Part shown: piece by piece, positions 1 through 64,000 of the stretch
How the letters are laid out: each line of letters starts with the position of its first letter
How positions within the stretch are numbered: the first letter of the stretch is position 1
Source of the DNA: Oscillospiraceae bacterium
GTDB lineage: Bacteria > Bacillota > Clostridia > UMGS1840 > HGM11507
Direction: 5' to 3'
Length of the DNA stretch: 64,000 bases
Assembly (NCBI GenBank): GCA_015068665.1
Contig: SVKB01000001.1
Location: 164,812 to 228,811, forward strand
Program-made: the position numbers and the translations under genes
Notes under the pieces: generated by a model
The model's input: only the letters and a program-made list of their open reading frames with translations
What the model was told of the DNA's origin: nothing
Databases searched by the model: none

Positions 1-2
1 AA

Positions 3-422
3 GAAGAAGTTTTAAAATCGGTAAACGACGGCTATCTTACTTTTGTGGTTGACTTAAGCAGTATGGGAAAATGTGAACCGAATACCCTTTACACAGCACA
101 CGATCCGAAGAATTTTTACGGAGTGCTGGAGCGTCTTAATAAAGACCTGTTCTTCCTCGATGATTCTCTTTGTGGGATAAAGGCATACGACCTTTTAAGA
201 TGCATAGAGCTTGTCAAAGAAGAATTCGGCGTTCAGGATATTACGGTAGAGGGCTTTGAAAAAGCAACGGTTCTGGTTAGAATTGCAGAAATTCTTTCGG
301 AAAATATTAAAACCGTTTGTAAAAATGAGATATCTCTTGATGATATAATAACCGACAGGTATTATAATCCTTATAACATTTCAGGAACTGTAATGCCCGG
401 TCTGGCTTTATATCTTAAATAA
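3..422 (+). CDS. C-terminal part of an alpha/beta-hydrolase-like protein (5' end outside window)
   Basis: The reading frame is open from the window edge, so only the last ~139 residues are seen. The order of elements is that of the C-terminal half of acetylxylan-esterase/abhydrolase proteins: a 'VDLSSMGKCEP' stretch (compare the family's DxRGxGE), a 'GIKAYDLLRCIELV' helix, 'DITVEGFEKATVLVRIAEIL' at the nucleophile-elbow position, and a closing 'ISGTVMPGLALYL'. The elbow reads EGFEKA rather than GxSxGG, so the usual serine is not visible and the protein may be inactive or a different subfamily. It ends just before two hairpins and a terminator. The family is an inference from residue order; confidence is low for function and fair for being a real coding end. 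Confidence 0.5.
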   Translation, partial: EEVLKSVNDGYLTFVVDLSSMGKCEPNTLYTAHDPKNFYGVLERLNKDLFFLDDSLCGIKAYDLLRCIELVKEEFGVQDITVEGFEKATVLVRIAEILSENIKTVCKNEISLDDIITDRYYNPYNISGTVMPGLALYLK

Positions 423-460
423 AAAGGCTGAAAAAACGGGAATGTAAAAAAACTCCGGAC

Positions 461-558
461 CACCAAAATGAATGCAGATAGTACAAAGGTACGGCAAGGC
501 TCATTTTGGTGAAAAGCAAAGAGTGGCAAGGGTTTTTCGATGATCCATCCCCTTGCCA
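461..558. other. Two consecutive perfect hairpins in an intergenic region
   Basis: An 11-bp perfect inverted repeat, CACCAAAATGA (461-471) with TCATTTTGGTG (501-511), is followed by a 9-bp one, TGGCAAGGG (524-532) with CCCTTGCCA (550-558). No start codon with a ribosome site lies inside. The rest of the 423-707 gap holds the terminator at 637. The role is unknown: an attenuator, a repeat element or a processed 3' UTR are all possible. Confidence 0.55.
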
Positions 559-636
559 TTTAAGTTTGAATTATAAATATCATTATTTACCAATATTATA
601 TATTTTTTTGCAGTAGACCGACTTTTTCGACAGTCT

Positions 637-672
637 GAGGCTGAAAACAAACGTTTTTCAGCCTCTTTTTTA
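637..672 (+). terminator. Rho-independent terminator after the hydrolase-like gene
   Basis: GAGGCTGAAAA (637-647) pairs perfectly with TTTTCAGCCTC (655-665) around a 7-base loop and runs directly into a T tract. It serves the upstream + strand gene; the next gene lies on the opposite strand. Confidence 0.85.
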
Positions 673-707
673 TTGCAAATATTCGGTTTTTTCAGCCGTA
701 AAAAAGG

Positions 708-1553
708 CTAAAGTTTAAGAGTAAAAGTGTTATTTTCAGAGCTTTTTTGCGGAGAGGTATGAAAAAGCTTGCAATAATTACGGTAAAAAGTGGAGTAATC
801 GTTAAAGCCGTATTTTAAGTATATTTCGGTGGGATTTGCTCCTAAATCAATGTGTTTTTTTATTGCATGGAGTCTTTTTGTATTGATATATTTTTTGGGT
901 GTGGTTTTCATGTGTTTTTTAAAAATTTCAAATAAATAAGCCTTGGTAATATGAAGATGATCGCTTATTTCTGAGATGTTTTCCAGCTCATAAAGATTCG
1001 AATTTATGTATTCAATTGCATCCAGTAAAATCGATGAATACATATTTGGTTTAGTGTCATAATTATCGTCTATATGCATCAGATTGAAGCAGATTTCATA
1101 AATGGTATGATGAAGAATTTTATTGAAATCATCCTTGTTAAGAAGGTTATAATAATAGTCAACTTTTTCAAATAAACCCTTTAAAACCGGGTATTTTGAG
1201 CAGTTTAATACCTTTACCGAGGAAGAAATATGGGATGCTCCGATTTTTTGTAAAAAAGAGGTGCTGACACACAAATCATAGCGCTCATACAGGTCATAAT
1301 TTTCCAGGTGAATAGTATGACATAAGGATGGTGGAATCAGTATTATGTCGTCATTGGATAAAAGGTATTCGTTACCTTCGATACTGAAGCTTCCTTCTAT
1401 ATTAGAGAAGTATAAAATCTCCAATGAGTTATGGGTATGAAGATAGTGCTTATTGGGATTTTCATTTATTATTCTCAAATGATCAAATGTAAAATTTTCA
1501 TCCTGTACGGTAAAAAAATTTGTCGTTATTTCCGAGCTTAAGGTGTTATTCAT
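708..1553 (-). CDS. AraC-family transcriptional regulator (281 aa)
   Basis: The protein has a two-part AraC layout. Residues ~20-110 form a cupin-like sensing domain ('HTHNSLEILYF', 'DDIILIPPSLCHTIHL'). Residues ~180-275 form the double helix-turn-helix, with 'ISEISDHLHITKAYLFEIFKKHM' and the closing 'YGFNDYSTFYRNYCKLFHTSPQK' signature. The start is supported by GGAG seven bases upstream. It is transcribed divergently from the amidohydrolase/SLH run at 1862 and is the obvious candidate to control it, with a sugar or glycan fragment as probable ligand (inference). Confidence 0.93.
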   Translation of the reverse strand: MNNTLSSEITTNFFTVQDENFTFDHLRIINENPNKHYLHTHNSLEILYFSNIEGSFSIEGNEYLLSNDDIILIPPSLCHTIHLENYDLYERYDLCVSTSFLQKIGASHISSSVKVLNCSKYPVLKGLFEKVDYYYNLLNKDDFNKILHHTIYEICFNLMHIDDNYDTKPNMYSSILLDAIEYINSNLYELENISEISDHLHITKAYLFEIFKKHMKTTPKKYINTKRLHAIKKHIDLGANPTEIYLKYGFNDYSTFYRNYCKLFHTSPQKSSENNTFTLKL

Positions 1554-1663
1554 TTTGTTGCTCCTTTCCCGCTTTTTCGATATTATAACACATTAGTTGA
1601 TTATTTGCAATATTTTACTGATGATTTACACTTCCAAATTTAATAATAATGTGTCATAATATA

Positions 1664-1800
1664 TACGGGTGAGATTGTGGCAGCAGGAGGATGTAATACG
1701 ATGAAAAAGAGATTACAGTTCATCGTAGAGGACACATTTTCGGTTAATATCTTCCATTTATCACCCGGGTAAAACAGTAAAATGGAAAATATTGCAAATG
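1664..1800 (+). promoter_or_regulatory. Potentially structured leader upstream of the amidohydrolase operon
   Basis: Several inverted repeats overlap in a short space. CGGGTGA (about 1665) pairs with TCACCCG (1761-1767). TACGATGAA (1697-1705) pairs with TTCATCGTA (1719-1727). TGTAAT (1692-1697) pairs with ATTACA (1712-1717), which would make a pseudoknot with the previous pair. AATATCTTCCATTTA (1746-1760) nearly matches the complement of 1780-1794. A CATAAT box at 1655-1660 would place transcription start near the first repeat. It matches no riboswitch class I can name. It lies in the 308-base divergent gap between the AraC gene and the amidohydrolase. Confidence 0.4.
1701..1772 (+). CDS. Possible 23-aa leader peptide
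   Basis: An ATG follows AGGAGG (1685-1690) at a normal-to-long spacing, and 23 codons run to TAA at 1770-1772, giving a peptide that starts MKKRLQFIVEDTF. The start codon lies inside one arm of the TACGATGAA hairpin, so translation and folding would compete. No homologue is recognised. It could be a regulatory leader peptide for the operon starting at 1862 or a chance frame. Confidence 0.35.
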   Translation: MKKRLQFIVEDTFSVNIFHLSPG

Positions 1801-1861
1801 ATAAACTGTATTTCGTTGAAATGAAAATTTTGGCATAACATATTTAAAGGAGTATTTTTAA

Positions 1862-2827
1862 ATGGCAAGATATGTGAAAATATCAACCTTTACCGTATTA
1901 AACCCGATACCTGAAGCAGAAATTAAGAAGGACAGGCCTTTGTATGAAAGTGTTAAAGACTATCTTGACAGGCAGCTTAAGAATGTCCTTGCGGATAAGC
2001 CTGACCTTATAGTGCTTCCCGAGAATTGCGGAAAGCAGTCATCCTTCCCTGAACGGGCTCAGGAATATTGTGATTCAGGTTCTTTGTATCTTTTTGATTA
2101 TTTTAAAAGTGTGGCAAAAGAAAATAAATGCTATATTGCATTTTCACGGTATAAAAAAATGGAAGACGGAACAGTCAGAAACTGTGCCAGCGTTATCGGA
2201 AGAGACGGAGAAGTTGTCGGAGAATATCACAAAAACTATCCAACCGTTTATGAAACCGAGGCGGGAATTTTAGCCGGCAGGGATGTTCCTTTGATTGAAT
2301 GTGATTTCGGTACAATTTGTCCCATCATCTGCTTTGATTTGAACTTTGACGATGTAAGGCAAAAGGTCAAGGCTAAAAATCCTGATATAGTAACCTTCCA
2401 CTCTGCCTTCCACGGTGGTCTTATGCAGGAATTTTTCGCTTATGATACAAGAAGCTATCTTGTAAGCTCACTTCAAAACATAAGACGAAGTAAAATTTTA
2501 TCTCCTATGGGAGTAACCGTTGCAACAACTACTACATATACGAACTGGGCTACTGCCGTAATAAATCTTGACTATGCAGTATGCCATATAGACTATAACT
2601 GGGCAAAATTTGCAGCGGCAAAGGAAAAGTACAAGGATAAATTAAAAATTGAAGATCCGGACGATGTCGGAGCCGTTATGCTTTCTTATGAGGGCGATGA
2701 TAAAACTGTTATGGATATAATATCCGAGTTTGAAATTGAGCTTCTGGACGAATATATCGAAAGAAGCATCAAAAACCGGGGAGAGAATATAGAAAACATA
2801 GTATCTGAAAAGGAGAAAAATATATGA
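1862..2827 (+). CDS. Carbon-nitrogen hydrolase (nitrilase superfamily, 321 aa)
   Basis: A cytoplasmic amidase of the nitrilase superfamily, which cleaves non-peptide C-N bonds. The catalytic triad is visible: Glu54 in 'VLPENCGK', Lys124 in 'EYHKNYPT' and Cys157 in 'CPIICFDLNF'. The length is slightly above the usual ~270-300 because of a charged C-terminal tail. AAAGGAG lies upstream of the ATG. The stop overlaps the next start (ATGA at 2824-2827), so it is translationally coupled to the SLH protein. A soluble amidase heading a surface-protein operon suggests processing of an amide-bearing sugar or side group (inference); the substrate cannot be read from sequence. Confidence 0.9.
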   Translation: MARYVKISTFTVLNPIPEAEIKKDRPLYESVKDYLDRQLKNVLADKPDLIVLPENCGKQSSFPERAQEYCDSGSLYLFDYFKSVAKENKCYIAFSRYKKMEDGTVRNCASVIGRDGEVVGEYHKNYPTVYETEAGILAGRDVPLIECDFGTICPIICFDLNFDDVRQKVKAKNPDIVTFHSAFHGGLMQEFFAYDTRSYLVSSLQNIRRSKILSPMGVTVATTTTYTNWATAVINLDYAVCHIDYNWAKFAAAKEKYKDKLKIEDPDDVGAVMLSYEGDDKTVMDIISEFEIELLDEYIERSIKNRGENIENIVSEKEKNI

Positions 2828-5800
2828 AAAAACTATTATCGTTATTAATCACTTTTACAATGCTTATCAGCTTAATACCGTTTTCTTATGCAGCTGAAAG
2901 TGTATCAGCTGTATCGGAATTTTCCGAGGTGGATTTTCTTAAGGAAATCGGTATAGTGGCAGACAGCTTTGACGGCAATGCCGGTATGACAAGAGCAGAG
3001 ATGGCAAAGCTGGTTATCGAAGCTTTTTATCAGGATACGGATTTTAATGTGGAAGATGGGGAGCCGGTATTTGCTGATGTTACATCCGATCATCCGTGCT
3101 ACGGATACATTAAAGCCTGTAAGGATTTAAAAATATTAAACGGTGACGGATTAAATATGTTCCATCCCGATAACAATGTTTCAGCAATAGATATGTTAAC
3201 CGTTATGATTAATGCATTGGGTTACACAGTTTATGCCGATGCTTACGGCGGATGGCCCACAGGCTATTATACCGTCGCAAGAGAAACAGGAATTTCCAAA
3301 GGCGTTGACTTAAATGAAACCGGGATATCAAACGGTGTTGCCGCAAAAATAATCTACAATGCACTTTTTGCAGATACTGTTGATTTAACCTCTGTTTCCA
3401 AGGACGGAATTGAAGTTGCAATAAACAGCAACAAAAACTTCCTGTCTGACAGACTGGGAATTTTCGAGTATGATGCAGTTGTGGTTGATAACGGTTACTC
3501 TTCCGTATACGGAGACTCCGTTGAGGACGGAGAAAGAGTAGTTTTTGAAGATTACTCGACAAAATCGCTTATTACAGCGTTTTCAAACGGTCATAATGTT
3601 GATGACTATCTTGGAATGAGAGTTAAAGCTTTCATAAGAAACAATATGGAAAGCGGAAGATATGAGCTTGTATATATTGCATCCCATAAAAGAGCTGAGG
3701 TTATCGACCTTGTTGCAGATAAAATTATAAGCTTCACGTCAAATTACATCGAGTACGATGAGGATGAAAACTCATCTGCTACCGAGAAATTCAATTTTGA
3801 AGCGGTTGCTCCTAAAATTATATATAACGGCACAGTAATGGTAAGTGTTTCGCTTGAAGACCTTATGCCTGAGGAAGGCTTTGTAAGGCTTATAGATAAT
3901 GACGGCAACGGAAGATATGACATTATTGATATAACAAGCTTTAACTATTATAACGGCAGCTACAGTGCCACATCAAGAAATATCGTTGTTGACAAGGTTG
4001 TAACAGAAGAAGGAGAAGAGTATATTGCATCACTGTTCAATCCTCAGGCATCCTTAAGAATTGACAGTGACAAGGCTATATACAAGTTTAAGCTAAGCGG
4101 TGAAATTGATTCCTTATCTGAGCTTAAAACACTTGATGTTGTGTCCGTGGCTGAATGTCCCGAAAAGGTTGACGGAAAAACTCTTTACTATTTTGTTGCA
4201 GAAAGAAATGTTGTCAGCGGAACGGTAAGCGGTAAGACGGAAAACGAGATAAGTCTTTCAGACGGGAATACATATAAGCTTTCCGACAGTATAACCGATA
4301 TCAAGCCTTCATACATTACACTGATTGAATATGCAACCTGCAAAATATACCTGAATGCAACAGGCAATGTTGTTTATACCGAGGGTGCTCTTAAGGCAAA
4401 GAATTTTGCTTATCTTGTAAATGCGGCTGAAAGAAATCAGGGTGAGGAAACTGTATATGTAAAGCTGTTTACTGCTAAAGGAACTATGGAAAATCTTCAG
4501 CTTGACACGACGGTTAAAATAGACGGAAAGCCCTGTTCCACTACTACCTCTCAGCTTGAAACACTTTACGCGCGTTCATCGGCAGTAAGTAAGCTCAGCG
4601 GTGATACCGTTACATCCAGACCGGTGTTATATAAGACAAATTCAAAGGGATATATATACGAAATAGATACCGATACACCTAACTATGACTGTGAGGGTGA
4701 AATTGATAAGAGCCATCTTAACCAGACATCAATCCCATACACGGAAGTAGATATGATGGATCCCGATACCCTTAAAGCAGGATGGAGAAATCCGGCATAT
4801 GAAAGAATGAGTGGAACATACCGTTCAATGAACGGTAAGTTTTTCATCACAATGGAAACAGTAATACTTGCAGTTCCTGAAATAGATACATACGGACTTG
4901 AGGACGGACAAAAGCTTACAGCAATGGAATATACCAGAAATAATGCATTCTCATTAGAAAGAACAAAAGCCTATGAACTTGACAATATAGACTCAAACTA
5001 CAAGGTTCTTAGAGCGAATCAGTTGGTATCACTTTCAAAGTATGACATTCAGGGATATAACATAGACCCGGATACAGGTATTGCTGAATTTGCAGTTGTG
5101 CGTGGTGTTTACGAAAGTGCGGTTGACGAAATTGCAACCTCTACACCGATGGTTGTTTTCTTAAAGAAAGTGGAGGTTTACGACGAAGCTACTCAGGAGA
5201 ATATAACAAGAATTTATTATTCCAATGCCGGTAAAACAGAATATGCTGATGTTAATACTTCAGAATGTTTCTTTCCATACAGAGACCTTATTGAAGGGGC
5301 TACCACCCAGGAAAGTCTATTCGGTTCAGCAGTTTCACCACTGCGTGCAGGAGATATTATAAGAGTTCTTAAATATGATGATAATAAGCTTATGCATTTA
5401 GAGAGAGTTATATCAGTTGCAGATAATCCTAATAATCTTCATTCTTTGATTTTATATCCGGGTGTTTCTGCAAACAGATATACAAGTTTAGCATACGGAA
5501 GCTCACTGACTCCTTACGATTATAATAATTATTCCATCTATACAGACTATTCTTATGGCGTGCTTGTAACCTATGTTGAACAGCTTAAAAGCGGAGTAGC
5601 CAAGGCTGTGGTTAACAACGAATATACAGGCATTGTTTCTGATTTACTTGAAGATGATAAGACTGCTGTAAAGAAAAATAACCCGTACTTCTACCTGAAT
5701 ATGGCAGGAAAACATGCAACTGTTGTTAACGTCTCGGAAGATGGAGAAAGCGTAAAAGTTGAAAAAGGCAGTCCGGATGATATTAGAGTTCTTCAGGAAG

Positions 5801-5901
5801 GCGATTATAAATTAAGTGAAACCAGTCTTGTAATTTGCGACTTCAGAAGATTTAATGTGGAATCAATAATAATTATCAACGGAATAGAAAATATTAAGTA
5901 A
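2824..5901 (+). CDS. SLH-domain surface protein, 1025 aa
   Basis: A Sec signal peptide (residues 1-24, cleavage near SYA-AES) is followed by SLH-type repeats at ~30-190: 'MTRAEMAKLVIEAFY', 'FADVTSDHPCYGYIKACKDL', 'AYGGWPTGYYTVARETGISKGV'. SLH domains bind pyruvylated wall polymer, so the protein should sit on the cell surface. The remaining ~830 residues are all-beta in character, contain 'VRLIDNDGNGRYDIIDI', and have no enzyme motif I recognise. The protein at 39123-41945 has the same plan (940 aa, 'IRLLDNDGDGKWDFVFI'), so the two are paralogues, each near the start of a surface-protein operon. It is coupled to the upstream amidohydrolase by an ATGA overlap. Function is unknown; a structural or S-layer scaffold role is a guess. 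Confidence 0.85.
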   Translation: MKKLLSLLITFTMLISLIPFSYAAESVSAVSEFSEVDFLKEIGIVADSFDGNAGMTRAEMAKLVIEAFYQDTDFNVEDGEPVFADVTSDHPCYGYIKACKDLKILNGDGLNMFHPDNNVSAIDMLTVMINALGYTVYADAYGGWPTGYYTVARETGISKGVDLNETGISNGVAAKIIYNALFADTVDLTSVSKDGIEVAINSNKNFLSDRLGIFEYDAVVVDNGYSSVYGDSVEDGERVVFEDYSTKSLITAFSNGHNVDDYLGMRVKAFIRNNMESGRYELVYIASHKRAEVIDLVADKIISFTSNYIEYDEDENSSATEKFNFEAVAPKIIYNGTVMVSVSLEDLMPEEGFVRLIDNDGNGRYDIIDITSFNYYNGSYSATSRNIVVDKVVTEEGEEYIASLFNPQASLRIDSDKAIYKFKLSGEIDSLSELKTLDVVSVAECPEKVDGKTLYYFVAERNVVSGTVSGKTENEISLSDGNTYKLSDSITDIKPSYITLIEYATCKIYLNATGNVVYTEGALKAKNFAYLVNAAERNQGEETVYVKLFTAKGTMENLQLDTTVKIDGKPCSTTTSQLETLYARSSAVSKLSGDTVTSRPVLYKTNSKGYIYEIDTDTPNYDCEGEIDKSHLNQTSIPYTEVDMMDPDTLKAGWRNPAYERMSGTYRSMNGKFFITMETVILAVPEIDTYGLEDGQKLTAMEYTRNNAFSLERTKAYELDNIDSNYKVLRANQLVSLSKYDIQGYNIDPDTGIAEFAVVRGVYESAVDEIATSTPMVVFLKKVEVYDEATQENITRIYYSNAGKTEYADVNTSECFFPYRDLIEGATTQESLFGSAVSPLRAGDIIRVLKYDDNKLMHLERVISVADNPNNLHSLILYPGVSANRYTSLAYGSSLTPYDYNNYSIYTDYSYGVLVTYVEQLKSGVAKAVVNNEYTGIVSDLLEDDKTAVKKNNPYFYLNMAGKHATVVNVSEDGESVKVEKGSPDDIRVLQEGDYKLSETSLVICDFRRFNVESIIIINGIENIK

Positions 5902-5910
5902 GGATGAATA

Positions 5911-8900
5911 ATGATGAAGAAAATATTTACTTTTGTTTTAATTTTTGCTTTGCTGATGTCTTCTTTTTGTACCTATGGGTTTGCTTCTGATTATCAGGGG
6001 CACTGGGCAGAAGATGTTATAAATAAATTTGTTGAAGATAAAATAATTTCGGGAAATGAAAGCGGAAATATCAATCCTGATGTTAATATCAAAAGAAGCG
6101 AATTTGTAAAAATAATAAACAGATATTTTAAATATACCGAAAAGGCAGAAAGTAATTTTAACGATATTACCTCTGACAAATGGTATGCGGACGAATTTTT
6201 AATTGCTAAAAAAGCAGGTTTTATTACCGGAGATCAGAACGGTAATGCAAATCCCGAAAGCCCTGTTACAAGAGCCGAAGTTTGCGTTATTCTTTCAAGA
6301 CTTCTTAACCTTCCTATAGAAGAAAATGTTCTTCCACAGGGTGAAGAAATCCCCGACTGGGCAAAAAATGCTGTTAACTCAGTATTTAAGGCAGGATACA
6401 TAAAAGGCTATGAGGACGGAAGCTTAAGAGTTTATTCAAATATTACAAGAGCTGAAGCGGTAAGTGTTATATCACGCTGTGAAACCGGTAAGGCTCCTGC
6501 TGTTCAGGAAAGCGTACCTGTAAACAATAACGGTAACATAACAGGTATGGGTTCATCCGCAGGCGGAAGCTTCGGCGGAGGCGGCGGAGGCGGCGGTTCC
6601 TCTGCGCCTGTCGGCGTAACACCTGCAAGAATTGATGTAAGAAACTTCGATAAAGACACCTTCGAGCTTGATTTAACTGCAAATTTCATTGATGAGTTTG
6701 TTTTCACTCTTGAAGTTGGCGGCGATACATATACGTATGATAAAAATTCCATTTTACCGAACAAAGTATCTTCGGGATACACCTTTAATACATACGATAT
6801 AGTACTCAAAACAGTTAAGGAAAGACAGTTAAATAACGAGTTATATAAAATCTATGTAAAAGGTATTGCTTCAGGAAACCGACCTGATACTGCAAACATC
6901 AAGGTTTATGAAGGAAATGTCGTAATAGACCTTCCTGCTCCTTCAGGACTTACAGCATCCTATAATACTGACGGTACTGTATATAACAAGGATGAATATA
7001 AACTTTCCTGGAATGTAGTTGATAATGTAAAAGAATATCAGTGGAGCTTATATAACAGCAGTGAAGAAAATGCAACTCCTGTTACAGGCGGAGTAATTAC
7101 TTCCCAGAGTCTTGAAGCAGGTGCAACAGTTGCTTCAACGGTAGTTGCAATCAATTCCGAATGGGGAGACAGAGAAAATCTTTATTTCACAGTTTCGGCA
7201 AAAGATAAACAAACTGATATTTTATCAATGCCAACCGAACCGAAATATCTTCTTCTTGATGCACCAAAAGTTACAGGCGTTACATATGAAGGTAATGATG
7301 TATATAAAATAGCTTACGAAAAAGACTCTGAGGCAACTTATGAGGTTAAAATCGGAGATACTCTTCTTTCGGACGGTGTAACATATAAACCTGCTGATTC
7401 GGATAAGGTAATGGCAGTTAAAGTTAAAGGTTTCTATGAAGATAACGAAACAAAACCTTCTTCTTACGAGTATGACTTCACATACGGCGGAGGAGATGGC
7501 GAAAATGCACCTTATGTTATAACAAGTCCAAGACAGTTTAAAAATATTGCAGATAATCCGGATAAGAACTTTGTTCTCGGATGTGATATAGCCTTTGAAG
7601 GAACTTACAACGGTGTTTCAACCTTCAGCGGTACATTAGACGGTGCATGCTACACTGTTGATTTGGGCGACAATGCTACGCAGGGTTTGTTTGCGCAGGT
7701 AAGAGGGGCTGAAATAAAGAATCTTACCGTTAAAGGAACCGTTAATGCAACTTTGGGTGCAGGCGCAGGTGCATTTGCAGGTGCTGCCAAGGAATCAGCA
7801 ACGTTTATTAACTGTATAAACTATGCAGATGTGATATCCAAGTCGGGCTCACAATACGTGGGTGGTATCTTAGGAAACGGATATGACGGATGTTCATCTA
7901 CAACATTTGAAAATTGCGTAAACTTCGGTAAAGTAGATGTAAACGGAAACACCAATAATAGCTCTAATGGTGGTATTACAGGTGTTGGCAAAGATACAAA
8001 AATTGATACTTGTGTAAACTACGGAAGAATTGACGGACAAAGCAGAGCCGGAGGCTTAATAGGCTGGAGCACCAATAATCTTGAGATTTCAAACTGTGCT
8101 AACTTCGGTCGTATTTCTTCTAAAGTAAACGGATCTTATGTAGGCGGTGCTGCCGGATATTTGGGTTCTGCTTCAACAGGTTCCGTAAAGAATTTCGTTA
8201 ATGCAGGTCAGGCTAACTTCGGAGTTGTTGGCGTATATGCAGGTAGTCCTTCAATTTCAAACTGTATAAATGTAGGTACAACCACAAATGCAATGGTTGG
8301 CAGCGGTACTGTTACAACAGTTAACTGCTATTATCTAAAAGATAAAGGATCTGACTCAACAGGAGCAATATCTAAAACTTCAGACGAGCTTAAAGCTCTT
8401 ACTTTAGATGGCTTTGCTATACAGGAAGGCTTCGATTATCCGCTTCCGACAGGTATAGTATATGTTGAAGTAGAGGATTCAAGTATTATAAAGATTTCAT
8501 CTGCAGAGGATTTTATGAAGATAAAGGATGACCTTTCAGGCAGTTATAAATTAACTGCGGATATCACCCTTACTCAAGGACTAACCGAAACCTTCAGCGG
8601 AACATTTGACGGTAACGGACATACAATTACTATCGGAAGTGAAGAAAGTCCTGCAACACAGGGTGTATTTGCATCCGCAAAAGATTTTACGATTAAAAAT
8701 CTTACTGTTAAAGGAACAATCAATACAAATACAAATGCAGGCGCCTTCGTAGGTGCTGCTCCGGGAAATGCTAACTTTATTAACTGTAAAAACTATGCAA
8801 ATATAACAATCAATAAAGTAGTAAATTATGTAGGCGGTATCTTAGGGAACGGATATGATGGCAGTAACGGAGCAACTGCAACATTTACAGATTGTGTAAA

Positions 8901-9465
8901 CTACGGTAAAATCGATGCAACCGGCTATACAACCAGTTCTATCGGCGGTATTGCAGGGGTTGGCAGAAATGTAATAATTAAAACTTGTGTAAACTACGGA
9001 GTAATGGCAGGTAAAAACAGAGCCGGGGGCTTAGTTGGATGGAACACCACAACTCTTAACGTATCAAACAGTGCTAACTTTGGTAAGGTTTCTTCATTAT
9101 CATACGGAAGTCAGGTTGGCGGTGCTATCGGATATTTACAAGGTAGCGCAACTGTATCGAATTTTATAAATGCAGGTCAGGTTAACCAGGGCATTGTGGG
9201 CTACAGATCCGACGGCACTAACGGTACTCCTTCAATTTCCAACTGTATAAATGCAGGAACAACCAATAACGCTATAACTAATTTACCAAGTGTGACAACA
9301 ACTAACTGTTACTTCCTTGAAGATAAAGGAAATGATTCAACCGGCGCAACTAAAAAAACTTCGGATGAGCTTAAAGCTCTTACTTTAGATGGCTTTGCTA
9401 AACAGGAAGGATTCGACTATCCGCTTCCGACAGGCATTACTTATAGTCCTATAGTAACAGAATAG
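5911..9465 (+). CDS. SLH-anchored GLUG-repeat surface protein, 1184 aa
   Basis: The protein has a signal peptide (1-26) and three SLH repeats at ~28-190 ('YQGHWAEDVINKFVEDKIISG', 'NRYFKYTEKAE', 'VTRAEVCVILSRLL'). A glycine-rich hinge at ~213-232 and an Fn3/Ig-like stretch at ~240-515 follow. Two units of ~320 residues (about 530-850 and 850-1180) close it, each with several GLUG-type motifs ('VGGILGNGYDG', 'AGGLIGWSTNN', 'NCANFGRIS'). GLUG repeats form beta-helical, adhesive or protective surface structures. Paired starts at 5911 and 5914 follow AAGGA; either is possible. Each unit ends with the same 'KTSDELKALTLDGFA' tail. The units resemble those in the 12918 and 20040 genes, so this is one family of surface proteins. 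No catalytic residues are evident. Confidence 0.85.
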   Translation: MMKKIFTFVLIFALLMSSFCTYGFASDYQGHWAEDVINKFVEDKIISGNESGNINPDVNIKRSEFVKIINRYFKYTEKAESNFNDITSDKWYADEFLIAKKAGFITGDQNGNANPESPVTRAEVCVILSRLLNLPIEENVLPQGEEIPDWAKNAVNSVFKAGYIKGYEDGSLRVYSNITRAEAVSVISRCETGKAPAVQESVPVNNNGNITGMGSSAGGSFGGGGGGGGSSAPVGVTPARIDVRNFDKDTFELDLTANFIDEFVFTLEVGGDTYTYDKNSILPNKVSSGYTFNTYDIVLKTVKERQLNNELYKIYVKGIASGNRPDTANIKVYEGNVVIDLPAPSGLTASYNTDGTVYNKDEYKLSWNVVDNVKEYQWSLYNSSEENATPVTGGVITSQSLEAGATVASTVVAINSEWGDRENLYFTVSAKDKQTDILSMPTEPKYLLLDAPKVTGVTYEGNDVYKIAYEKDSEATYEVKIGDTLLSDGVTYKPADSDKVMAVKVKGFYEDNETKPSSYEYDFTYGGGDGENAPYVITSPRQFKNIADNPDKNFVLGCDIAFEGTYNGVSTFSGTLDGACYTVDLGDNATQGLFAQVRGAEIKNLTVKGTVNATLGAGAGAFAGAAKESATFINCINYADVISKSGSQYVGGILGNGYDGCSSTTFENCVNFGKVDVNGNTNNSSNGGITGVGKDTKIDTCVNYGRIDGQSRAGGLIGWSTNNLEISNCANFGRISSKVNGSYVGGAAGYLGSASTGSVKNFVNAGQANFGVVGVYAGSPSISNCINVGTTTNAMVGSGTVTTVNCYYLKDKGSDSTGAISKTSDELKALTLDGFAIQEGFDYPLPTGIVYVEVEDSSIIKISSAEDFMKIKDDLSGSYKLTADITLTQGLTETFSGTFDGNGHTITIGSEESPATQGVFASAKDFTIKNLTVKGTINTNTNAGAFVGAAPGNANFINCKNYANITINKVVNYVGGILGNGYDGSNGATATFTDCVNYGKIDATGYTTSSIGGIAGVGRNVIIKTCVNYGVMAGKNRAGGLVGWNTTTLNVSNSANFGKVSSLSYGSQVGGAIGYLQGSATVSNFINAGQVNQGIVGYRSDGTNGTPSISNCINAGTTNNAITNLPSVTTTNCYFLEDKGNDSTGATKKTSDELKALTLDGFAKQEGFDYPLPTGITYSPIVTE

Positions 9466-9496
9466 AAATCCGGGTTGAATTTAAAGGAGGGGCTAT

Positions 9497-12400
9497 ATGA
9501 AGAGAATAATATCTGTGATAATTACTTTTGCTATGATACTTTCATTTATTCCTTTATCGGTAGTTGCTGCAGATGACGAGATAACCAATAAAATAGTATA
9601 CAGTGAAAATTTTGACAACTGTATATTCGATCTTCCCGGCGGTTTCAGGCCAATGGCTTATGCTATTCCCAGATGCTGGGTCCAGAGTGAGCATGCGGTA
9701 TCGGGAAGAGCACTGTATGTTTATGATGACTCACCCGGCGATGCTTTTATCCTGTACGGACCCGCATTTGATATTAAACCCGGGGAGTACTACACAGCCC
9801 AGGCGCAGATGTATGTTCCTTACGGTACAATAAGCTTGTATTTAAAGTTTTATGATTCATCCGATAAGGAAATCCTTTCATGGTATACTGCAGCTAATGT
9901 AACCAGTGGATTTACGCCTGTAACAACAATTAATAAGGCACCTGATAATGCGGTAACGGCAAGAGTATGCTTTGCAACGGGTGCACCTTACCAGGCAAAT
10001 GCATATTATGATGATGTTGTTGTTTACGAGGGAAAACTGGAAATTGATGATACTGTAATTATTGATCCGCCTGTTCAGAATGATGCGGTTAATGCAAAAA
10101 TCGTAGAGCCTTCAGGGGATAAGCTAAAATATAACTCCTATAATGAACAGGGCGACAAAATGGGCAACTTTTCACATGTAGGATTTTATAAGGGTGAATT
10201 TGAACTTCCTGATTCAAAAAATCTTCCTTTGGTGGCAACTATTACCCCCTCTGAAGATCCGAATGCAGATGATACCCAGCGTATTCAGAAGGTTATAGAT
10301 GAAGTTTATGATGAAGCAATTAACGATGACTTTAAGGTTATCAAAATAAAAGCCGGAAGATATAACATAAACAGAAACGGTATTTCATTAAAGCCGGGTA
10401 TTATTTTATCAGGTGAAGGTCAGGGACCAACCGGTACAATTCTTTATGCAACCGACCCTGTTGTTCACAATGTTGTAACAGCATCAGGCGGTATTCAGGC
10501 AAAGCTTTCTGAAGATGTTAATATCATAGATGAATATGTTAAATCAGGAAGCAATCAGTTTACTGTAGAAAAAGGCAAGGGCTCTATGTTTAAAGAAGGT
10601 GACCTTATACATATCCACCACCACGGAACAGAAGAGTGGAGTAAGGCAATGGGTATGTGGGGAGTTACCAACTATGCGGGAGCTATTACCTACTGGAAAG
10701 ACGGTCGTTTCAATGTAGATGAGAACAGAACTGTTACAAAAGTCGAAGGAGATACAATTACTGTTGATTTTTCTTTCGCTGTTCCCATGGCAAACACATA
10801 CTCGGTCCCTTATGTATATAAAGTATCAGAAGCTGCCAAGTGGAGACATATCGGAATTGAAAATTTAAGAGTTGAGTCTTATTATAACGGAATTCCGACA
10901 GACAATAATCACGCAGAAAACGGAATACATCTTGCAGGGGTTATAGACAGCTACATAAGAGATGTAAGCTTGAAGCATTTCAGAATGGCAGGTATCTGGG
11001 TTGACAAATCAACCAGCAGAGTAACAGTTAAAAACTGCTCAAATTTAGAGCCAATTTCCACTTTTGAAGGAAACAGAAGATACGGATTTCGAACATCAGG
11101 CTATCAGCAGCTTGTAGCAGGATGCTACTCTTATGCAGGTCAGCTTGACTATAATACAACAGGTAACTGTCCGGGGCCTGTAGTATTTAACGACTGTGTT
11201 TCTGATACAGGCTTTCACTCAAGTGAAAATCACGGCTTCTTTGCACAGGGGACGCTTTTTGACGGACTTTACTTTATATCCAATCAATACAGAGGTAATC
11301 TTCAGTTTATAAACCGTGGTTACTGGGGTGACACTGAGGCTCACGGCTGGTCTGCGGCCTCCTCAATAGCATGGAACTGTTTAAGCCCTTCAATTATCGG
11401 TAACAAATCGCCGATGACTTACGAAAACTTCATAGTAGGTATTTTTGGTTGGTATGATGATAAGTTTGCGGCTGATAAAAAGGTGCACCATGTAGATGAA
11501 GCTAAACAATATTTCAGAACCAGTGAAATGATGGAGCCTGCACCGGAAAACTTCGTAGACTATGAAAACAGTCCGGTAAACGGCGACTGTTATATAGAAT
11601 CTCCAACAGCACCTGTTGAGCCGCGTTCTCTTTACAAGGCTCAGCTTGCTGAAAGAATAACAGGCAACTTTAAAAATGCAAAACCCAATGCTCCGGTTCT
11701 TGCATCCCCGCGTGGCGATGATGTTTTAAAAACCAATGACATTTCCATTAAGGGCTTATTCCAGAAAGGTGCCGAAAAGATTACAATTTATGTTGATAAT
11801 AAAGCCTATGACGCTAAGCTTAACAATACTGACTACACCTTTGAGCTTAATATTAAATTGGATGACGGTATTCATAAGATTTATGCAACCCAGACAATTG
11901 ACGGAGTAGAAAGTACAAAAAATGCCGACAGATTCATAACTGTCAATAAGGAAAACGGATATCAGGATTATCTTGAAAGCCAATATGAATTTGAAAAAAT
12001 TCATCCTCTTATTAACTCGGATGTAATTTCTTACGATAAGTATCAGAACGAACATATGTCTCAGGTTGCAGATAAAATATCCGTTATGGTAAACAGAAAT
12101 CTCTTGGTAAGCGATGTTGACCCTGTTAATATAGACGGAAGAGTTCTTGTTCCGATGCGTGCTATATTTGAAGCTTTGGAATCAGAAGTTTCTTATGATG
12201 ATAAAACAAGAACAGCTCTTTCCAACCGTAAGGACGGAACTGTTATAAAAATAACAGCAGATTCCAATAAAGCTTATGTAAATGATAAAGAAAAAGAGCT
12301 TGATGTTCCTGCAAAAATTATAAACGGAAGAACAATGGTTCCGGTAAGATTTATTTCTGAAAACTTAGGCGCAGACGTAACCTGGAATGATAAGAGACAG

Positions 12401-12862
12401 ATGGTTATAATCGAAGGTGGCATTATGACTTATCCGCCTATTCATAATCTTCCCAATGAGCTTGGTGTATTTAAAGCTATTCAGTCAGGTGATGACGGAG
12501 CTGGAAAGGTTATCAGTTATCTGTTTGACGGAACAGATATGAACTGGGCAGTATCCACCGAAAATCCTAACGGAGCATACGGAATTTTTGATTTTGGTTC
12601 GGTAAGAAATATTAAGGATATGTATCTTGACTTTTATCTGGGCAATGACAGAGTATATACCTTTGATATTCTGGTTTCAGACGATAATAAAAACTGGACA
12701 ATTGCTTCCGAAAAAGCTCATTCATCGGGAACTAAGCTGGGATTTGAATCATTCCCTGTTAATGCTTCGGGAAGATATTTGAAAATCGTAGGATACGGAA
12801 GTACCAAAGCCAAATGGAACACGTACCACGAAATAGCATTTACAGAGGATAAGCAGAAGTAA
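9497..12862 (+). CDS. Secreted right-handed beta-helix protein with stalk and F5/8C domains, 1121 aa
   Basis: A signal peptide (1-25) leads to a CBM-like beta-sandwich at ~30-180 ('YSENFDNC', 'AYYDDVVVYEG'). A pectin-lyase-fold beta-helix follows at ~230-720 ('IKAGRYNINRNGISLKPGII', 'LSGEGQGPTGTILY', 'HFRMAGIWVDKS'). An Ig-like domain lies at ~740-815. A copper-amine-oxidase-N 'stalk' domain at ~862-973 carries the paired 'LVPMRAIFEALE' and 'MVPVRFISENLGADVTW' motifs. An F5/8C discoidin-like end fills ~985-1121. The fold suggests a polysaccharide lyase or hydrolase; no catalytic set can be named with confidence. AAAGGAGG precedes the start. The first ~835 residues are strongly similar to the 1741-aa protein at 20040, but the C-terminal modules differ. 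Confidence 0.85.
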   Translation: MKRIISVIITFAMILSFIPLSVVAADDEITNKIVYSENFDNCIFDLPGGFRPMAYAIPRCWVQSEHAVSGRALYVYDDSPGDAFILYGPAFDIKPGEYYTAQAQMYVPYGTISLYLKFYDSSDKEILSWYTAANVTSGFTPVTTINKAPDNAVTARVCFATGAPYQANAYYDDVVVYEGKLEIDDTVIIDPPVQNDAVNAKIVEPSGDKLKYNSYNEQGDKMGNFSHVGFYKGEFELPDSKNLPLVATITPSEDPNADDTQRIQKVIDEVYDEAINDDFKVIKIKAGRYNINRNGISLKPGIILSGEGQGPTGTILYATDPVVHNVVTASGGIQAKLSEDVNIIDEYVKSGSNQFTVEKGKGSMFKEGDLIHIHHHGTEEWSKAMGMWGVTNYAGAITYWKDGRFNVDENRTVTKVEGDTITVDFSFAVPMANTYSVPYVYKVSEAAKWRHIGIENLRVESYYNGIPTDNNHAENGIHLAGVIDSYIRDVSLKHFRMAGIWVDKSTSRVTVKNCSNLEPISTFEGNRRYGFRTSGYQQLVAGCYSYAGQLDYNTTGNCPGPVVFNDCVSDTGFHSSENHGFFAQGTLFDGLYFISNQYRGNLQFINRGYWGDTEAHGWSAASSIAWNCLSPSIIGNKSPMTYENFIVGIFGWYDDKFAADKKVHHVDEAKQYFRTSEMMEPAPENFVDYENSPVNGDCYIESPTAPVEPRSLYKAQLAERITGNFKNAKPNAPVLASPRGDDVLKTNDISIKGLFQKGAEKITIYVDNKAYDAKLNNTDYTFELNIKLDDGIHKIYATQTIDGVESTKNADRFITVNKENGYQDYLESQYEFEKIHPLINSDVISYDKYQNEHMSQVADKISVMVNRNLLVSDVDPVNIDGRVLVPMRAIFEALESEVSYDDKTRTALSNRKDGTVIKITADSNKAYVNDKEKELDVPAKIINGRTMVPVRFISENLGADVTWNDKRQMVIIEGGIMTYPPIHNLPNELGVFKAIQSGDDGAGKVISYLFDGTDMNWAVSTENPNGAYGIFDFGSVRNIKDMYLDFYLGNDRVYTFDILVSDDNKNWTIASEKAHSSGTKLGFESFPVNASGRYLKIVGYGSTKAKWNTYHEIAFTEDKQK

Positions 12863-12917
12863 ATAAATGCAAAATATATAAAATTATATATAAAAAATTA
12901 AAAAGGAGATGTCTACT

Positions 12918-15900
12918 ATGAAAAGAATCTTATCAGTCTTCCTTGCACTGGCAGTAATTTTATGTTCGACATCAGTAGTTTTCGCATCGGAAGACACAAC
13001 CGCTACAGAAATTTCTTCTGCAGCACAATTTGCTGAAATAGCAAATAATCTTTCAGGCAGTTATAAGTTAACGGCTAATATCACTCTTGATAAGGGTATG
13101 AGCGAAACTTTTGCCGGAACATTTGACGGTAACGGATATACCATAAATCTTGGCGATAATGCAACACAGGGTGTATTCGCAACCGTAAATAATGCTACAA
13201 TTAAGAATCTTACCGTTAAAGGTACTGTCACTGCAACTGTAAACGCAGGTGCCGTTGCAGGTGCGGCTACAGGAACAGTTACCTTTATAAACTGTAAAAA
13301 CTTAGCAGACGTTATGGCAAAAACTGCAGGCGCAGGCTATGTTGGCGGTATCTTAGGTAACGGATACGACGGATGTACAGGTGTAACCTTTGAAAACTGT
13401 GTAAACTACGGTAAGGTTGATGTAGCCGGAAATACCAAAAATAACTCTAACGGCGGTATCGTAGGTGTTGGCAAAAATGCAACAATTGACACCTGTGTAA
13501 ACTACGGTGAAATTGTAGGACAAAATAAGTCCGGAGGTTTAATCGGATGGAACACAAATAAGCTTACAGTATCAAACAGTGCTAACTTTGGTGCTGTTAC
13601 CGTTTCTGTTTCAGGCAGAGAAGGTCAGGCAGGCGGTGCTGTCGGTTATTTAGGCGGCAGTGCAACCGGTTCTTTGGCGAATTTCTTTAATGGAGGTCAG
13701 GTTAACGGTGGCGTTGTAGGTGTATATGCAGGTTCACCTTCAATTTCAAACTGCGTAAATGTTGGTACAACCGTAAATGCAATGGTTGGCAGTGGTACAG
13801 CTGCAACAAGTGGCTGTTACTTCCTTGAAGGAACAGATGCTGACTCAACAGGCGCAACCTCTAAAACATCAGATGAAATCAAAGCACTTAATCTTACAGG
13901 CTTTGCCAAACAGGAAGGCTACGATTATCCTCTTCCTTCCGGTATAGAATATATTACAAAAGAAGATGCAGAAATCGTTAGAATTTCAACTGCAGACGGC
14001 TTTAAGAAAATAGCAAGTGATCTTTCCGGAGATTATAAGCTTACACAAAATATAGATTTAAGTAATTGCGGTTATGTTGCTATTTCTGATTTTACAGGAG
14101 TACTTGACGGTAACGGATATACCATAGATCTTGGAACTAATGCAACACAGGGTGTATTTGCATCCGTAAATAATGCTACAATTAAGAATCTTACTGTTAA
14201 AGGTACTGTCACCGCAACTGTAAACGCAGGTGCCGTTGCAGGTGCGGCTACAGGAACAGTTACCTTTATAAACTGTAAAAACTTAGCAGATGTTGTGGCA
14301 AAAACTGCAGGCGCAAGCTATGTTGGCGGTATCTTAGGTAACGGATACGACGGATGTACAGGCGTAACCTTTGAAAATTGTGTAAATTACGGTAAGGTTG
14401 ATGTAGCCGGAAATACCAAAAATAACTCTAACGGCGGTATCGTAGGTGTTGGCAGAAATGCAACAATTGACACCTGTGTAAACTACGGTGAAATTGTAGG
14501 ACAAAATAAGTCCGGAGGTTTAATCGGATGGAACACAAATAAGCTTACAGTATCAAACAGTGCTAACTTTGGTGCTGTTACCGTTTCTGTTTCAGGCAGA
14601 GAAGGTCAGGCAGGCGGTGCTGTCGGTTATCTAGGCGGCAGTGCAACCGGTTCTTTGGCGAATTTCTTTAATGGAGGTCAGGTTAACGGTGGCGTTGTAG
14701 GTGTATATGCAGGTTCACCTTCAATTTCAAACTGCGTAAATGTTGGTACAACTGTAAATGCAATGGTTGGCAGTGGTACAGCTGCAACAAGTGGCTGTTA
14801 CTTCCTTGCAGGTAAAGGTACTGACTCAACAGGCGCAACCTCTAAAACATCAGATGAAATCAAAGCACTTAATCTTACAGGCTATGCTAAACAGGAAGGC
14901 TACGATTATCCTCTTCCTTCCGGTATAGATTACATTTCAAAAGAGGAAGCAGCAGCTGTAAGAATTTCAACTTCAGATGACTTTAAGAATATTATAGCCA
15001 ATGACCTTTCAGGAAGCTATGTTCTTACCACAAATATAGATTTAAGCACCGGCTATACTGCAATCTCAGGCTTTACAGGAGTGCTTGACGGTAAAGGATA
15101 TACCGTAAATCTCGGAAACAATGCAACACAGGGTATATTTGCAACTGCAAGTAACTGTACTATTAAAAACCTTACTGTTAAGGGTACTATTAATGCAACT
15201 GCAAACACAGGTGCTTTTGTAGGAAAAGTAGTTGCTGTAGGCAGCACTAAGGCAAAGGCTACCTTTATTAACTGTAAAAACTACGCGAATATAAGCTCTG
15301 TATCAGCTGCAGGCTATGTGGGCGGTATCTTAGGAAACGGATATGACGGATGCGACGGTGCAACATTTAGTAATTGTATAAACTACGGTTCAATTTACCT
15401 TTGGGATAACTCCAACAACGTAGATGCCGGCGGTATGGTAGGCGTTGTAAGAAACGCAGTAGTTGAAAACTGTATGAACTACGGCAGACTTGACGGTAAA
15501 AGATATACCGGAGGTTTAATTGGTTGGAGTACCAATAAGCTTGAGATTTCAGACTGTGCTAACTTTGGTGCTGTTTATTCCAGATCATTCGGACGAGCAA
15601 GAGGTGGCGCTGTTGGAAACTTAGGCTCTGCTTCAACAGGTTATATAAAGGATTTCTTAAATGCAGGTCAGGCTACAAACGGTGTTGCAGGCTCTAAAGA
15701 TGATACTTACACACCATCTATTTCAATTTCTTACTGTGTAAACGTAGCAACAACCGATTACGCTGTAACAAATATCGTAAACGCAGTACCGACTGAATGT
15801 TACTGTCTTGAAGATAAAAACAATACAGGAAAAGACGACCCAACCGACACAACAATTAAAACCTCTGAAGAAATGAAAGAACTTAAAATAACAGGCTTCA

Positions 15901-16586
15901 CAGTACCGGAAGATATTTACGGTGTTGAATATCCTGTACCAAGTACTTTAACACTCACAACAAATGAAGTAGTAGTTACAGCTGCAGAGGGCGGTTCAGT
16001 TTCCCCTTCAGGTACAGTTAAAGTAAACTACGGAAGAAGTGTTAACTTTAGGGTTACAGCTTCGGAAGGATACTATGCAGATGATTGCTCATATAACGGT
16101 GCAGTTATTACACTTAACAATAATAATGTTTATACAACACCTGAAATTAAAGCTTCCGCAACCTTCGATGCTCAGTTTGCAAAATTAGAAGATGTTGATG
16201 TATCTGATGCGGTACATATGTACAGCCCGTACACATCCTCAAAGGAAGATACTGAACACTACGGTAATAACGGTTCGGTTATTACCTTTGCAAGAGCTCC
16301 TAAGGTTGGACCTGTTACTGTTACCGAATGCGGACTTTTAGTTGACGAAACAAACGGTATGACAGCTGATGAGCTTGTATATGGCGCTAAAGAAGTAAGA
16401 GTGCTTGCATTTGACCTTGAAACAAAGAAATTAACAGAAAACGGTCACTACGGTATACTTATATACAACAACAGCTATACTGAGTCTAAGACTTATAAGG
16501 TTCGCGCTTATGCAAAATACAGCAACGGAAAAATTGCTTACGGCGATTTATCTGAAATAGCTTTTGGTGCTATCAGTGCTCAGTAA
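12918..16586 (+). CDS. Secreted GLUG-repeat giant with InlB-like and Fn3-like C-terminus, 1222 aa
   Basis: ATG 12918 is preferred because AAGGAG (12903-12908) abuts the in-frame ATG at 12909. The protein has a signal peptide (~1-24), three ~325-residue GLUG units and a C-terminal pair. The pair is an InlB/bacterial-repeat domain ('GGSVSPSGTVKVNYGRSV', ~1020-1090) and a ~110-residue Fn3-like end domain ('VTECGLLVDETN', 'YGILIYNNSYT', 'YKVRAYAKY'). There is no SLH, LPXTG or stalk domain. Units 1 and 2 are nearly identical at DNA level with an exact in-frame period of 981 bases, so recombination could add or remove units. The C-terminal pair recurs in the 20040 and 48537 proteins. The 45-aa peptide gene follows within 30 bases. 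Confidence 0.85.
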   Translation: MKRILSVFLALAVILCSTSVVFASEDTTATEISSAAQFAEIANNLSGSYKLTANITLDKGMSETFAGTFDGNGYTINLGDNATQGVFATVNNATIKNLTVKGTVTATVNAGAVAGAATGTVTFINCKNLADVMAKTAGAGYVGGILGNGYDGCTGVTFENCVNYGKVDVAGNTKNNSNGGIVGVGKNATIDTCVNYGEIVGQNKSGGLIGWNTNKLTVSNSANFGAVTVSVSGREGQAGGAVGYLGGSATGSLANFFNGGQVNGGVVGVYAGSPSISNCVNVGTTVNAMVGSGTAATSGCYFLEGTDADSTGATSKTSDEIKALNLTGFAKQEGYDYPLPSGIEYITKEDAEIVRISTADGFKKIASDLSGDYKLTQNIDLSNCGYVAISDFTGVLDGNGYTIDLGTNATQGVFASVNNATIKNLTVKGTVTATVNAGAVAGAATGTVTFINCKNLADVVAKTAGASYVGGILGNGYDGCTGVTFENCVNYGKVDVAGNTKNNSNGGIVGVGRNATIDTCVNYGEIVGQNKSGGLIGWNTNKLTVSNSANFGAVTVSVSGREGQAGGAVGYLGGSATGSLANFFNGGQVNGGVVGVYAGSPSISNCVNVGTTVNAMVGSGTAATSGCYFLAGKGTDSTGATSKTSDEIKALNLTGYAKQEGYDYPLPSGIDYISKEEAAAVRISTSDDFKNIIANDLSGSYVLTTNIDLSTGYTAISGFTGVLDGKGYTVNLGNNATQGIFATASNCTIKNLTVKGTINATANTGAFVGKVVAVGSTKAKATFINCKNYANISSVSAAGYVGGILGNGYDGCDGATFSNCINYGSIYLWDNSNNVDAGGMVGVVRNAVVENCMNYGRLDGKRYTGGLIGWSTNKLEISDCANFGAVYSRSFGRARGGAVGNLGSASTGYIKDFLNAGQATNGVAGSKDDTYTPSISISYCVNVATTDYAVTNIVNAVPTECYCLEDKNNTGKDDPTDTTIKTSEEMKELKITGFTVPEDIYGVEYPVPSTLTLTTNEVVVTAAEGGSVSPSGTVKVNYGRSVNFRVTASEGYYADDCSYNGAVITLNNNNVYTTPEIKASATFDAQFAKLEDVDVSDAVHMYSPYTSSKEDTEHYGNNGSVITFARAPKVGPVTVTECGLLVDETNGMTADELVYGAKEVRVLAFDLETKKLTENGHYGILIYNNSYTESKTYKVRAYAKYSNGKIAYGDLSEIAFGAISAQ
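13160..14890 (+). repeat. Two near-identical in-frame repeat units (period 981 bases)
   Basis: The stretch from about 13160 to 13900 reappears about 981 bases later with only scattered changes; for example 'ataactctaacggcggta' starts at 13441 and again at 14422. The period is 327 codons, so loss or gain keeps frame. The third unit of the gene is clearly more diverged. Confidence 0.85.
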
Positions 16587-16611
16587 TTTAAGATTAAAGG
16601 AGATGTGTATA

Positions 16612-16749
16612 ATGAAAAAATATTTAAAACCGCAGATCGAATCTTACGATATTATTTCAGCTGAAGGCATCAGCAGTCTTGGGGACTGGTTGGCTGAAAA
16701 CAGTGTTGATGATAATGTTGAGATAACCACTTTTACTTTAAACAGTTAG
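16612..16749 (+). CDS. Small peptide, 45 aa (paralogue of the peptide at 48370)
   Basis: ATG 16612 follows a strong AAAGGAGATG site at 16597-16606; an upstream in-frame start exists but has no such site. The peptide starts MKKYLKPQIESYDIIS, continues GISSLGDWLAENS and ends EITTFTLNS. It aligns along its length with the 48-aa product of 48370-48516: the K(K)YxKPxI opening, an 'I(S/A)S..L(G/S)(D/E)WL' core and an 'ITT(F/Y)x(L/V)NS' end. It has no signal peptide, membrane segment or cysteine. It lies 25 bases after the GLUG giant, in the same direction, and before a hairpin. Two translated-looking, conserved small genes beside the same class of exported protein suggest a linked job (chaperone, signal or modified peptide precursor). 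The function is unknown. Confidence 0.8.
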   Translation: MKKYLKPQIESYDIISAEGISSLGDWLAENSVDDNVEITTFTLNS

Positions 16750-16768
16750 TAAACTCCGGCCATAAAAG

Positions 16769-16805
16769 AAGCCAACCATCGGATTTTTCCTCTGATGGTT
16801 GGCTT
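16769..16805. terminator. Hairpin, probable end of the GLUG/peptide transcript
   Basis: AAGCCAACCATC (16769-16780) pairs perfectly with GATGGTTGGCTT (16794-16805). The + strand downstream lacks a clear T run, so it may be a partial terminator or an RNA-end stabiliser between the peptide gene and the lipoprotein gene. Confidence 0.55.
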
Positions 16806-16827
16806 AAAATAGAGAGGAATGATTACA

Positions 16828-18378
16828 ATGAAGAAAACAATATGCTTGCTTTTAGCTTTAATAATGATATTTAGTTTGGCAGCGTGTAATCCGGATAACA
16901 AAACATCTGTTAACAACAATCTGGATTTTGAAATCGGTGATACCGGCGGACTTAAGGTTCCCTTTGGCAACGGAGAAACCATTAAAATGATAGGTACCGA
17001 TGAAACCAACGGTGCAAGCAAATACATCTATGAAAAACTAAGTCAGATAACAGGACTTAATGTTGAACCTATGCTTATTCCCGTATCAACCGCTCAGGAA
17101 AAAATACGGGTGCTGTTAGGCAGCGGTGACCTTCCTGATGTTATAGGTGCCGGTGTGGGTGGACTTTCAACCATTAATGAACTGGCTATGCAGGGCGCCT
17201 TTGCAGCCGTAAGCGATCATCTTGATGAAATGCCAAATTTCCAGAGATTGTTTGGAAAAGACAGCGATTATAATTACATCTTTAAATCCTGTGCCGCAAA
17301 TGACGGAAAGCTCTATATTCTTCCTATTTACGAAATGCAAAGAAGAGTAAATCTTGGTATGCTTTACCGTAAGGATATTTTTGATAAGCACGGACTTACC
17401 ATGTGGAACAGTCCCGAAACCTTCTATCAGACTCTTAAAAAGCTAAAGGAACTGTATCCTGAAAGCTATCCTTTATCCTCCAAGCAGGGTGCTGCTCTTC
17501 TTTCAAGCTACGCAACTGCATGGGGAATAAAAGCGTATAACGTATATTATGATGAAGGGGCGAAAGCCTGGAAGTATTCCGATACAGACCCTAAAATGAA
17601 GGAAATGCTTGACTTCTTTAATAAGCTGTATAAAGAAGAGCTTCTTGACCCTGAATTCTTAACCAATACTCAGCCTGTGTGGACAAAGAAAATGGTAAAC
17701 GGAGATTCCTTTATTTCATTTGACTGGATAGGAAGACTTGATATGTTCGTTTCTCAGTCTACTATCCCGGGCTATGATTTAAGATATGCAAATCCCGTAG
17801 GTCCTAACCAGACTATAGAAACACTGCCTAAAATAAGTAATGCAGGTACTGTTGTTGCAAAGAATGACAATTCAGCTCTAACAATGAAGCTTATGGATTT
17901 CTTATATTCTGATGCAGGCGCTGAACTTATGACTTGTGGTGTCAGAGGTGAAACCTTTGAGGTTGACGAAAACGGCAAGGCTAAGTATTTAGGCTTTGAA
18001 GAAGGCAAAAAGATAGAAATTACCGACCTTGCAGAAAAGTACGGAATGTGGGTTCAGGGAACTTATACAAGAGTTGATAAGCGTTCCTGCTACTTTAACT
18101 TTACCGAAAGAGAACAGGAAGCTCAGGACTGGCCGGAAAAATGTAAGGGCTTGGAACCTGCTGACCCTGTTGTAAACTTCACAGGAGACGATGTTGCAGA
18201 GGTTTCAGATATATCCGGCAAGCTTTCAAAGAAATTTGAGGAAGTAATGTTTAAGTATATAGTTGGAACCGAAACAGGCGATGCTGCATGGGAAAAATGG
18301 TGTGAACAGGCTAAAAAGCTTGGTTCTGACAGATTAGTTGAATTATACAATAAAAGACATAAGGAATTAGGTCTGTAA
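16828..18378 (+). CDS. Extracellular solute-binding lipoprotein (ABC sugar transporter type), 516 aa
   Basis: ATG 16828 is chosen because GAGAGG (16812-16817) sits at good spacing from it and too close to the in-frame ATG at 16819. A lipoprotein signal with lipobox 'SLAAC' near residue 20 tethers the protein outside the membrane. The body fits the family 1/oligosaccharide-binding fold: 'VRVLLGSGDLPDVIG'-like N-domain sequence ('IRVLLGSGDLPDVIGA'), 'LGMLYRKDIFDKHGL', 'ETFYQTLKKLKELYPESYP' and a long C-terminal helix region. It should capture a complex oligosaccharide. No permease or ATPase gene is present in the window, so its membrane partners must be elsewhere. It stands alone after a hairpin and before a DUF4838-like gene. 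Confidence 0.9.
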   Translation: MKKTICLLLALIMIFSLAACNPDNKTSVNNNLDFEIGDTGGLKVPFGNGETIKMIGTDETNGASKYIYEKLSQITGLNVEPMLIPVSTAQEKIRVLLGSGDLPDVIGAGVGGLSTINELAMQGAFAAVSDHLDEMPNFQRLFGKDSDYNYIFKSCAANDGKLYILPIYEMQRRVNLGMLYRKDIFDKHGLTMWNSPETFYQTLKKLKELYPESYPLSSKQGAALLSSYATAWGIKAYNVYYDEGAKAWKYSDTDPKMKEMLDFFNKLYKEELLDPEFLTNTQPVWTKKMVNGDSFISFDWIGRLDMFVSQSTIPGYDLRYANPVGPNQTIETLPKISNAGTVVAKNDNSALTMKLMDFLYSDAGAELMTCGVRGETFEVDENGKAKYLGFEEGKKIEITDLAEKYGMWVQGTYTRVDKRSCYFNFTEREQEAQDWPEKCKGLEPADPVVNFTGDDVAEVSDISGKLSKKFEEVMFKYIVGTETGDAAWEKWCEQAKKLGSDRLVELYNKRHKELGL

Positions 18379-18422
18379 CAAACGACATAAGGTTTTATAT
18401 AAGCATAGAAAGAGGTACAAAT

Positions 18423-19364
18423 ATGAATACATGTTCACTACTTATTCATCCGCATGAGCTTTCAAAAAGCTGGATTGATCGTATGGTGAAAAATAAAATC
18501 CCCACAATAGCGCTACACCCTGTCGGTGGACCTAAATCTCATGAAAATCTTAAAGATTTAATTGAACGATGTAAGACTAAGGAATTTCAAAGTCTTATTG
18601 ACTATGCCTATGAAAATGGGCTTAATGTAGAATATGAAATGCATTCTATGAGTTATCTTTTACCAAGAGAGCTTTTCGAAAAAAAACCTGAATGGTTCAG
18701 AATAAATAAAGATGGTGTTCGTTCAAGCGATTGGAATTGTTGCGCACATAACGATGAGGCTCTTGATTATATTGCCGAGCGTGCAGCTGAGCTTGCAAAA
18801 TCCTTATACAGAAGCACTGACAGATATTTCTTCTGGCTTGATGATTCCCGTGATTCTGCATGCTATTGTGATAAGTGTAAGGGGATGTCCGCATCAGATC
18901 AGCAACTTAAAATTCTTAACCATATCTTAAGAAGATTAAAAAAGGATAATCCCAATGCGAAGCTTGCCTACCTTGCATACTTTGAATGCTTACAGCCACC
19001 GGTAAAGGTAAAGCCCGAAAAAGATATTTTCGTGGAATTCGCACCCTTCGACCGTGATTATCACAAGCCAATAGAGGGGAATAATCAGGGGGAAACCTTA
19101 ACCGAATTACTAAAAACATTCGGTAAGGATACCGCTAAAATCCTTGATTACTGGTACGATAATTCACTGTATTCGGATTATAAAAAACCGCCAAAAGAAT
19201 TTAGCGCAGATGTACCTGTTATTGAGGCTGACTTTGCCTACTACCGTAGGTTAGGTTTTGAAGATATAAGTTCTTTTGCATGCTATTTTGGCGACGATTA
19301 TACTGAACTTTACGGCGAAGTTGACATTTCTGCTTTTTCAAAGGCATATTATAATGGCTTATAA
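18423..19364 (+). CDS. DUF4838-like (glycosidase-type TIM-barrel) protein, 313 aa
   Basis: A cytoplasmic protein (no signal peptide) with features of DUF4838/glycosidase-like proteins: 'HSMSYLLPRELFEKKPEWF', a paired-cysteine 'DSACYCDKCKG' followed by 'SDQQLKILNHILRRLKK', and strands such as 'KLAYLAYFECLQPP'. In that family the barrel resembles alpha-glucuronidase or hexosaminidase barrels. The two DD/D pairs near 'FFWLDDSRDS' are possible active-site acids. At 313 residues it is a single-domain version, shorter than most members. AAAGAGG lies upstream of the start. It sits between a sugar-binding lipoprotein and a CBM9-like protein, so it likely acts on the imported oligosaccharide (inference). 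Confidence 0.65.
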   Translation: MNTCSLLIHPHELSKSWIDRMVKNKIPTIALHPVGGPKSHENLKDLIERCKTKEFQSLIDYAYENGLNVEYEMHSMSYLLPRELFEKKPEWFRINKDGVRSSDWNCCAHNDEALDYIAERAAELAKSLYRSTDRYFFWLDDSRDSACYCDKCKGMSASDQQLKILNHILRRLKKDNPNAKLAYLAYFECLQPPVKVKPEKDIFVEFAPFDRDYHKPIEGNNQGETLTELLKTFGKDTAKILDYWYDNSLYSDYKKPPKEFSADVPVIEADFAYYRRLGFEDISSFACYFGDDYTELYGEVDISAFSKAYYNGL

Positions 19365-19365
19365 G

Positions 19366-19398
19366 AATAATGCCACAGTACCTTACTGTGGCATTATT
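19366..19398. terminator. Long perfect hairpin between the DUF4838-like and CBM9-like genes
   Basis: A 15-bp perfect stem (19366-19380 with 19384-19398) closes a three-base loop. There is no T tract directly after it, so it may stabilise the 3' end or terminate weakly. Confidence 0.6.
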
Positions 19399-19427
19399 GA
19401 TATAGTTTAAAAATCCGGAGGTTTAAA

Positions 19428-20027
19428 ATGAGATATAAGGTAAATAAAACAAGTGTGGTTAATCCTGATATTAATTCTTCTGAATGGGATAAAGCGGAGG
19501 TTGGACACCTGACAAAACAAAGATGGAAGGAGTTTTTTCAACCGATAAATACCTCTTTTAAAATTCTTCGCGGTCCCCGGGGAATAAGCGTTCTTATGCA
19601 CACGGACGAGAAAAATTTAAGAGCAGTAAATAAAGAAGAAAACTCAAGAGTCTGCGATGACAGCTGTATGGAATTCTTTTTTAAGCCCGATCCCTGGGAC
19701 ACAAAATATATAAATTTCGAATTCAATCCTGACGGTATATTGTTTTTAAGCGTCGGAACTGACCGATATGACAGGGAAATTCTTGATACAGACAGGGAAA
19801 TTTTCAAAATAGAGTCCATTCCGAATGACGGGGACTGGTCGTTAAAATTTTATATACCGGACGATTTTTTATTTAATTATTTTAATAAAATTTCAGATGT
19901 ATGCCGCGGTAATTTCTATAAATGCGGTGAGCTTACAGGACACTCTCATTTTATATCCTGGGTTGAAGCAGAGGCTCCTGAACCGGATTTTCATATTCCT
20001 GATTTCTTCGGATATCTGGAATTTTAA
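19428..20027 (+). CDS. CBM9-like carbohydrate-binding protein, 199 aa
   Basis: A stand-alone family 9-type binding domain with no signal peptide. Typical elements are present in order: 'DDSCMEFFFKPDPWD', 'YINFEFNPDGILFLSVG', 'NFYKCGELTGHSHFISWVEA' and the closing 'PDFHIPDFFGYLEF'. This layout matches the cytoplasmic CBM9-like proteins common in gut bacteria. GGAGG precedes the ATG. It is adjacent to the DUF4838-like gene and only 12 bases before the chimeric giant, so it shares an operon with it. Whether it binds sugar inside the cell or has become an enzyme accessory is unknown. Confidence 0.85.
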   Translation: MRYKVNKTSVVNPDINSSEWDKAEVGHLTKQRWKEFFQPINTSFKILRGPRGISVLMHTDEKNLRAVNKEENSRVCDDSCMEFFFKPDPWDTKYINFEFNPDGILFLSVGTDRYDREILDTDREIFKIESIPNDGDWSLKFYIPDDFLFNYFNKISDVCRGNFYKCGELTGHSHFISWVEAEAPEPDFHIPDFFGYLEF

Positions 20028-20039
20028 AAGGAGAATATT

Positions 20040-23000
20040 ATGAAAAGAATAATATCTGTAATAATTGCTTTTACAATGATACTTTCGCTTTTTTCCTCGA
20101 TAGCAGTTACAGCGGATGACAAAACAACTGATAATATAGTATACAGTGAAAATTTTAATAACTGTAATACCACGCTTCCTGATGGATTTAATCCGATGGC
20201 ATTTGCAAAAACAAGATGCTGGGTTCAGAATGAATATGCAGTTTCGGGAAAAGCATTATATATGTATGATGATTCATCAACAGATGCTACTATTTTGTAC
20301 GGACCTGCATTTGAGGTCAATCCGGGAGAATTCTATACGGCACAGGCACAGATGTATGTTCCTTACGGAACAGTAAGTTTGTATTTAAAATTTTACGATG
20401 CATCAGACAAAGAGATTCTTTCCTGGTATAGTGCAATCAGCGTAACAAGTGATTTTACGACTGCAACAATGGTAAATAAGGCACCTGACGATGCAGTAAG
20501 TGCAAGAGTATGCTATGCATCGGGAGCTGCATATACATGTAGGGCATATTATGATGATGTTGTAGTTTATGAGGGAATAGTGGAAGTTGATGACACTGTA
20601 ACTCTTGACCCACCTGTTCAAAAAGATGCGGTTAATGCAAAAATCGTAGAGCCTGATGGGAATAAACTTAAATATAACCCTTATAATGATAAGGGCGACA
20701 AGATGGGAGATTTTTCACATGTAGGATTTTATAAAGGCGAATTTGAAATTCCGGATTCAAAAAATCTTCCTGTTGCTGCGGTTGTTTCTCCATCTGCAGA
20801 TCCGAATGCCGATGATACTGCAAGAATCCAGCAGGTTATATATGATGTATATAATAATTCTTCCGATGATTCTTTTAAAGTTATTAAATTGAAAGCAGGA
20901 AGATACAACATAAATAAGACCGGCTTGTTTTTAAGACCCGGAATTATTTTATCCGGCGAAGGACAGGGACCCACCGGAACAATTCTTTATGCAAAAGACC
21001 CTGTTGTTCACAATGTTATAAAAGCATACGGCGGAGCTCAGGCAAAAACTTCTGATAATGTAAATATTTTAGATAATTACGTTAAAGCCGGAAGCAATCA
21101 GTTTACGGTAGAAAAGGGTAAGGGGGCAACCTTTAAGGCAGGAGATACTATCCATATCCATCATCACGGAACAGAAGAGTGGAGTAAGGCGATGGGTATG
21201 TGGGGTGTTACCAACTATGCAGGGGAGCTTACATACTGGAAAGATGGCGAATTCAATGTAGATATGAACAGAACTGTTAAAGAAGTAAACGGAGATACTA
21301 TAACAGTTGACTTTCCTTTCTTTGTTCCGATGGATAACACATACTCGGTTCCGTATGTATATAAAACATCGGAAGCGGCTAAGTGGAAGCATATAGGCAT
21401 TGAAAACTTGAGGCTTGAATCTTATTACAACGGCGTACCAACAGATAACGAACATGCAGAGAACGGAATATGTCTTTCGGGAGTTATAGACAGTTATATA
21501 AGAGATGTAAGTTTAAAACATTTCAGAATGGCAGGTATCTGGCTTGATAAAACAAGCAGCAGAGTAACAGTTAAAAACTGCTCAAGTCTGGACCCTGTTT
21601 CCACTTTTGAAGGTAACAGAAGATACGGATTTCGAACATCAGGATATCAGCAACTTGTTTCGGGATGCTATTCCTACGCAGGTCAGCTTGATTATAATAC
21701 AACAGGTAACTGTCCGGGGCCTGTAGTATTTAATGATTGTGTTTCCGATACCGGTTATAATCCGAGCGAAAATCACGGTTTCTTTGCACAGGGTACACTT
21801 TTTGACGGAATTTATTTTATATCCAATCAATACAGAGGATGTATTCAGTTTATCAACCGCGGTTACTGGGGAAACACTCAGTCTCACGGTTGGTCTGCGG
21901 CATCATCGGTAGCATGGAACTGCTTAAGCCCTGCAATTATCGGAAATAAACCGCCAATGACTTATCAGAATTTTATTGTAGGTATACATGGTTGGTATGA
22001 TGAAAAGTTTGCAGCCGAAAAAAAATCGCACCATGTAGAAACTGCAAAGCAATATTACAGAACAAGCGAGCAGTTAGCTCCTTTACCTGAAAACTTTGTA
22101 AACTATGAAAACAGCCCGATTTCCGGCGACTGTTATATAGAATCTCCAACAGCACCCGTTGAACCCCGTTCTCTATATAAGGCTCAGCTTGCCGAAAGAT
22201 TAACAGGCAACTTTAAAAATACAAAACCGAATGCTCCCGTTATTTCTTCTCCTCGTGGCGAAGATTTACTGGCAACTAATAATGTAAGTATAAAGGGTAT
22301 GTTTAGGAAGGGTGCCGAAAAGGTTACCATATATATTGATAATAAGCCTTATGAGGCAACACTTAATAATTCTGATTATACATTTATACTTGAATTAAGA
22401 TTAAACAATGGAGTGCATAAAATCCATGCAACCCAGACTATTGACGGTATTGAGAGTACAAAAAATGCCGACAGATTTATAACAGTTAATGAATCAAAAG
22501 GAAATTTTGATTATCTTGAAAGTAATTACGAATTTGAAAAAGTTCATCCTCTTATAAATTCGGATGTGATTTCTTATGATCAGCAGCAGAATAGTTTGTT
22601 AGCAGTAAAAGAAATATCTTCAGATACAGAGTTTTATAACATAGCCCAAAATATGGGTGGCAACTATAAACTAACAGCAGATATCACTCTTGATAAGGGG
22701 CTTTCAGGAAGCTTTTCGGGAACACTTGACGGTAATGGACACACCATCACTTTAGGAAATTCGGCAAGCCCTTCAGTATCAGGTGTTTTTGAATATATTG
22801 CTGCCGGTGCTGTAATTAAAAACTTAAAGGTTGACGGTGTGTTTACATCGGATAAAACCATAGGAGCCTTTGCAAACCGCATAAGCAGTGGTAAAGAAAC
22901 CAATGCACCCGTTTTATTTATTAACTGCACAAATTTTGCGGATGTTACCGTTAATGTGGATTCGAACGGTCAGTATATTGGCGGATTTGTAGGGCTGATT

Positions 23001-25265
23001 GGCGGAACAGGTCCTGTTGAATTCAGTAAATGCTCTAATTACGGTAATGTGTATACAACCTATACAGGCAGTTATAAAATAACAGGTGCAGGTGGATTTG
23101 CAGGTCATGGTAATAATGTAACTGCGGAATATTGTGTCAACTACGGTTCGGTTGATGCTTTGAATAATCAGAACAGGAGCGCAGGGGGTATCATAGGTAT
23201 TGCGGGTGTCAGACTGGACATTAAAAACTGTGCAAATTTCGGTTCCGTTGCAGCAAGATGTGACGGCTATGCAGGCGGCATTATAGGTAAACTGTTTACT
23301 GTTACTACCTCTGCAAACTTATTAAAATCTGCATCTATAGCAAACTGTCTTAATGCAGGTAAGCTTAACTCTCATTACAGTGGGGGAATATGTGGCGGAC
23401 GTACAACAGATGAGCAACTGCCATTTAGTGTTATTAAGAATTGTATAAATATTGGTTCTTCCAGTGCTGATACTAATACATACGCCATTTGTGCTAATGC
23501 GGTGGAAAGTGCTTATGCAGTTACCGGTTGTGCCACAAAGAAAAATGAAAATACAAGGCTTTTTTCAGCTGATGGAATTAAAAATTCGAATTTAGATGGT
23601 TTTACCAAGACTGACAGTTACGAATATCCTTTGCCCACAGGAATTTCCTATAATTTAAAAGCAGGGGTTATAAGAATTTCAACTTCGGCTGATTTTATGA
23701 ATATTAAGAATTACCCTTCCGGCAATTATAAGCTTATGGGGGATATAGATTTAAGTAATTGCGGTTATGTTGCAATTACGGGATTTTCAGGCGTGCTTAA
23801 CGGTAACGGATATACCGTAAATCTTGGAAACAGTGCAAAACAGGGTGTGTTTGCAACCGCAAGTAATTTTACAATTAAGAATCTTAATGTTAAGGGAAAT
23901 ATTAATGCCAATACAAAAACAGGTGCTTTTGTAGGCGATGCCGATGGATCAGCTTCCTTTATTAACTGTAAAAACTATGCTGATATAGCGTCTTTATCAG
24001 CTGCAGTTTATATGGGCGGTATCTTAGGCGACGGATATGATGACTGTACAGATGTAACCTTTAAAAACTGTATAAATTACGGTTCCATTGATACTTACAA
24101 CAATGCAATTTACGTTGATATTGGTGGTTTAGCAGGCGTTATAAGAAATGCAACGGTTGAAAACTCAATTAACTATGGAAAAATTAACGGTAACCGGTAT
24201 GCCGGAGGTTTAATCGGTTGGAGCACCAATAACCTTCAGTTATCAGACTGTGCTAACTTTGGCGGTGTTTATTCCAAATCTTACGGAAAAGCAAGAGGCG
24301 GAGCTGTCGGAAACTTAGGAAAGTCTTCAACAGGTTATATAACGAACTTCCTCAATGCAGGACAGTCTACCAATGGAGTTGCAGGAACTAAAGATGCTTC
24401 CTATAAAACAGCTCTTTCGGTTTCTTACTGTGTTAACACAGGAATAACTGATTATCCGATGATTAATATGCCGGGTGCCACAACTTCTGACTGTTACTTC
24501 CTTGAAGGCAAAGGTACTGACTCAACAGGTGCCACATCCAAAACTTCAGAAGAATTTAAAACACTTGAAATTGCAGGCTTTAAAGTACCGAAGGATATTT
24601 ACGGTTTAGAATATCCCGTACCAAGTGCCTTAACTCTTACAACAAATAATATAACAGTTACAGCGTCAGTTGGCGGAACTGTTTCTCCTTCGGGAACAGT
24701 TAAAGTATTATACGGAAGAAATGTAACCTTTAAGGTAACAGCCAACTCAGAATACTATGCGGATGACTGCTTATATAACGGTGCGGTAATTGCGCTTAAC
24801 AGCAATAATGCGTATACAACACCGGAAATTACAGCTCCCGCAACCTTTGATGCACAGTTTGCAAAATTAGAAGATGTTGATGTATCTGATGCGGTATATA
24901 TGTACAATCCATATATAACATCCAAAGAAGATACAGAGCATTACGGTGACAACGGCTCGGTTATTACATTTGCTAAAGCTGCAAAGGTTAACCCTGTTAC
25001 CGTTACTGAATGCGGACTTTTAGTTGACGAAACAAACGCTATGACAGCTGATGAGCTTGTATATGGCGCTAAAGAAGTAAGAGTGCTTGCATTTGACCTT
25101 GAAACAAAGAAATTAACAGAAAACGGTCAATACGGTATACTTATATACAACAACAGCTATACTGAGTCTAAGACCTATAAGGTTCGCGCCTATGCAAAAT
25201 ACAGCAACGGAAAAATTGCTTACGGTGATTTATATGAAATAGCTTTTGGTAACATTAAGGATTAG
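20040..25265 (+). CDS. Secreted beta-helix/GLUG chimeric giant, 1741 aa
   Basis: The signal peptide and residues to ~840 parallel the 1121-aa protein at 9497: CBM-like domain, pectin-lyase-type beta-helix with 'LSGEGQGPTGTILY', and Ig-like domain. Similarity stops after 'INSDVISYD', where the other protein enters its stalk domain. From ~850 this one carries two GLUG units (~850-1190 and ~1195-1530), then the InlB-like repeat ('GGTVSPSGTVKV') and the Fn3-like end domain of the 12918 protein. It is thus a fusion of the front of one neighbour with the back of another. The last ~270 bases are almost identical to the end of the 12918 gene. AAAAGGAG precedes the start. Probable role: surface or secreted glycan lyase-like protein; no catalytic residues are assigned. 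Confidence 0.87.
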   Translation: MKRIISVIIAFTMILSLFSSIAVTADDKTTDNIVYSENFNNCNTTLPDGFNPMAFAKTRCWVQNEYAVSGKALYMYDDSSTDATILYGPAFEVNPGEFYTAQAQMYVPYGTVSLYLKFYDASDKEILSWYSAISVTSDFTTATMVNKAPDDAVSARVCYASGAAYTCRAYYDDVVVYEGIVEVDDTVTLDPPVQKDAVNAKIVEPDGNKLKYNPYNDKGDKMGDFSHVGFYKGEFEIPDSKNLPVAAVVSPSADPNADDTARIQQVIYDVYNNSSDDSFKVIKLKAGRYNINKTGLFLRPGIILSGEGQGPTGTILYAKDPVVHNVIKAYGGAQAKTSDNVNILDNYVKAGSNQFTVEKGKGATFKAGDTIHIHHHGTEEWSKAMGMWGVTNYAGELTYWKDGEFNVDMNRTVKEVNGDTITVDFPFFVPMDNTYSVPYVYKTSEAAKWKHIGIENLRLESYYNGVPTDNEHAENGICLSGVIDSYIRDVSLKHFRMAGIWLDKTSSRVTVKNCSSLDPVSTFEGNRRYGFRTSGYQQLVSGCYSYAGQLDYNTTGNCPGPVVFNDCVSDTGYNPSENHGFFAQGTLFDGIYFISNQYRGCIQFINRGYWGNTQSHGWSAASSVAWNCLSPAIIGNKPPMTYQNFIVGIHGWYDEKFAAEKKSHHVETAKQYYRTSEQLAPLPENFVNYENSPISGDCYIESPTAPVEPRSLYKAQLAERLTGNFKNTKPNAPVISSPRGEDLLATNNVSIKGMFRKGAEKVTIYIDNKPYEATLNNSDYTFILELRLNNGVHKIHATQTIDGIESTKNADRFITVNESKGNFDYLESNYEFEKVHPLINSDVISYDQQQNSLLAVKEISSDTEFYNIAQNMGGNYKLTADITLDKGLSGSFSGTLDGNGHTITLGNSASPSVSGVFEYIAAGAVIKNLKVDGVFTSDKTIGAFANRISSGKETNAPVLFINCTNFADVTVNVDSNGQYIGGFVGLIGGTGPVEFSKCSNYGNVYTTYTGSYKITGAGGFAGHGNNVTAEYCVNYGSVDALNNQNRSAGGIIGIAGVRLDIKNCANFGSVAARCDGYAGGIIGKLFTVTTSANLLKSASIANCLNAGKLNSHYSGGICGGRTTDEQLPFSVIKNCINIGSSSADTNTYAICANAVESAYAVTGCATKKNENTRLFSADGIKNSNLDGFTKTDSYEYPLPTGISYNLKAGVIRISTSADFMNIKNYPSGNYKLMGDIDLSNCGYVAITGFSGVLNGNGYTVNLGNSAKQGVFATASNFTIKNLNVKGNINANTKTGAFVGDADGSASFINCKNYADIASLSAAVYMGGILGDGYDDCTDVTFKNCINYGSIDTYNNAIYVDIGGLAGVIRNATVENSINYGKINGNRYAGGLIGWSTNNLQLSDCANFGGVYSKSYGKARGGAVGNLGKSSTGYITNFLNAGQSTNGVAGTKDASYKTALSVSYCVNTGITDYPMINMPGATTSDCYFLEGKGTDSTGATSKTSEEFKTLEIAGFKVPKDIYGLEYPVPSALTLTTNNITVTASVGGTVSPSGTVKVLYGRNVTFKVTANSEYYADDCLYNGAVIALNSNNAYTTPEITAPATFDAQFAKLEDVDVSDAVYMYNPYITSKEDTEHYGDNGSVITFAKAAKVNPVTVTECGLLVDETNAMTADELVYGAKEVRVLAFDLETKKLTENGQYGILIYNNSYTESKTYKVRAYAKYSNGKIAYGDLYEIAFGNIKD

Positions 25266-25266
25266 T

Positions 25267-25310
25267 AATAAACATGAGCGGATGCCGATGGCATTCGCTT
25301 ATGTTTATTT
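25267..25310. terminator. Bidirectional terminator
   Basis: Arms 25267-25286 and 25290-25309 form a 20-bp stem with two G-T pairs and a three-base loop. A/T-rich flanks lie on both sides, between the + strand giant gene and the - strand AraC remnant. Confidence 0.8.
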
Positions 25311-25585
25311 TACATAAATTTAATTTTGTGATTCTTTCTGTAATTCAAAGGACTTTGTCCTGTTGTTACATGAAATTCCTCCTTGCCCGGGCAAAGCAGT
25401 GCCTCGCCGTCAAGAACATATAACAGTGAATCGGAGGTCCTGTTAAAATCCTTTTTGTGTACCCGGTTTGCCTGCTTTGGCATAATGGAATAGGAATTTA
25501 AAACTGAAGTAATTTTTTTTATAAAAATATCACACCGGTTAAAACCGCCGTTTTGTCCGCTCACTTTCAGCATCTCCCTATTCAA
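25310..25585 (-). pseudogene. AraC regulator remnant with internal deletion, 91 codons
   Basis: The N-terminal part ('DFNRTSDSLLYVLDGEALL', 'GKEEFHVTTGQ') reads as the cupin sensing domain of an AraC protein. It then passes directly into 'TTGQSPLNYRKNHK', which is the very end of an AraC helix-turn-helix domain. About 170-190 residues expected between them are absent without a frameshift. The sequence coding TTGQ fits both domain contexts, so a deletion between short matching stretches is likely (inference). Only a TTG or poorly placed ATG is available as start, and no good ribosome site is seen. It cannot bind DNA as an AraC protein. Confidence 0.7.
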
Positions 25586-25718
25586 TCAGCTTTTATTTAA
25601 TTGTATATAAAAAAGATAGTCTGTCAATTTCAGTTTTGAAATATATAAAAAAATGTTAAAATAAATATTTACTTTTTTAACTTTAAATACTACAATAATT
25701 ATAAAGTTTGATATACAA

Positions 25719-25776
25719 GGGACAAAAAGCCTTCCCCTCAAGGGGAAGCCTTTGAAAAAACATATTTTTTTGTCCC
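25719..25776. repeat. 58-base nested palindrome (small inverted-repeat element)
   Basis: Outer arms GGGACAAAAA (25719-25728) and TTTTTGTCCC (25767-25776) enclose a second hairpin centred on CTTCCCCT/AGGGGAAG at about 25731-25748. The sequence after the right arm (GTCCCTAACTTGA, 25772 onward) recurs at 26657-26669, overlapping the stop codon of the DUF218 gene. It looks like a miniature transposon or its footprint; no transposase is present. Confidence 0.6.
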
Positions 25777-25792
25777 TAACTTGATAAAAACA

Positions 25793-26020
25793 TATGCGGT
25801 GCATAGCACCACAGCTAAATTCGCCTACGGCGAGCTAAATTGAACAAGTTCAGCTAAATTGCCTGTGGCAGCTAAATGTGTTTCGCACGCTTTTGGCGAA
25901 TTTAATTTAGCTACTCCAAAGGAGTTATTTAGCTATGAAGCGAAGCGGTATAATTTAGCTTTGCAACTTGTTGTAAAATTTAGCTTAAATGGTTGGCATC
26001 TAAATTATACAGTCTTTATA
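25793..26020. repeat. Hairpin-array repeat element, copy A
   Basis: Short hairpins alternate with AGCTAAATT spacers in the left half (25813, 25833, 25852, 25870) and with the complementary AATTTAGCT in the right half (25904, 25926, 25952, 25977). The whole is therefore one large palindrome with small hairpins along both arms. It ends in a 26-base end sequence at 25995-26020 containing CATCTAAATTATACAGTC. Copy B lies at 27492-27717. It occupies the gap before the DUF218 gene, whose ribosome site starts right after it. Confidence 0.85.
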
Positions 26021-26036
26021 TAAAGGATATGGAATA

Positions 26037-26657
26037 ATGTTAAAGATATATGGGGTAAAAATGCAGAAGAAGAAAAAAATGTGCGTGATTTTTTTAGTAA
26101 TGTTAATTGTTCTCATAGTATATATTTTTGCTAATGCTTTTGCTATATACAATTACGGCAATATAGATGAAAAGCAAAAAAGCGACGTTGCCATTATATT
26201 GGGAGCTGCAACGGATACTAACGGTGTTTCTCCAGTTTTTGCAGAAAGGATTAATCATGGAATTTGGCTATATAATAATGGTTATGTTGATTATCTTTTA
26301 TTTACCGGTGGCAAGGGAGAGGGAGCAAAAGTTTCTGATGCGTATAAAGCAAAAGAATATGCAATGTTAAAAGGAGTACCCGAAGACATAATTTTCTTGG
26401 AGGAACAATCTAAAATTACTCAGGAAAACCTTAAATATTCAATAGAGATTATGGAAGATAATGGCTTAAACACGTGCATTATAGTAAGTGACCCTCTGCA
26501 TATGAAACGTGCTATGCTAATGGCTAAGGACTATGGTCTAAATGCTTTTTCATCTCCAACGGTAACCACAAGATATCGTACCTGGAAAACAAAATTACCG
26601 TTTTTATTGCGAGAAGAGTTCTTTTATATAGGATATAAGATTTACAGATTATTTTAG
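26037..26657 (+). CDS. DUF218/YdcF-like membrane-anchored protein, 206 aa
   Basis: One N-terminal membrane segment (~residues 14-36, 'MCVIFLVMLIVLIVYIFANAF') is followed by a DUF218 domain: 'VAIILGAATDTNGVSPVFAERI', 'YLLFTGGKGEG', 'SEAYKAKEYA'-like 'SDAYKAKEYAMLKGVPEDII' and 'TCIIVSDPLHMKRAMLMAK'. This family (SanA, YdcF, ElyC) is linked to envelope and cell-wall precursor metabolism. AAAGGA lies nine bases before the ATG, immediately after repeat copy A. The stop codon lies inside the second copy of the GTCCCTAACTTGA repeat, so the gene is framed by repeats and may have arrived with them. Base composition is more AT-rich than the giant genes. Confidence 0.85.
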   Translation: MLKIYGVKMQKKKKMCVIFLVMLIVLIVYIFANAFAIYNYGNIDEKQKSDVAIILGAATDTNGVSPVFAERINHGIWLYNNGYVDYLLFTGGKGEGAKVSDAYKAKEYAMLKGVPEDIIFLEEQSKITQENLKYSIEIMEDNGLNTCIIVSDPLHMKRAMLMAKDYGLNAFSSPTVTTRYRTWKTKLPFLLREEFFYIGYKIYRLF

Positions 26658-26721
26658 TCCCTAACTTGACAAAATCATAAAAAGATTGTCGAAAAATGGC
26701 GTGAGGAGAAAGGAAATAAAT

Positions 26722-27474
26722 ATGAATAAAGAAATTACAAAGATTATCAATAAGGTTATACTTGCGGAGCGGACGGTTCGTATTAAGCTTTTGGGCGATT
26801 CTATTACTCATGGTGTAGGAGGAACAGGGTTTGAACAGAACGGCGAAACCATTGTTAAGGGGTTTGCCCGTAATAAGGACGGATACTGTTGGGCAAAGCA
26901 GTTTAAGGAGTATATGGAGTCGCAATACGATTGTACTGTGACCAATAATGCATGCACAGGCACAAATATAGAGTTTATAATTGATAATTTTGAACAGCTT
27001 GTTGATATTGATGATGATATTGTTATATGTACTATAGGAACGAATAACCGTCATCAGCACATTGCCGATGCTCCCAAACACACTAAGCGTGAGCATATGG
27101 AAATTTTCTACGGAAATATCATTAAATTATATGATAAATTTAAAGAAATGGGAAAAGATGTGATTTTTGTTGCCAATATCCCTGCTTCGGCTGAAAATGA
27201 AAAAGACAAGGCGGATTCCTGGAGAATTTTCCATATGAACGATGTAAACGATCTTTATATGAAGGCGTCAACTGTTTGCGGGGTTCCGTTTATAAGTATG
27301 TATTCGCAGTTTCTGGAATATTGTGAGTTGAAGGAAATAGCTGTTGATTCCCTTCTTGCAGATGGGTTACACCCCAACGATAAAGGGTATGATGTTATGT
27401 TCAAACTTTTATTAAAAGAGCTTGGTATCGGGAGAAAGGTCTGTGAAACATCGCCCAAAAAGATAGGCATCTAA
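26722..27474 (+). CDS. SGNH/GDSL-type hydrolase, 250 aa
   Basis: ATG 26722 is chosen over the TTG frame opening at 26686 because GGAGAAAGG lies just before it. The block I motif 'KLLGDSITHGVG' puts the nucleophile at Ser27, 'ICTIGTNNRH' supplies the block III Asn, and 'ADGLHPNDKGY' near residue 225 gives the Asp/His pair. These proteins are usually carbohydrate or lipid esterases; acetyl removal from glycans is the likely role here. There is no signal peptide. The last two codons and stop fall inside a 26-base sequence that also ends both hairpin-array repeats, so the native C-terminus may have been replaced when the repeat arrived (inference). Confidence 0.88.
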   Translation: MNKEITKIINKVILAERTVRIKLLGDSITHGVGGTGFEQNGETIVKGFARNKDGYCWAKQFKEYMESQYDCTVTNNACTGTNIEFIIDNFEQLVDIDDDIVICTIGTNNRHQHIADAPKHTKREHMEIFYGNIIKLYDKFKEMGKDVIFVANIPASAENEKDKADSWRIFHMNDVNDLYMKASTVCGVPFISMYSQFLEYCELKEIAVDSLLADGLHPNDKGYDVMFKLLLKELGIGRKVCETSPKKIGI

Positions 27475-27717
27475 ATTATACAGTCTTTATATGCGGTGCT
27501 TTAGCACCGCAGCTAAATTCGCTAATGCGAGCTAAATTGAGTAAACTCAGCTAAATTGCCTGTGGCAGCTAAATGTGCTTCGCACGCTTTTGGCGAATTT
27601 AATTTAGCTACTCCAAAGGAGTAATTTAGCTATGGAGCGAAGCGGAATAATTTAGCTTTGCAACTTGTTGCAAAATTTAGCTTAAATGGTTGACATCTAA
27701 ATTATACAGTCTTTATA
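27466..27717. repeat. Hairpin-array repeat element, copy B, with flanking 26-base direct repeats
   Basis: The core (27492-27691) matches copy A and is bracketed by 26-base direct repeats at 27466-27491 and 27692-27717 that share CATCTAAATTATACAGTC. Compared with copy A, several stems have changed on both sides while still pairing: GAGT/ACTC replaces GAAC/GTTC, a CGC/GCG stem replaces CGCC/GGCG, and GCGGTGC/GCACCGC is fully paired here. The AGCTAAATT spacers are unchanged. The right end runs into the ribosome site of the DegT gene. Confidence 0.87.
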
Positions 27718-27736
27718 AAAAAGGAGCGTGGAAAAT

Positions 27737-28984
27737 ATGGAAAAATTAGCCTTATACGGTGGAGAAAAAGCAAAGAAAACACCTTATCCCAAGGGAAAAA
27801 GATTCGGAGAAGAGGAGCTTAAGGAGCTTAAAGAGGCTATTGAGCAGAATACTCTTTTTTACTGGTACGGAAATAAGGTTAAAACCTTAACTGAAAAATT
27901 CAGAGCCATGTACAAAGTAAATTACTGTACCGCAACATCATCGGGAACCTCGGCAATTCATACCGCCCTTGGTGCCTTAGGTGTTACCTCGGGAGATGAG
28001 GTTATAACCACACCCCTTACCGATATGGGAACGGTTATCGGAATAATCTGTCAGAATGCCATTCCTGTTTTTGCCGATATTGACCCTTATTCATATAATA
28101 TAACAGCCGAAACAATCGAAAAATGCATAACCGATAAAACCAGGGCGGTAATAGTTGTTCATCTTGCAGGCAGATGTGCCGATATGGACAGTATTGTCAA
28201 GCTTTGTAAGAAGCATAACTTAAAGCTTATTGAGGATTGTGCCCAGGCATATCTTGCAAAATACAAGGGGAAGCTCGCAGGTACCTTCGGTGATGCAGGC
28301 TGCTTCAGCTTAAACGATTTCAAGCAGATTTCCGCGGGGGATGGCGGTCTTGTTATTATGAATGATGAAGAGGTTTATAAAAATGCCCTTAAATTTGCAG
28401 ATAAAAACTATAACCGTTTAGCAACCACCGTTGACGAAATGCGAGCAGTTCATTTTATAGGCCCCAACTACCGTATGAATGAGCTTACGGGTGCGGTGGG
28501 TATAGCACAGCTTGGTAAGGTTGAAGCTATCTGTAAAAGAAGAAACGAAATCGGGGAAAAGCTTAACAATGCCCTTAAGGATATCCCCTGCATCCTGCCT
28601 CCTCTTACCGATAAGGAGGATTACTGCACCTATTGGTTTTATTTGTTCAGAGTAGACACCAAAAAAATAAATACCGATATGGATACCTTTGTTAATGCGC
28701 TTAAAGCTGAGGGAGGAAGCTTTGCCAAGGGGTATATAACCGAGCCCATATATTCCTACCCTCTTTTTAAGGAATTAACAGGCTATTATAACTCACATGT
28801 GCCCTTTAACCTTCCCGAATACGGCAAAAAAATATCTTATCCGAAGGGACTTTGCCCTGTTGCCGAGGATATTTGTGCCAATACGGTAAAGATGGGTATC
28901 AATGAGTTTTTAACCGATACTGATGTTGATGAGCTTATTGAATGTATAAGAAAGGTATCGGAATACTTTATGGAGGAAAAGTAA
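27737..28984 (+). CDS. DegT/DnrJ/EryC1/StrS-family aminotransferase, 415 aa
   Basis: A PLP-dependent sugar aminotransferase-type enzyme, cytoplasmic. 'TATSSGTSAIHTALGALGV' binds cofactor phosphate, 'LIEDCAQAY' holds the ring-contacting Asp, and Lys196 in 'NDFKQISAGDGG' is the Schiff-base lysine. 'GPNYRMNELTGAVGIAQL' is the usual substrate-side motif. ATG 27737 has AAGGAG at proper spacing; the GTG at 27728 is too close to it. The gene stands alone between the hairpin-array repeat and a shared terminator. Some members are dehydratases or act in catabolism; near GH genes it may handle amino sugars (inference). Confidence 0.9.
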   Translation: MEKLALYGGEKAKKTPYPKGKRFGEEELKELKEAIEQNTLFYWYGNKVKTLTEKFRAMYKVNYCTATSSGTSAIHTALGALGVTSGDEVITTPLTDMGTVIGIICQNAIPVFADIDPYSYNITAETIEKCITDKTRAVIVVHLAGRCADMDSIVKLCKKHNLKLIEDCAQAYLAKYKGKLAGTFGDAGCFSLNDFKQISAGDGGLVIMNDEEVYKNALKFADKNYNRLATTVDEMRAVHFIGPNYRMNELTGAVGIAQLGKVEAICKRRNEIGEKLNNALKDIPCILPPLTDKEDYCTYWFYLFRVDTKKINTDMDTFVNALKAEGGSFAKGYITEPIYSYPLFKELTGYYNSHVPFNLPEYGKKISYPKGLCPVAEDICANTVKMGINEFLTDTDVDELIECIRKVSEYFMEEK

Positions 28985-29016
28985 TCAAAAAACGTATTAT
29001 ATACAACAAAAAAAGA

Positions 29017-29062
29017 GGATATAAGTATATTATAGTTAATTTACTTATATCCCTTTTGTTTT
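29017..29062. terminator. Bidirectional terminator between convergent genes
   Basis: GGATATAAGTA (29017-29027) pairs with TACTTATATCC (29042-29052), with A-rich sequence before and T-rich sequence after. It serves both the DegT gene and the GH42-like gene. Confidence 0.8.
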
Positions 29063-29064
29063 AA

Positions 29065-31176
29065 CTAATCAAGCTTAAGTATTACCGACTTATCTGCTCC
29101 CAGTGTGAATTTAACCTCATCCTTATCAATAGTGCAGATACAATCGTTGTATACCGGTTTAACATTTTTATAATTTTTTTCCGTTTTTATTGTGCCTTGT
29201 TTATCTTCCGGACTGTTATTTATAAGAATCATAATACATTCATTATAAGCTTCAATGATACTTACTTTAACATCCTTGGCGCTGCAGCAGTTACCCTTTA
29301 TCGAAAGGTTTTTACAAATATCAATAACAAAATCCTTTGCAAAGGAATATGTAATTGCTTCATCGCTGTTTTTTATATCATCGGATATAAGCTCACGGTC
29401 AGAATAGATAAAGCCAAGATTAATTCCCGTAAGGTATGCTGTTCCCCTGCCGTAATTATTTGAAACTATACAAGGGGTGTTATCGTCATAAGTAAATAAA
29501 ACCTTTCCTTTAGCATCCTTTAGTGTTTCTTTATATCTCATTCCTTTTACACTGTATGTGTTTTTGCCGTTTGTTACAGTTGCTTTGTCACATACCATTA
29601 ACTGGTCTTCTTTAACTCCGAATACTTCATCAAATCCGTATCCCGGAACGGTATATGATAATTTTAATGTATCGTCAAATATACCGAAAGACTGATCGGA
29701 AATAACCGTTCCGCCATTTTTGATATACTCTTTAAGTGCTTTTGCAAACTGAGGAGCAATAGCCATGGAAGAAGGAAGAATAATAAGTTTATATTTGCCA
29801 AGGTCCTTAAAAAATTCTTCATGAATTACATCAACAGGAATGTTTTCTTCCCAGAACATTTTATAATATCCGCTTACACTGTCAACTGAATATTTTGTGG
29901 ACATTTTATCAGAAGCCGTCCAGTCGGCAAGGAATGAACGCATACTGAATACCAATGCAACCTCTGCATCTTTCTTAGTTCCTTCTTTTAAAGTATCTCC
30001 GTATTCTTTAAAGAACTTTCCAAGCTTGGTTGCCTTTTTTGTAAAGGGTGTTGGCCCACCGTCATAATCAGTAAGTGCAAAACCGCCGAATTCATATCCG
30101 ATTCTTTCTTTTCTGTATTGCCAGTAAAGTAATCCCGAAGCACCGTGGCGTATAGATTCTAACGAAAATTTATCAAAGGTTTCATCATCTGTTCTTCCTG
30201 TGGAATTAAACAGCGAACCTGTAATTCCGGCGGTTAATTCCGATTGCCAATATTCCTTGCCGTCTGCAGCACATCTTGTTGCTTCACATCCAAGACCTAA
30301 GGAACAACAGTCATTTTTTGATTTTGGAAAAGCGCTGTAGCCCCATTTATCAAATATTTTTGCGTTCTTCCAGTCGTCAAAAGCAGAACCGCCAAGTTGT
30401 GCACAGGTAATTGTACCTCCGCCCCAGGCGTGAGCAATGACCGGCTTCACATCGCAGGAACGGATAATATCGGTTCGGTATTTAATTTCCTCTGCAATAT
30501 TGTCAACAGTAAATAAACGAAAATCCGTATATTCACTAAAAGAAGGAATCCATCTTGGCGGTCTTACCTCGGAAAAGTCGTTATAGTAGTATCCCCAGGC
30601 GTTATTAAGGGTTTGGATATCTCCATATTTGTTTTTCAGCCATCCCTGGAATTTCTTCACACTGGCAGGACAATAACAGAAAATACCTGCAGGTTTTTTT
30701 GTAAAATCTATCCACTGATGAGGTTCATTCATAGGCTCATAAAACACAACATTATCGTGTTTTTTTGTTTCTTTTATAACATTTGAAATAAAATTATATT
30801 CAATTTCACGTACTTCAGGATGGTCGTAGCAAAGACCGGGCCATCCTCCCGAAGGAGTATTTGCTCTTACAGCAGGCTCGAAGGGTAAATTATTTTCATC
30901 AACATAAAAGTATTTGGAATATTTTTTTACCGCCCAGGCAGGACAAGCGTGCATATGAAACAAAAGCCCTACATCGAGTTCATATTCTTTTGCCAGAGTT
31001 AAAAAATCCGATATGTATTGGTGATCATATACGCCTTCTTGCTTTTCAACAGCATTCCATACCAGCCATGCACGGATAGTATTAAAACCGCACTCTTTCA
31101 TGCTTTCCATATCTTTTTTCCATTGATCGCGTTCAGGGGTTGCCCCTCTTAAATATTGAGTTCCGAAAACAAACAT
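29065..31176 (-). CDS. GH42-like beta-galactosidase-type glycoside hydrolase, 703 aa
   Basis: A clan GH-A retaining glycosidase with the GH42 layout: catalytic (beta/alpha)8 barrel at ~1-400, trimerisation-type Rossmann domain at ~405-620 and a small beta C-terminal domain. Glu151 in 'FYEPMNEPHQW' is the expected acid/base and Glu313 in 'EYWQSELTAG' the nucleophile. 'GFNTIRAWLVWNAVEKQEG' is the family's early barrel strand. There is no signal peptide, so it acts on imported sugars. AAGGAAGGTG precedes the start. It is transcribed divergently from the AraC gene at 31323, which probably regulates it. Substrate could be beta-galactosides or other beta-glycosides; sequence does not decide. Confidence 0.87.
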   Translation of the reverse strand: MFVFGTQYLRGATPERDQWKKDMESMKECGFNTIRAWLVWNAVEKQEGVYDHQYISDFLTLAKEYELDVGLLFHMHACPAWAVKKYSKYFYVDENNLPFEPAVRANTPSGGWPGLCYDHPEVREIEYNFISNVIKETKKHDNVVFYEPMNEPHQWIDFTKKPAGIFCYCPASVKKFQGWLKNKYGDIQTLNNAWGYYYNDFSEVRPPRWIPSFSEYTDFRLFTVDNIAEEIKYRTDIIRSCDVKPVIAHAWGGGTITCAQLGGSAFDDWKNAKIFDKWGYSAFPKSKNDCCSLGLGCEATRCAADGKEYWQSELTAGITGSLFNSTGRTDDETFDKFSLESIRHGASGLLYWQYRKERIGYEFGGFALTDYDGGPTPFTKKATKLGKFFKEYGDTLKEGTKKDAEVALVFSMRSFLADWTASDKMSTKYSVDSVSGYYKMFWEENIPVDVIHEEFFKDLGKYKLIILPSSMAIAPQFAKALKEYIKNGGTVISDQSFGIFDDTLKLSYTVPGYGFDEVFGVKEDQLMVCDKATVTNGKNTYSVKGMRYKETLKDAKGKVLFTYDDNTPCIVSNNYGRGTAYLTGINLGFIYSDRELISDDIKNSDEAITYSFAKDFVIDICKNLSIKGNCCSAKDVKVSIIEAYNECIMILINNSPEDKQGTIKTEKNYKNVKPVYNDCICTIDKDEVKFTLGADKSVILKLD

Positions 31177-31322
31177 TTTTACACCTTCCTTAATAATATA
31201 TATTAAAATTTTAGCATTTATCGGAATATCTTTCTATTTAATATTTTACTTTTTATTTGCAGAATTTTACTATCAGGTTGATTTTTAATAAAAAACATGT
31301 TAAAGTGAGAATGGTGATGAGG

Positions 31323-32120
31323 ATGAAATCAAGACTTGCGCAAGGGAATTTTTCTGATTTTACTGATTATGCAATTGAATATAAAAATATAAACGGTCCA
31401 TTGTCTGTTCACTGGCATGATTTTTATGAATTTGATATAGTGACAGAGGGTAGCGGAGAAACGGTATGTAACGGAAAAAAATACAGTATGAAAAGAGGAA
31501 CGGTATCACTTCTTTCTCCTCTTGACTTTCATGAGTATTCCGTTTATGAAAATGTTAAACTTATAAACATACAGTTTCACGAAAGAGATATTAATTATGA
31601 ATTGCTGGATAAGCTTTCTTTTGCAAAAAATAAAGTTATCTGTATGGAAGAAGAAGCGCTTTTAAATGTAGAAAAACTGTGTGAACTTTTTAACAGTGAT
31701 GTTAAAGGTGTTTTTTCCGAGGAATATCGGAAAAAAATTACCGAATGTCTGATTATATCGTTTCTTAATTACGCTGACAATGAGGAAAGCCCGGATATAA
31801 AATATTCCAACATAAAAAAAGCAGTAGTGTATCTTAACACTCACTTTTTCTTAAGTCCGTCCATGTCAGAGACTGCTGAACGCTTTTACTTTAATCCCTC
31901 CTATTTTTCCCGTGCATTCAAGGAAAATACAGGGTTAACATATAAGGAGTATTTAAGAAGGTTAAAGCTTGAATACAGCTCAATACTTATAAAAAACACC
32001 GAGCTTCCTTTAATTGATATTGTTGTTAAAAGCGGTTATGAAACTCAATCTCATTTTATAAGAGAATTTAAAAACTATTATAAAATTACTCCGATGAAAT
32101 TCAGAGAAATGCAAAGGTGA
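31323..32120 (+). CDS. AraC-family transcriptional regulator (~265 aa)
   Basis: A cupin sensing domain ('HWHDFYEFDIVTEGSGETVCNG', 'LLSPLDFHEYSVY') is followed by the AraC helix-turn-helix pair ('SETAERFYFNPSYFSRAFKENT', 'SGYETQSHFIREFKNYYKITPMKF'). The frame opens earlier (31257), but GGTGAT at 31313 points to ATG 31323; ATG 31311 is the alternative. It is divergent from the GH42-like gene and only six bases before the GH38 gene, so it probably controls both the mannosidase operon and the GH42-like gene. Confidence 0.88.
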   Translation: MKSRLAQGNFSDFTDYAIEYKNINGPLSVHWHDFYEFDIVTEGSGETVCNGKKYSMKRGTVSLLSPLDFHEYSVYENVKLINIQFHERDINYELLDKLSFAKNKVICMEEEALLNVEKLCELFNSDVKGVFSEEYRKKITECLIISFLNYADNEESPDIKYSNIKKAVVYLNTHFFLSPSMSETAERFYFNPSYFSRAFKENTGLTYKEYLRRLKLEYSSILIKNTELPLIDIVVKSGYETQSHFIREFKNYYKITPMKFREMQR

Positions 32121-32126
32121 TATATT

Positions 32127-35108
32127 ATGGATTTTATTTACGAAAAAATAAATGTTATGGTGGAAAAATTAAAATCATTATCAACTTTAGAAAAAAGTAC
32201 TGTTGAATATGAGTTTGCAGAATGTCCTGAATACAAAAAGGATAATACTCCGCCCGATGAAAATGCAAAATGGAAACAAGCTTCTTTATATGAAAGATTT
32301 TATGGTATAGACACTCATTACTGGATACGTTTTAATATTAAAACAGGGAGCAAAATCAATAATGCTGAGCCGCGTCTTACGGTTAAAACCGGAAGAGAAG
32401 GGCAGTGGGATTCGCAAAATCCTCAGTTTACCGTATTTATTAACGGAGAAACCACTCAGGCTCTTGATACTAATCATACCTGGATTCCTCTTGAATTTGA
32501 TAAAGAATATTCTGTGTATATGTATCTTTATACGGGAATGCTAGGCGGAGATTTTGGAGTAGACATTTCACTTGATATAGTTGATTTGAAAATTGAGTCT
32601 CTTTATTATGATATATATGTTCCTTTTGAATGTATGAAGCTTCTTAATTGTGATTCTTCTGATTACATAACTATAAAAAAGCATCTTGATAAAGCTTTGC
32701 TTCTTCTTGATTTAAGGGAATTTTATTCTGATGATTTTTACAAAAGTGTAGATAAATCGCTTTTATATTTAAAAAATAAATTTTACGAAAAAGAATGTGA
32801 TGGCGATAAAAAACCAGTTGTAAATTGCGTAGGGCACACACATATTGATGTTGCATATATGTGGACGGTTATGCAAACCAGAGAAAAAACACAGCGCAGC
32901 TTTTCAACTGTTTTAAACCTTATGAAAAGATATAACGATTATATTTTTATGTCAAGCCAGCCTCAGCTTTATCAGTATGTTAAGGAAAATGACCCTGAAC
33001 TTTATGAAAAAATCAAAAAACGAATAAAGGAAAATCGATGGGAAGCCGAAGGTGCGATGTGGCTTGAAGCCGATACTAACTTAGTAAGCGGAGAAAGCCT
33101 TATACGTCAGATTATTTACGGAAAACGCTTTATGAAAGAGGAATTCGGTACAGATAATAAGATTTTGTGGTTGCCCGATGTTTTCGGCTACAGTGCGGCG
33201 CTTCCTCAGATACTGAAAAAATCCGGTATAAGTCAGTTTTTTACAACAAAATTAAACTGGAACGAAACCAATTATCTTCCTGATGATGTGTTTTTGTGGG
33301 AAGGTATTGACGGAAGCACTGTCTATGCAAATCTCATAAGAAATTACATAGGTCATATAAATCCCGATAAAGTAAAAAAATACTGGGATGATTTTAAAAA
33401 TAAAGACCTTATGGATGAATCGTTAATGACATTCGGCTTCGGCGATGGCGGCGGAGGTCCAACATATGAAATGCTCGAAAATCATAAAAGATTAAAATAC
33501 GGTATACCCGGAATGCCAAGAACCGTTATAAAAAAAGCATCAGAGCATTTTGATTATTCCGAAAAAATGTTTTATGAGAATACAAAGGAATATAACAGGC
33601 CCCGTTGGGTAGGAGAAATGTATCTTGAGCTTCACAGAGGTACATATACTTCGATGGCAAAAAATAAAAGATACAACAGAAAAAGCGAGCTTTTATATCA
33701 GAAGGCAGAGGAGCTTTCGGTAAGTGATATGGTTCTTTTGAATAACCCTTATCCCGAAAAAGAATTAAGAGAAAATCAACTCAATATATTGCTTAATCAG
33801 TTTCACGATATAATACCGGGTTCATCTATAAAACCGGTGTATGAGGTTACTGATAAGGAATACGAAAAAATAATTGATAATGGTAATAGTATTAAAGAAA
33901 GAGCAGTTCAGTCTCTTTTATCCTCGGTTAACACAAAAGGCGGAATTTTTGTATATAATCAGTCACCTTTTACAGTGAGTGATTATATAGAGCTTGACGG
34001 AAAAACTTATTATGCAAAAGAGATACCTGCTCACGGGTGGAAAGTAATTAAAGATATTAAATCCCCTGAAAAAATAAAGACTTCGGATAAAATAATAGAA
34101 AACAATTTAATAAAAGTTACTTTTAATGATAAATATCATATTGTTTCTGTTTTTGATAAAGAAATTCAACGGGAAATAATCAAAGAAGGCTTTGAAGCAA
34201 ATGTTTTGGAAGCTTATGAAGATTACCCGAAAAGATATGATGCCTGGGAAATCTCAAGCTATTATAAGCAGAAAAAATGGATAATAGATAACGTTAAAGA
34301 AGTAAAAGTTACTGATACAGGAATTAAGATTGTAAGAGAATATCAGAAATCCTTAATTACTCAGAATATAACCTTAAAACCTGATTCAAAGAGAATTGAC
34401 TTTAATACCGTTGTTGACTGGAAGGAAGACCATATTCTTTTAAAAGCGGCTTTTCCTACCGATATTCATTCTGTAAATGCTTCTTATGATATTCAGTTTG
34501 GCCATATAGAAAGACCTACTCATACCAATACTTCATGGGACAGAGCAAAATTTGAGGTGTGCGCTCATAAATGGGCTGATTTATCAGAGGATAATTATGG
34601 CGTAAGTATTTTATCTGATTGTAAATACGGTTACAATGTTGAAAAGAATGTTATGAAAATTTCATTAATAAAATGCGCAACGTATCCAAATCCGGATGCA
34701 GATAAAGAGCTTCATACTTTTACTTATTCATTGTATCCTCATACGGGAAATCTTGTTAATTCTTCTGTTATAAAAGAAGGTTATCTGTTAAATATGCCTC
34801 TTGAGGCTTATAAGACAGAAGAACAAAATGGCTGTTTGTCGGATGAATTCAGTATTGTATCGTCAAACAGTGATACTGTAGTTGTGGAAACAATAAAAAA
34901 AGCAGAGGATGACAGCTCAATAATTGTAAGGTTATACGAAGCTATGAATAAAAAAGAAAAAGCATCTGTTACTATGGGCTTTGACTTTAAGGAGGCATAT
35001 CTTTGCGATTTGACAGAAAATAATATTAAAAAAATACAAAATGAGGGAAGAAAAATTTCCTTTGATATAGGAAATTTTGAAATATTAACTTTTAAGTTTA
35101 TTGTATAA
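32127..35108 (+). CDS. GH38 alpha-mannosidase, 993 aa
   Basis: A zinc-dependent retaining alpha-mannosidase. The N-terminal non-catalytic region (~1-220) is followed by 'VGHTHIDVAYMW' with metal ligands His239 and Asp241. The nucleophile Asp351 sits in 'WLPDVFGYSAALPQIL'. A further metal-binding His lies in 'NQFHDIIPGSS'. The beta-domains fill the C-terminal third. No signal peptide is present, so it acts on imported mannosides or N-glycan-type fragments. It begins six bases after the AraC stop and is followed by an isomerase and a fructokinase, making a complete mannose route. Length is normal for bacterial GH38. Confidence 0.93.
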   Translation: MDFIYEKINVMVEKLKSLSTLEKSTVEYEFAECPEYKKDNTPPDENAKWKQASLYERFYGIDTHYWIRFNIKTGSKINNAEPRLTVKTGREGQWDSQNPQFTVFINGETTQALDTNHTWIPLEFDKEYSVYMYLYTGMLGGDFGVDISLDIVDLKIESLYYDIYVPFECMKLLNCDSSDYITIKKHLDKALLLLDLREFYSDDFYKSVDKSLLYLKNKFYEKECDGDKKPVVNCVGHTHIDVAYMWTVMQTREKTQRSFSTVLNLMKRYNDYIFMSSQPQLYQYVKENDPELYEKIKKRIKENRWEAEGAMWLEADTNLVSGESLIRQIIYGKRFMKEEFGTDNKILWLPDVFGYSAALPQILKKSGISQFFTTKLNWNETNYLPDDVFLWEGIDGSTVYANLIRNYIGHINPDKVKKYWDDFKNKDLMDESLMTFGFGDGGGGPTYEMLENHKRLKYGIPGMPRTVIKKASEHFDYSEKMFYENTKEYNRPRWVGEMYLELHRGTYTSMAKNKRYNRKSELLYQKAEELSVSDMVLLNNPYPEKELRENQLNILLNQFHDIIPGSSIKPVYEVTDKEYEKIIDNGNSIKERAVQSLLSSVNTKGGIFVYNQSPFTVSDYIELDGKTYYAKEIPAHGWKVIKDIKSPEKIKTSDKIIENNLIKVTFNDKYHIVSVFDKEIQREIIKEGFEANVLEAYEDYPKRYDAWEISSYYKQKKWIIDNVKEVKVTDTGIKIVREYQKSLITQNITLKPDSKRIDFNTVVDWKEDHILLKAAFPTDIHSVNASYDIQFGHIERPTHTNTSWDRAKFEVCAHKWADLSEDNYGVSILSDCKYGYNVEKNVMKISLIKCATYPNPDADKELHTFTYSLYPHTGNLVNSSVIKEGYLLNMPLEAYKTEEQNGCLSDEFSIVSSNSDTVVVETIKKAEDDSSIIVRLYEAMNKKEKASVTMGFDFKEAYLCDLTENNIKKIQNEGRKISFDIGNFEILTFKFIV

Positions 35109-35119
35109 GGAGAAAGATT

Positions 35120-35665
35120 ATGTTAACAAAAGAAGTTTATGAAAAATGTTCAAAAAGAGCTTTAGAATTTTTAGATAAAGCGGGAATTGCACTAACCGAG
35201 GAAGAAAAAAACAGTATTCAGGTTGCAGAATACGACCTTGACTGTGTTGAAACCATAGGACTTGAACTTGTTGTATATGTAAATACCGAAAAATGCTGTG
35301 CAAAGGAGCTTGTATTGTTTCCATTCCAAACCTGCCCTGAACACCGACACCCTGAAGTGAACGGGGAAGAAGGAAAAGAAGAAACCTTCCGTTGCCGTTA
35401 CGGCAAGGTTTATCTCTATGTTGAAGGAGAGCCTGCCGATAAAATCAGTGCAAAAATCCCTGAAGGTATGGAAGATTGTTTTACCTGTATGAAAGAAATT
35501 GTTTTAAATCCCGGCGAGCAATACACAATTTATCCAAATACTCTTCATTGGTTCCAGGCAGGAGAAGAAGGAGCAATCGTTTCTGAATTTTCTACCAAAA
35601 GCCGTGATGAATTTGATATCTATACCGATAAAAGAATTAATCCTGCAGGAAAAAGGAATGTTTGA
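35120..35665 (+). CDS. D-lyxose/D-mannose ketol-isomerase (cupin), 181 aa
   Basis: A small cupin-fold metal-dependent sugar isomerase like Bacillus YdaE. Metal ligands are visible: His75 and His77 in 'CPEHRHPEV', Glu88 in 'KEETFRCRYG' and His143 in 'YPNTLHWFQAG'. The family converts D-lyxose to D-xylulose and D-mannose to D-fructose. Sitting between GH38 alpha-mannosidase and a fructokinase, mannose to fructose is the likely activity here (inference from context). AAGGAG precedes the start, 11 bases after the mannosidase stop; the next gene starts two bases after this one ends. Confidence 0.9.
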   Translation: MLTKEVYEKCSKRALEFLDKAGIALTEEEKNSIQVAEYDLDCVETIGLELVVYVNTEKCCAKELVLFPFQTCPEHRHPEVNGEEGKEETFRCRYGKVYLYVEGEPADKISAKIPEGMEDCFTCMKEIVLNPGEQYTIYPNTLHWFQAGEEGAIVSEFSTKSRDEFDIYTDKRINPAGKRNV

Positions 35666-35667
35666 TT

Positions 35668-36612
35668 ATGAAAAAATATGATGTTACAGCCCTTGGAGAA
35701 ATATTGATAGATATGACTTATGCGGGAAAAAGCAAAGACGGACAAACTTTGTTTGAGCAAAATCCCGGAGGGGCGCCGGCCAATGTGCTTGCGGCAGCGG
35801 CAAAATTGGGTTTGAAAACAGCGTTTATCGGTAAAGTCGGAAAGGATATGCACGGAGATTTTTTAAGAACCACTCTTAAAAAACACGGTATTGACGGCAG
35901 TAATCTTATAAGTACGGATGAAGCATTTACCACTCTTGCTTTTGTTTCTTTATCAGAGTCGGGAGAACGCACATTTTCTTTTGCAAGAAAGCCCGGTGCA
36001 GATACCCTCCTTACCAAAGAGGAGGTTGATTTTAACCTTATAAAGAACAGCTTCGTTTTTCACATAGGTTCCTTATCGTTAACCGATGAACCTTCTAAAA
36101 CTGCTGCTTTGGAAAGTATAAAGTATGCAAAGGAAAACGGTGTTGTAATATCTTATGACCCTAACTACCGTGCCCTTTTATGGAAGAATGAGGAAGCGGC
36201 AAAAGAGGGAATGAGACTTCCCCTGAAATTTGTTGATATAATAAAAATTTCCGATGAGGAGTGTGAGCTTTTAACCGACGAAAAAATTCCTGAAAAAGCT
36301 GTTGATAAGCTGATTGCCCAAGGGATATCCTGCGTTATTGTAACAATGGGGGAAAAAGGTTCACTGATCGGCATAAAAGACGGAAGGGTAAAATTAAATG
36401 CGGCACCTTGCAAAAAAGTTGTTGATACAACGGGAGCAGGAGATTCATTTATGGGAGGATTTTTATTCAATCTATGTAAAAATAAGATAAAACCGTGTAA
36501 TCTTACCATAGAAAATATAAAAGAATATGGTGGGTTCGCAAGTAAGGTTGCCTCTTTTTGCATTGGAAAACGGGGTGCCATTGATTCAATGCCCCGTATA
36601 GATGAAATATAA
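35668..36612 (+). CDS. PfkB-family fructokinase, 314 aa
   Basis: An ATP-dependent sugar kinase of the ribokinase/PfkB family. Signature 1 is 'NPGGAPANVLAAAAKLGLK' near residue 32, and signature 2 is 'DTTGAGDSFMGGF' near 253, carrying the catalytic Asp of GAGD. 'FARKPGADTLL' is typical of fructokinases. ATG 35668 is preferred to the TTG at 35662 because AAAAGGA is well spaced. As third gene of the mannosidase-isomerase operon it should phosphorylate fructose to fructose-6-phosphate. A terminator follows. Confidence 0.9.
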   Translation: MKKYDVTALGEILIDMTYAGKSKDGQTLFEQNPGGAPANVLAAAAKLGLKTAFIGKVGKDMHGDFLRTTLKKHGIDGSNLISTDEAFTTLAFVSLSESGERTFSFARKPGADTLLTKEEVDFNLIKNSFVFHIGSLSLTDEPSKTAALESIKYAKENGVVISYDPNYRALLWKNEEAAKEGMRLPLKFVDIIKISDEECELLTDEKIPEKAVDKLIAQGISCVIVTMGEKGSLIGIKDGRVKLNAAPCKKVVDTTGAGDSFMGGFLFNLCKNKIKPCNLTIENIKEYGGFASKVASFCIGKRGAIDSMPRIDEI

Positions 36613-36624
36613 AAAATAAAAAAG

Positions 36625-36664
36625 ATTGAGGAATGGGAGTTTTTTCGTTCCTCAATTTTTTTTT
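36625..36664 (+). terminator. Rho-independent terminator of the mannose operon
   Basis: ATTGAGGAA (36625-36633) pairs with TTCCTCAAT (36648-36656), followed by a run of T. It overlaps the 3' end of the opposite-strand AraC gene. Confidence 0.87.
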
Positions 36665-37559
36665 ATGTGTTCTTTGAACGATACTGCTTCGGTGACATTC
36701 CGGTTTTCTTTTTAAAACAGTTTATAAAGTAGTTCACACTGTTGAATCCTGTCTGATATGCAATCATACTGTTTTTCAAATTTGTTTCCTTCAGCAGTAT
36801 TTTAGCTCGTTCAATTCTCGTATTTGAAAGATATTCCGAAAAATTTGTTCCCATTATACTTTTAAAAAGTCTGCTTAAGTATTGAGAATTAATATAATAC
36901 GTTTTAGCAATTTCTTCTAATTTCAAGTCGTCAAAATAGTTATTTTCTATATATGAAGATACCTTGTATATGATATAGTTATCGTTTCCTCTTTTGGTAT
37001 TCGAAATAAGAGATGTGTATTTATTTTTATCCGAATTAAGGGTTGCAGTTATAAAATTGGCAACAGTCTGCGCCATTTTTATGTAGTTTTCCAGTTCACT
37101 TTTATTGGTTAATTCAAGATTATGATAATACTTCTTAATTTTGTCAATGTCCAACCTGAGTTTAGTTGCATTTTTTTCTATCGTATGCCACTTTTTAGAT
37201 ATATTATCCTTTACTGCAATTCCTCCCAGTCCGACAATGGCAACCGGCTGACCGTTAAACCAAACGGGAACCTTTATTTCAGTAACACCCATATAACATG
37301 TGCTGTAGTAAATTGAACTGCTTTCCAGTGCTTTATCAATAGCAATATTTTTTATTTTCATACATTTTGATTTTCCGTCATTGTTTGATTTGATCAGACT
37401 GCAATAATCACAGGAGCGAAAACTGTTGTTTTTGTTTATATCAAGATGATTATCAGTTTTGTAAAAATCGTATAAGAAATCAATTGAAATTTGTATCGAG
37501 CGTTCAAAACACAATGCATCAATAAGCTTTTGCAGTTGTGTGGAAACATAGTTTTTCAT
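36663..37559 (-). CDS. PocR-type sensor AraC-family regulator, 298 aa
   Basis: The N-terminal ~165 residues form a PocR-like sensing domain with cysteine motif 'SCDYCSLIKSNNDGKSKCM' and 'WFNGQPVAIVGLGGIAV'. The C-terminal ~100 residues are the AraC helix-turn-helix pair ('EIAKTYYINSQYLSRLFKSIMG', 'TGFNSVNYFINCFKKKTGMSP'). ATG at 37559 is preferred over an upstream in-frame start because AAAGGAGTG lies just before it. It faces away from the FAD oxidoreductase/SLH/PL8 run at 37774 and probably regulates it. PocR domains bind small hydrocarbon or sugar-derived ligands. Confidence 0.9.
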   Translation of the reverse strand: MKNYVSTQLQKLIDALCFERSIQISIDFLYDFYKTDNHLDINKNNSFRSCDYCSLIKSNNDGKSKCMKIKNIAIDKALESSSIYYSTCYMGVTEIKVPVWFNGQPVAIVGLGGIAVKDNISKKWHTIEKNATKLRLDIDKIKKYYHNLELTNKSELENYIKMAQTVANFITATLNSDKNKYTSLISNTKRGNDNYIIYKVSSYIENNYFDDLKLEEIAKTYYINSQYLSRLFKSIMGTNFSEYLSNTRIERAKILLKETNLKNSMIAYQTGFNSVNYFINCFKKKTGMSPKQYRSKNT

Positions 37560-37711
37560 AAATTTCACTCCTTTTCTTAATACTATCATAGTTTGTATAA
37601 AAAATCAAATAAATTTAACTTTGGTATTTTTGTTAATCTTATTAAAACAGGATAAATTTAACATTCTTCAAAAAAATATATCAATATATATTTATAATAT
37701 GTCAAAATATC

Positions 37712-37742
37712 TTAACATTTTATTTCCAACTCATTGTATAAT
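37712..37742 (+). promoter_or_regulatory. Candidate sigma-A promoter for the FAD oxidoreductase run
   Basis: TTAACA (37712-37717) and TATAAT (37737-37742) lie 19 bases apart in the divergent gap next to the PocR-AraC gene, about 30 bases before the FAD oxidoreductase start. The spacing is slightly long, as expected for an activator-dependent promoter. Confidence 0.4.
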
Positions 37743-37773
37743 TATAATGAAAAATTATAGTGGAGGGAAAATA

Positions 37774-39084
37774 ATGAATAAAATTTCTTTTAATAACGAA
37801 GTGGAAGTAAGATATCAGACAGATGTTTTTATTGCAGGAGGAGGTCCTTCCGGTATCGCTGCAGGTCTTGTTGCTGCAAGAAAAGGTCTTAAGGTAATGA
37901 TTGTAGATATGAATTCCGCCCTTGGCGGAGCGGGAACTGTTGGAATGGTTCCCTGCTTTATGCAGTTCGGAGACGGCGAGAATTTTTTGTCTGAAGGTAT
38001 TGGCAGAGAAGTTTTGGAAAGACTTGAAAAGGCAGAGGGAACCGGTGGCTTCAGAGGGAAAGCTATTCAAACGGAGGTTCTTAAGAGAGTATATGACGAG
38101 ATGATTCAGGAAGCAGGCATTGATGTAATATTTGGCGTGCGAATTATCGGCGTAAGAAAAGAAAAAAATGATATTACTCATGTTATAGTGGCGGCAAAAA
38201 GCGGAATGTATGCTATTTCCGCTAAGGTTTATATAGACGGTACAGGCGACGGAGATTTATGCGCAATGGCTGAAGTTCCTTTTGATATAGGCGATGAAAA
38301 CGGAGAAATGATGCCCGGAACTTTATGCAGTTTATGGACTGATATCGAATGGGACAAAGTAGATCAGAGACAGAGTGAAATGTTGGATAAAGCCTTTGAA
38401 GAAAATATGTTTACAAACGAGGATTACCATTTAACAGGCATCAGCCGTTCCGGTAATACATACGGCGGCGGTAATATAGGGCATGCTTTTGGTGTTAATC
38501 CGCTGGATGAAGTATCTCTTACCAAGGCATATATAAGCCAAAGAAAAGTTCTTACGGAATATAAAAACTATTACAGAAAATTCCTTAACGGATTTTCAAA
38601 ACTGGACCTTGTGGGTACAGCGGCGATAATGGGGATAAGGGAGTCAAGAAGAATAAAAGGAGATTATACTCTTTGTCTTGACGACTTTAAGAAAAGAGCA
38701 GTTTTTGAGGATGAAATAGGAAGATACTGTTATCCTGTGGACATTCATCCTACAAGACCGGGAGTTGAAGGTTTTAAAAAATTCCAGAGTGAATATGAAG
38801 GTGATCTGAGATATAAAAAGGGTGAAAGCTATGGCATCCCTTACAGAACTCTTACTCCCATCGGACTTGATAACACACTTATGGCAGGCAGATGTATAAG
38901 CTGCGACAGATATCTTATGGGGTCTGTAAGAGTAATGCCCGGCTGTTATATAACAGGCCAGGCTGCAGGTATGGCAGCATATCTTGCAGTAAGAGATAAT
39001 AAAACCACAAGAGAAATAGATATAAAAGAGCTTCAAAGAGAATTAATAAAAATTGGTGCATATCTGCCAAACTATAAAGAATAA
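37774..39084 (+). CDS. FAD-dependent oxidoreductase, 436 aa
   Basis: The dinucleotide-binding motif 'FIAGGGPSGIAAGLVAARKG' is near the N-terminus, with 'VYIDGTGDGDLCAMA' and a C-terminal FAD motif around 'RVMPGCYITGQAAGMAAYLAV'. This is the FAD_oxidored (PF12831-type) layout, often found next to glycan genes. ATG 37774 is chosen because GGAGGG lies seven bases upstream; the open frame begins earlier at 37621 without a ribosome site. There is no signal peptide. It may oxidise sugar-derived alcohols or acids; the substrate is unknown. It precedes the SLH protein by 38 bases, so they are probably co-transcribed. Confidence 0.88.
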   Translation: MNKISFNNEVEVRYQTDVFIAGGGPSGIAAGLVAARKGLKVMIVDMNSALGGAGTVGMVPCFMQFGDGENFLSEGIGREVLERLEKAEGTGGFRGKAIQTEVLKRVYDEMIQEAGIDVIFGVRIIGVRKEKNDITHVIVAAKSGMYAISAKVYIDGTGDGDLCAMAEVPFDIGDENGEMMPGTLCSLWTDIEWDKVDQRQSEMLDKAFEENMFTNEDYHLTGISRSGNTYGGGNIGHAFGVNPLDEVSLTKAYISQRKVLTEYKNYYRKFLNGFSKLDLVGTAAIMGIRESRRIKGDYTLCLDDFKKRAVFEDEIGRYCYPVDIHPTRPGVEGFKKFQSEYEGDLRYKKGESYGIPYRTLTPIGLDNTLMAGRCISCDRYLMGSVRVMPGCYITGQAAGMAAYLAVRDNKTTREIDIKELQRELIKIGAYLPNYKE

Positions 39085-39122
39085 CTTTAAGGTTTAAAAG
39101 TAAAAAAGGGAGGAGAGAAAGT

Positions 39123-41945
39123 ATGGGGAAGTATATTAAAAATACAGTATACAGTATTCTGATTTTATCAATTATACTTTCAACATTATTTGCTTTTTGT
39201 ATACCCGTCGTTCTGGCAAATGAAACTGTAGAAAATTATGATAATAAAGTAAACATTCATACCGTACTTATGAAAGAACTTGGTATTTTTAACGGCATAC
39301 CTGACTTTGACGGGGAAAGAAAAGTTAAAAGATGGGAATTCATTGCGATGTGTATGAATCTTACCAATTCATATCTTCCAGAAAATTACGAAGATGTTTT
39401 CTCGGATGTTTCTGCTGCTTCTTCTTACGCATCTTATGTATACGGAGGATATCAGAAAGGGTGGGTTGCTCTTAACAGTGCAAAAACATTCAATCCCGAA
39501 TTGGATATCACGCTGGAACAGGCAATAAAAATTACCGTTATGATTACGGGGTATGATTTGAAGGCAATGAGCCTTGGAGGTTATCCTTCGGGGTATATGG
39601 ATGTGGCATACCAACATAATATTTTAAGCGGTGTTAAAATTTCAGGTAATGAAAAAATAAGTTTTGATACGGCTTCAAAGATTTTTTACAATCTTTTCAA
39701 AGCACCTTTTGCATATCCTGTGGGAGTTGGAGACGGCATAGAATATAAATACGGTGACCACACATTATTTTCCTACTATCATAATCTTTATAAAAATACA
39801 GGAATTGTTACTGCTGTAAAAAACGGAACAACAGGTATAAATTCAAGAAATCTTGAAGCGGGAAAAATAGAAATAGATAACGAAGTGTATGATACCGATA
39901 AGGATTACGAAAATCTTTTGGGAAAGAAAACAGAGTATTTTTGTTATACGCATGAAAATGATGACAGAAAAGAAATAATATTTGCTTATGAGCACCCGTC
40001 AAATAAGAGCTTGAGCATAGACAAAGAATATATTGTCGGTTTAACCGATGACTTTGTTTTAAAATATGAAACCGAGGACGGTAAGCTTCGGGAAGAAAAA
40101 ATATCTTTGTCGGTTAATGTTATATTCAATAACAACTATGCAGTAAAAATTATAAACTATCCAAAAGAAGAAATTATAAATGCTGATGAAATACGACTGC
40201 TGGACAATGACGGAGACGGGAAATGGGATTTCGTATTTATTGAAAAAAGCGAGATATATTACATAGACAATGTTGCAACAGAAAGTATGTATTTTAATTC
40301 TTTATATGACGGCAGCTATGTAAATCTTTTGGATGTTCCCTTAAGTGAAATGCCTGTTATTATAAAAAACGGTGTTAAAACAACTTTCAAAAGTATAAAA
40401 AAACAAAATGTTGCTGAAGTTAAAAGGAATTACGACGGCACTAAAATCATATCGATAGATGTTACCTCCGATGACATTTCAGGAAAAGTTGAAAATGTTA
40501 TAACATCTTCGGATGAAGCTTTTATAACTGTTGACGGTAAAGAGTATAAAGTGCACGAAGTATTTTTGAAATCTGAAGAATACAGCGTGGAAATTGGTCA
40601 GGAAGTTACCTTTGCCCTTAGTAAAAAGGGAGAAATTGCAGGATATAAAAAGAGAAGCTCGAATATGGGATACGGATATATTATAAGTATGCGTGTTATT
40701 CCCGACGGGCCTGATTACAATCTCATTGTCAGAATGATGAATTTTGAAGGTGATGTTGTTAATTATCAGTTCTCAGATAAATTTTACCTGGATTCTGTAA
40801 GATATGATGATAAATCAAAAGAAACCCTTGAAAATGTTATAAAGGAACTGGAAAAAACAGGTACTCACAGTAATTACATTGGCGGAATTTATGAAAGTGA
40901 AGCCGACTTCATTCCAAATACCATTGCTTTAAAAGCAGGTATTCATCAGCTTGTTATGTATACTCTGGATAAAGAATTGAAAATCAGTAAGCTTGATACA
41001 GTAAAGGATGATAAAAACAATAAGCTTACCCGTGATATGATGCCTAAATTCCATGCAACAGCATCACCGAGTGTTCGTTATTTGTCTGCAGGAAATATAA
41101 TGGCGGATCTGAATTCCAATCAAAGATTTATTATGAGTGCAGATACATTGGTATATACAGTTCCGGTAAACGGTAAAGATGATATTTATAATTATCAGGT
41201 AGGCGACAGATCAACAGTTAAAGGTCTTGAGTATCATACCGTTCACGCATATAATGTTGACCCTGATACTTTGGTTGCGGAAGTGGTAATTGTTGAAAAA
41301 GGGGATGCCAAAAAAAGCGGTGCAGTGCAGACGACAAGCAACGGTGGAATTCGTAGTTTTATAAATATATCCCAGGATTCAACCAAGTATTCCATAATTA
41401 CAAAAGTTGTACAATCTGTTGATGATGAAGGCGATCCTGCAACAAAGGTTTATACCCTTTATCAGAAGCAGGAAGAATATTTCTATGTATCTTCCGAAAC
41501 GTTTGTATATACATATAAAGACTGCAAGGAAAACGGAGAAACAAATACGGTTGCCTTAAATTCATCCTCATTAAAACCGGGGCAGGTTATAGCAAATACA
41601 GTTGTTCCGGGAAATAAATACGCTCAGACAGTTTGCATTGTGGGAGATGTTCCCGCTGATGCTCAGAACGGAACTTATATTATAGGTGCAAGCGGTTATG
41701 ACGAATGTATATTCGGTAAACTTACGGGCAGAAAAAATGCAACCGTTAAAGCGGATATACTGAAAAACGGTGAATGGTTAACTTATGCATATAATGTTTC
41801 AAGCAGCGCAATGGTTTATAAAGTTAACAAAAACGGCAGTGTGGAATTCTTTGATTTAAATTCCATAACCTACGAGCTTGACAGATATGTATTCATAAGA
41901 TCAAGAGTTGGAAGAGTTCCTCTTGTTGTTATATATGACAGATAG
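39123..41945 (+). CDS. SLH-type surface protein, 940 aa (paralogue of the 2824 gene)
   Basis: A signal peptide (~1-33) is followed by SLH-like repeats at ~40-200 ('VKRWEFIAMCMNLTNSYLPE', 'FSDVSAASSYASYVYGGYQKGW', 'ITLEQAIKITVMITGYDLKAM'), then ~740 residues of beta-rich sequence with no catalytic motif recognised. 'IRLLDNDGDGKWDFVFI' and later 'YTVPVNGKDDI', 'AYNVDPDTLVAEVVIVEKG' parallel the 1025-aa protein at 2824. Its SLH repeats are degenerate compared with those of the PL8 lyase. GGAGG precedes the start, and the PL8 lyase gene follows after 11 bases. Probable surface scaffold or glycan-binding partner; unproven. Confidence 0.82.
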   Translation: MGKYIKNTVYSILILSIILSTLFAFCIPVVLANETVENYDNKVNIHTVLMKELGIFNGIPDFDGERKVKRWEFIAMCMNLTNSYLPENYEDVFSDVSAASSYASYVYGGYQKGWVALNSAKTFNPELDITLEQAIKITVMITGYDLKAMSLGGYPSGYMDVAYQHNILSGVKISGNEKISFDTASKIFYNLFKAPFAYPVGVGDGIEYKYGDHTLFSYYHNLYKNTGIVTAVKNGTTGINSRNLEAGKIEIDNEVYDTDKDYENLLGKKTEYFCYTHENDDRKEIIFAYEHPSNKSLSIDKEYIVGLTDDFVLKYETEDGKLREEKISLSVNVIFNNNYAVKIINYPKEEIINADEIRLLDNDGDGKWDFVFIEKSEIYYIDNVATESMYFNSLYDGSYVNLLDVPLSEMPVIIKNGVKTTFKSIKKQNVAEVKRNYDGTKIISIDVTSDDISGKVENVITSSDEAFITVDGKEYKVHEVFLKSEEYSVEIGQEVTFALSKKGEIAGYKKRSSNMGYGYIISMRVIPDGPDYNLIVRMMNFEGDVVNYQFSDKFYLDSVRYDDKSKETLENVIKELEKTGTHSNYIGGIYESEADFIPNTIALKAGIHQLVMYTLDKELKISKLDTVKDDKNNKLTRDMMPKFHATASPSVRYLSAGNIMADLNSNQRFIMSADTLVYTVPVNGKDDIYNYQVGDRSTVKGLEYHTVHAYNVDPDTLVAEVVIVEKGDAKKSGAVQTTSNGGIRSFINISQDSTKYSIITKVVQSVDDEGDPATKVYTLYQKQEEYFYVSSETFVYTYKDCKENGETNTVALNSSSLKPGQVIANTVVPGNKYAQTVCIVGDVPADAQNGTYIIGASGYDECIFGKLTGRKNATVKADILKNGEWLTYAYNVSSSAMVYKVNKNGSVEFFDLNSITYELDRYVFIRSRVGRVPLVVIYDR

Positions 41946-41956
41946 GAGTTGAGAAA

Positions 41957-44900
41957 ATGAAAAGAAGAATTTTATCTTTATTGCTTGCTGTTTTTATGCT
42001 TTTTTCTATTCATCCTTTTTATGCATTTGCTGATGAAGAAGAATATACCGACTCTTCTTTAGAAGAAAAACTTGAAAAGGAAGATGAAATAAACAATGAC
42101 GGCAGCTCGGTTAAAGAGTTTTCCAATTTAGATAACAGTTATTTTAAAAGTGATAAAAATATTGCTCTTTATGCTGATGTTTCTGCTATCGGATACGATA
42201 TCAATATGCAGGGAGGTTCAGATACAAGATTTCCGAAGGAAAATATTGCAGACGGAGATACTCAAACAAAATTCGGTACTTTTAAATCCGCTCTGACAGG
42301 ATATGTTACTCTTAAATTTTCAGGGAAAGAAAAATTTAATAAAATTGTATTAAGTGAATCAAGCTTAAGCATCAGAGAATATACAATTTATACTTCCAAC
42401 GACGGTATCAGCTGGGAAAAACTTGCAGATATCGAAGGTATGAACGGTATAAAAGAGGATGTTAAATATTACTTTGATAAAAGCAAAAGTAAAGATTTAA
42501 CATGGCAGAATATTATGGATGTTGAAAATACCATCAGTAATTTATACAGTATCCATTATTTTGATGAAACTGAAGCACAGTATGTAAAAATTGAGGTTAC
42601 AAAACTTGTTAACCAGCAGTCTAATACTGCATGGGGATTTTATATCAACGAAATAGGTGTATATAACGAACCGGAAATTGATTATAAAAGATTTGATATA
42701 GCCTATGAAAAAGCAGCTGACTACTATAATATTGCATCCTTATCCCCCTATGATTATGATGCAGCAAAACTTGAAAAATTAAAAAATCTTATAGAATCTT
42801 ACGGTAATGTAAAAAATGAATCATATACACAAATCGAACTTGAAGATATAGCAGACAGTCTTGTTATTGCCCGTGTTGATTTATATCGTTCAAGAAAATA
42901 TTCTGATGAGGATTTCGATAAAATCCGCAAAAATGTTATAGCACAGCTTAATGTTAACAGAGATTATACGGAAGAATCCGATATAACATCCCGAACAAGC
43001 GATATCAATGCAGGTATACGGGCATCTGAAATTATGCTTAAAACCGACACATCCCTTTTATGGGACGACTTTGGTACTTTTGAAAATGCAAAATACACTC
43101 AGACGCCGGTAATAATACAGAAAACATATTCAAGAATCCGTCAGATGGCTTTGGCGGCAACAGGTAATTACAGCCCTTATAAGGGAGATTCTACCCTTCT
43201 TGATAATATCAGTTATGCCCTGAAGAAAGCAGACGAATATTGGTATAATCCGGATATTCCATGGTTTGATTCAAGTATGTGGTCTCAGATGCTTGGAACT
43301 CCGCCGGTTTATTCCGATACGCTTTTAATCCTTAAAGGATATTTACCTGATGATGAAATTGAATATTACGCAAAACGTCTTTCTTTGCAGATGAAAAATG
43401 ACTATATGAACTGGAGCGGTGTTAACCGAATGAATATCGCACTGGCAAATGCAAAGGTGGGGGTTATATTAAAGGAATACTGGAGAATAGATAATTTAAG
43501 AGAATCTGTTGAAGAAGAATTCTCCTATGTTGATAAAACTAAAGCAAATCAGAATTTTTATGTAGGGAACGGTTATTACAGCGACGGTACATTTATATAT
43601 CATAACGATACTCCGTATAACGGAGGATATGGTCAGGATGGTATGGCATACAATGTGAACGGTATTGTAGCCTTAAACGACAGCCCTTGGGAGCTACCTA
43701 ATGATAAACTTATTTCATACTTTGTTGAAATAATCAAAGAAGGCTACGATCCGATAGTTGTAAACGGTTATTCAATGAGTATGATGATGGGCCGTAATAT
43801 CACAAGAAGCAGAATGGAGCGAAAGAAAGCATGTGAGCTTGCCAGAACCATTGCTATGGTTATAGATATTATTGAAGAACCGCACAAAACTGAGTTTAAA
43901 AGTATGATTAAGTCATGGTTTGTAAACGGTCAGGATTGGCAAAGCAGTATAAACAGTGATGTTCGTGCCATTTTAAGAGATGAATCAGTTCCGGTCAGAG
44001 AACCTTTATTCTTAAATAAAGTATACCACTACGGTGACAGAATAGTTCACAGACGGGGAGCCTGGTCTATGGGGATTAGTATGTCTTCTTCAAGAATCAA
44101 AATGTATGAAGGCATAAACAACGAAAACAAAAAGGGCTGGTATACAGGTTCGGGAGTTACTTATCTTTATAACAACGATGAATCATACTATGATAACGAT
44201 TACTGGTACACGGTAGATATGGGAAGATTGCCGGGTATAACGGTTGAAAAGGTTTCAAGAAGTACGGCAAGATATCAGGGCGAGGTTACCACACCCTATG
44301 ATACAGTAGGAGGCGTTTCGTTAAATAAAACATACGGTGCGGCACAAATGGAATTGTATCAGTGGGAATCTGACCTTAAGGCAAGAAAAAGCTGGTTCAT
44401 GTTTGACGATGAAGTGGTATGTATAGGCTCGGGTATAAATTCCGTAAGTGATAATTCAGTTGAAACAGTAGTTGAAAACAGAATGATTGATGATAATTCT
44501 TCGGTAACGGTTAACGGAATTCCGGTATCGGAAAGCATTAGTAAACTTTCAAATACAAAAACGGCTCATATAAATGGGAGAAATAATTCGAATACAGGAT
44601 ATTATTTCCCTGACGGTGTAACTTTAAATGTATTAAAAGATACAAGAACCCATAAGGTAGATGAAGTAACCGATTCAGACCTTGGAAGAGACGAAGAAAA
44701 CATTACCCGTACATTTTCAACAATGTATATAAATCACGGCAAAGCGCCCGAAGATGAAAAATATGCTTATGTTCTTTTACCTGACAAAACAAAAGAAGAA
44801 ACAGAAAGCTATGCTTTATCTTCGGATGTGGTAATACTGGCTAACGAAAAAGATTACCACGCCGTAAAAGAAAAAAATCTTGGTATAACAGCCATCAGCC

Positions 44901-47900
44901 TTTTTGAAAATAAAGAAATAAACGTTAATGGAATTCACATATCAGATAAGGGCACTTACATTATCTGTGAAAAGGATGGGGTAATAGAATTTGCCTTAAG
45001 CGATACGACTCAGAAAAATGACGATATTATAACTGTTACGTTGGACCGAAAAGGTATTTCCACAGTTTCAAAAGATGAAAATGTTGATGTTTCATTTGAT
45101 AAAGATAAGATTACCCTTAAATTTGATATGTCAGCTGCTAAGGGTGAAGAAGTAAGCGTTAAACTTACAACAGACGGTAAGAAAAGCACCGTTATACTTC
45201 CCGAAACAAAAGACAGCGAAGATTTTGAAGGTGCTGCACTTTTGGAAGGTGCAAAGTATTTAAAAAATGATAAAGCGGCAAGCTTTAATGTACAGTCAGC
45301 AAGTTATTTGGGAAAAACGGAAAATGAGATTTTAAATAACGGCTCTACTCCTATTGTTTTAAGGACGAACAGCGGAGCCGAAATCGTAACCGGGGGTTTT
45401 ATTCCTCCCGTTCATAAAACGGGAGAGGGAGCGGTTACCGATTCCTCAAAGGCAGATTATTATAAAGTAACCAATTTAACTTCGTATTTTAAGTTATTTA
45501 CAGATTCGGCAAACTCCCATTTTTACTATTACGATATTCCTGAATTTATGCAAAACGGTATATATTTCAGACTTAATAAAAGCTGGGCAGGTACAAGAAA
45601 TAACTTAAGTTTTCCAACACAAAATCCAGAAACAACCGAAGCACTTACATTTAAGATAAATAAAACTGCAACAGTTTATTACATCTATCAGGGAGCAAGT
45701 GAATCCGGTGTTGCCACTAATGCAAAATGGCTTAATACAGACGGCTGGACAAAGTGTGATGAAACCGTTTCGTATGTTAACGGAAGCACAGGGGCAGTCA
45801 GCAAATATCTCATATACAAAAAAGAATACACGGTAGAAGACGGGCAGACAAAAGATGTAAAAATCGGCGGTCAGAAAGGCTGTTATCTTCCTCCTCAGGT
45901 TTTTGTGGTATTAAGCGGGGATAACAGAGAGTATCTTTATACCGAATTAAAGAAAGAAACTTCCGGGGATAAAACCAATAATTTTCTTGCACTTAAAACA
46001 AGAAAATATGCCCCCGAAAGTGCTTCTGTGCCGGCATCTCTTCAGATAACAAAAGATGTTCGCACACTCACAAAAGACGAGGCCTTCTTTCAGATTGACT
46101 ACTCGGTAAGAATGAAGGATAATGAAGTTCTTCGTCAGTTAAATCCCAAATATATTGACGGCGGTAATGAGAAGTTTTCAAATATGCTTGTTTCTTTTCA
46201 ACCGGGGGAAACACAGGAAATAACAATCGGGACCCGTAAAACAAAAATCGGAAATTATGAACTTGATAAATGGCATAAGGTAAGTATTGTATTTGATGTT
46301 GAAAACTCAGAAGCTCATGTGTATGTAGACTCAAATAAACTGACAAGCGAAGAAAATTATCTTACTATTCCGGGAACACCTTTTGAAAATAATATATCTA
46401 CCCTTTATTTTACACAGGCTACAAAAAATTTAGGGCAGGATAATAATTCTTTTTATGAATCCCATTTTGATAATTTTATCATAAAAACACCCGGCACACC
46501 GTCGGTTAAATCTACGGAACTGGAAAGTCAGGACAGAAAGTTTCTTATGCCGGAATTTAATATCACTTTTTCAAACGATATAGGAAAAAGTGAGGATAAG
46601 AAAATCAAGTTAAGAGAACAGGGGAAAGAAGATTATATCGGAATAAATGTTGAAAGAACAGGCTCAGATTCATTTAATGTTAAACCTGCCGATAATCTTT
46701 TGATGGATACTTCATATGAACTTATTATCGACGGTGCAGAAGATTACTACGGTAATGTATACAATAAAACTTACACTTTTATGACAATCGAAGCTGATTA
46801 TGAACAGCAGATTAAAGATGCCTTGTCTTTTGCTGTTTTAAACATTCCCGAATATATAACAGAAGATATGGTAATGGAATATACAGGGGAAAACGGTGTA
46901 AACATTAAAATTGTAAGCGACAATAAAGAAGTTATAAGCGATAACGGCAAGATTAAAAGAAATAATGCAGATTATGAAGTAAGCTTAACCGTTTCAGGTT
47001 CAAAAAAGGGCAGAACAGTAAGCGAAGTTGTAACCGTTACAGTACCAAAACTAAATATTACAAGCGGTGCGGAGGTTACGTCGGATATTGAAAACGGTGA
47101 ATTTATTACCGATGATATCCCGCTTACCGCATGGATAATTAACGGTTCCGAACCTTCGGGAGAATTTACACTAAGCTTTACCCCAAAAAACGATTTTAAT
47201 TCGATAGAATTATTAATAACCGCACCGGCAAACACCACTTATAAAATTATCGATAATGATACATCTGAAGTAGTAAAAGAAGCAACTTTATCAGGTGGGG
47301 TAACTGAAGAAAAGCTGGTTATAGACTGCGATGCCTTTTCTTCAAAAAAACTGAAGGTAAGCTTTAAAAAAGAAGCTTCAGAACCGCTAAAGGTTTATTC
47401 AATGCTTCTTTATAAAGATTCTCAGGCAGATATTGATCTTGATTTAAAAGAATTAAATTTAGGAGATGTAAGCTCTGTAACGGAAGACATAGCATTTAAT
47501 TTTAAAGGCGGCAGAAACACTTTAATTTCATGGTCAACAAATAATCAGAATGTTATTGCAAAGGACGGTACAGTTACAAGACCTGTAAATGGAGACATAA
47601 CGGTTCAGATTACCGCAACAGTTACAAAAGCCGATATGGAAGGTCTTGAAGCCAAATCAAAAACTTTTGATATCACGGTTAAAAAGAGTAATGTTGTAAA
47701 ACCTGTTACCGGCGGTGGAGGCGGCGGAAGCTTCAGCTCGGGCAGCTCGTCGGCATCATCTCAAACACCTGAAGCAGCCGATAAAAAGGAAGAAAATAAG
47801 GCGGAATTTTTGGATGTTCCCGAAAACCACTGGGCAAAAGACTATATTTATACACTTAAGGATGCAGGTATTATAAAGGGTATAAACGATACTCACTTTG

Positions 47901-48352
47901 CGCCGGACAGCAGTGTAACGAGAGAACAGTTTGTTAAAATGCTGATTATGGCAAGTGGTTTAAAAGAGGACGATGCCAAACTTGATTTTTCTGATGTTGA
48001 TAAGAATGAATGGTATTACGAAAGCTTAAGTATTGCATACTCAAACGGTATAATTTCAGGCTATGACGGCAAGGCGGGGATTGGTGAAAATATAACGCGT
48101 CAGGATATGGCTGTTATGGTTTTACGGGTATTTGATAAATTGGATATTGACCTTGAAAAATACAGGGAAACAATAGTGTTCAGGGATAGAGATAAAATAT
48201 CCGGGTATGCCGAAAATGCTGTTAACCTTCTTTGCGAAACCGGAATATTAAACGGTTACGAAGACGGAGAATTCAAACCGCAAAAAACCCTGACCAGGGC
48301 AGAGAGTGCAAAAATTATTTGCGTTATCTTAAAAAATATAAATAAAATATAA
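41957..48352 (+). CDS. SLH-anchored PL8-family polysaccharide lyase, 2131 aa
   Basis: In order: signal peptide (1-25); F5/8C domain (~50-235); PL8 alpha-toroid and beta-domains (~250-1090); a ~200-residue module of unknown type (~1110-1320); a LamG-like domain (~1330-1510); Ig-like domains (~1515-1910); a Gly/Ser hinge (~1918-1948); three SLH repeats (~1950-2131). The PL8 active site is visible as Asn490 in 'WSGVNRMNIA' and His549 and Tyr558 in 'DGTFIYHNDTPYNGGYG'; the nine-residue His-Tyr spacing matches known hyaluronate/chondroitin/xanthan lyases. It should cleave uronic-acid polysaccharide by beta-elimination at the cell surface. The 200-residue module recurs twice in the 48537 protein. 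Twice the length of ordinary PL8 enzymes. Confidence 0.92.
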   Translation: MKRRILSLLLAVFMLFSIHPFYAFADEEEYTDSSLEEKLEKEDEINNDGSSVKEFSNLDNSYFKSDKNIALYADVSAIGYDINMQGGSDTRFPKENIADGDTQTKFGTFKSALTGYVTLKFSGKEKFNKIVLSESSLSIREYTIYTSNDGISWEKLADIEGMNGIKEDVKYYFDKSKSKDLTWQNIMDVENTISNLYSIHYFDETEAQYVKIEVTKLVNQQSNTAWGFYINEIGVYNEPEIDYKRFDIAYEKAADYYNIASLSPYDYDAAKLEKLKNLIESYGNVKNESYTQIELEDIADSLVIARVDLYRSRKYSDEDFDKIRKNVIAQLNVNRDYTEESDITSRTSDINAGIRASEIMLKTDTSLLWDDFGTFENAKYTQTPVIIQKTYSRIRQMALAATGNYSPYKGDSTLLDNISYALKKADEYWYNPDIPWFDSSMWSQMLGTPPVYSDTLLILKGYLPDDEIEYYAKRLSLQMKNDYMNWSGVNRMNIALANAKVGVILKEYWRIDNLRESVEEEFSYVDKTKANQNFYVGNGYYSDGTFIYHNDTPYNGGYGQDGMAYNVNGIVALNDSPWELPNDKLISYFVEIIKEGYDPIVVNGYSMSMMMGRNITRSRMERKKACELARTIAMVIDIIEEPHKTEFKSMIKSWFVNGQDWQSSINSDVRAILRDESVPVREPLFLNKVYHYGDRIVHRRGAWSMGISMSSSRIKMYEGINNENKKGWYTGSGVTYLYNNDESYYDNDYWYTVDMGRLPGITVEKVSRSTARYQGEVTTPYDTVGGVSLNKTYGAAQMELYQWESDLKARKSWFMFDDEVVCIGSGINSVSDNSVETVVENRMIDDNSSVTVNGIPVSESISKLSNTKTAHINGRNNSNTGYYFPDGVTLNVLKDTRTHKVDEVTDSDLGRDEENITRTFSTMYINHGKAPEDEKYAYVLLPDKTKEETESYALSSDVVILANEKDYHAVKEKNLGITAISLFENKEINVNGIHISDKGTYIICEKDGVIEFALSDTTQKNDDIITVTLDRKGISTVSKDENVDVSFDKDKITLKFDMSAAKGEEVSVKLTTDGKKSTVILPETKDSEDFEGAALLEGAKYLKNDKAASFNVQSASYLGKTENEILNNGSTPIVLRTNSGAEIVTGGFIPPVHKTGEGAVTDSSKADYYKVTNLTSYFKLFTDSANSHFYYYDIPEFMQNGIYFRLNKSWAGTRNNLSFPTQNPETTEALTFKINKTATVYYIYQGASESGVATNAKWLNTDGWTKCDETVSYVNGSTGAVSKYLIYKKEYTVEDGQTKDVKIGGQKGCYLPPQVFVVLSGDNREYLYTELKKETSGDKTNNFLALKTRKYAPESASVPASLQITKDVRTLTKDEAFFQIDYSVRMKDNEVLRQLNPKYIDGGNEKFSNMLVSFQPGETQEITIGTRKTKIGNYELDKWHKVSIVFDVENSEAHVYVDSNKLTSEENYLTIPGTPFENNISTLYFTQATKNLGQDNNSFYESHFDNFIIKTPGTPSVKSTELESQDRKFLMPEFNITFSNDIGKSEDKKIKLREQGKEDYIGINVERTGSDSFNVKPADNLLMDTSYELIIDGAEDYYGNVYNKTYTFMTIEADYEQQIKDALSFAVLNIPEYITEDMVMEYTGENGVNIKIVSDNKEVISDNGKIKRNNADYEVSLTVSGSKKGRTVSEVVTVTVPKLNITSGAEVTSDIENGEFITDDIPLTAWIINGSEPSGEFTLSFTPKNDFNSIELLITAPANTTYKIIDNDTSEVVKEATLSGGVTEEKLVIDCDAFSSKKLKVSFKKEASEPLKVYSMLLYKDSQADIDLDLKELNLGDVSSVTEDIAFNFKGGRNTLISWSTNNQNVIAKDGTVTRPVNGDITVQITATVTKADMEGLEAKSKTFDITVKKSNVVKPVTGGGGGGSFSSGSSSASSQTPEAADKKEENKAEFLDVPENHWAKDYIYTLKDAGIIKGINDTHFAPDSSVTREQFVKMLIMASGLKEDDAKLDFSDVDKNEWYYESLSIAYSNGIISGYDGKAGIGENITRQDMAVMVLRVFDKLDIDLEKYRETIVFRDRDKISGYAENAVNLLCETGILNGYEDGEFKPQKTLTRAESAKIICVILKNINKI

Positions 48353-48369
48353 AAGAAAGGAGACAGACT

Positions 48370-48516
48370 ATGAAATACGAAAAACCGATTATTGTTATAT
48401 CTGATATAACAACCAGTAAAAGTATTGCTTCAACAGGTTTGTCTGAATGGCTTGAGACAAGCGGCTATGATGCTTCGGTGGAAAATCACATTACCACCTA
48501 TGAAGTAAATTCGTAA
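48370..48516 (+). CDS. Small peptide, 48 aa (paralogue of the peptide at 16612)
   Basis: An AAAGGAG site precedes the ATG, and the frame runs 48 codons to TAA. The peptide starts MKYEKPIIVISDITTS, continues with SIASTGLSEWLETSG and ends HITTYEVNS. The opening (KYxKPxI), the 'L-S/G-D/E-WL' core and the ITT-x-x-V/L-NS end are shared with the 45-aa peptide. It has no export signal, no cysteine and no membrane segment. It is flanked at 18 and 20 bases by the PL8 lyase and by the secreted 635-aa protein, so it belongs to their transcript. It is too short for routine gene callers. Function is unknown. Confidence 0.8.
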   Translation: MKYEKPIIVISDITTSKSIASTGLSEWLETSGYDASVENHITTYEVNS

Positions 48517-48536
48517 AAAAGAAAGAAGGGAAAGAA

Positions 48537-50444
48537 ATGAAAAAAGCAGTATCTTTATTATTATGTTTTATGATTTTAATAGCAGGGATCATGATTACTC
48601 CTGCTATGGCGGCTGAAGAAGAGAATACACCTGCTATAACAGAGGCTACATTAAAACAGGGTTCAAGCTCAAAGGTTTATACTGTAAACTTACTTACACA
48701 CGCGGATTCTCAGGTTATCACAACAGGCTTTGTTGAACCTGTTGTAAAAGAAGGCGGGATAACCGATTCTGCCGCTGACGGTTATTATCTGTATTCTAAT
48801 TTCAGTAGTTATTTTAATATGTTTACAGGTGCAGATTCACAGTATTATTATTACAATATTCCGGATGAAATGAAGGATGCAACATATTTCAGAATGAAAA
48901 AAACATGGAATGGTACAAGAAACGACACAGGTTCTCCGACTCAGAATCCAACATCGAGAGAAGCTGTAGTATTAACCTTAAATCATTCTGCAGTTGTGTA
49001 CTATATATATCAGGGAACATCGGATTCAGGAGTTGCCACCAACGCAACCTGGTTAAATGAAGATGAATGGGCTAAATCAGAAGAAACCGCTCAGTATGTT
49101 AATGCAAGCGGTGTAGTATCAGACTATATTATCTATGAAAAACAATTTGATGTTACAGAAGGAGAAACCGCAACAGTTGAAATTGGCGGACAAAAGGGTG
49201 CTTACCTTGCTCCTCAGATTTTTGTTGACTGGATAGTTGAAGAAAAAATAACACCGGAAACCTCAAACGAAACATTAAAGCAAGGTTCAAGTTCAAAGGT
49301 TTATACTGTAAAGATTGCCGACAGAGCTGATGCCGAAATCGTTAAAGACGGTTTCACCGCACCCGTTCGTAAGGAAGGCGCTGTTTCTGATACTGAAGCG
49401 GAAAATTACTATGATGCAAGTAATCTTGACAGCTACTTTAAGGTTCTTACTGATAAGGATTATTATTTCCACAGTATTCCTGAAGAGATTTATGATGCTC
49501 AGTATTTCAGATTAAAATCAGGCTGGCAGGGTACAAAAGGCGATACAGGCTCCCCAACTCAGAACCCTGACACGACAGAAGCGCTTACATTTGATATAAA
49601 CAGTACGGCAACAGTTTACTATGTATATCAGAGTGCTATTTTAAATGTTAATACTAATGCAACCTGGCTTGAAACAGATGATTGGACTTTATGCGATGAA
49701 AAAGTGGAGTACATAGGCGGGGGAGCAAAATATTACGAGTATTATTTATTTAAAAAGAAATTTATAGTTAATCCCAGTGAAACAGTAAATGTAAAAATAG
49801 GCGGATTTTACAACTCCAATTTACCTCCTATGGTATTTGTTGATTGGTTAAATGAAGAAACAACCAAAAATATAAATGTTTCGGTTACAGGTAACGGCAA
49901 AGTAAATAAACCGGGTAATCAGGATGCAGCTATCGGAGAAACATTCAGCGTTATGGTAACCCCTGATGAAGGTTATGTTATTGATTACATTAAATTTAAC
50001 GGTAATGAAGTTGTTGCCAATGCCAACGGTATATATACAACTCCCGAAATAACGGAAGATTCAGTGATAGAGGTTGCCTTCAGAGAAATTAATGAGCTGC
50101 CGCAGGTAACAAGCTGTATGCAGGTTTTTGCTGCAACAGATGAAGAAACAGGACATCCAAGTGCAATCACCTTTGCGACGGTAGGTGCAGGTGCAGACTA
50201 CGAGGCGATTGAATTCGGTATAGTATTCTCTAAAACAGACGAAACACCGACATTGGAAGAAGACGGTATAAAATATCAGGCGGTATCCAAAAATGACTTT
50301 GGTCAGTATGGTGTAAAACTGTATGGAACAGGACTAAAAGCTGATACAACATATTATACAGCACCTTACACAATATATCAGAGTATTCACGGTAAAACCG
50401 TAGTTTACGGAACAGCTGTAAGCTTTACTCCCGTAAATAATTAA
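48537..50444 (+). CDS. Secreted protein with two copies of a novel ~195-aa module, 635 aa
   Basis: After a signal peptide (1-25), two related modules (~35-230 and ~245-440) each start with 'LKQGSSSKVYTV' and contain 'SPTQNP', 'VYYIYQ' or 'VYYVYQ', and a '(V/I)(E/K)IGG' strand near the end. The same module occurs in the PL8 lyase at ~1110-1320, where it shares 'YYIYQG', 'SGVATNA' and 'IGGQKG'. The C-terminal part is an InlB-like repeat (~445-510) and the Fn3-like end domain (~515-635) also found on the 12918 and 20040 proteins. There is no catalytic motif, SLH or stalk domain. A glycan-binding role helping the PL8 lyase is likely (inference). Confidence 0.83.
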   Translation: MKKAVSLLLCFMILIAGIMITPAMAAEEENTPAITEATLKQGSSSKVYTVNLLTHADSQVITTGFVEPVVKEGGITDSAADGYYLYSNFSSYFNMFTGADSQYYYYNIPDEMKDATYFRMKKTWNGTRNDTGSPTQNPTSREAVVLTLNHSAVVYYIYQGTSDSGVATNATWLNEDEWAKSEETAQYVNASGVVSDYIIYEKQFDVTEGETATVEIGGQKGAYLAPQIFVDWIVEEKITPETSNETLKQGSSSKVYTVKIADRADAEIVKDGFTAPVRKEGAVSDTEAENYYDASNLDSYFKVLTDKDYYFHSIPEEIYDAQYFRLKSGWQGTKGDTGSPTQNPDTTEALTFDINSTATVYYVYQSAILNVNTNATWLETDDWTLCDEKVEYIGGGAKYYEYYLFKKKFIVNPSETVNVKIGGFYNSNLPPMVFVDWLNEETTKNINVSVTGNGKVNKPGNQDAAIGETFSVMVTPDEGYVIDYIKFNGNEVVANANGIYTTPEITEDSVIEVAFREINELPQVTSCMQVFAATDEETGHPSAITFATVGAGADYEAIEFGIVFSKTDETPTLEEDGIKYQAVSKNDFGQYGVKLYGTGLKADTTYYTAPYTIYQSIHGKTVVYGTAVSFTPVNN

Positions 50445-50450
50445 TTCAGA

Positions 50451-50477
50451 GTAAGCAGAGATTTTATCTCTGCTTAT
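50451..50477. terminator. Hairpin between the 635-aa protein and the heparinase-like gene
   Basis: GTAAGCAGAGA (50451-50461) pairs with TCTCTGCTTAT (50467-50477) around a 5-base loop, with no strong T tract. It may be a partial terminator or a processing site. Confidence 0.5.
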
Positions 50478-50500
50478 CTTTACCGTCAAGGAGGTAATGT

Positions 50501-53500
50501 ATGAAGAAATTTGTTTCGGTTTTACTGTTGCTTTCAATACTTCTTTCAATATTTTCTTATGTGGGAGCAAACGCCGATGAAGGCTCACAGCTTAACGGAT
50601 GGGAAAAAATTGAAGAGATAGGAAACTTAGAAACCTCAGAAATCAAAAAGTGGAATGCATCAAGCGGAGATTTAGCAGGTAATAAGGTCGTTTTTTCAAA
50701 TATGACCTATGGCGTTGAAAATATGCGTTCAATTACCTTATACAATAAAGGAATTGCATCGAACGGAAATGATTTTTCTGTTTACCCTCAACAAGCTGAT
50801 CTTGTTACCCACAACGGAGAAAGGGTAATTTGGGTTGATTATCCTGCAGCGGGAAACCAGATTGCTATTTATATTCCCAGAATAGTGTTTGATGAAAAAT
50901 ATACAAAAGACTCCGATTACAGATTAAGATTTAAAGCAAAAAGAGAGAAAAAAGAAGCTATAGGTAACGATAATTTGTTTTTTTATATAAGAACTTTGGA
51001 TGAAGCGGGAGCAAATGTATATCAGACCAAGGGGGCAGCAATTGAACCAAGTGATGACTACATTCAGTATGATATTGTAATAAATAAAGAATCTATTGCT
51101 GATAATGCTGCAGGCTTCACCGGACTGTTCCATGCAGGAGGTACTGATGCTTTCAGAAATCTTTATATAAAAGATATTGAGCTTTATGTAAAGAAGGATG
51201 ATACACCTTATGTTGTATATGATATGCCTGAGTTTCGACCTGAAAAAGGAATGCATCCAAGAGTTTATTTTAATAAAAATGATATTAAGAGAATAAAAGA
51301 AAATGCCACTCATCCCGAAAATAAACCTGCTTATGACTTGCTTTTGAAAGAGGTTAATACCAACGAAAGCGGAATCATGGTTAAGAATGATACTGACAAC
51401 CTTAACGAAAGAAGTTTGGGTATAATACAAAGTAAGGCTTTTTATTATGCAGTCTGGGGAGATGAAAACAGAGGTAAAGAAGCTATAGCCGCCCTTAAGA
51501 ATTTCCTTAATACCTGTAATTACAGAAAATCTGAATATAATACTCAGGGCTTTACTGTTTTTACTGTAGGTGCTGTGTATGACTGGTGTTATCCGCTTTT
51601 ATCAGAAGAAGATAAAGAATTCTTTCAGGATATGGGAGTAAAGGTATGCTCATCAATGGAAATACTTTATCCTCCTTTATATGGATGTACCGTTAAAGGG
51701 CATTCGGCTGAAGCACAGCTTCAAAGAGACCAGCTTGCCTTTGCATTTGCTGTATCTGATGAGAGAGAAGACATTTACAGAAATATTGCAGGCAGATATT
51801 TTGAAGAATTCAAAGAAACCAGAGAGTTTCTTTACAAAGCCCATTCGCTTCCTTACGGAAGTTCATATACAACCTACAGATTTCAATGGGATATGCTTTC
51901 CACATATATGTTAAAAGCAGTAGGACTTCCTGATTACTACGGTCCTGAACAGGAAAAGGCACTTTACTGGCTTCTTTACGCAAGACGCCCTGATGGTTCT
52001 GTTCTTCGTGAAGGGGATAATCAGATGAATAATAAGGGGACGGGGATTTACGAAACTACGGGTACCCGTGCCTTCTGGCTTGCGGGAAACTACTGGAAGA
52101 ATCCTTATCTTAAAGGAGAAGCGTTAAGAAGATCAAAGGGCGGAGTAGTTCCTGTTACAGCAAGCGGAAATCAGTCTTTGACTGCTGTGGAATTTTTAAC
52201 TTTCAATGATCCTTCTGTGGGATATGACACTGTAAGAACAATGCCACTTTCTATGTACTATCCGGCACCAAAAGGCGGAATGATAGCAAGAACAGGATGG
52301 AACGAAGGGTTTGATTCTCCTGCTGTTGTTGCAGATATGAAGATAAACGAATGGTGGTTCCAGGGACATCAGCAGCTTGATGCAGGTTCTTTTCAGATTT
52401 ACTATAAAGGTGCTCTTGCAACTGATACGGGATATTATCAGGCAGGAAGAGACGGTGCCCGTTATCATGAAAATGAGGGGAATACCGTATATGGAACAGA
52501 GCATTTCCACAATTATCAAAGAAGAACGATTGCACATAACTGTATAACTGTTTATGACCCGAATGAGCCTTCCCAGAATTATAACGGACACGTTAATGAC
52601 GGCGGTCAGTTATATCACGGGCAAGAGGTCGAACAGGGGAATATCTGGAACTTTTATAAAAACGAGGATACCTTCCATGTAGGTAAAGTATTGGGGCATG
52701 AAATCGGTGAAGACTTAATTCAGCCTGATTATACTTACTTAAAGGGTGATATTGCAAAAGCGTACGGTGAAAAAGTTCCCGCTTATGAAAGAAGCTTTAT
52801 GTTTTTAAATCTTAAAAATTCCGATGTTCCGGCTGCAATGATTGTTTTTGACCGCGTTGTGTCCAAGGATAAAAGCTTTGAAAAAAAATGGCTGCTTCAC
52901 GGGCTTCATAAACCGGAAGTAAATGGTTCAAGAACAATATTTACCGACACGCGGGATGGATATAACGGGAAATTAACAGTAGATACTCTTCTTCCCAAAT
53001 CCGACAATCTTAAAATAAATGTTATTGGCGGAGAAGGACAGGAATATCTCGTAAACGGTGTCAATTACTGGGCACAAACTCTGAAAGACGGTTCTAATGA
53101 AGGAGGGGGATACCGTATAGAAGTATCTCCTGCATCTGAGAAGGAACAGGACTATTTTTTAAATGTTTTACAGGTATCGGATGCAAATTCTTCTAAAGAA
53201 GTCTTAGCGCCTGCAATGATAGAATCTGCTACTCACATAGGGGCTAAAATTGCAGACAGAGTTGTTATGTTTGGCAAAGAAAAAGAAAGAACAAATAAAG
53301 AGGTTTCGTTTGCAGTTTCAGGAGATGGAAATTTCAAGTTCACAGTTGCCGACTTAACTGAGGGAACCTGGCAGGTTAAAAAAGATGGCTCAGAGTTTAT
53401 TAAGATAGTTGCAACAACAGACGGTGGTGTTGGTTCATTTGAGTCAACAAAAGGAGAATTCTCACTTACATATCTTGGTAACTATGGGGAAAAGGTTTTT

Positions 53501-54298
53501 ACCTCTACACCTCTTTATTCTGACGGAATAAATATTAAAGTGAATTCAAAATATCTTTATTCAGATGTTGAGCCGACTATTATAAACTCAAGAACAATGG
53601 TACCGCTTCGTGCAATATTTGAAGCCTTGAATGCAACCGTAACCTGGGACGATTTAACGGCAACGGCCACAGGAATAAGTGAGGACGGGTCTACAACTGT
53701 TAAAATAACAAGGGATTCTTCCACAGCTTATGTTAACGGTAAATCTGTTAATCTGGATTCTCCGGCAACTATTGTAAACGGAAGATTTTTAGTACCGGTA
53801 CGGTTTATATCGGAAAGTCTTGGTGCTTTTGTTGAATGGGATTCATATTCTAAAACTGTATATATCACTAAGTCAGGAGATACAGGCTTTGAAAACGGTG
53901 TTTCCGTTATAAAAGCTGTTCAGTCAGGGGATAACGGTGCAGGTGCTGTGATAGATAATTCCATAGACGGAGATTTATCAACCTTCTGGGCTGCACAGGG
54001 TATAGGTGAAGAAACCGCATGGGGTATATACGAGCTTTCAGAGGAAACCTCTCTTTCGCAGGTCGCAATTGCATTTAACAGAGGAAATGAAAGAAAATAC
54101 ACCTTCTCAATTGCCGTTTCTTCAGATGGTGTAAACTATGAAGAGGTTTTAACCGATGCAGTATCCTCGGGGGAAACAGCTGAATACGAATACTTTAAAA
54201 TACCGGTAAGTAAAAATGCAAAATATGTAAAATATATCGGTAAAGGAAGCAATGCAAATGCATGGAGTAATGTGTTTGAAATTGTGTTTATAAAATAA
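50501..54298 (+). CDS. Heparinase II/III-family lyase with stalk and F5/8C domains, 1265 aa
   Basis: In order: signal peptide (1-23); CBM-like domain (~45-230); alpha-toroid (~255-560) with 'FTVGAVYDWCYPLL' and 'HSAEAQLQRDQLA'; heparinase II/III beta-sandwich (~580-930) with 'GHQQLDAGSFQIYYKGALA' (His623) and 'AHNCITVYDP' (His679, Asn680); copper-amine-oxidase-N stalk domain (~1020-1125) with 'MVPLRAIFEALN' and 'LVPVRFISESLG'; F5/8C domain (~1140-1265). The layout suggests a PL12/PL21-like lyase acting on acidic polysaccharide such as heparan sulfate. The stalk plus F5/8C end matches the 9497 protein. GGAGG precedes the ATG. A bidirectional terminator follows. Confidence 0.9.
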   Translation: MKKFVSVLLLLSILLSIFSYVGANADEGSQLNGWEKIEEIGNLETSEIKKWNASSGDLAGNKVVFSNMTYGVENMRSITLYNKGIASNGNDFSVYPQQADLVTHNGERVIWVDYPAAGNQIAIYIPRIVFDEKYTKDSDYRLRFKAKREKKEAIGNDNLFFYIRTLDEAGANVYQTKGAAIEPSDDYIQYDIVINKESIADNAAGFTGLFHAGGTDAFRNLYIKDIELYVKKDDTPYVVYDMPEFRPEKGMHPRVYFNKNDIKRIKENATHPENKPAYDLLLKEVNTNESGIMVKNDTDNLNERSLGIIQSKAFYYAVWGDENRGKEAIAALKNFLNTCNYRKSEYNTQGFTVFTVGAVYDWCYPLLSEEDKEFFQDMGVKVCSSMEILYPPLYGCTVKGHSAEAQLQRDQLAFAFAVSDEREDIYRNIAGRYFEEFKETREFLYKAHSLPYGSSYTTYRFQWDMLSTYMLKAVGLPDYYGPEQEKALYWLLYARRPDGSVLREGDNQMNNKGTGIYETTGTRAFWLAGNYWKNPYLKGEALRRSKGGVVPVTASGNQSLTAVEFLTFNDPSVGYDTVRTMPLSMYYPAPKGGMIARTGWNEGFDSPAVVADMKINEWWFQGHQQLDAGSFQIYYKGALATDTGYYQAGRDGARYHENEGNTVYGTEHFHNYQRRTIAHNCITVYDPNEPSQNYNGHVNDGGQLYHGQEVEQGNIWNFYKNEDTFHVGKVLGHEIGEDLIQPDYTYLKGDIAKAYGEKVPAYERSFMFLNLKNSDVPAAMIVFDRVVSKDKSFEKKWLLHGLHKPEVNGSRTIFTDTRDGYNGKLTVDTLLPKSDNLKINVIGGEGQEYLVNGVNYWAQTLKDGSNEGGGYRIEVSPASEKEQDYFLNVLQVSDANSSKEVLAPAMIESATHIGAKIADRVVMFGKEKERTNKEVSFAVSGDGNFKFTVADLTEGTWQVKKDGSEFIKIVATTDGGVGSFESTKGEFSLTYLGNYGEKVFTSTPLYSDGINIKVNSKYLYSDVEPTIINSRTMVPLRAIFEALNATVTWDDLTATATGISEDGSTTVKITRDSSTAYVNGKSVNLDSPATIVNGRFLVPVRFISESLGAFVEWDSYSKTVYITKSGDTGFENGVSVIKAVQSGDNGAGAVIDNSIDGDLSTFWAAQGIGEETAWGIYELSEETSLSQVAIAFNRGNERKYTFSIAVSSDGVNYEEVLTDAVSSGETAEYEYFKIPVSKNAKYVKYIGKGSNANAWSNVFEIVFIK

Positions 54299-54302
54299 GA
54301 AC

Positions 54303-54344
54303 CTCACGAAAAACTATCGAACTAAAAGTTCGAGTTTTTCGGAG
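54303..54344. other. Strong hairpin downstream of the heparinase-like gene
   Basis: CGAAAAAC (54307-54314) pairs with GTTTTTCG (54334-54341), and TCGAAC (54317-54322) with GTTCGA (54328-54333), with a further CTC/GAG pair outside. There is no T tract. It precedes the true terminator by about 25 bases. Confidence 0.6.
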
Positions 54345-54367
54345 AACCTTGTTGTGTTAATTCACAA

Positions 54368-54404
54368 TAAAAAAATCTGACGGATTTTTCCGTCAGATTT
54401 TTTA
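54368..54404. terminator. Bidirectional terminator
   Basis: A perfect 14-bp stem runs from AAAAAATCTGACGG (54370-54383) to CCGTCAGATTTTTT (54390-54403), with A and T tracts on either side. It lies between convergent genes, four bases from the stop of the - strand oxidoreductase. Confidence 0.92.
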
Positions 54405-54407
54405 TAA

Positions 54408-55352
54408 TTAGTCTTTGTACATAACCTTAGCTTTTGCCGCATACTCGCTTTCAAAGGCGTTGCCGTCAAAAGCGGCATCTTCGGGTAAATCCTTTACCCA
54501 TACAACTTCACCGTTTTTTTCATCTCTGGAAACTTTACCGCAAAGCATACCCTCTGTACAGTTTAAAACAGACTCAATATCTGCAAGCCTGTTTGGTTTG
54601 CCCCTGAGTTCCTTGGAAACCTCTCTTAAAAAGGAAGCATAAATAGCCCATACATCAATATTTATATGGAAGGTGCCCTTTGTTGTCATAATTACGATAT
54701 GGAAAGGACGTCCCATGCCTGTTCCTGTATAGTATGTACCTAAAACACCGTTTTCGAATTGACAGGTAAAGATTTCACACGGATAACCGTCTTTTTCGCA
54801 TCTTCCGACAAACTTGTTATTAACAATCTTAGATTGAACAATGCTTGAAAAAGCTTCGACAATATGAACTGAGTAGTTGAATTCATCAACTCCGCTTGTG
54901 CCGAATAAAGAAATAATTTCGCCTCTTTCTTCAACAGGCATTGCTAAAAAATCACGGATTTCATCAGCGTATCTTAGACATGAGGAACCGATGATTTTTG
55001 CCCCGCTCTTAACAAGCTCTCTGACTCTTTTTATATCCTTTTTGGATCCAACCATAGGCTTGTCAATAAATACAGGCTTGCCTTTTTCGATAAAAGGCAT
55101 TGCGTAGTCTATATGATTGTCCCAGTTGCAGGACTGAACAAATCCGATGTCAACCTTATCTACCATATCGGAAATTTCAGAAACCTTGCCTTCTAATTCA
55201 TATCTTTTAACAAACCAGTCTTCTTCATTAGCTTTTCTGAAGCCCTTGTTGCAAAGATAATGATATTTGATATCCATGCAGTAGTACTCCATTTTTTCTC
55301 CCCATGTTTTCGGATGGGAAATATCTAAATTTACTAAACCGATTTTTAACAC
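54408..55352 (-). CDS. Gfo/Idh/MocA-family oxidoreductase, 314 aa
   Basis: An N-terminal Rossmann domain and C-terminal alpha/beta domain. 'AMPFIEKGKPVFIDKPMV' is the family's conserved (E/D)KP region and 'GSSCLRYADEIRDFL' follows as expected. The first loop reads 'LVNLDISHPKTW' instead of GxGxxG, so cofactor binding is atypical and NAD(P) use is uncertain. The family oxidises, epimerises or cleaves sugars, so it may process monosaccharides from the nearby lyases. It is convergent with the heparinase-like gene and divergent from nothing obvious; it sits alone on the - strand before the remnant region at 55440. Confidence 0.85.
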   Translation of the reverse strand: MLKIGLVNLDISHPKTWGEKMEYYCMDIKYHYLCNKGFRKANEEDWFVKRYELEGKVSEISDMVDKVDIGFVQSCNWDNHIDYAMPFIEKGKPVFIDKPMVGSKKDIKRVRELVKSGAKIIGSSCLRYADEIRDFLAMPVEERGEIISLFGTSGVDEFNYSVHIVEAFSSIVQSKIVNNKFVGRCEKDGYPCEIFTCQFENGVLGTYYTGTGMGRPFHIVIMTTKGTFHINIDVWAIYASFLREVSKELRGKPNRLADIESVLNCTEGMLCGKVSRDEKNGEVVWVKDLPEDAAFDGNAFESEYAAKAKVMYKD

Positions 55353-55458
55353 AAGTAATCACCCTTTATAAATAATATTACTGTAATTGTATCACGGTAT
55401 GAAATATATATGTTAAGTTTTTTTAACCTTTTATTATAAAAAAATGACAAAATATACG

Positions 55459-55516
55459 CTTCGGATACCAACACATCTGCTTATACATCAGAGTATTCAC
55501 GGTAAAACCGTAGTTT
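55459..55516 (+). pseudogene. Remnant: repeat-element end fused to a fragment of a surface-protein gene
   Basis: Bases 55460-55483 repeat the right terminal sequence of the miniature element at 62202-62225 (TTCGGATACCAACACATC and beyond). Directly after it, 55488-55516 is a 29-base exact copy of 50378-50406, inside the Fn3-like end domain of the 635-aa protein; the reading frame then breaks down into unrelated sequence. It looks like what is left of another gene with that end domain after a deletion and element insertion. A 69-codon frame spans it but has no ribosome site. Confidence 0.6.
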
Positions 55517-55551
55517 TTAAGCTTTGCTCCGTGCAGAAAAAAAGAAGTATC

Positions 55552-56400
55552 TCAGAAAACCATTCCGGAGTGCTGTTTGCGATAATCCTTAGGGGTAATT
55601 CCGACATTCTGCCTGAAGGTATATGTAAAGTGAGCCGGAGTCTGAAACCCTGACTGCCAGGCAATATGGGAAATATCATAGTCGGTTGCAGCGAGGAGTT
55701 CTTTAGCATATCTTAGTTTATAATAAATAAGAAACTGGTGAAGTGTTTTGCCGGTTTCTTTTTTTATTATATTGCTCAGATGATACGGATGATAGTTGAA
55801 GAAAGATGCAATTTCTTCATTGGTAAGACCCGGGTTTTTAAAATTCTCACTTATAAATTTTAACACCCTGTTACATAAGTCGGAATGGGAGACATGGGAA
55901 TCATTTTTTATTATTTCGAGAAGACACAGCTTAAGTAACGCAGAAGAAGTATCCTTATAGTATTCATTTTTTAAGATAAAGTTTTCGGTGCATTTTATAA
56001 GAGTTGGCTCTATTTTAGGAATTTCCCTTACAATGACTGAGGATAATTCACTGCAAAGAGCATAAGGGGGAACATCCTTTTTATTAAATTGGGACAATGA
56101 AACTGTTCCCAACGATGTCTTTAAATGATTATTGCTTTGAGTTAAATCAAAATTAAATACCGCCATAGAGTAACCGGGCTGAAAATCTATTGTGATTTTA
56201 TATACGGTTTCGGGTGGAAGAAAAACAGCGGTATTATTTGTTATTTTATATTTTTCATTACCTGTAAAAAGGGTTCCGTCAGTGTTGGTGAAATAAAACA
56301 GCCTGCAATCGTAGCATACACTCGGCTCAGTGCGAAGGAAAAAGGGAACCCTGTGAAGCTTTGAATATCTTATATAAGGATTTAAATAGGATATATCCAT
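55552..56400 (-). CDS. AraC-family transcriptional regulator (282 aa)
   Basis: An N-terminal cupin-like domain (~20-130, 'LFTGNEKYKITNNTAVFLPP') is followed by a double helix-turn-helix at ~185-280 ('EEIASFFNYHPYHLSNIIKKETG', 'HIAWQSGFQTPAHFTYTFRQNVG', 'TPKDYRKQ'). AAGGAG precedes the start at 56400. It is divergent from the U32-like/iron-sulfur gene run at 56495 across 94 bases and is its probable regulator. Its C-terminus is intact, unlike the AraC remnant at 25310. Confidence 0.92.
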   Translation of the reverse strand: MDISYLNPYIRYSKLHRVPFFLRTEPSVCYDCRLFYFTNTDGTLFTGNEKYKITNNTAVFLPPETVYKITIDFQPGYSMAVFNFDLTQSNNHLKTSLGTVSLSQFNKKDVPPYALCSELSSVIVREIPKIEPTLIKCTENFILKNEYYKDTSSALLKLCLLEIIKNDSHVSHSDLCNRVLKFISENFKNPGLTNEEIASFFNYHPYHLSNIIKKETGKTLHQFLIYYKLRYAKELLAATDYDISHIAWQSGFQTPAHFTYTFRQNVGITPKDYRKQHSGMVF

Positions 56401-56494
56401 TTTATATCTCCTTTGTTTTTCGATATTTTATTTTTGTTATATTATACATTGTATTTGTTTTTTATGGTAAAGTCAAGATGACGGAGGTGATTTT

Positions 56495-57502
56495 TTGAAA
56501 TTTTCGGTTGGCTATCAGCTTTGCGCTGATAATTGGTTTTTAGAAAATATAATAGAGAGAAAGCAAAGTATTTCCGAAGTATATTTTTCTTTTGGGGACA
56601 CACCCAATGGCAGAAATAATCAGTTTAAAAGATCTGATATGACTTATGAGAAAGCATACAGTAAGCAGCTTTCCGATTTGAAGCTTCTTTCCGAAGAAAA
56701 TATCAAACTAAATCTTTTATATAATGCTACCTGCTACGGAAAAGACAGTCTGGCAAAAGCTTTTTTTAAGAAAATAGGTGATGAAATAGATGTTTTTATA
56801 AATGAATTCACCTTAAACGCAGTAACTACCACCTCACCCATAATTGCAAAATTTATAAAATCAAATTTTAAGAATATTGATGTTCGTGCCTCAGTCAATA
56901 TGGGGATAGGCTCCATTGAGGGAATGGAATATATAAGCGAGTATTTTGACAGTTTCTATTTAAAGAGGGAATTAAACCGTAACTTTAAAAAAATAAAAGA
57001 ACTTAAAGCCTGGTGTAATATAAAAGGTAAAAAACTATATGCTTTAGCAAACAGCGGATGTTTAAATAACTGTTCTGCACATACCTTTCACGATAATCTG
57101 GTTTCTCACGAATCAGAAATTTCAAAAACGGATAACGGATATGAGTTTTTCGGTATTTGCCACGATTACCTAAAAAAAGATAAAAACATATATAAGTATT
57201 TCGATGTAACAGGGTTTATAAGACCTGAAGATGTATACCTTTATGAAGAATTGTTCGACTCTTTAAAACTTGCCACAAGAGTAAATGAGAACCCTGTACA
57301 CGTTTTAAAATCATATATTGATTATAAAACTCACAAGGGAAATATAATGGAACTTTTAGAGCCAAATCATTCATCGGTCATAAAGCCTTATATAGTTGAT
57401 AACAGCCTTGTAAATTCCGTGATAGAAGATGACAGATTGGTATATAAAAATATAGAAAATGCAGTTGTAAAATTGGAGGATAGCATTTATGTTGACCAGT
57501 GA
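56495..57502 (+). CDS. U32-like protein, 335 aa (TTG start)
   Basis: The start is TTG, justified by a near-perfect GGAGGTGAT site four bases upstream. The central motif 'ANSGCLNNCSAHTFHDN' (Cys189, Cys193, His196) and a further Cys in 'FFGICHDYL' resemble the cysteine cluster of U32/UbiU-type proteins, some of which carry 4Fe-4S clusters and act on oxygen-independent hydroxylation. The N-terminal half fits a TIM-barrel ('NLLYNATCYGKDSL', 'FINEFTLNAVTTTSP'). There is no signal peptide. It overlaps the next gene by 14 bases, so it is co-translated with the QueG-like proteins. Family assignment is tentative; the partnership with iron-sulfur proteins supports a redox role. Confidence 0.6.
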   Translation: MKFSVGYQLCADNWFLENIIERKQSISEVYFSFGDTPNGRNNQFKRSDMTYEKAYSKQLSDLKLLSEENIKLNLLYNATCYGKDSLAKAFFKKIGDEIDVFINEFTLNAVTTTSPIIAKFIKSNFKNIDVRASVNMGIGSIEGMEYISEYFDSFYLKRELNRNFKKIKELKAWCNIKGKKLYALANSGCLNNCSAHTFHDNLVSHESEISKTDNGYEFFGICHDYLKKDKNIYKYFDVTGFIRPEDVYLYEELFDSLKLATRVNENPVHVLKSYIDYKTHKGNIMELLEPNHSSVIKPYIVDNSLVNSVIEDDRLVYKNIENAVVKLEDSIYVDQ

Positions 57503-58568
57503 AATGATAAAAAAAGCAGCCTTGGAGGCAGGTGCTGATAAATGTGGGATTGCCCCTATGTCGAGATTTGACGGTGCCCCAAAGGAAATGAATCCTAAGT
57601 ATTTATTTCCCAATGCAAAAAGTTGTATCGGGTTTGTATTCAGAATACCAAGAGGAGTACAAAGAGGAATAGAAGAGGGCACACAGTTTTATCAGTATCC
57701 CTCAATGGCTTATGGTGGTATAAATGAAATATTTGCACCTGCAGTTTTGCATCATGTGGGAAGAGTAATAGAAGATGAGGGATATGAAGCCTTTGTATAC
57801 AGAAATACAGGGGCAAGAGGAGTTGTATCCGATATGGACGGAAGTCCCGGAAACACATTATCTCCCGAAGAACAAATTGAGATAAGTAAACACGCAAAAG
57901 GTAAAACCGCTCATCACAGAAGCGTGCAGTTTACAAGAGAAGTAAGTGAAGGAAAGGTTCCTCCTGATTTGCAGTTTCAGTTCCGTATTGCTGCCGTTGC
58001 CTGCGGACTTGGAGAAATAGGCTGGAGTAAAATGCTTCTTACTCCTGAATTCGGACCGCTTCAGAGAGTTGCATTTATTTTTACCGATGCAGAACTTACT
58101 TATGACGATATGTATTCAGGCGAACCTCTTTGCAGAAAATGCGGAGCATGCGTGAGAGAATGCCCGGGCGGTTGTATTCCGCCAATAAACTCCGGAAAGA
58201 AAAAAACAATTGATCTGGACGGCAAAATTATAGAATGGGCGGATATAGATATGTGGCGTTGCTATGCATTCTATACCCATGGCGGAAGATATTATAACCC
58301 ATTTGTACCTAAGGAAATTTTTGATAAAAATGAAGATGGAATGTTAGACCTTTTAGAAGGAGTAACTGACGAAGCAAATGAAAAAGAGATTATGAAGGTT
58401 TACAATGCTTTGGAAAAATATTTTCCAAGCTGGGTAGGCTATAATATGGCTAAGTGCGGAGGCTGTATAAGAGGCTGTGTATCGGTTTTAGAGAAAAAAG
58501 GCGGATGTATGGAAGGAAGATTTAAAAGGCCGCTTAGAACAGGTAAAGCCTGGAGGATGGACAGATGA
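57489..58568 (+). CDS. QueG-like 4Fe-4S protein, copy 1, 359 aa
   Basis: The N-terminal half resembles the epoxyqueuosine reductase/reductive dehalogenase core ('AALEAGADKCGIAPMSRF', 'IGFVFRIPRGVQRGIEEGT'). It ends with a ferredoxin-type cluster, Cys215-x2-Cys218-x2-Cys221-x3-Cys225 in 'LCRKCGACVRECPGG', and a second Cys group in 'AKCGGCIRGCVSVLEKKGGC'. It starts inside the end of the U32-like gene. Two paralogues follow. True QueG acts alone in tRNA modification, so three tandem copies in a glycan locus suggest another substrate. Cobalamin binding is likely by family but not visible directly. Confidence 0.8.
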   Translation: MLTSEMIKKAALEAGADKCGIAPMSRFDGAPKEMNPKYLFPNAKSCIGFVFRIPRGVQRGIEEGTQFYQYPSMAYGGINEIFAPAVLHHVGRVIEDEGYEAFVYRNTGARGVVSDMDGSPGNTLSPEEQIEISKHAKGKTAHHRSVQFTREVSEGKVPPDLQFQFRIAAVACGLGEIGWSKMLLTPEFGPLQRVAFIFTDAELTYDDMYSGEPLCRKCGACVRECPGGCIPPINSGKKKTIDLDGKIIEWADIDMWRCYAFYTHGGRYYNPFVPKEIFDKNEDGMLDLLEGVTDEANEKEIMKVYNALEKYFPSWVGYNMAKCGGCIRGCVSVLEKKGGCMEGRFKRPLRTGKAWRMDR

Positions 58569-58609
58569 GTTTAATATTAAAATAACGGGCAGTAAACGGA
58601 GGATATGAA

Positions 58610-59512
58610 ATGCTTAGTGCAAAAATAATAAAAGAAAAAGCAAAAGAGCTTGGTGCAGTGCTTTGCGGTATAGGAGATATAAAGTATTATATCGGAGATG
58701 AAAAAGAACGAAATCCATTAAGTATACTTCCAAATGCTAAATGCATAATAGGTTGTGCATTACCTGTTCCGAAAGGCTTATACAAGCTTATGGAGGATGA
58801 AAAGCAGTATTACAATTATGTTAACTTAGGTGTTAAATACCTTGATGAAACCTTTGCAGAGATATTCTTATTAAAGCTTGGAAATATGATTGAAGATGAG
58901 GGGTACGATGCCTGCCTTCAACGAAATGTACCCGGTATGAGAATAAAAGGGGATGAAACTACCAATCCCGAGGTAAAAGGAATTTATGAACTTAAATATG
59001 CTTCCCCTGTTTCCGAAGGCAAGCCTGCCCCTGAAGTAATAATTGATACAAATAAGGCGGCAAAAATATGCGGACTTGGAACAGTCGGGCTTCACGGCAA
59101 GGTTATAACTAAAGAATACGGAACTTTCTTAAGATTTGTGTACATAATAACTGATGCACCTTTAGAATGTGACGAACCAATGAAAGAAGAACTTTGTGAC
59201 GGTTGCTTGGAGTGTATTAAGGCTTGTCCGGGCAATGCAATAGATAATACCGGACTTGATACATGGCAATGCTCAGTTTATTACAGGGGCGCTCATAAAT
59301 CAAATCCTTTTATGAAGGATGACTTTATAAAAGATAATCCTGAAAAGGAAAAAATAATAAACGGCGAAAAAAGATTCAGTAAAGAGGACGCCCAAAATAT
59401 TTATCCTTATCTTCGATTCTTACCCGAAACTCATTTTGGATATGTACCTTGTCTTTGCGGCAAGAAATGTGAATTGGTTTGTGAAAAACACTTGAAGGGA
59501 GAAAAACTATGA
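58610..59512 (+). CDS. QueG-like 4Fe-4S protein, copy 2, 300 aa
   Basis: The shortest of the three paralogues. It shares the opening 'KAKELGAVLCGIGDI', 'IIGCALPVPKGLYKLMEDEKQYYNY' and 'ICGLGTVGLHGKVIT', with a ferredoxin-type cluster at Cys196-x2-Cys199-x2-Cys202-x3-Cys206 ('LCDGCLECIKACPGNAI'). A terminal 'CLCGKKCELVCEKHL' supplies the second Cys group. GGAGG precedes the start. The stop overlaps the next start by ATGA, so copies 2 and 3 are translationally coupled, which suggests a complex. Confidence 0.8.
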   Translation: MLSAKIIKEKAKELGAVLCGIGDIKYYIGDEKERNPLSILPNAKCIIGCALPVPKGLYKLMEDEKQYYNYVNLGVKYLDETFAEIFLLKLGNMIEDEGYDACLQRNVPGMRIKGDETTNPEVKGIYELKYASPVSEGKPAPEVIIDTNKAAKICGLGTVGLHGKVITKEYGTFLRFVYIITDAPLECDEPMKEELCDGCLECIKACPGNAIDNTGLDTWQCSVYYRGAHKSNPFMKDDFIKDNPEKEKIINGEKRFSKEDAQNIYPYLRFLPETHFGYVPCLCGKKCELVCEKHLKGEKL

Positions 59513-60486
59513 AAGAACTGATTATTGAGTGTGCAAAAAAATATGATGCGGATGTAGTTACCTTTACAAGTGCTGATGAAATACCAAAGGATAATAAAGT
59601 ATTTGAAATATTTCCGGGGACTAAAACAGTTATTGGTTTGGGATTTCGTGTTCTTCGCGGGATTTTCAGAGGAGTAGAGGAGGGGACAACATACTATCAG
59701 TATACAACTATGGGTGTTGAAAATCTGGAAGAAACAGTTATGCCATACGCAATGCTGAGAATTTCTCAGATTATAGAAGCCGGGGGATTTCTTGCAATTC
59801 CCCAGAGAAGAAATCAGCTTATTATGAGTGAGGAAGCAAAAACAAACCCCGAGGTTGATTATACGGATATTTTCCGTGGAGTTACAGCTGAAAACCAGCT
59901 TGATTTTCCAAAAATGGCAGTTCTTTGCGGAATAGGCGAAGAAGGTGTTGGAGGAAGAATTTTAAATAAGGAATACGGACCATTTATAAGATACTGCTTT
60001 ATTTTAACTGATGCTGAAATTGAGCCTACAAAAAAAGAAACGTATAATTTATGTGATAATTGTATGGAATGTGTTAAAGGCTGTCCCGGTAATGCTATAG
60101 ACAAAGACGGTAATGTAGACAGTTGGCGTTGTGCCGTTTACTATAACGGAGCAAATGGAAGTAAAAATCCCTTTATGCCGCCCGATGCATATATAGATTT
60201 TCCTGACCGTCTTGATATTATATGGGGTACAGCTGAGATCGATATAGAAAAAGCAAAAGAAATAATGGATAACACATATTTTTATCCACCTGCAAAGCAT
60301 TTTTACAGAACGTCAATTTGCGGAAGAGCCTGCGACAGAGCTTGTTATATTCATTTGGAAGAAAAAGGGATACTTACGAAAAAATTTAAAAAGAAATTCA
60401 GAGAATCAGAGGACTGGCAACTGGATACAAAACAATTTGAAACCTTAAAAAGAGAAAAAGAATGGGAATTTACCAAACAGGAGTGA
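59509..60486 (+). CDS. QueG-like 4Fe-4S protein, copy 3, 325 aa
   Basis: Similar to copies 1 and 2: 'VIGLGFRVLRGIFRGVEEGTTYYQY' and 'AVLCGIGEEGVGGRIL', and cluster Cys182-x2-Cys185-x2-Cys188-x3-Cys192 ('LCDNCMECVKGCPGNAI'). A second group is in 'TSICGRACDRACYIHLEEKG'. It lies in the same transcript as copies 1 and 2, with the beta-lactamase-family gene five bases on. Copies 2 and 3 share 'CPGNAI' whereas copy 1 has 'CPGGCI', so copy 1 is the more distinct. Confidence 0.8.
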   Translation: MKELIIECAKKYDADVVTFTSADEIPKDNKVFEIFPGTKTVIGLGFRVLRGIFRGVEEGTTYYQYTTMGVENLEETVMPYAMLRISQIIEAGGFLAIPQRRNQLIMSEEAKTNPEVDYTDIFRGVTAENQLDFPKMAVLCGIGEEGVGGRILNKEYGPFIRYCFILTDAEIEPTKKETYNLCDNCMECVKGCPGNAIDKDGNVDSWRCAVYYNGANGSKNPFMPPDAYIDFPDRLDIIWGTAEIDIEKAKEIMDNTYFYPPAKHFYRTSICGRACDRACYIHLEEKGILTKKFKKKFRESEDWQLDTKQFETLKREKEWEFTKQE

Positions 60487-60490
60487 GGAT

Positions 60491-61966
60491 ATGTTTCAAA
60501 AATTAACACCCGAAGCCACAGGTATTTCTTCAGAAGCTATACTTGATTTAATAAAGATGTTTGATCAGTATCGTTTTAATATTCACAGTATTATTATGAC
60601 AAAGGGTGATAAGATTGTTACCGAGTGCTATTATAAACCTTTTTCCAAAGATTTTATTCACAGAATGTATTCGGTTTCCAAAACCTTTGTTGCTGTGGCA
60701 GTGGGACTTGCAATTACCGAGGGAATAATCTCTTATGAGGATGTTATATCAGATTATTTTCCTGAATTTCAGTGCGAAAATGATGAGCTTCAGAGGGAAT
60801 GTACCGTTCTTGACATGCTTAAAATGAGCAGTAATATCGGTGAAGGGATGCAATGGTGGGGAAGATTTGAAAGTCGTGTTGAGGCATATTATACATTAAA
60901 AAGCAAAAAAATTCCGGGAACACTCTATTTTTACGACAGTATCGGTTCCTTCCTTTTAGGATGTATCATTGAAAAAAAGACAGGGAAATGCTTTTTGGAG
61001 TATTTAAAAGAAAAAGTGCTTTCAGATATTGGGTTTTCAAAAGAAAGTTATGTATTAAAAGAACCGGGAGGATATTCGGTAGGAGATTCCGGTGTGATGT
61101 GTACAGCCCGTGACCTTGCCCTTTTTGCAAGATTTATAATGAAAAAGGGAGAATGGAACGGCAAACAATACATAGACAGAGAATTTATGGAAAATATGAT
61201 TGTAAAACAGGCTCATAATGACCTTATGGGATCTTTTGACTTGTATAATTCAAGAGGCTACGGATACTTAACATGGATAACCGGGAAAGACAGTTTTGCA
61301 CTGATAGGTATGGGAGATCAACTGGCAATCTGTGATTTGAAAAAGGATTTTTCACTGGTTATAACTGCTGATAATCAGGCAGAGCGTACAGGAAGGCATA
61401 TTATTTTTCATGAGGTTATGCGTCACTTTATTCCAGAAATAAGTGATGAACCGCTAAGAGAAGATAAAGAAGCTTACGAAAAATTAAGCGAATATCTTAA
61501 CAGCCGTACTCTGACCTGTCAGTACGGAGAAAAGACTTCCCCTTTTGAAAAATCGGTTAACGGTGTTAAATACCAATGTTTTAATAATTCTCTTGATATA
61601 TCAGGATTTAAACTTACTTTATCGGAAAAAGAAGGGGAACTTGAGCTTGAAATAAAGGGAAAAATACTAAAACTTCCATTTGGTATTTTAAAAAATAAAT
61701 CCTGCAGTTTTTCTTTTGGTCAACGTGCAAAAAAAGATATGATGGGAATATATGAAGACGGGGAGTATGACTGTCAGGTATCAGGTGCATGGGTAGAGAA
61801 AAATATTTTTGTAATAAAAGCACAGGTAACAGATACATATTTTGGTTGTCTTAACGTGTATATTTCATTTAAGGATAACCGTGCTACCATAAAATTAGTA
61901 AAAAGCGGACAATATGTTTTTGACGGAATGGAAGGCTATATTAATTCAGTTAAGCAGATGCGTTAG
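60491..61966 (+). CDS. Serine beta-lactamase-family hydrolase (PF00144 type), 491 aa
   Basis: A penicillin-binding-protein-like serine hydrolase: the SxxK motif is Ser61-Val-Ser-Lys64 in 'MYSVSKTFVAVA', the tyrosine motif lies in 'GTLYFYDSIGSFLLG', and the third region is around 'GMGDQLAICD'. The extra ~150 C-terminal residues are beta-rich. There is no signal peptide, so a cytoplasmic esterase acting on sugar esters is more likely than cell-wall work. GAGGAT precedes the start. The last few codons and the stop lie in the terminal repeat of the element at 61951, so its C-terminus was probably replaced by the insertion (inference). Confidence 0.87.
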   Translation: MFQKLTPEATGISSEAILDLIKMFDQYRFNIHSIIMTKGDKIVTECYYKPFSKDFIHRMYSVSKTFVAVAVGLAITEGIISYEDVISDYFPEFQCENDELQRECTVLDMLKMSSNIGEGMQWWGRFESRVEAYYTLKSKKIPGTLYFYDSIGSFLLGCIIEKKTGKCFLEYLKEKVLSDIGFSKESYVLKEPGGYSVGDSGVMCTARDLALFARFIMKKGEWNGKQYIDREFMENMIVKQAHNDLMGSFDLYNSRGYGYLTWITGKDSFALIGMGDQLAICDLKKDFSLVITADNQAERTGRHIIFHEVMRHFIPEISDEPLREDKEAYEKLSEYLNSRTLTCQYGEKTSPFEKSVNGVKYQCFNNSLDISGFKLTLSEKEGELELEIKGKILKLPFGILKNKSCSFSFGQRAKKDMMGIYEDGEYDCQVSGAWVEKNIFVIKAQVTDTYFGCLNVYISFKDNRATIKLVKSGQYVFDGMEGYINSVKQMR

Positions 61967-62225
61967 TATCCGAACTCCGCCAAAAGCTTTAAAATCAGGC
62001 TTTTTCATTGTTGTCAATTTTAATATACCCGCGTATTATTAAAATCTTCCGCCTTGAAAAATCACAGATTTAAAAGCTTATGGTCTAAAAGATTTATTGC
62101 CTGGATTTTTTCGGGCAATGCAAGGCAAAAACGGAGTGAATACCAACGTATTTGCGAGTATTTTAACGAAGCAGTGACGGAAAAATCCGACAAAAAACGG
62201 GTTCGGATACCAACACATCTGCTTA
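61951..62225. mobile_element. Miniature inverted-repeat element (275 bases)
   Basis: The ends are 25-base inverted repeats with two mismatches: TAAGCAGATG...GTATCCGAAC at 61951-61975 and the complement at 62201-62225. TTAA is present at each boundary. There is no transposase inside; the 62054-62239 frame inside has no ribosome site. The left end overlaps the 3' end of the beta-lactamase-family gene, and the right end stops at the ribosome site (AAGGAGG) of the following oxidoreductase. A solo copy of the right end occurs at 55460-55483. Confidence 0.82.
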
Positions 62226-62240
62226 AGGAGGAGTTATAAA

Positions 62241-63512
62241 ATGAAAGAAAAAATGAGAGTTGCAGTGATAGGCTGCGGAAGATTTGCAAAGAACTTTGTG
62301 CCTCTTTTTAAAGCACATCCTGTTGTTGAAAAAGTGTATGTGTGTGATCTTGATAAAAGTCGTGCAGAGGATTATTCCCAAAAATTTGATGTTGATATTA
62401 TAGACAGCTTTGAGGCTGCTCTTAACTCAGATAAAATAAATGCAGTGGCAATTTTTACACAACGTTTTCAGCACGGAAGTATGGTAATTGAGGCTTTAAA
62501 AGCAGGTAAGCATGTATACAGTGCGGTGCCTTGCTCGGTGGATATTGATGAAATTATTGAAATAGAAAAACTGGTGCGTGAAACACGTCTTACATATTCA
62601 ATGGGGGAAACAGGCTTTTACAGAGCGCCTGCAATATTTTTAAGAGAAGAATTCGAAAAGGGAACTTTTGGTAAATTTACTTATGGCGAAGCCCATTATA
62701 ATCACGATTTAAGAAATATGATACAGTCTTTTAAGAGTTCGGGAAACGAAGACTGGAAAAAGTTTGCAGGTATTCCGCCAATGTACTATCCGACTCACTC
62801 AACAGCCATGGTTTTAAGTACTATGCCGGGAGTATATGCTAAAAGGGTAACTGCTTTAGGTTGCAGGGTTGCGCCCATTGATAACGTATATGGAGAAAAG
62901 GGAGAAAATTTTTATAATAATCCTTTTTCAAACACATCTATGCTTCTGGAACTTTCAAATGGCGGTATTGCCAGAATAAGTGAAAACAGATGCGTGGGTT
63001 GGAGAGCGCCTGAAACCTATGTTTCTCAGTTTTACGGTACCGACGGCGGTTATGAATTTTCAGTTGCAAAACATCATCTTGCTTCCTGGAAAAAAGAAGA
63101 CGTTGAAAGAGGAACCGACGACCCTATAAGAGTTGATATGAAGGATGTTACGAAAATGCTTATGCCGGAGAGTATTTATGAAGAAATATGCTCCGATTAT
63201 AACTATGCAATTCAGCATATTGCCGACGGTGCGGGCTTTAAGGAAACTTCTCCCGTTCAGCCGGTTAAAAGACTTCCCAAGGAGTATTATGGTATTCCTA
63301 ACGGGCATAACGGAACACATCATTTTCTTATTGATGATTTTTGCCGTGCCTATGCAACCGGAAAACTTTCTCCTACAAATATCTGGCAGGTAGCCCGTTG
63401 GAATATACCGGGACTTCTTGCTCATCAGTCAGCGCTTCAGGGCGGAGTTCCTATTGATGTTATCGACCTTGGCAATCCTCCTGAAGATTGGGAAGTTCTT
63501 AACTGGAAATAA
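62241..63512 (+). CDS. Gfo/Idh/MocA-family oxidoreductase, 423 aa
   Basis: A canonical NAD(P)-binding start 'VAVIGCGRFAKNFVPLF' (GxGxxA), 'VCDLDKSRAEDYSQKF', 'ALKAGKHVYSAVPC' and the MocA C-terminal domain ('YYPTHSTAMVLSTMPG'). The usual catalytic KP dipeptide is replaced by VPC, as in the hydrolase-like branch of the family (GH109-type neighbours also vary here), so it could be a glycosidase rather than a dehydrogenase. AAGGAGG precedes the start, directly after the miniature element. A putative hexosaminidase follows, which fits amino-sugar processing. Confidence 0.87.
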   Translation: MKEKMRVAVIGCGRFAKNFVPLFKAHPVVEKVYVCDLDKSRAEDYSQKFDVDIIDSFEAALNSDKINAVAIFTQRFQHGSMVIEALKAGKHVYSAVPCSVDIDEIIEIEKLVRETRLTYSMGETGFYRAPAIFLREEFEKGTFGKFTYGEAHYNHDLRNMIQSFKSSGNEDWKKFAGIPPMYYPTHSTAMVLSTMPGVYAKRVTALGCRVAPIDNVYGEKGENFYNNPFSNTSMLLELSNGGIARISENRCVGWRAPETYVSQFYGTDGGYEFSVAKHHLASWKKEDVERGTDDPIRVDMKDVTKMLMPESIYEEICSDYNYAIQHIADGAGFKETSPVQPVKRLPKEYYGIPNGHNGTHHFLIDDFCRAYATGKLSPTNIWQVARWNIPGLLAHQSALQGGVPIDVIDLGNPPEDWEVLNWK

Positions 63513-63553
63513 AAAAAATTTAAAAAAACAGTAGTAATTATTTGTTTTTATGA

Positions 63554-63559
63554 TATAAT
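63554..63559 (+). promoter_or_regulatory. Candidate -10 box for the GH20-like gene
   Basis: TATAAT occurs 26 bases before the ATG at 63585 in an A-rich gap after the oxidoreductase. No clear -35 partner is visible. Confidence 0.4.
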
Positions 63560-63584
63560 TAAGAAAAAAGGAGATGGAAAAAAT

Positions 63585-64000
63585 ATGAATATAGTATCAA
63601 TTGACAATATTGAATTAAAAAAAGGTGCAGAGCTTTTAAAATCCCATTGGGAAATTCCCGATAATTATAAAATATATGCCAAAAAAGGTGAAAAGCTTAC
63701 GGTTGAATTTTCAGGTGAGGAAATCCACATAACCTATCCCTTGCCCGTTTCCCTGTACCGTGCTTTGTCCCTTGCATCTCTTGCAATATCCGAAAATCAG
63801 TTTAAAAAAATTGAAGAAACTCTTTATTTTGATGAATGCGGTGTTATGCTGGACTTATCAAGAAACGGTGTAATGAAGGTTGAATCAATAAAAAGATACG
63901 CGGATTATATGGCGCTTATGGGACTCAATCAGCTGTATTTATATATAGAGGATATATACGAGATAGAAGACCATCCTTATTTCGGTTATTTAAGAGGGAG
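63585..64000 (+). CDS. Start of a GH20-like beta-N-acetylhexosaminidase (cut by window edge)
   Basis: ATG 63585 follows AAAGGAGATGG. The visible 138 residues have the N-terminal domain and the beginning of the barrel typical of Firmicutes GH20-like enzymes: 'GVMLDLSRNGVMKVESIKRY', 'YMALMGLNQLYLYIEDIYE' and 'HPYFGYLRGR'. There is no signal peptide. The frame is open at the end of the window; the catalytic Asp-Glu pair lies beyond it. It would remove terminal N-acetylhexosamine from oligosaccharides produced by the upstream lyases. Confidence 0.8.
   Translation, partial: MNIVSIDNIELKKGAELLKSHWEIPDNYKIYAKKGEKLTVEFSGEEIHITYPLPVSLYRALSLASLAISENQFKKIEETLYFDECGVMLDLSRNGVMKVESIKRYADYMALMGLNQLYLYIEDIYEIEDHPYFGYLRG

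Follow-up and report, generated by a model that had tools for sequence, protein, structure and literature searches.

Covarying hairpin arrays with fixed heptameric spacers in ruminant-gut Clostridia and their linkage to genes of the 23S rRNA-intervening sequence protein family

Introduction

Among the described systems closest to the repeats reported here is the intervening sequence (IVS) of the Coxiella burnetii 23S rRNA, with heptameric repeats (GACAGAT) immediately upstream of the S23 gene (PMC4990558). For decades, no function has been assigned to intervening sequences or their S23/IVP proteins (PMC4990558). We analyzed a window of 64,000 nucleotides, meaning the whole stretch of DNA under study, from an Oscillospiraceae bacterium (contig SVKB01000001.1), which carries two copies of a hairpin array. 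Like the IVS of C. burnetii (PMC4990558), the array family is associated with proteins of the PF05635 family, has heptameric repeats directly before the gene, has complementary ends that fold together, and shows a sporadic, horizontally acquired distribution. In contrast to 23S rRNA IVSs, the window copies and most of their relatives are intergenic rather than located in rRNA, the heptamers alternate with hairpins, many of the copies in a genome are without the gene, and the spacer dialects covary with the protein.

With regard to the features that characterize an IVS, the window copies are not inserted in an rRNA helix (H9, H25, or H45) and do not encode S23/IVP, although relatives with the same array do. 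Their left and right spacer arms are complementary and can form an extended stem, and their RNA folding was better than that of dinucleotide shuffles (z -3.1 and -4.1); heptameric repeats before an IVP gene are found in their relatives. Both copies have the make-up of the array family, with four left spacers, a centre, and four right spacers, with hairpins at fixed positions, and a cognate-dialect IVP is present in the genome. By inference, the hairpin array may be an array of heptamers with hairpins added between its units.

Other systems share some of these characters. REP/BIME sequences with TnpA_REP (RAYT) are also intergenic palindromes found in many copies and presumed to move in trans, but the unit here has eight sites arrayed with at least seven hairpins, its partner is IVP, and Y1_Tnp does not track array presence. 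MITEs are likewise short, gene-less dispersed copies of a longer element; unlike them, the arrays have ends that are not inverted repeats, no DDE transposase partner was found, and no target duplication was established. Group IIC introns prefer sites beside terminator hairpins, as does a subset of arrays found beside tRNA terminators, but no reverse transcriptase or ribozyme core was seen in the array, and there was no Rfam match. Our literature searches (spacer sequence, hairpin repeats in Clostridia, and four-helix-bundle/IVP elements) found no description of such arrays, and the terms 'hairpin', 'intervening', and 'four helix bundle' were absent from the main text of a microbiome structured-RNA survey (PMC8040213).

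Results

Structure of the two window copies

The first-pass annotation, made from the sequence alone, had proposed two repeat copies, each with spacers and hairpins on the left arm and inverse spacers and hairpins on the right arm, and this held. The copies (25793-26020 and 27492-27717) were 93% identical to each other and exhibited the same fixed layout, h0-L-h1-L-h2-L-h3-L-h4-centre-R-h5-R-h6-R-h7-R-right end, where L is GCTAAAT and R is ATTTAGC (Table 1). The left arm was characterized by AGCTAAAT spacers with short inverted repeats in between, the right arm by ATTTAGCT spacers with longer inverted repeats, and the centre ended with GGCGAATTTA. In most hairpins a T-A closing pair adjoins the spacer, so that the repeat period corresponds to spacer plus hairpin. 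The first spacer of arrays is directly preceded by a hairpin, at the array start.

All eight spacers were identical between the two copies. The same annotation had claimed that the stem bases of several stems differ together while spacers are unchanged; this was confirmed for h0, h1 (TCGCCTACGGCGA and TCGCTAATGCGA in copies 1 and 2, respectively), and h2 (TGAACAAGTTCA and TGAGTAAACTCA), in which pairing was kept despite the differences, but changes in h5, h6, and h7 were one-sided. Hairpin h4 differed by one base beside the loop.

Table 1. Features of the two array copies and of their flanks (positions in the window).
Feature	Position	Strand	Sequence or basis
'A' repeat abutting copy 1 on the left	25767-25792	+	TTTTTGTCCCTAACTTGATAAAAACA; repeat family D4
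Copy 1 leading hairpin h0	25793-25813	+	TATGCGGTGC-ATA-GCACCACA; sequence
Copy 1 left arm	25814-25877	+	GCTAAAT spacers at 25814-25820, 25834-25840, 25853-25859, 25871-25877
Copy 1 left-arm hairpins	h1 25821-25833, h2 25841-25852, h3 25860-25870	+	
Copy 1 centre	25878-25904	+	Hairpin h4 GTGTTTCGCAC + GCTTTTGGCGAATTTA
Copy 1 right arm	25905-25984	+	ATTTAGC spacers at 25905-25911, 25927-25933, 25953-25959, 25978-25984
Copy 1 right-arm hairpins	h5 25912-25926, h6 25934-25952 (G.A mismatches), h7 25960-25977	+	
Copy 1 right-end motif	25993-26020	+	TTGGCATCTAAATTATACAGTCTTTATA; conserved end, also solitary in other genomes
'A' repeat joined straight to D segment, without array	26652-26700	+	D segment TAAAAAGATTGTCGAAAAATGG; possible empty site (inferred)
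Right-end motif abutting copy 2 on the left	27464-27491	+	Repeat family D2; a relic, or the end of an adjacent element
Copy 2 leading hairpin h0	27492-27511	+	TGCGGTGC-TTTA-GCACCGCA; sequence
Copy 2 left arm	27512-27574	+	Four GCTAAAT spacers, starts 27512, 27531, 27550, 27568
Copy 2 left-arm hairpins	within 27512-27574	+	h1 TCGCTAATGCGA, h2 TGAGTAAACTCA, h3 TGCCTGTGGCA
Copy 2 centre	27575-27601	+	h4 GTGCTTCGCAC + GCTTTTGGCGAATTTA
Copy 2 right arm	27602-27681	+	Four ATTTAGC spacers, starts 27602, 27624, 27650, 27675; h5, h6, h7
Copy 2 right-end motif	27690-27717	+	TTGACATCTAAATTATACAGTCTTTATA; sequence, repeat comparison

Rfam covariance models gave nothing over either copy at E ≤ 1 and no family match at gathering score; the sole match up to E = 1 was a chance match at 25249-25326, outside both copies. 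The right-end motif was considered as a promoter and rejected, its TATAAA spacing being 20 nt and its conservation too high for a promoter alone.

The copies lie between protein genes (DUF218, GDSL lipase, and DegT aminotransferase in the surroundings), and no IVP gene was found in the window. An orthologous empty site or a target-site duplication was sought via the neighbouring genes and none was established; orthologous empty sites could not be established because these genes lack close relatives, those of the DUF218 and DegT aminotransferase genes in nearby genomes being only about 30% identical. Within the window, the junction of the 'A' repeat with the D segment may represent an empty site, as inferred from comparison with array copies C36 and L163/L164; about 10 matches to the 'A' repeat were found in the genome, the majority beside arrays. 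The array ends (TATGCGG... and ...TCTTTATA) have no inverted-repeat relation, and a TA/TATA shared at the junctions may be a duplication. Directly to the left of copy 1, at 25709-25792, lies another short repeat, distinct from the array, whose ends are inverted (GTTTGATATACAAGGGACAAAAAGCC ... TTTTTTTGTCCCTAACTTGATAAAAAC); similar ends also flank other repeats in relatives (L021, L032, L042). Elsewhere in the window, 24804-25250 and 16122-16568 match over 447 bp with 91% identity, near the 3' ends of the large open reading frames 20040-25265 and 12909-16586, and likely correspond to a shared C-terminal domain.

Distribution and dispersal of the arrays

The genome of origin (2.2 Mb, 48 contigs) contained about 15 copies, as well as solitary right ends. 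A copy was matched in 12 out of 60 related genomes (E ≤ 0.001), in some by the right end only. Scanning with a family marker from the array centre (GCGAATTTAATTTAGCT) returned at least 108 stretches, nearly all from Clostridia, Ruminococcaceae or Oscillospiraceae assemblies and mostly from ruminant guts; matches in Neisseriaceae and Actinomycetota assemblies (L088 and L093) had no array and were chance matches. The doubled right spacer AATTTAGCT-N8..20-AATTTAGCT was present in 28 of the 341 genomes of the class, with a patchy distribution over many families, versus 2 for the reversed-pattern control. A total of 116 distinct arrays was parsed, mostly from ruminant-gut Clostridia, with 81 of those exhibiting exactly three inter-spacer hairpins on each arm. 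A scan of viral contigs returned five candidate contigs.

Copies with 97-99% identity were located in unrelated flanks, other repeats excepted; the repeat therefore moves or is moved. Dispersal has occurred both between unrelated flanks and between bacterial families.

Covariation of the stems

Covariation was determined on 33 non-redundant arrays and 36 stem positions. Watson-Crick pairs accounted for 91.6% of the cells, versus 52% when the 3' letters were redealt (maximum of 500 shuffles, 56%). Two-sided changes were detected at 33 of the 36 stem positions, with 348 two-sided cells versus 93 in shuffles (maximum 113), and all four pair types were present at many stem positions. Sliding the partner by 1-3 bases lowered pairing to 19-31%. 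The shuffle control is blind to relatedness among arrays, which is nevertheless unlikely to have caused the covariation, given how wide the gap is, the filtering for redundancy, and the outcome of the slide control. Between representative arrays of the GCTAAAT dialect, only 1.5% of hairpins were identical and the spacers were constant, so shared ancestry alone does not maintain the spacers. Since the stems covary strongly and the spacers are fixed, folding is selected: pairing, and hence shape, is under selection in these arrays.

The first-pass annotation had inferred selection of the folded shape from compensatory change and had proposed a covariation test on many copies against chance. This test was clearly passed, and the claim is supported by the wider array set, not by the window pair alone. 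Indeed, other copies in the same genome carry both versions of h1 and of h2, so that copying between copies could explain the window pair, and two copies alone are no proof. Template switching, which it had named as an alternative, is not sufficient. When hairpins at the same position differed at exactly two stem bases, these were both sides of one pair in 29 cases out of 47. One-sided intermediates exist (17 G.T/T.G versus 10 A.C/C.A), and a complete stepwise path, A-T > G.T > G-C, is present in h1. Tandem G.A/A.G mismatches are kept in right-arm h6 and h7 across differing sequences; palindrome correction is thus insufficient, as it would erase them.

The annotation had left the folded strand as RNA or single-stranded DNA, and the choice between the two is not decided. 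Arrays started 20-27 bp after a sigma-A-type promoter-like sequence with 17-bp spacing in 15 cases out of 114 (background 1.5%), and in 11 out of 113 the start lay 35-43 bp beyond the 3' end of a tRNA; the strand was the same every time. From this strand-specific placement, the + strand is likely transcribed at those sites. Some tRNA-linked arrays (L026, L034, L065, L149, L150) exhibited a terminator-like h0 (AAAAAAGACAGATTTCGACAAAGAAATCTGTCTTTTTTT), variable but with pairing kept. Right-arm mismatches favoured the + strand (GT 20 : AC 3; GA 34 : CT 3), with GNA/GNNA loops, and the energy model gave hairpins with tandem G.A a better fold for + strand RNA than for the opposite strand. In the dialects examined, left-arm loops were mirrored (TNC, which is GNA on the other strand), with GT 4 : AC 7. 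A purely + strand RNA fold was rejected, as the left-arm TNC loops and mismatches do not fit. A pure DNA dyad was also rejected, since the placement relative to promoters and tRNAs depends on the strand, and since one type of tandem G.A hairpin (TATCGAACGCAGTGAGATA) folded in the energy model as + strand RNA only. Neither simple model accounts for both arms.

Linkage of arrays to IVP genes

In several genomes, a short gene (MAESIMLDKAKDFAVEII...) was located 20-48 nt downstream of the array. It was found to encode a 23S rRNA-intervening sequence protein (IVP; PF05635, E = 3.5e-29), from a four-helix-bundle family in which the structures of relatives 2rld and 2gsc have been solved. IVP genes following the same array as that of the window copies were identified at L163, L164, L038, and other loci. 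Among the seven IVP genes of the genome of origin, two (G000 C21 and C35) have a GCTAAAT-dialect array upstream, one has an array with TCGATATG spacers, one has a AGTGGTATT/AGTGATATT array, one is enclosed by a pair of opposed TCGATATG-type arms, and the remaining two have other inverted repeats on their flanks.

Across the class, IVP genes were found in 77 of 245 genomes. An exact detector identified an array in 11 of 40 IVP windows and in none of 141 others taken from the same contigs. With a detector that tolerates one mismatch, 37 of the 92 IVP upstream windows exceeded all 465 control windows (0/465; Fisher 8e-33), and 55 of the 92 IVP genes had no strict array. At the genome level, an IVP gene was present in 19 of the 21 genomes with AGCTAAAT arrays versus 58 of the 224 without them (p = 6e-9). 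Arrays are physically linked to IVP genes. Some array-bearing genomes had no detected IVP (G015, G137), possibly as a result of decay or incomplete assembly. Flanking repeats with a 7-nt period, often inverted, were frequent on both sides of IVP genes without arrays (lag-7 signal above control).

At L028, L029, L114, and L146, a different gene in each genome followed the array and the IVP gene (or its start codon region); by eye, these genes seemed to be pyrophosphatase-like, GIY-YIG-like, and Nudix-like, and they might be cargo. The right-end motif follows the downstream gene in L146 and L141. At L227 (G222), an IVP gene was apparently located inside the 23S rRNA gene with TTAGAAG-type heptamers before it, which, read by eye, may be a classical IVS in Clostridia.

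Co-diversification of spacers and IVP

About a dozen spacer dialects were observed among the arrays upstream of IVP genes, with similar array geometry in all; relative to the gene, left spacers were located about 230-130 bases upstream and right spacers about 140-20 bases upstream. Spacers of the TCGATATG dialect formed 182 adjacent pairs in the genome of origin (control, 0), in arrays that were mostly single-arm among the copies read. In the same genome (L330-L342), a hairpin array of the CAATTCATG dialect and runs of GCATTCTGCACTCTGAATT heptamers frequently came after these arrays.

IVP identity was correlated with spacer similarity over 37 IVP-array pairs (Mantel r = 0.48; 0 of 2000 permutations). 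Spacers were identical in all 66 comparisons with IVP identity of at least 80%, cross-family pairs included. At 60-80% identity most comparisons had identical spacers, and below 60% the share was 5-7%. From one dialect to another, left and right spacers change jointly over distances of up to about 200 nt. Spacer and IVP have co-diversified. The Mantel test is no proof of contact, since linked genes share ancestry. Linkage alone, however, cannot hold spacers constant amid hairpin turnover, and IVP is therefore inferred to read the spacer. The spacers are thus likely IVP recognition sites, with binding inferred from covariation only and without experiment.

Discussion

The explanation we favour, with moderate confidence, is one that lay beyond the sight of the first-pass annotation: the repeats would be the IVP-less form of a protein-encoding element family. 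As no IVP gene is present in the window, we read its copies as non-autonomous, dispersed derivatives of IVP mobile elements, and this preference is for the reading taken jointly with recognition of spacers by IVP. The full element would consist of a hairpin array followed by an IVP gene, and full copies at other sites in the genome would supply IVP in trans. The 7-9 nt spacers would be sequence-specific sites for the cognate PF05635 protein; the hairpins between them, selected for shape rather than sequence, would hold the eight sites at set distances in the folded strand, in which left and right spacers could pair to give a chain of junctions. Once bound to the folded array, IVP would either tag the element for movement or protect its transcript and process it. 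IVP-spacer binding, its service to mobility, and the movement of IVP-less copies in trans are all inferred, and the lack of any known DNA cutting or joining activity in IVP counts against the model.

A regulatory RNA remains possible as an alternative. Arrays would then be transcribed leaders or stand-alone RNAs, bound by IVP for regulation of genes including its own; dispersed copies would bring other genes under control, and movement would be incidental. This is supported by the 15 of 114 arrays starting 20-27 bp past a sigma-A-type promoter (1.5% in background), the position of the array in the 5' leader of the IVP gene at several loci, the + strand bias of right-arm mismatches (GT 20 : AC 3), and the better folding of G.A-containing hairpins as + strand RNA. 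However, arrays show overall no preferred orientation relative to the downstream gene (45 versus 38), little transcription is expected for the 11 arrays after a tRNA gene and terminator-like hairpin, the mirrored left-arm loops and mismatches favour the other strand, and in some IVP loci (G199, G130; by eye) a promoter lies between array and gene. We consider it unlikely that the arrays are REP/BIME-like DNA repeats that bind a host factor or organise the chromosome, with cruciform-forming sites recognised by a host protein and an HUH (Y1) transposase as the agent of their spread. They are palindromic, intergenic, and multi-copy, one Y1_Tnp gene is present in the genome of origin, and the mirrored loops fit dyad-symmetric DNA; but Y1_Tnp was absent from three of the eight array-bearing genomes tested (G001, G219, G288), no REP-type single hairpin was found, and the conserved adjacent gene encodes IVP, not Y1.

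Two further explanations seem highly improbable. Without any selection on shape, template switching or gene conversion, acting within and between copies, might maintain perfect palindromes; hairpin variants are indeed common to copies in one genome, stems are short, and triloops are common. Against this stand the one-sided intermediates, G.T excess, and stepwise paths, the tandem G.A mismatches conserved in h6 and h7, the joint change of left and right spacers up to about 200 nt apart, and the fixed order and similar lengths of the hairpins. The arrays might also belong to a type III-style defence or toxin-antitoxin pair of repeat RNA and adjacent protein, given a repeat array beside a small protein gene and the accessory genes sometimes found after it (Nudix-like or GIY-YIG-like, by eye). 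Yet the four-helix-bundle family of IVP (solved 2rld, 2gsc) has no known enzyme activity, most arrays lack a protein gene, and the adjacent protein, which is PF05635 and matches 2rld, does not have an RNase toxin fold.

The mobile-element reading could be extended to a widespread class in which a small four-helix-bundle protein without known catalytic domain reads 7-nt sites on a folded hairpin lattice and drives the movement of both gene-bearing and gene-less copies, rRNA intervening sequences being a special case; we lean slightly against this bolder version. What is new here is the link between arrays and IVP genes, which likely provides a candidate recognition partner for the enigmatic IVP family, and the arrays themselves show selection on nucleic-acid shape with unusual clarity. 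The matched changes in spacer and protein make the dialect specificity of IVP directly and cheaply testable. If each IVP binds its own dialect only, the family would offer a ready-made set of orthogonal pairs of proteins and sites, and the repeats would explain a large unannotated share of intergenic DNA in ruminant-gut Clostridia.
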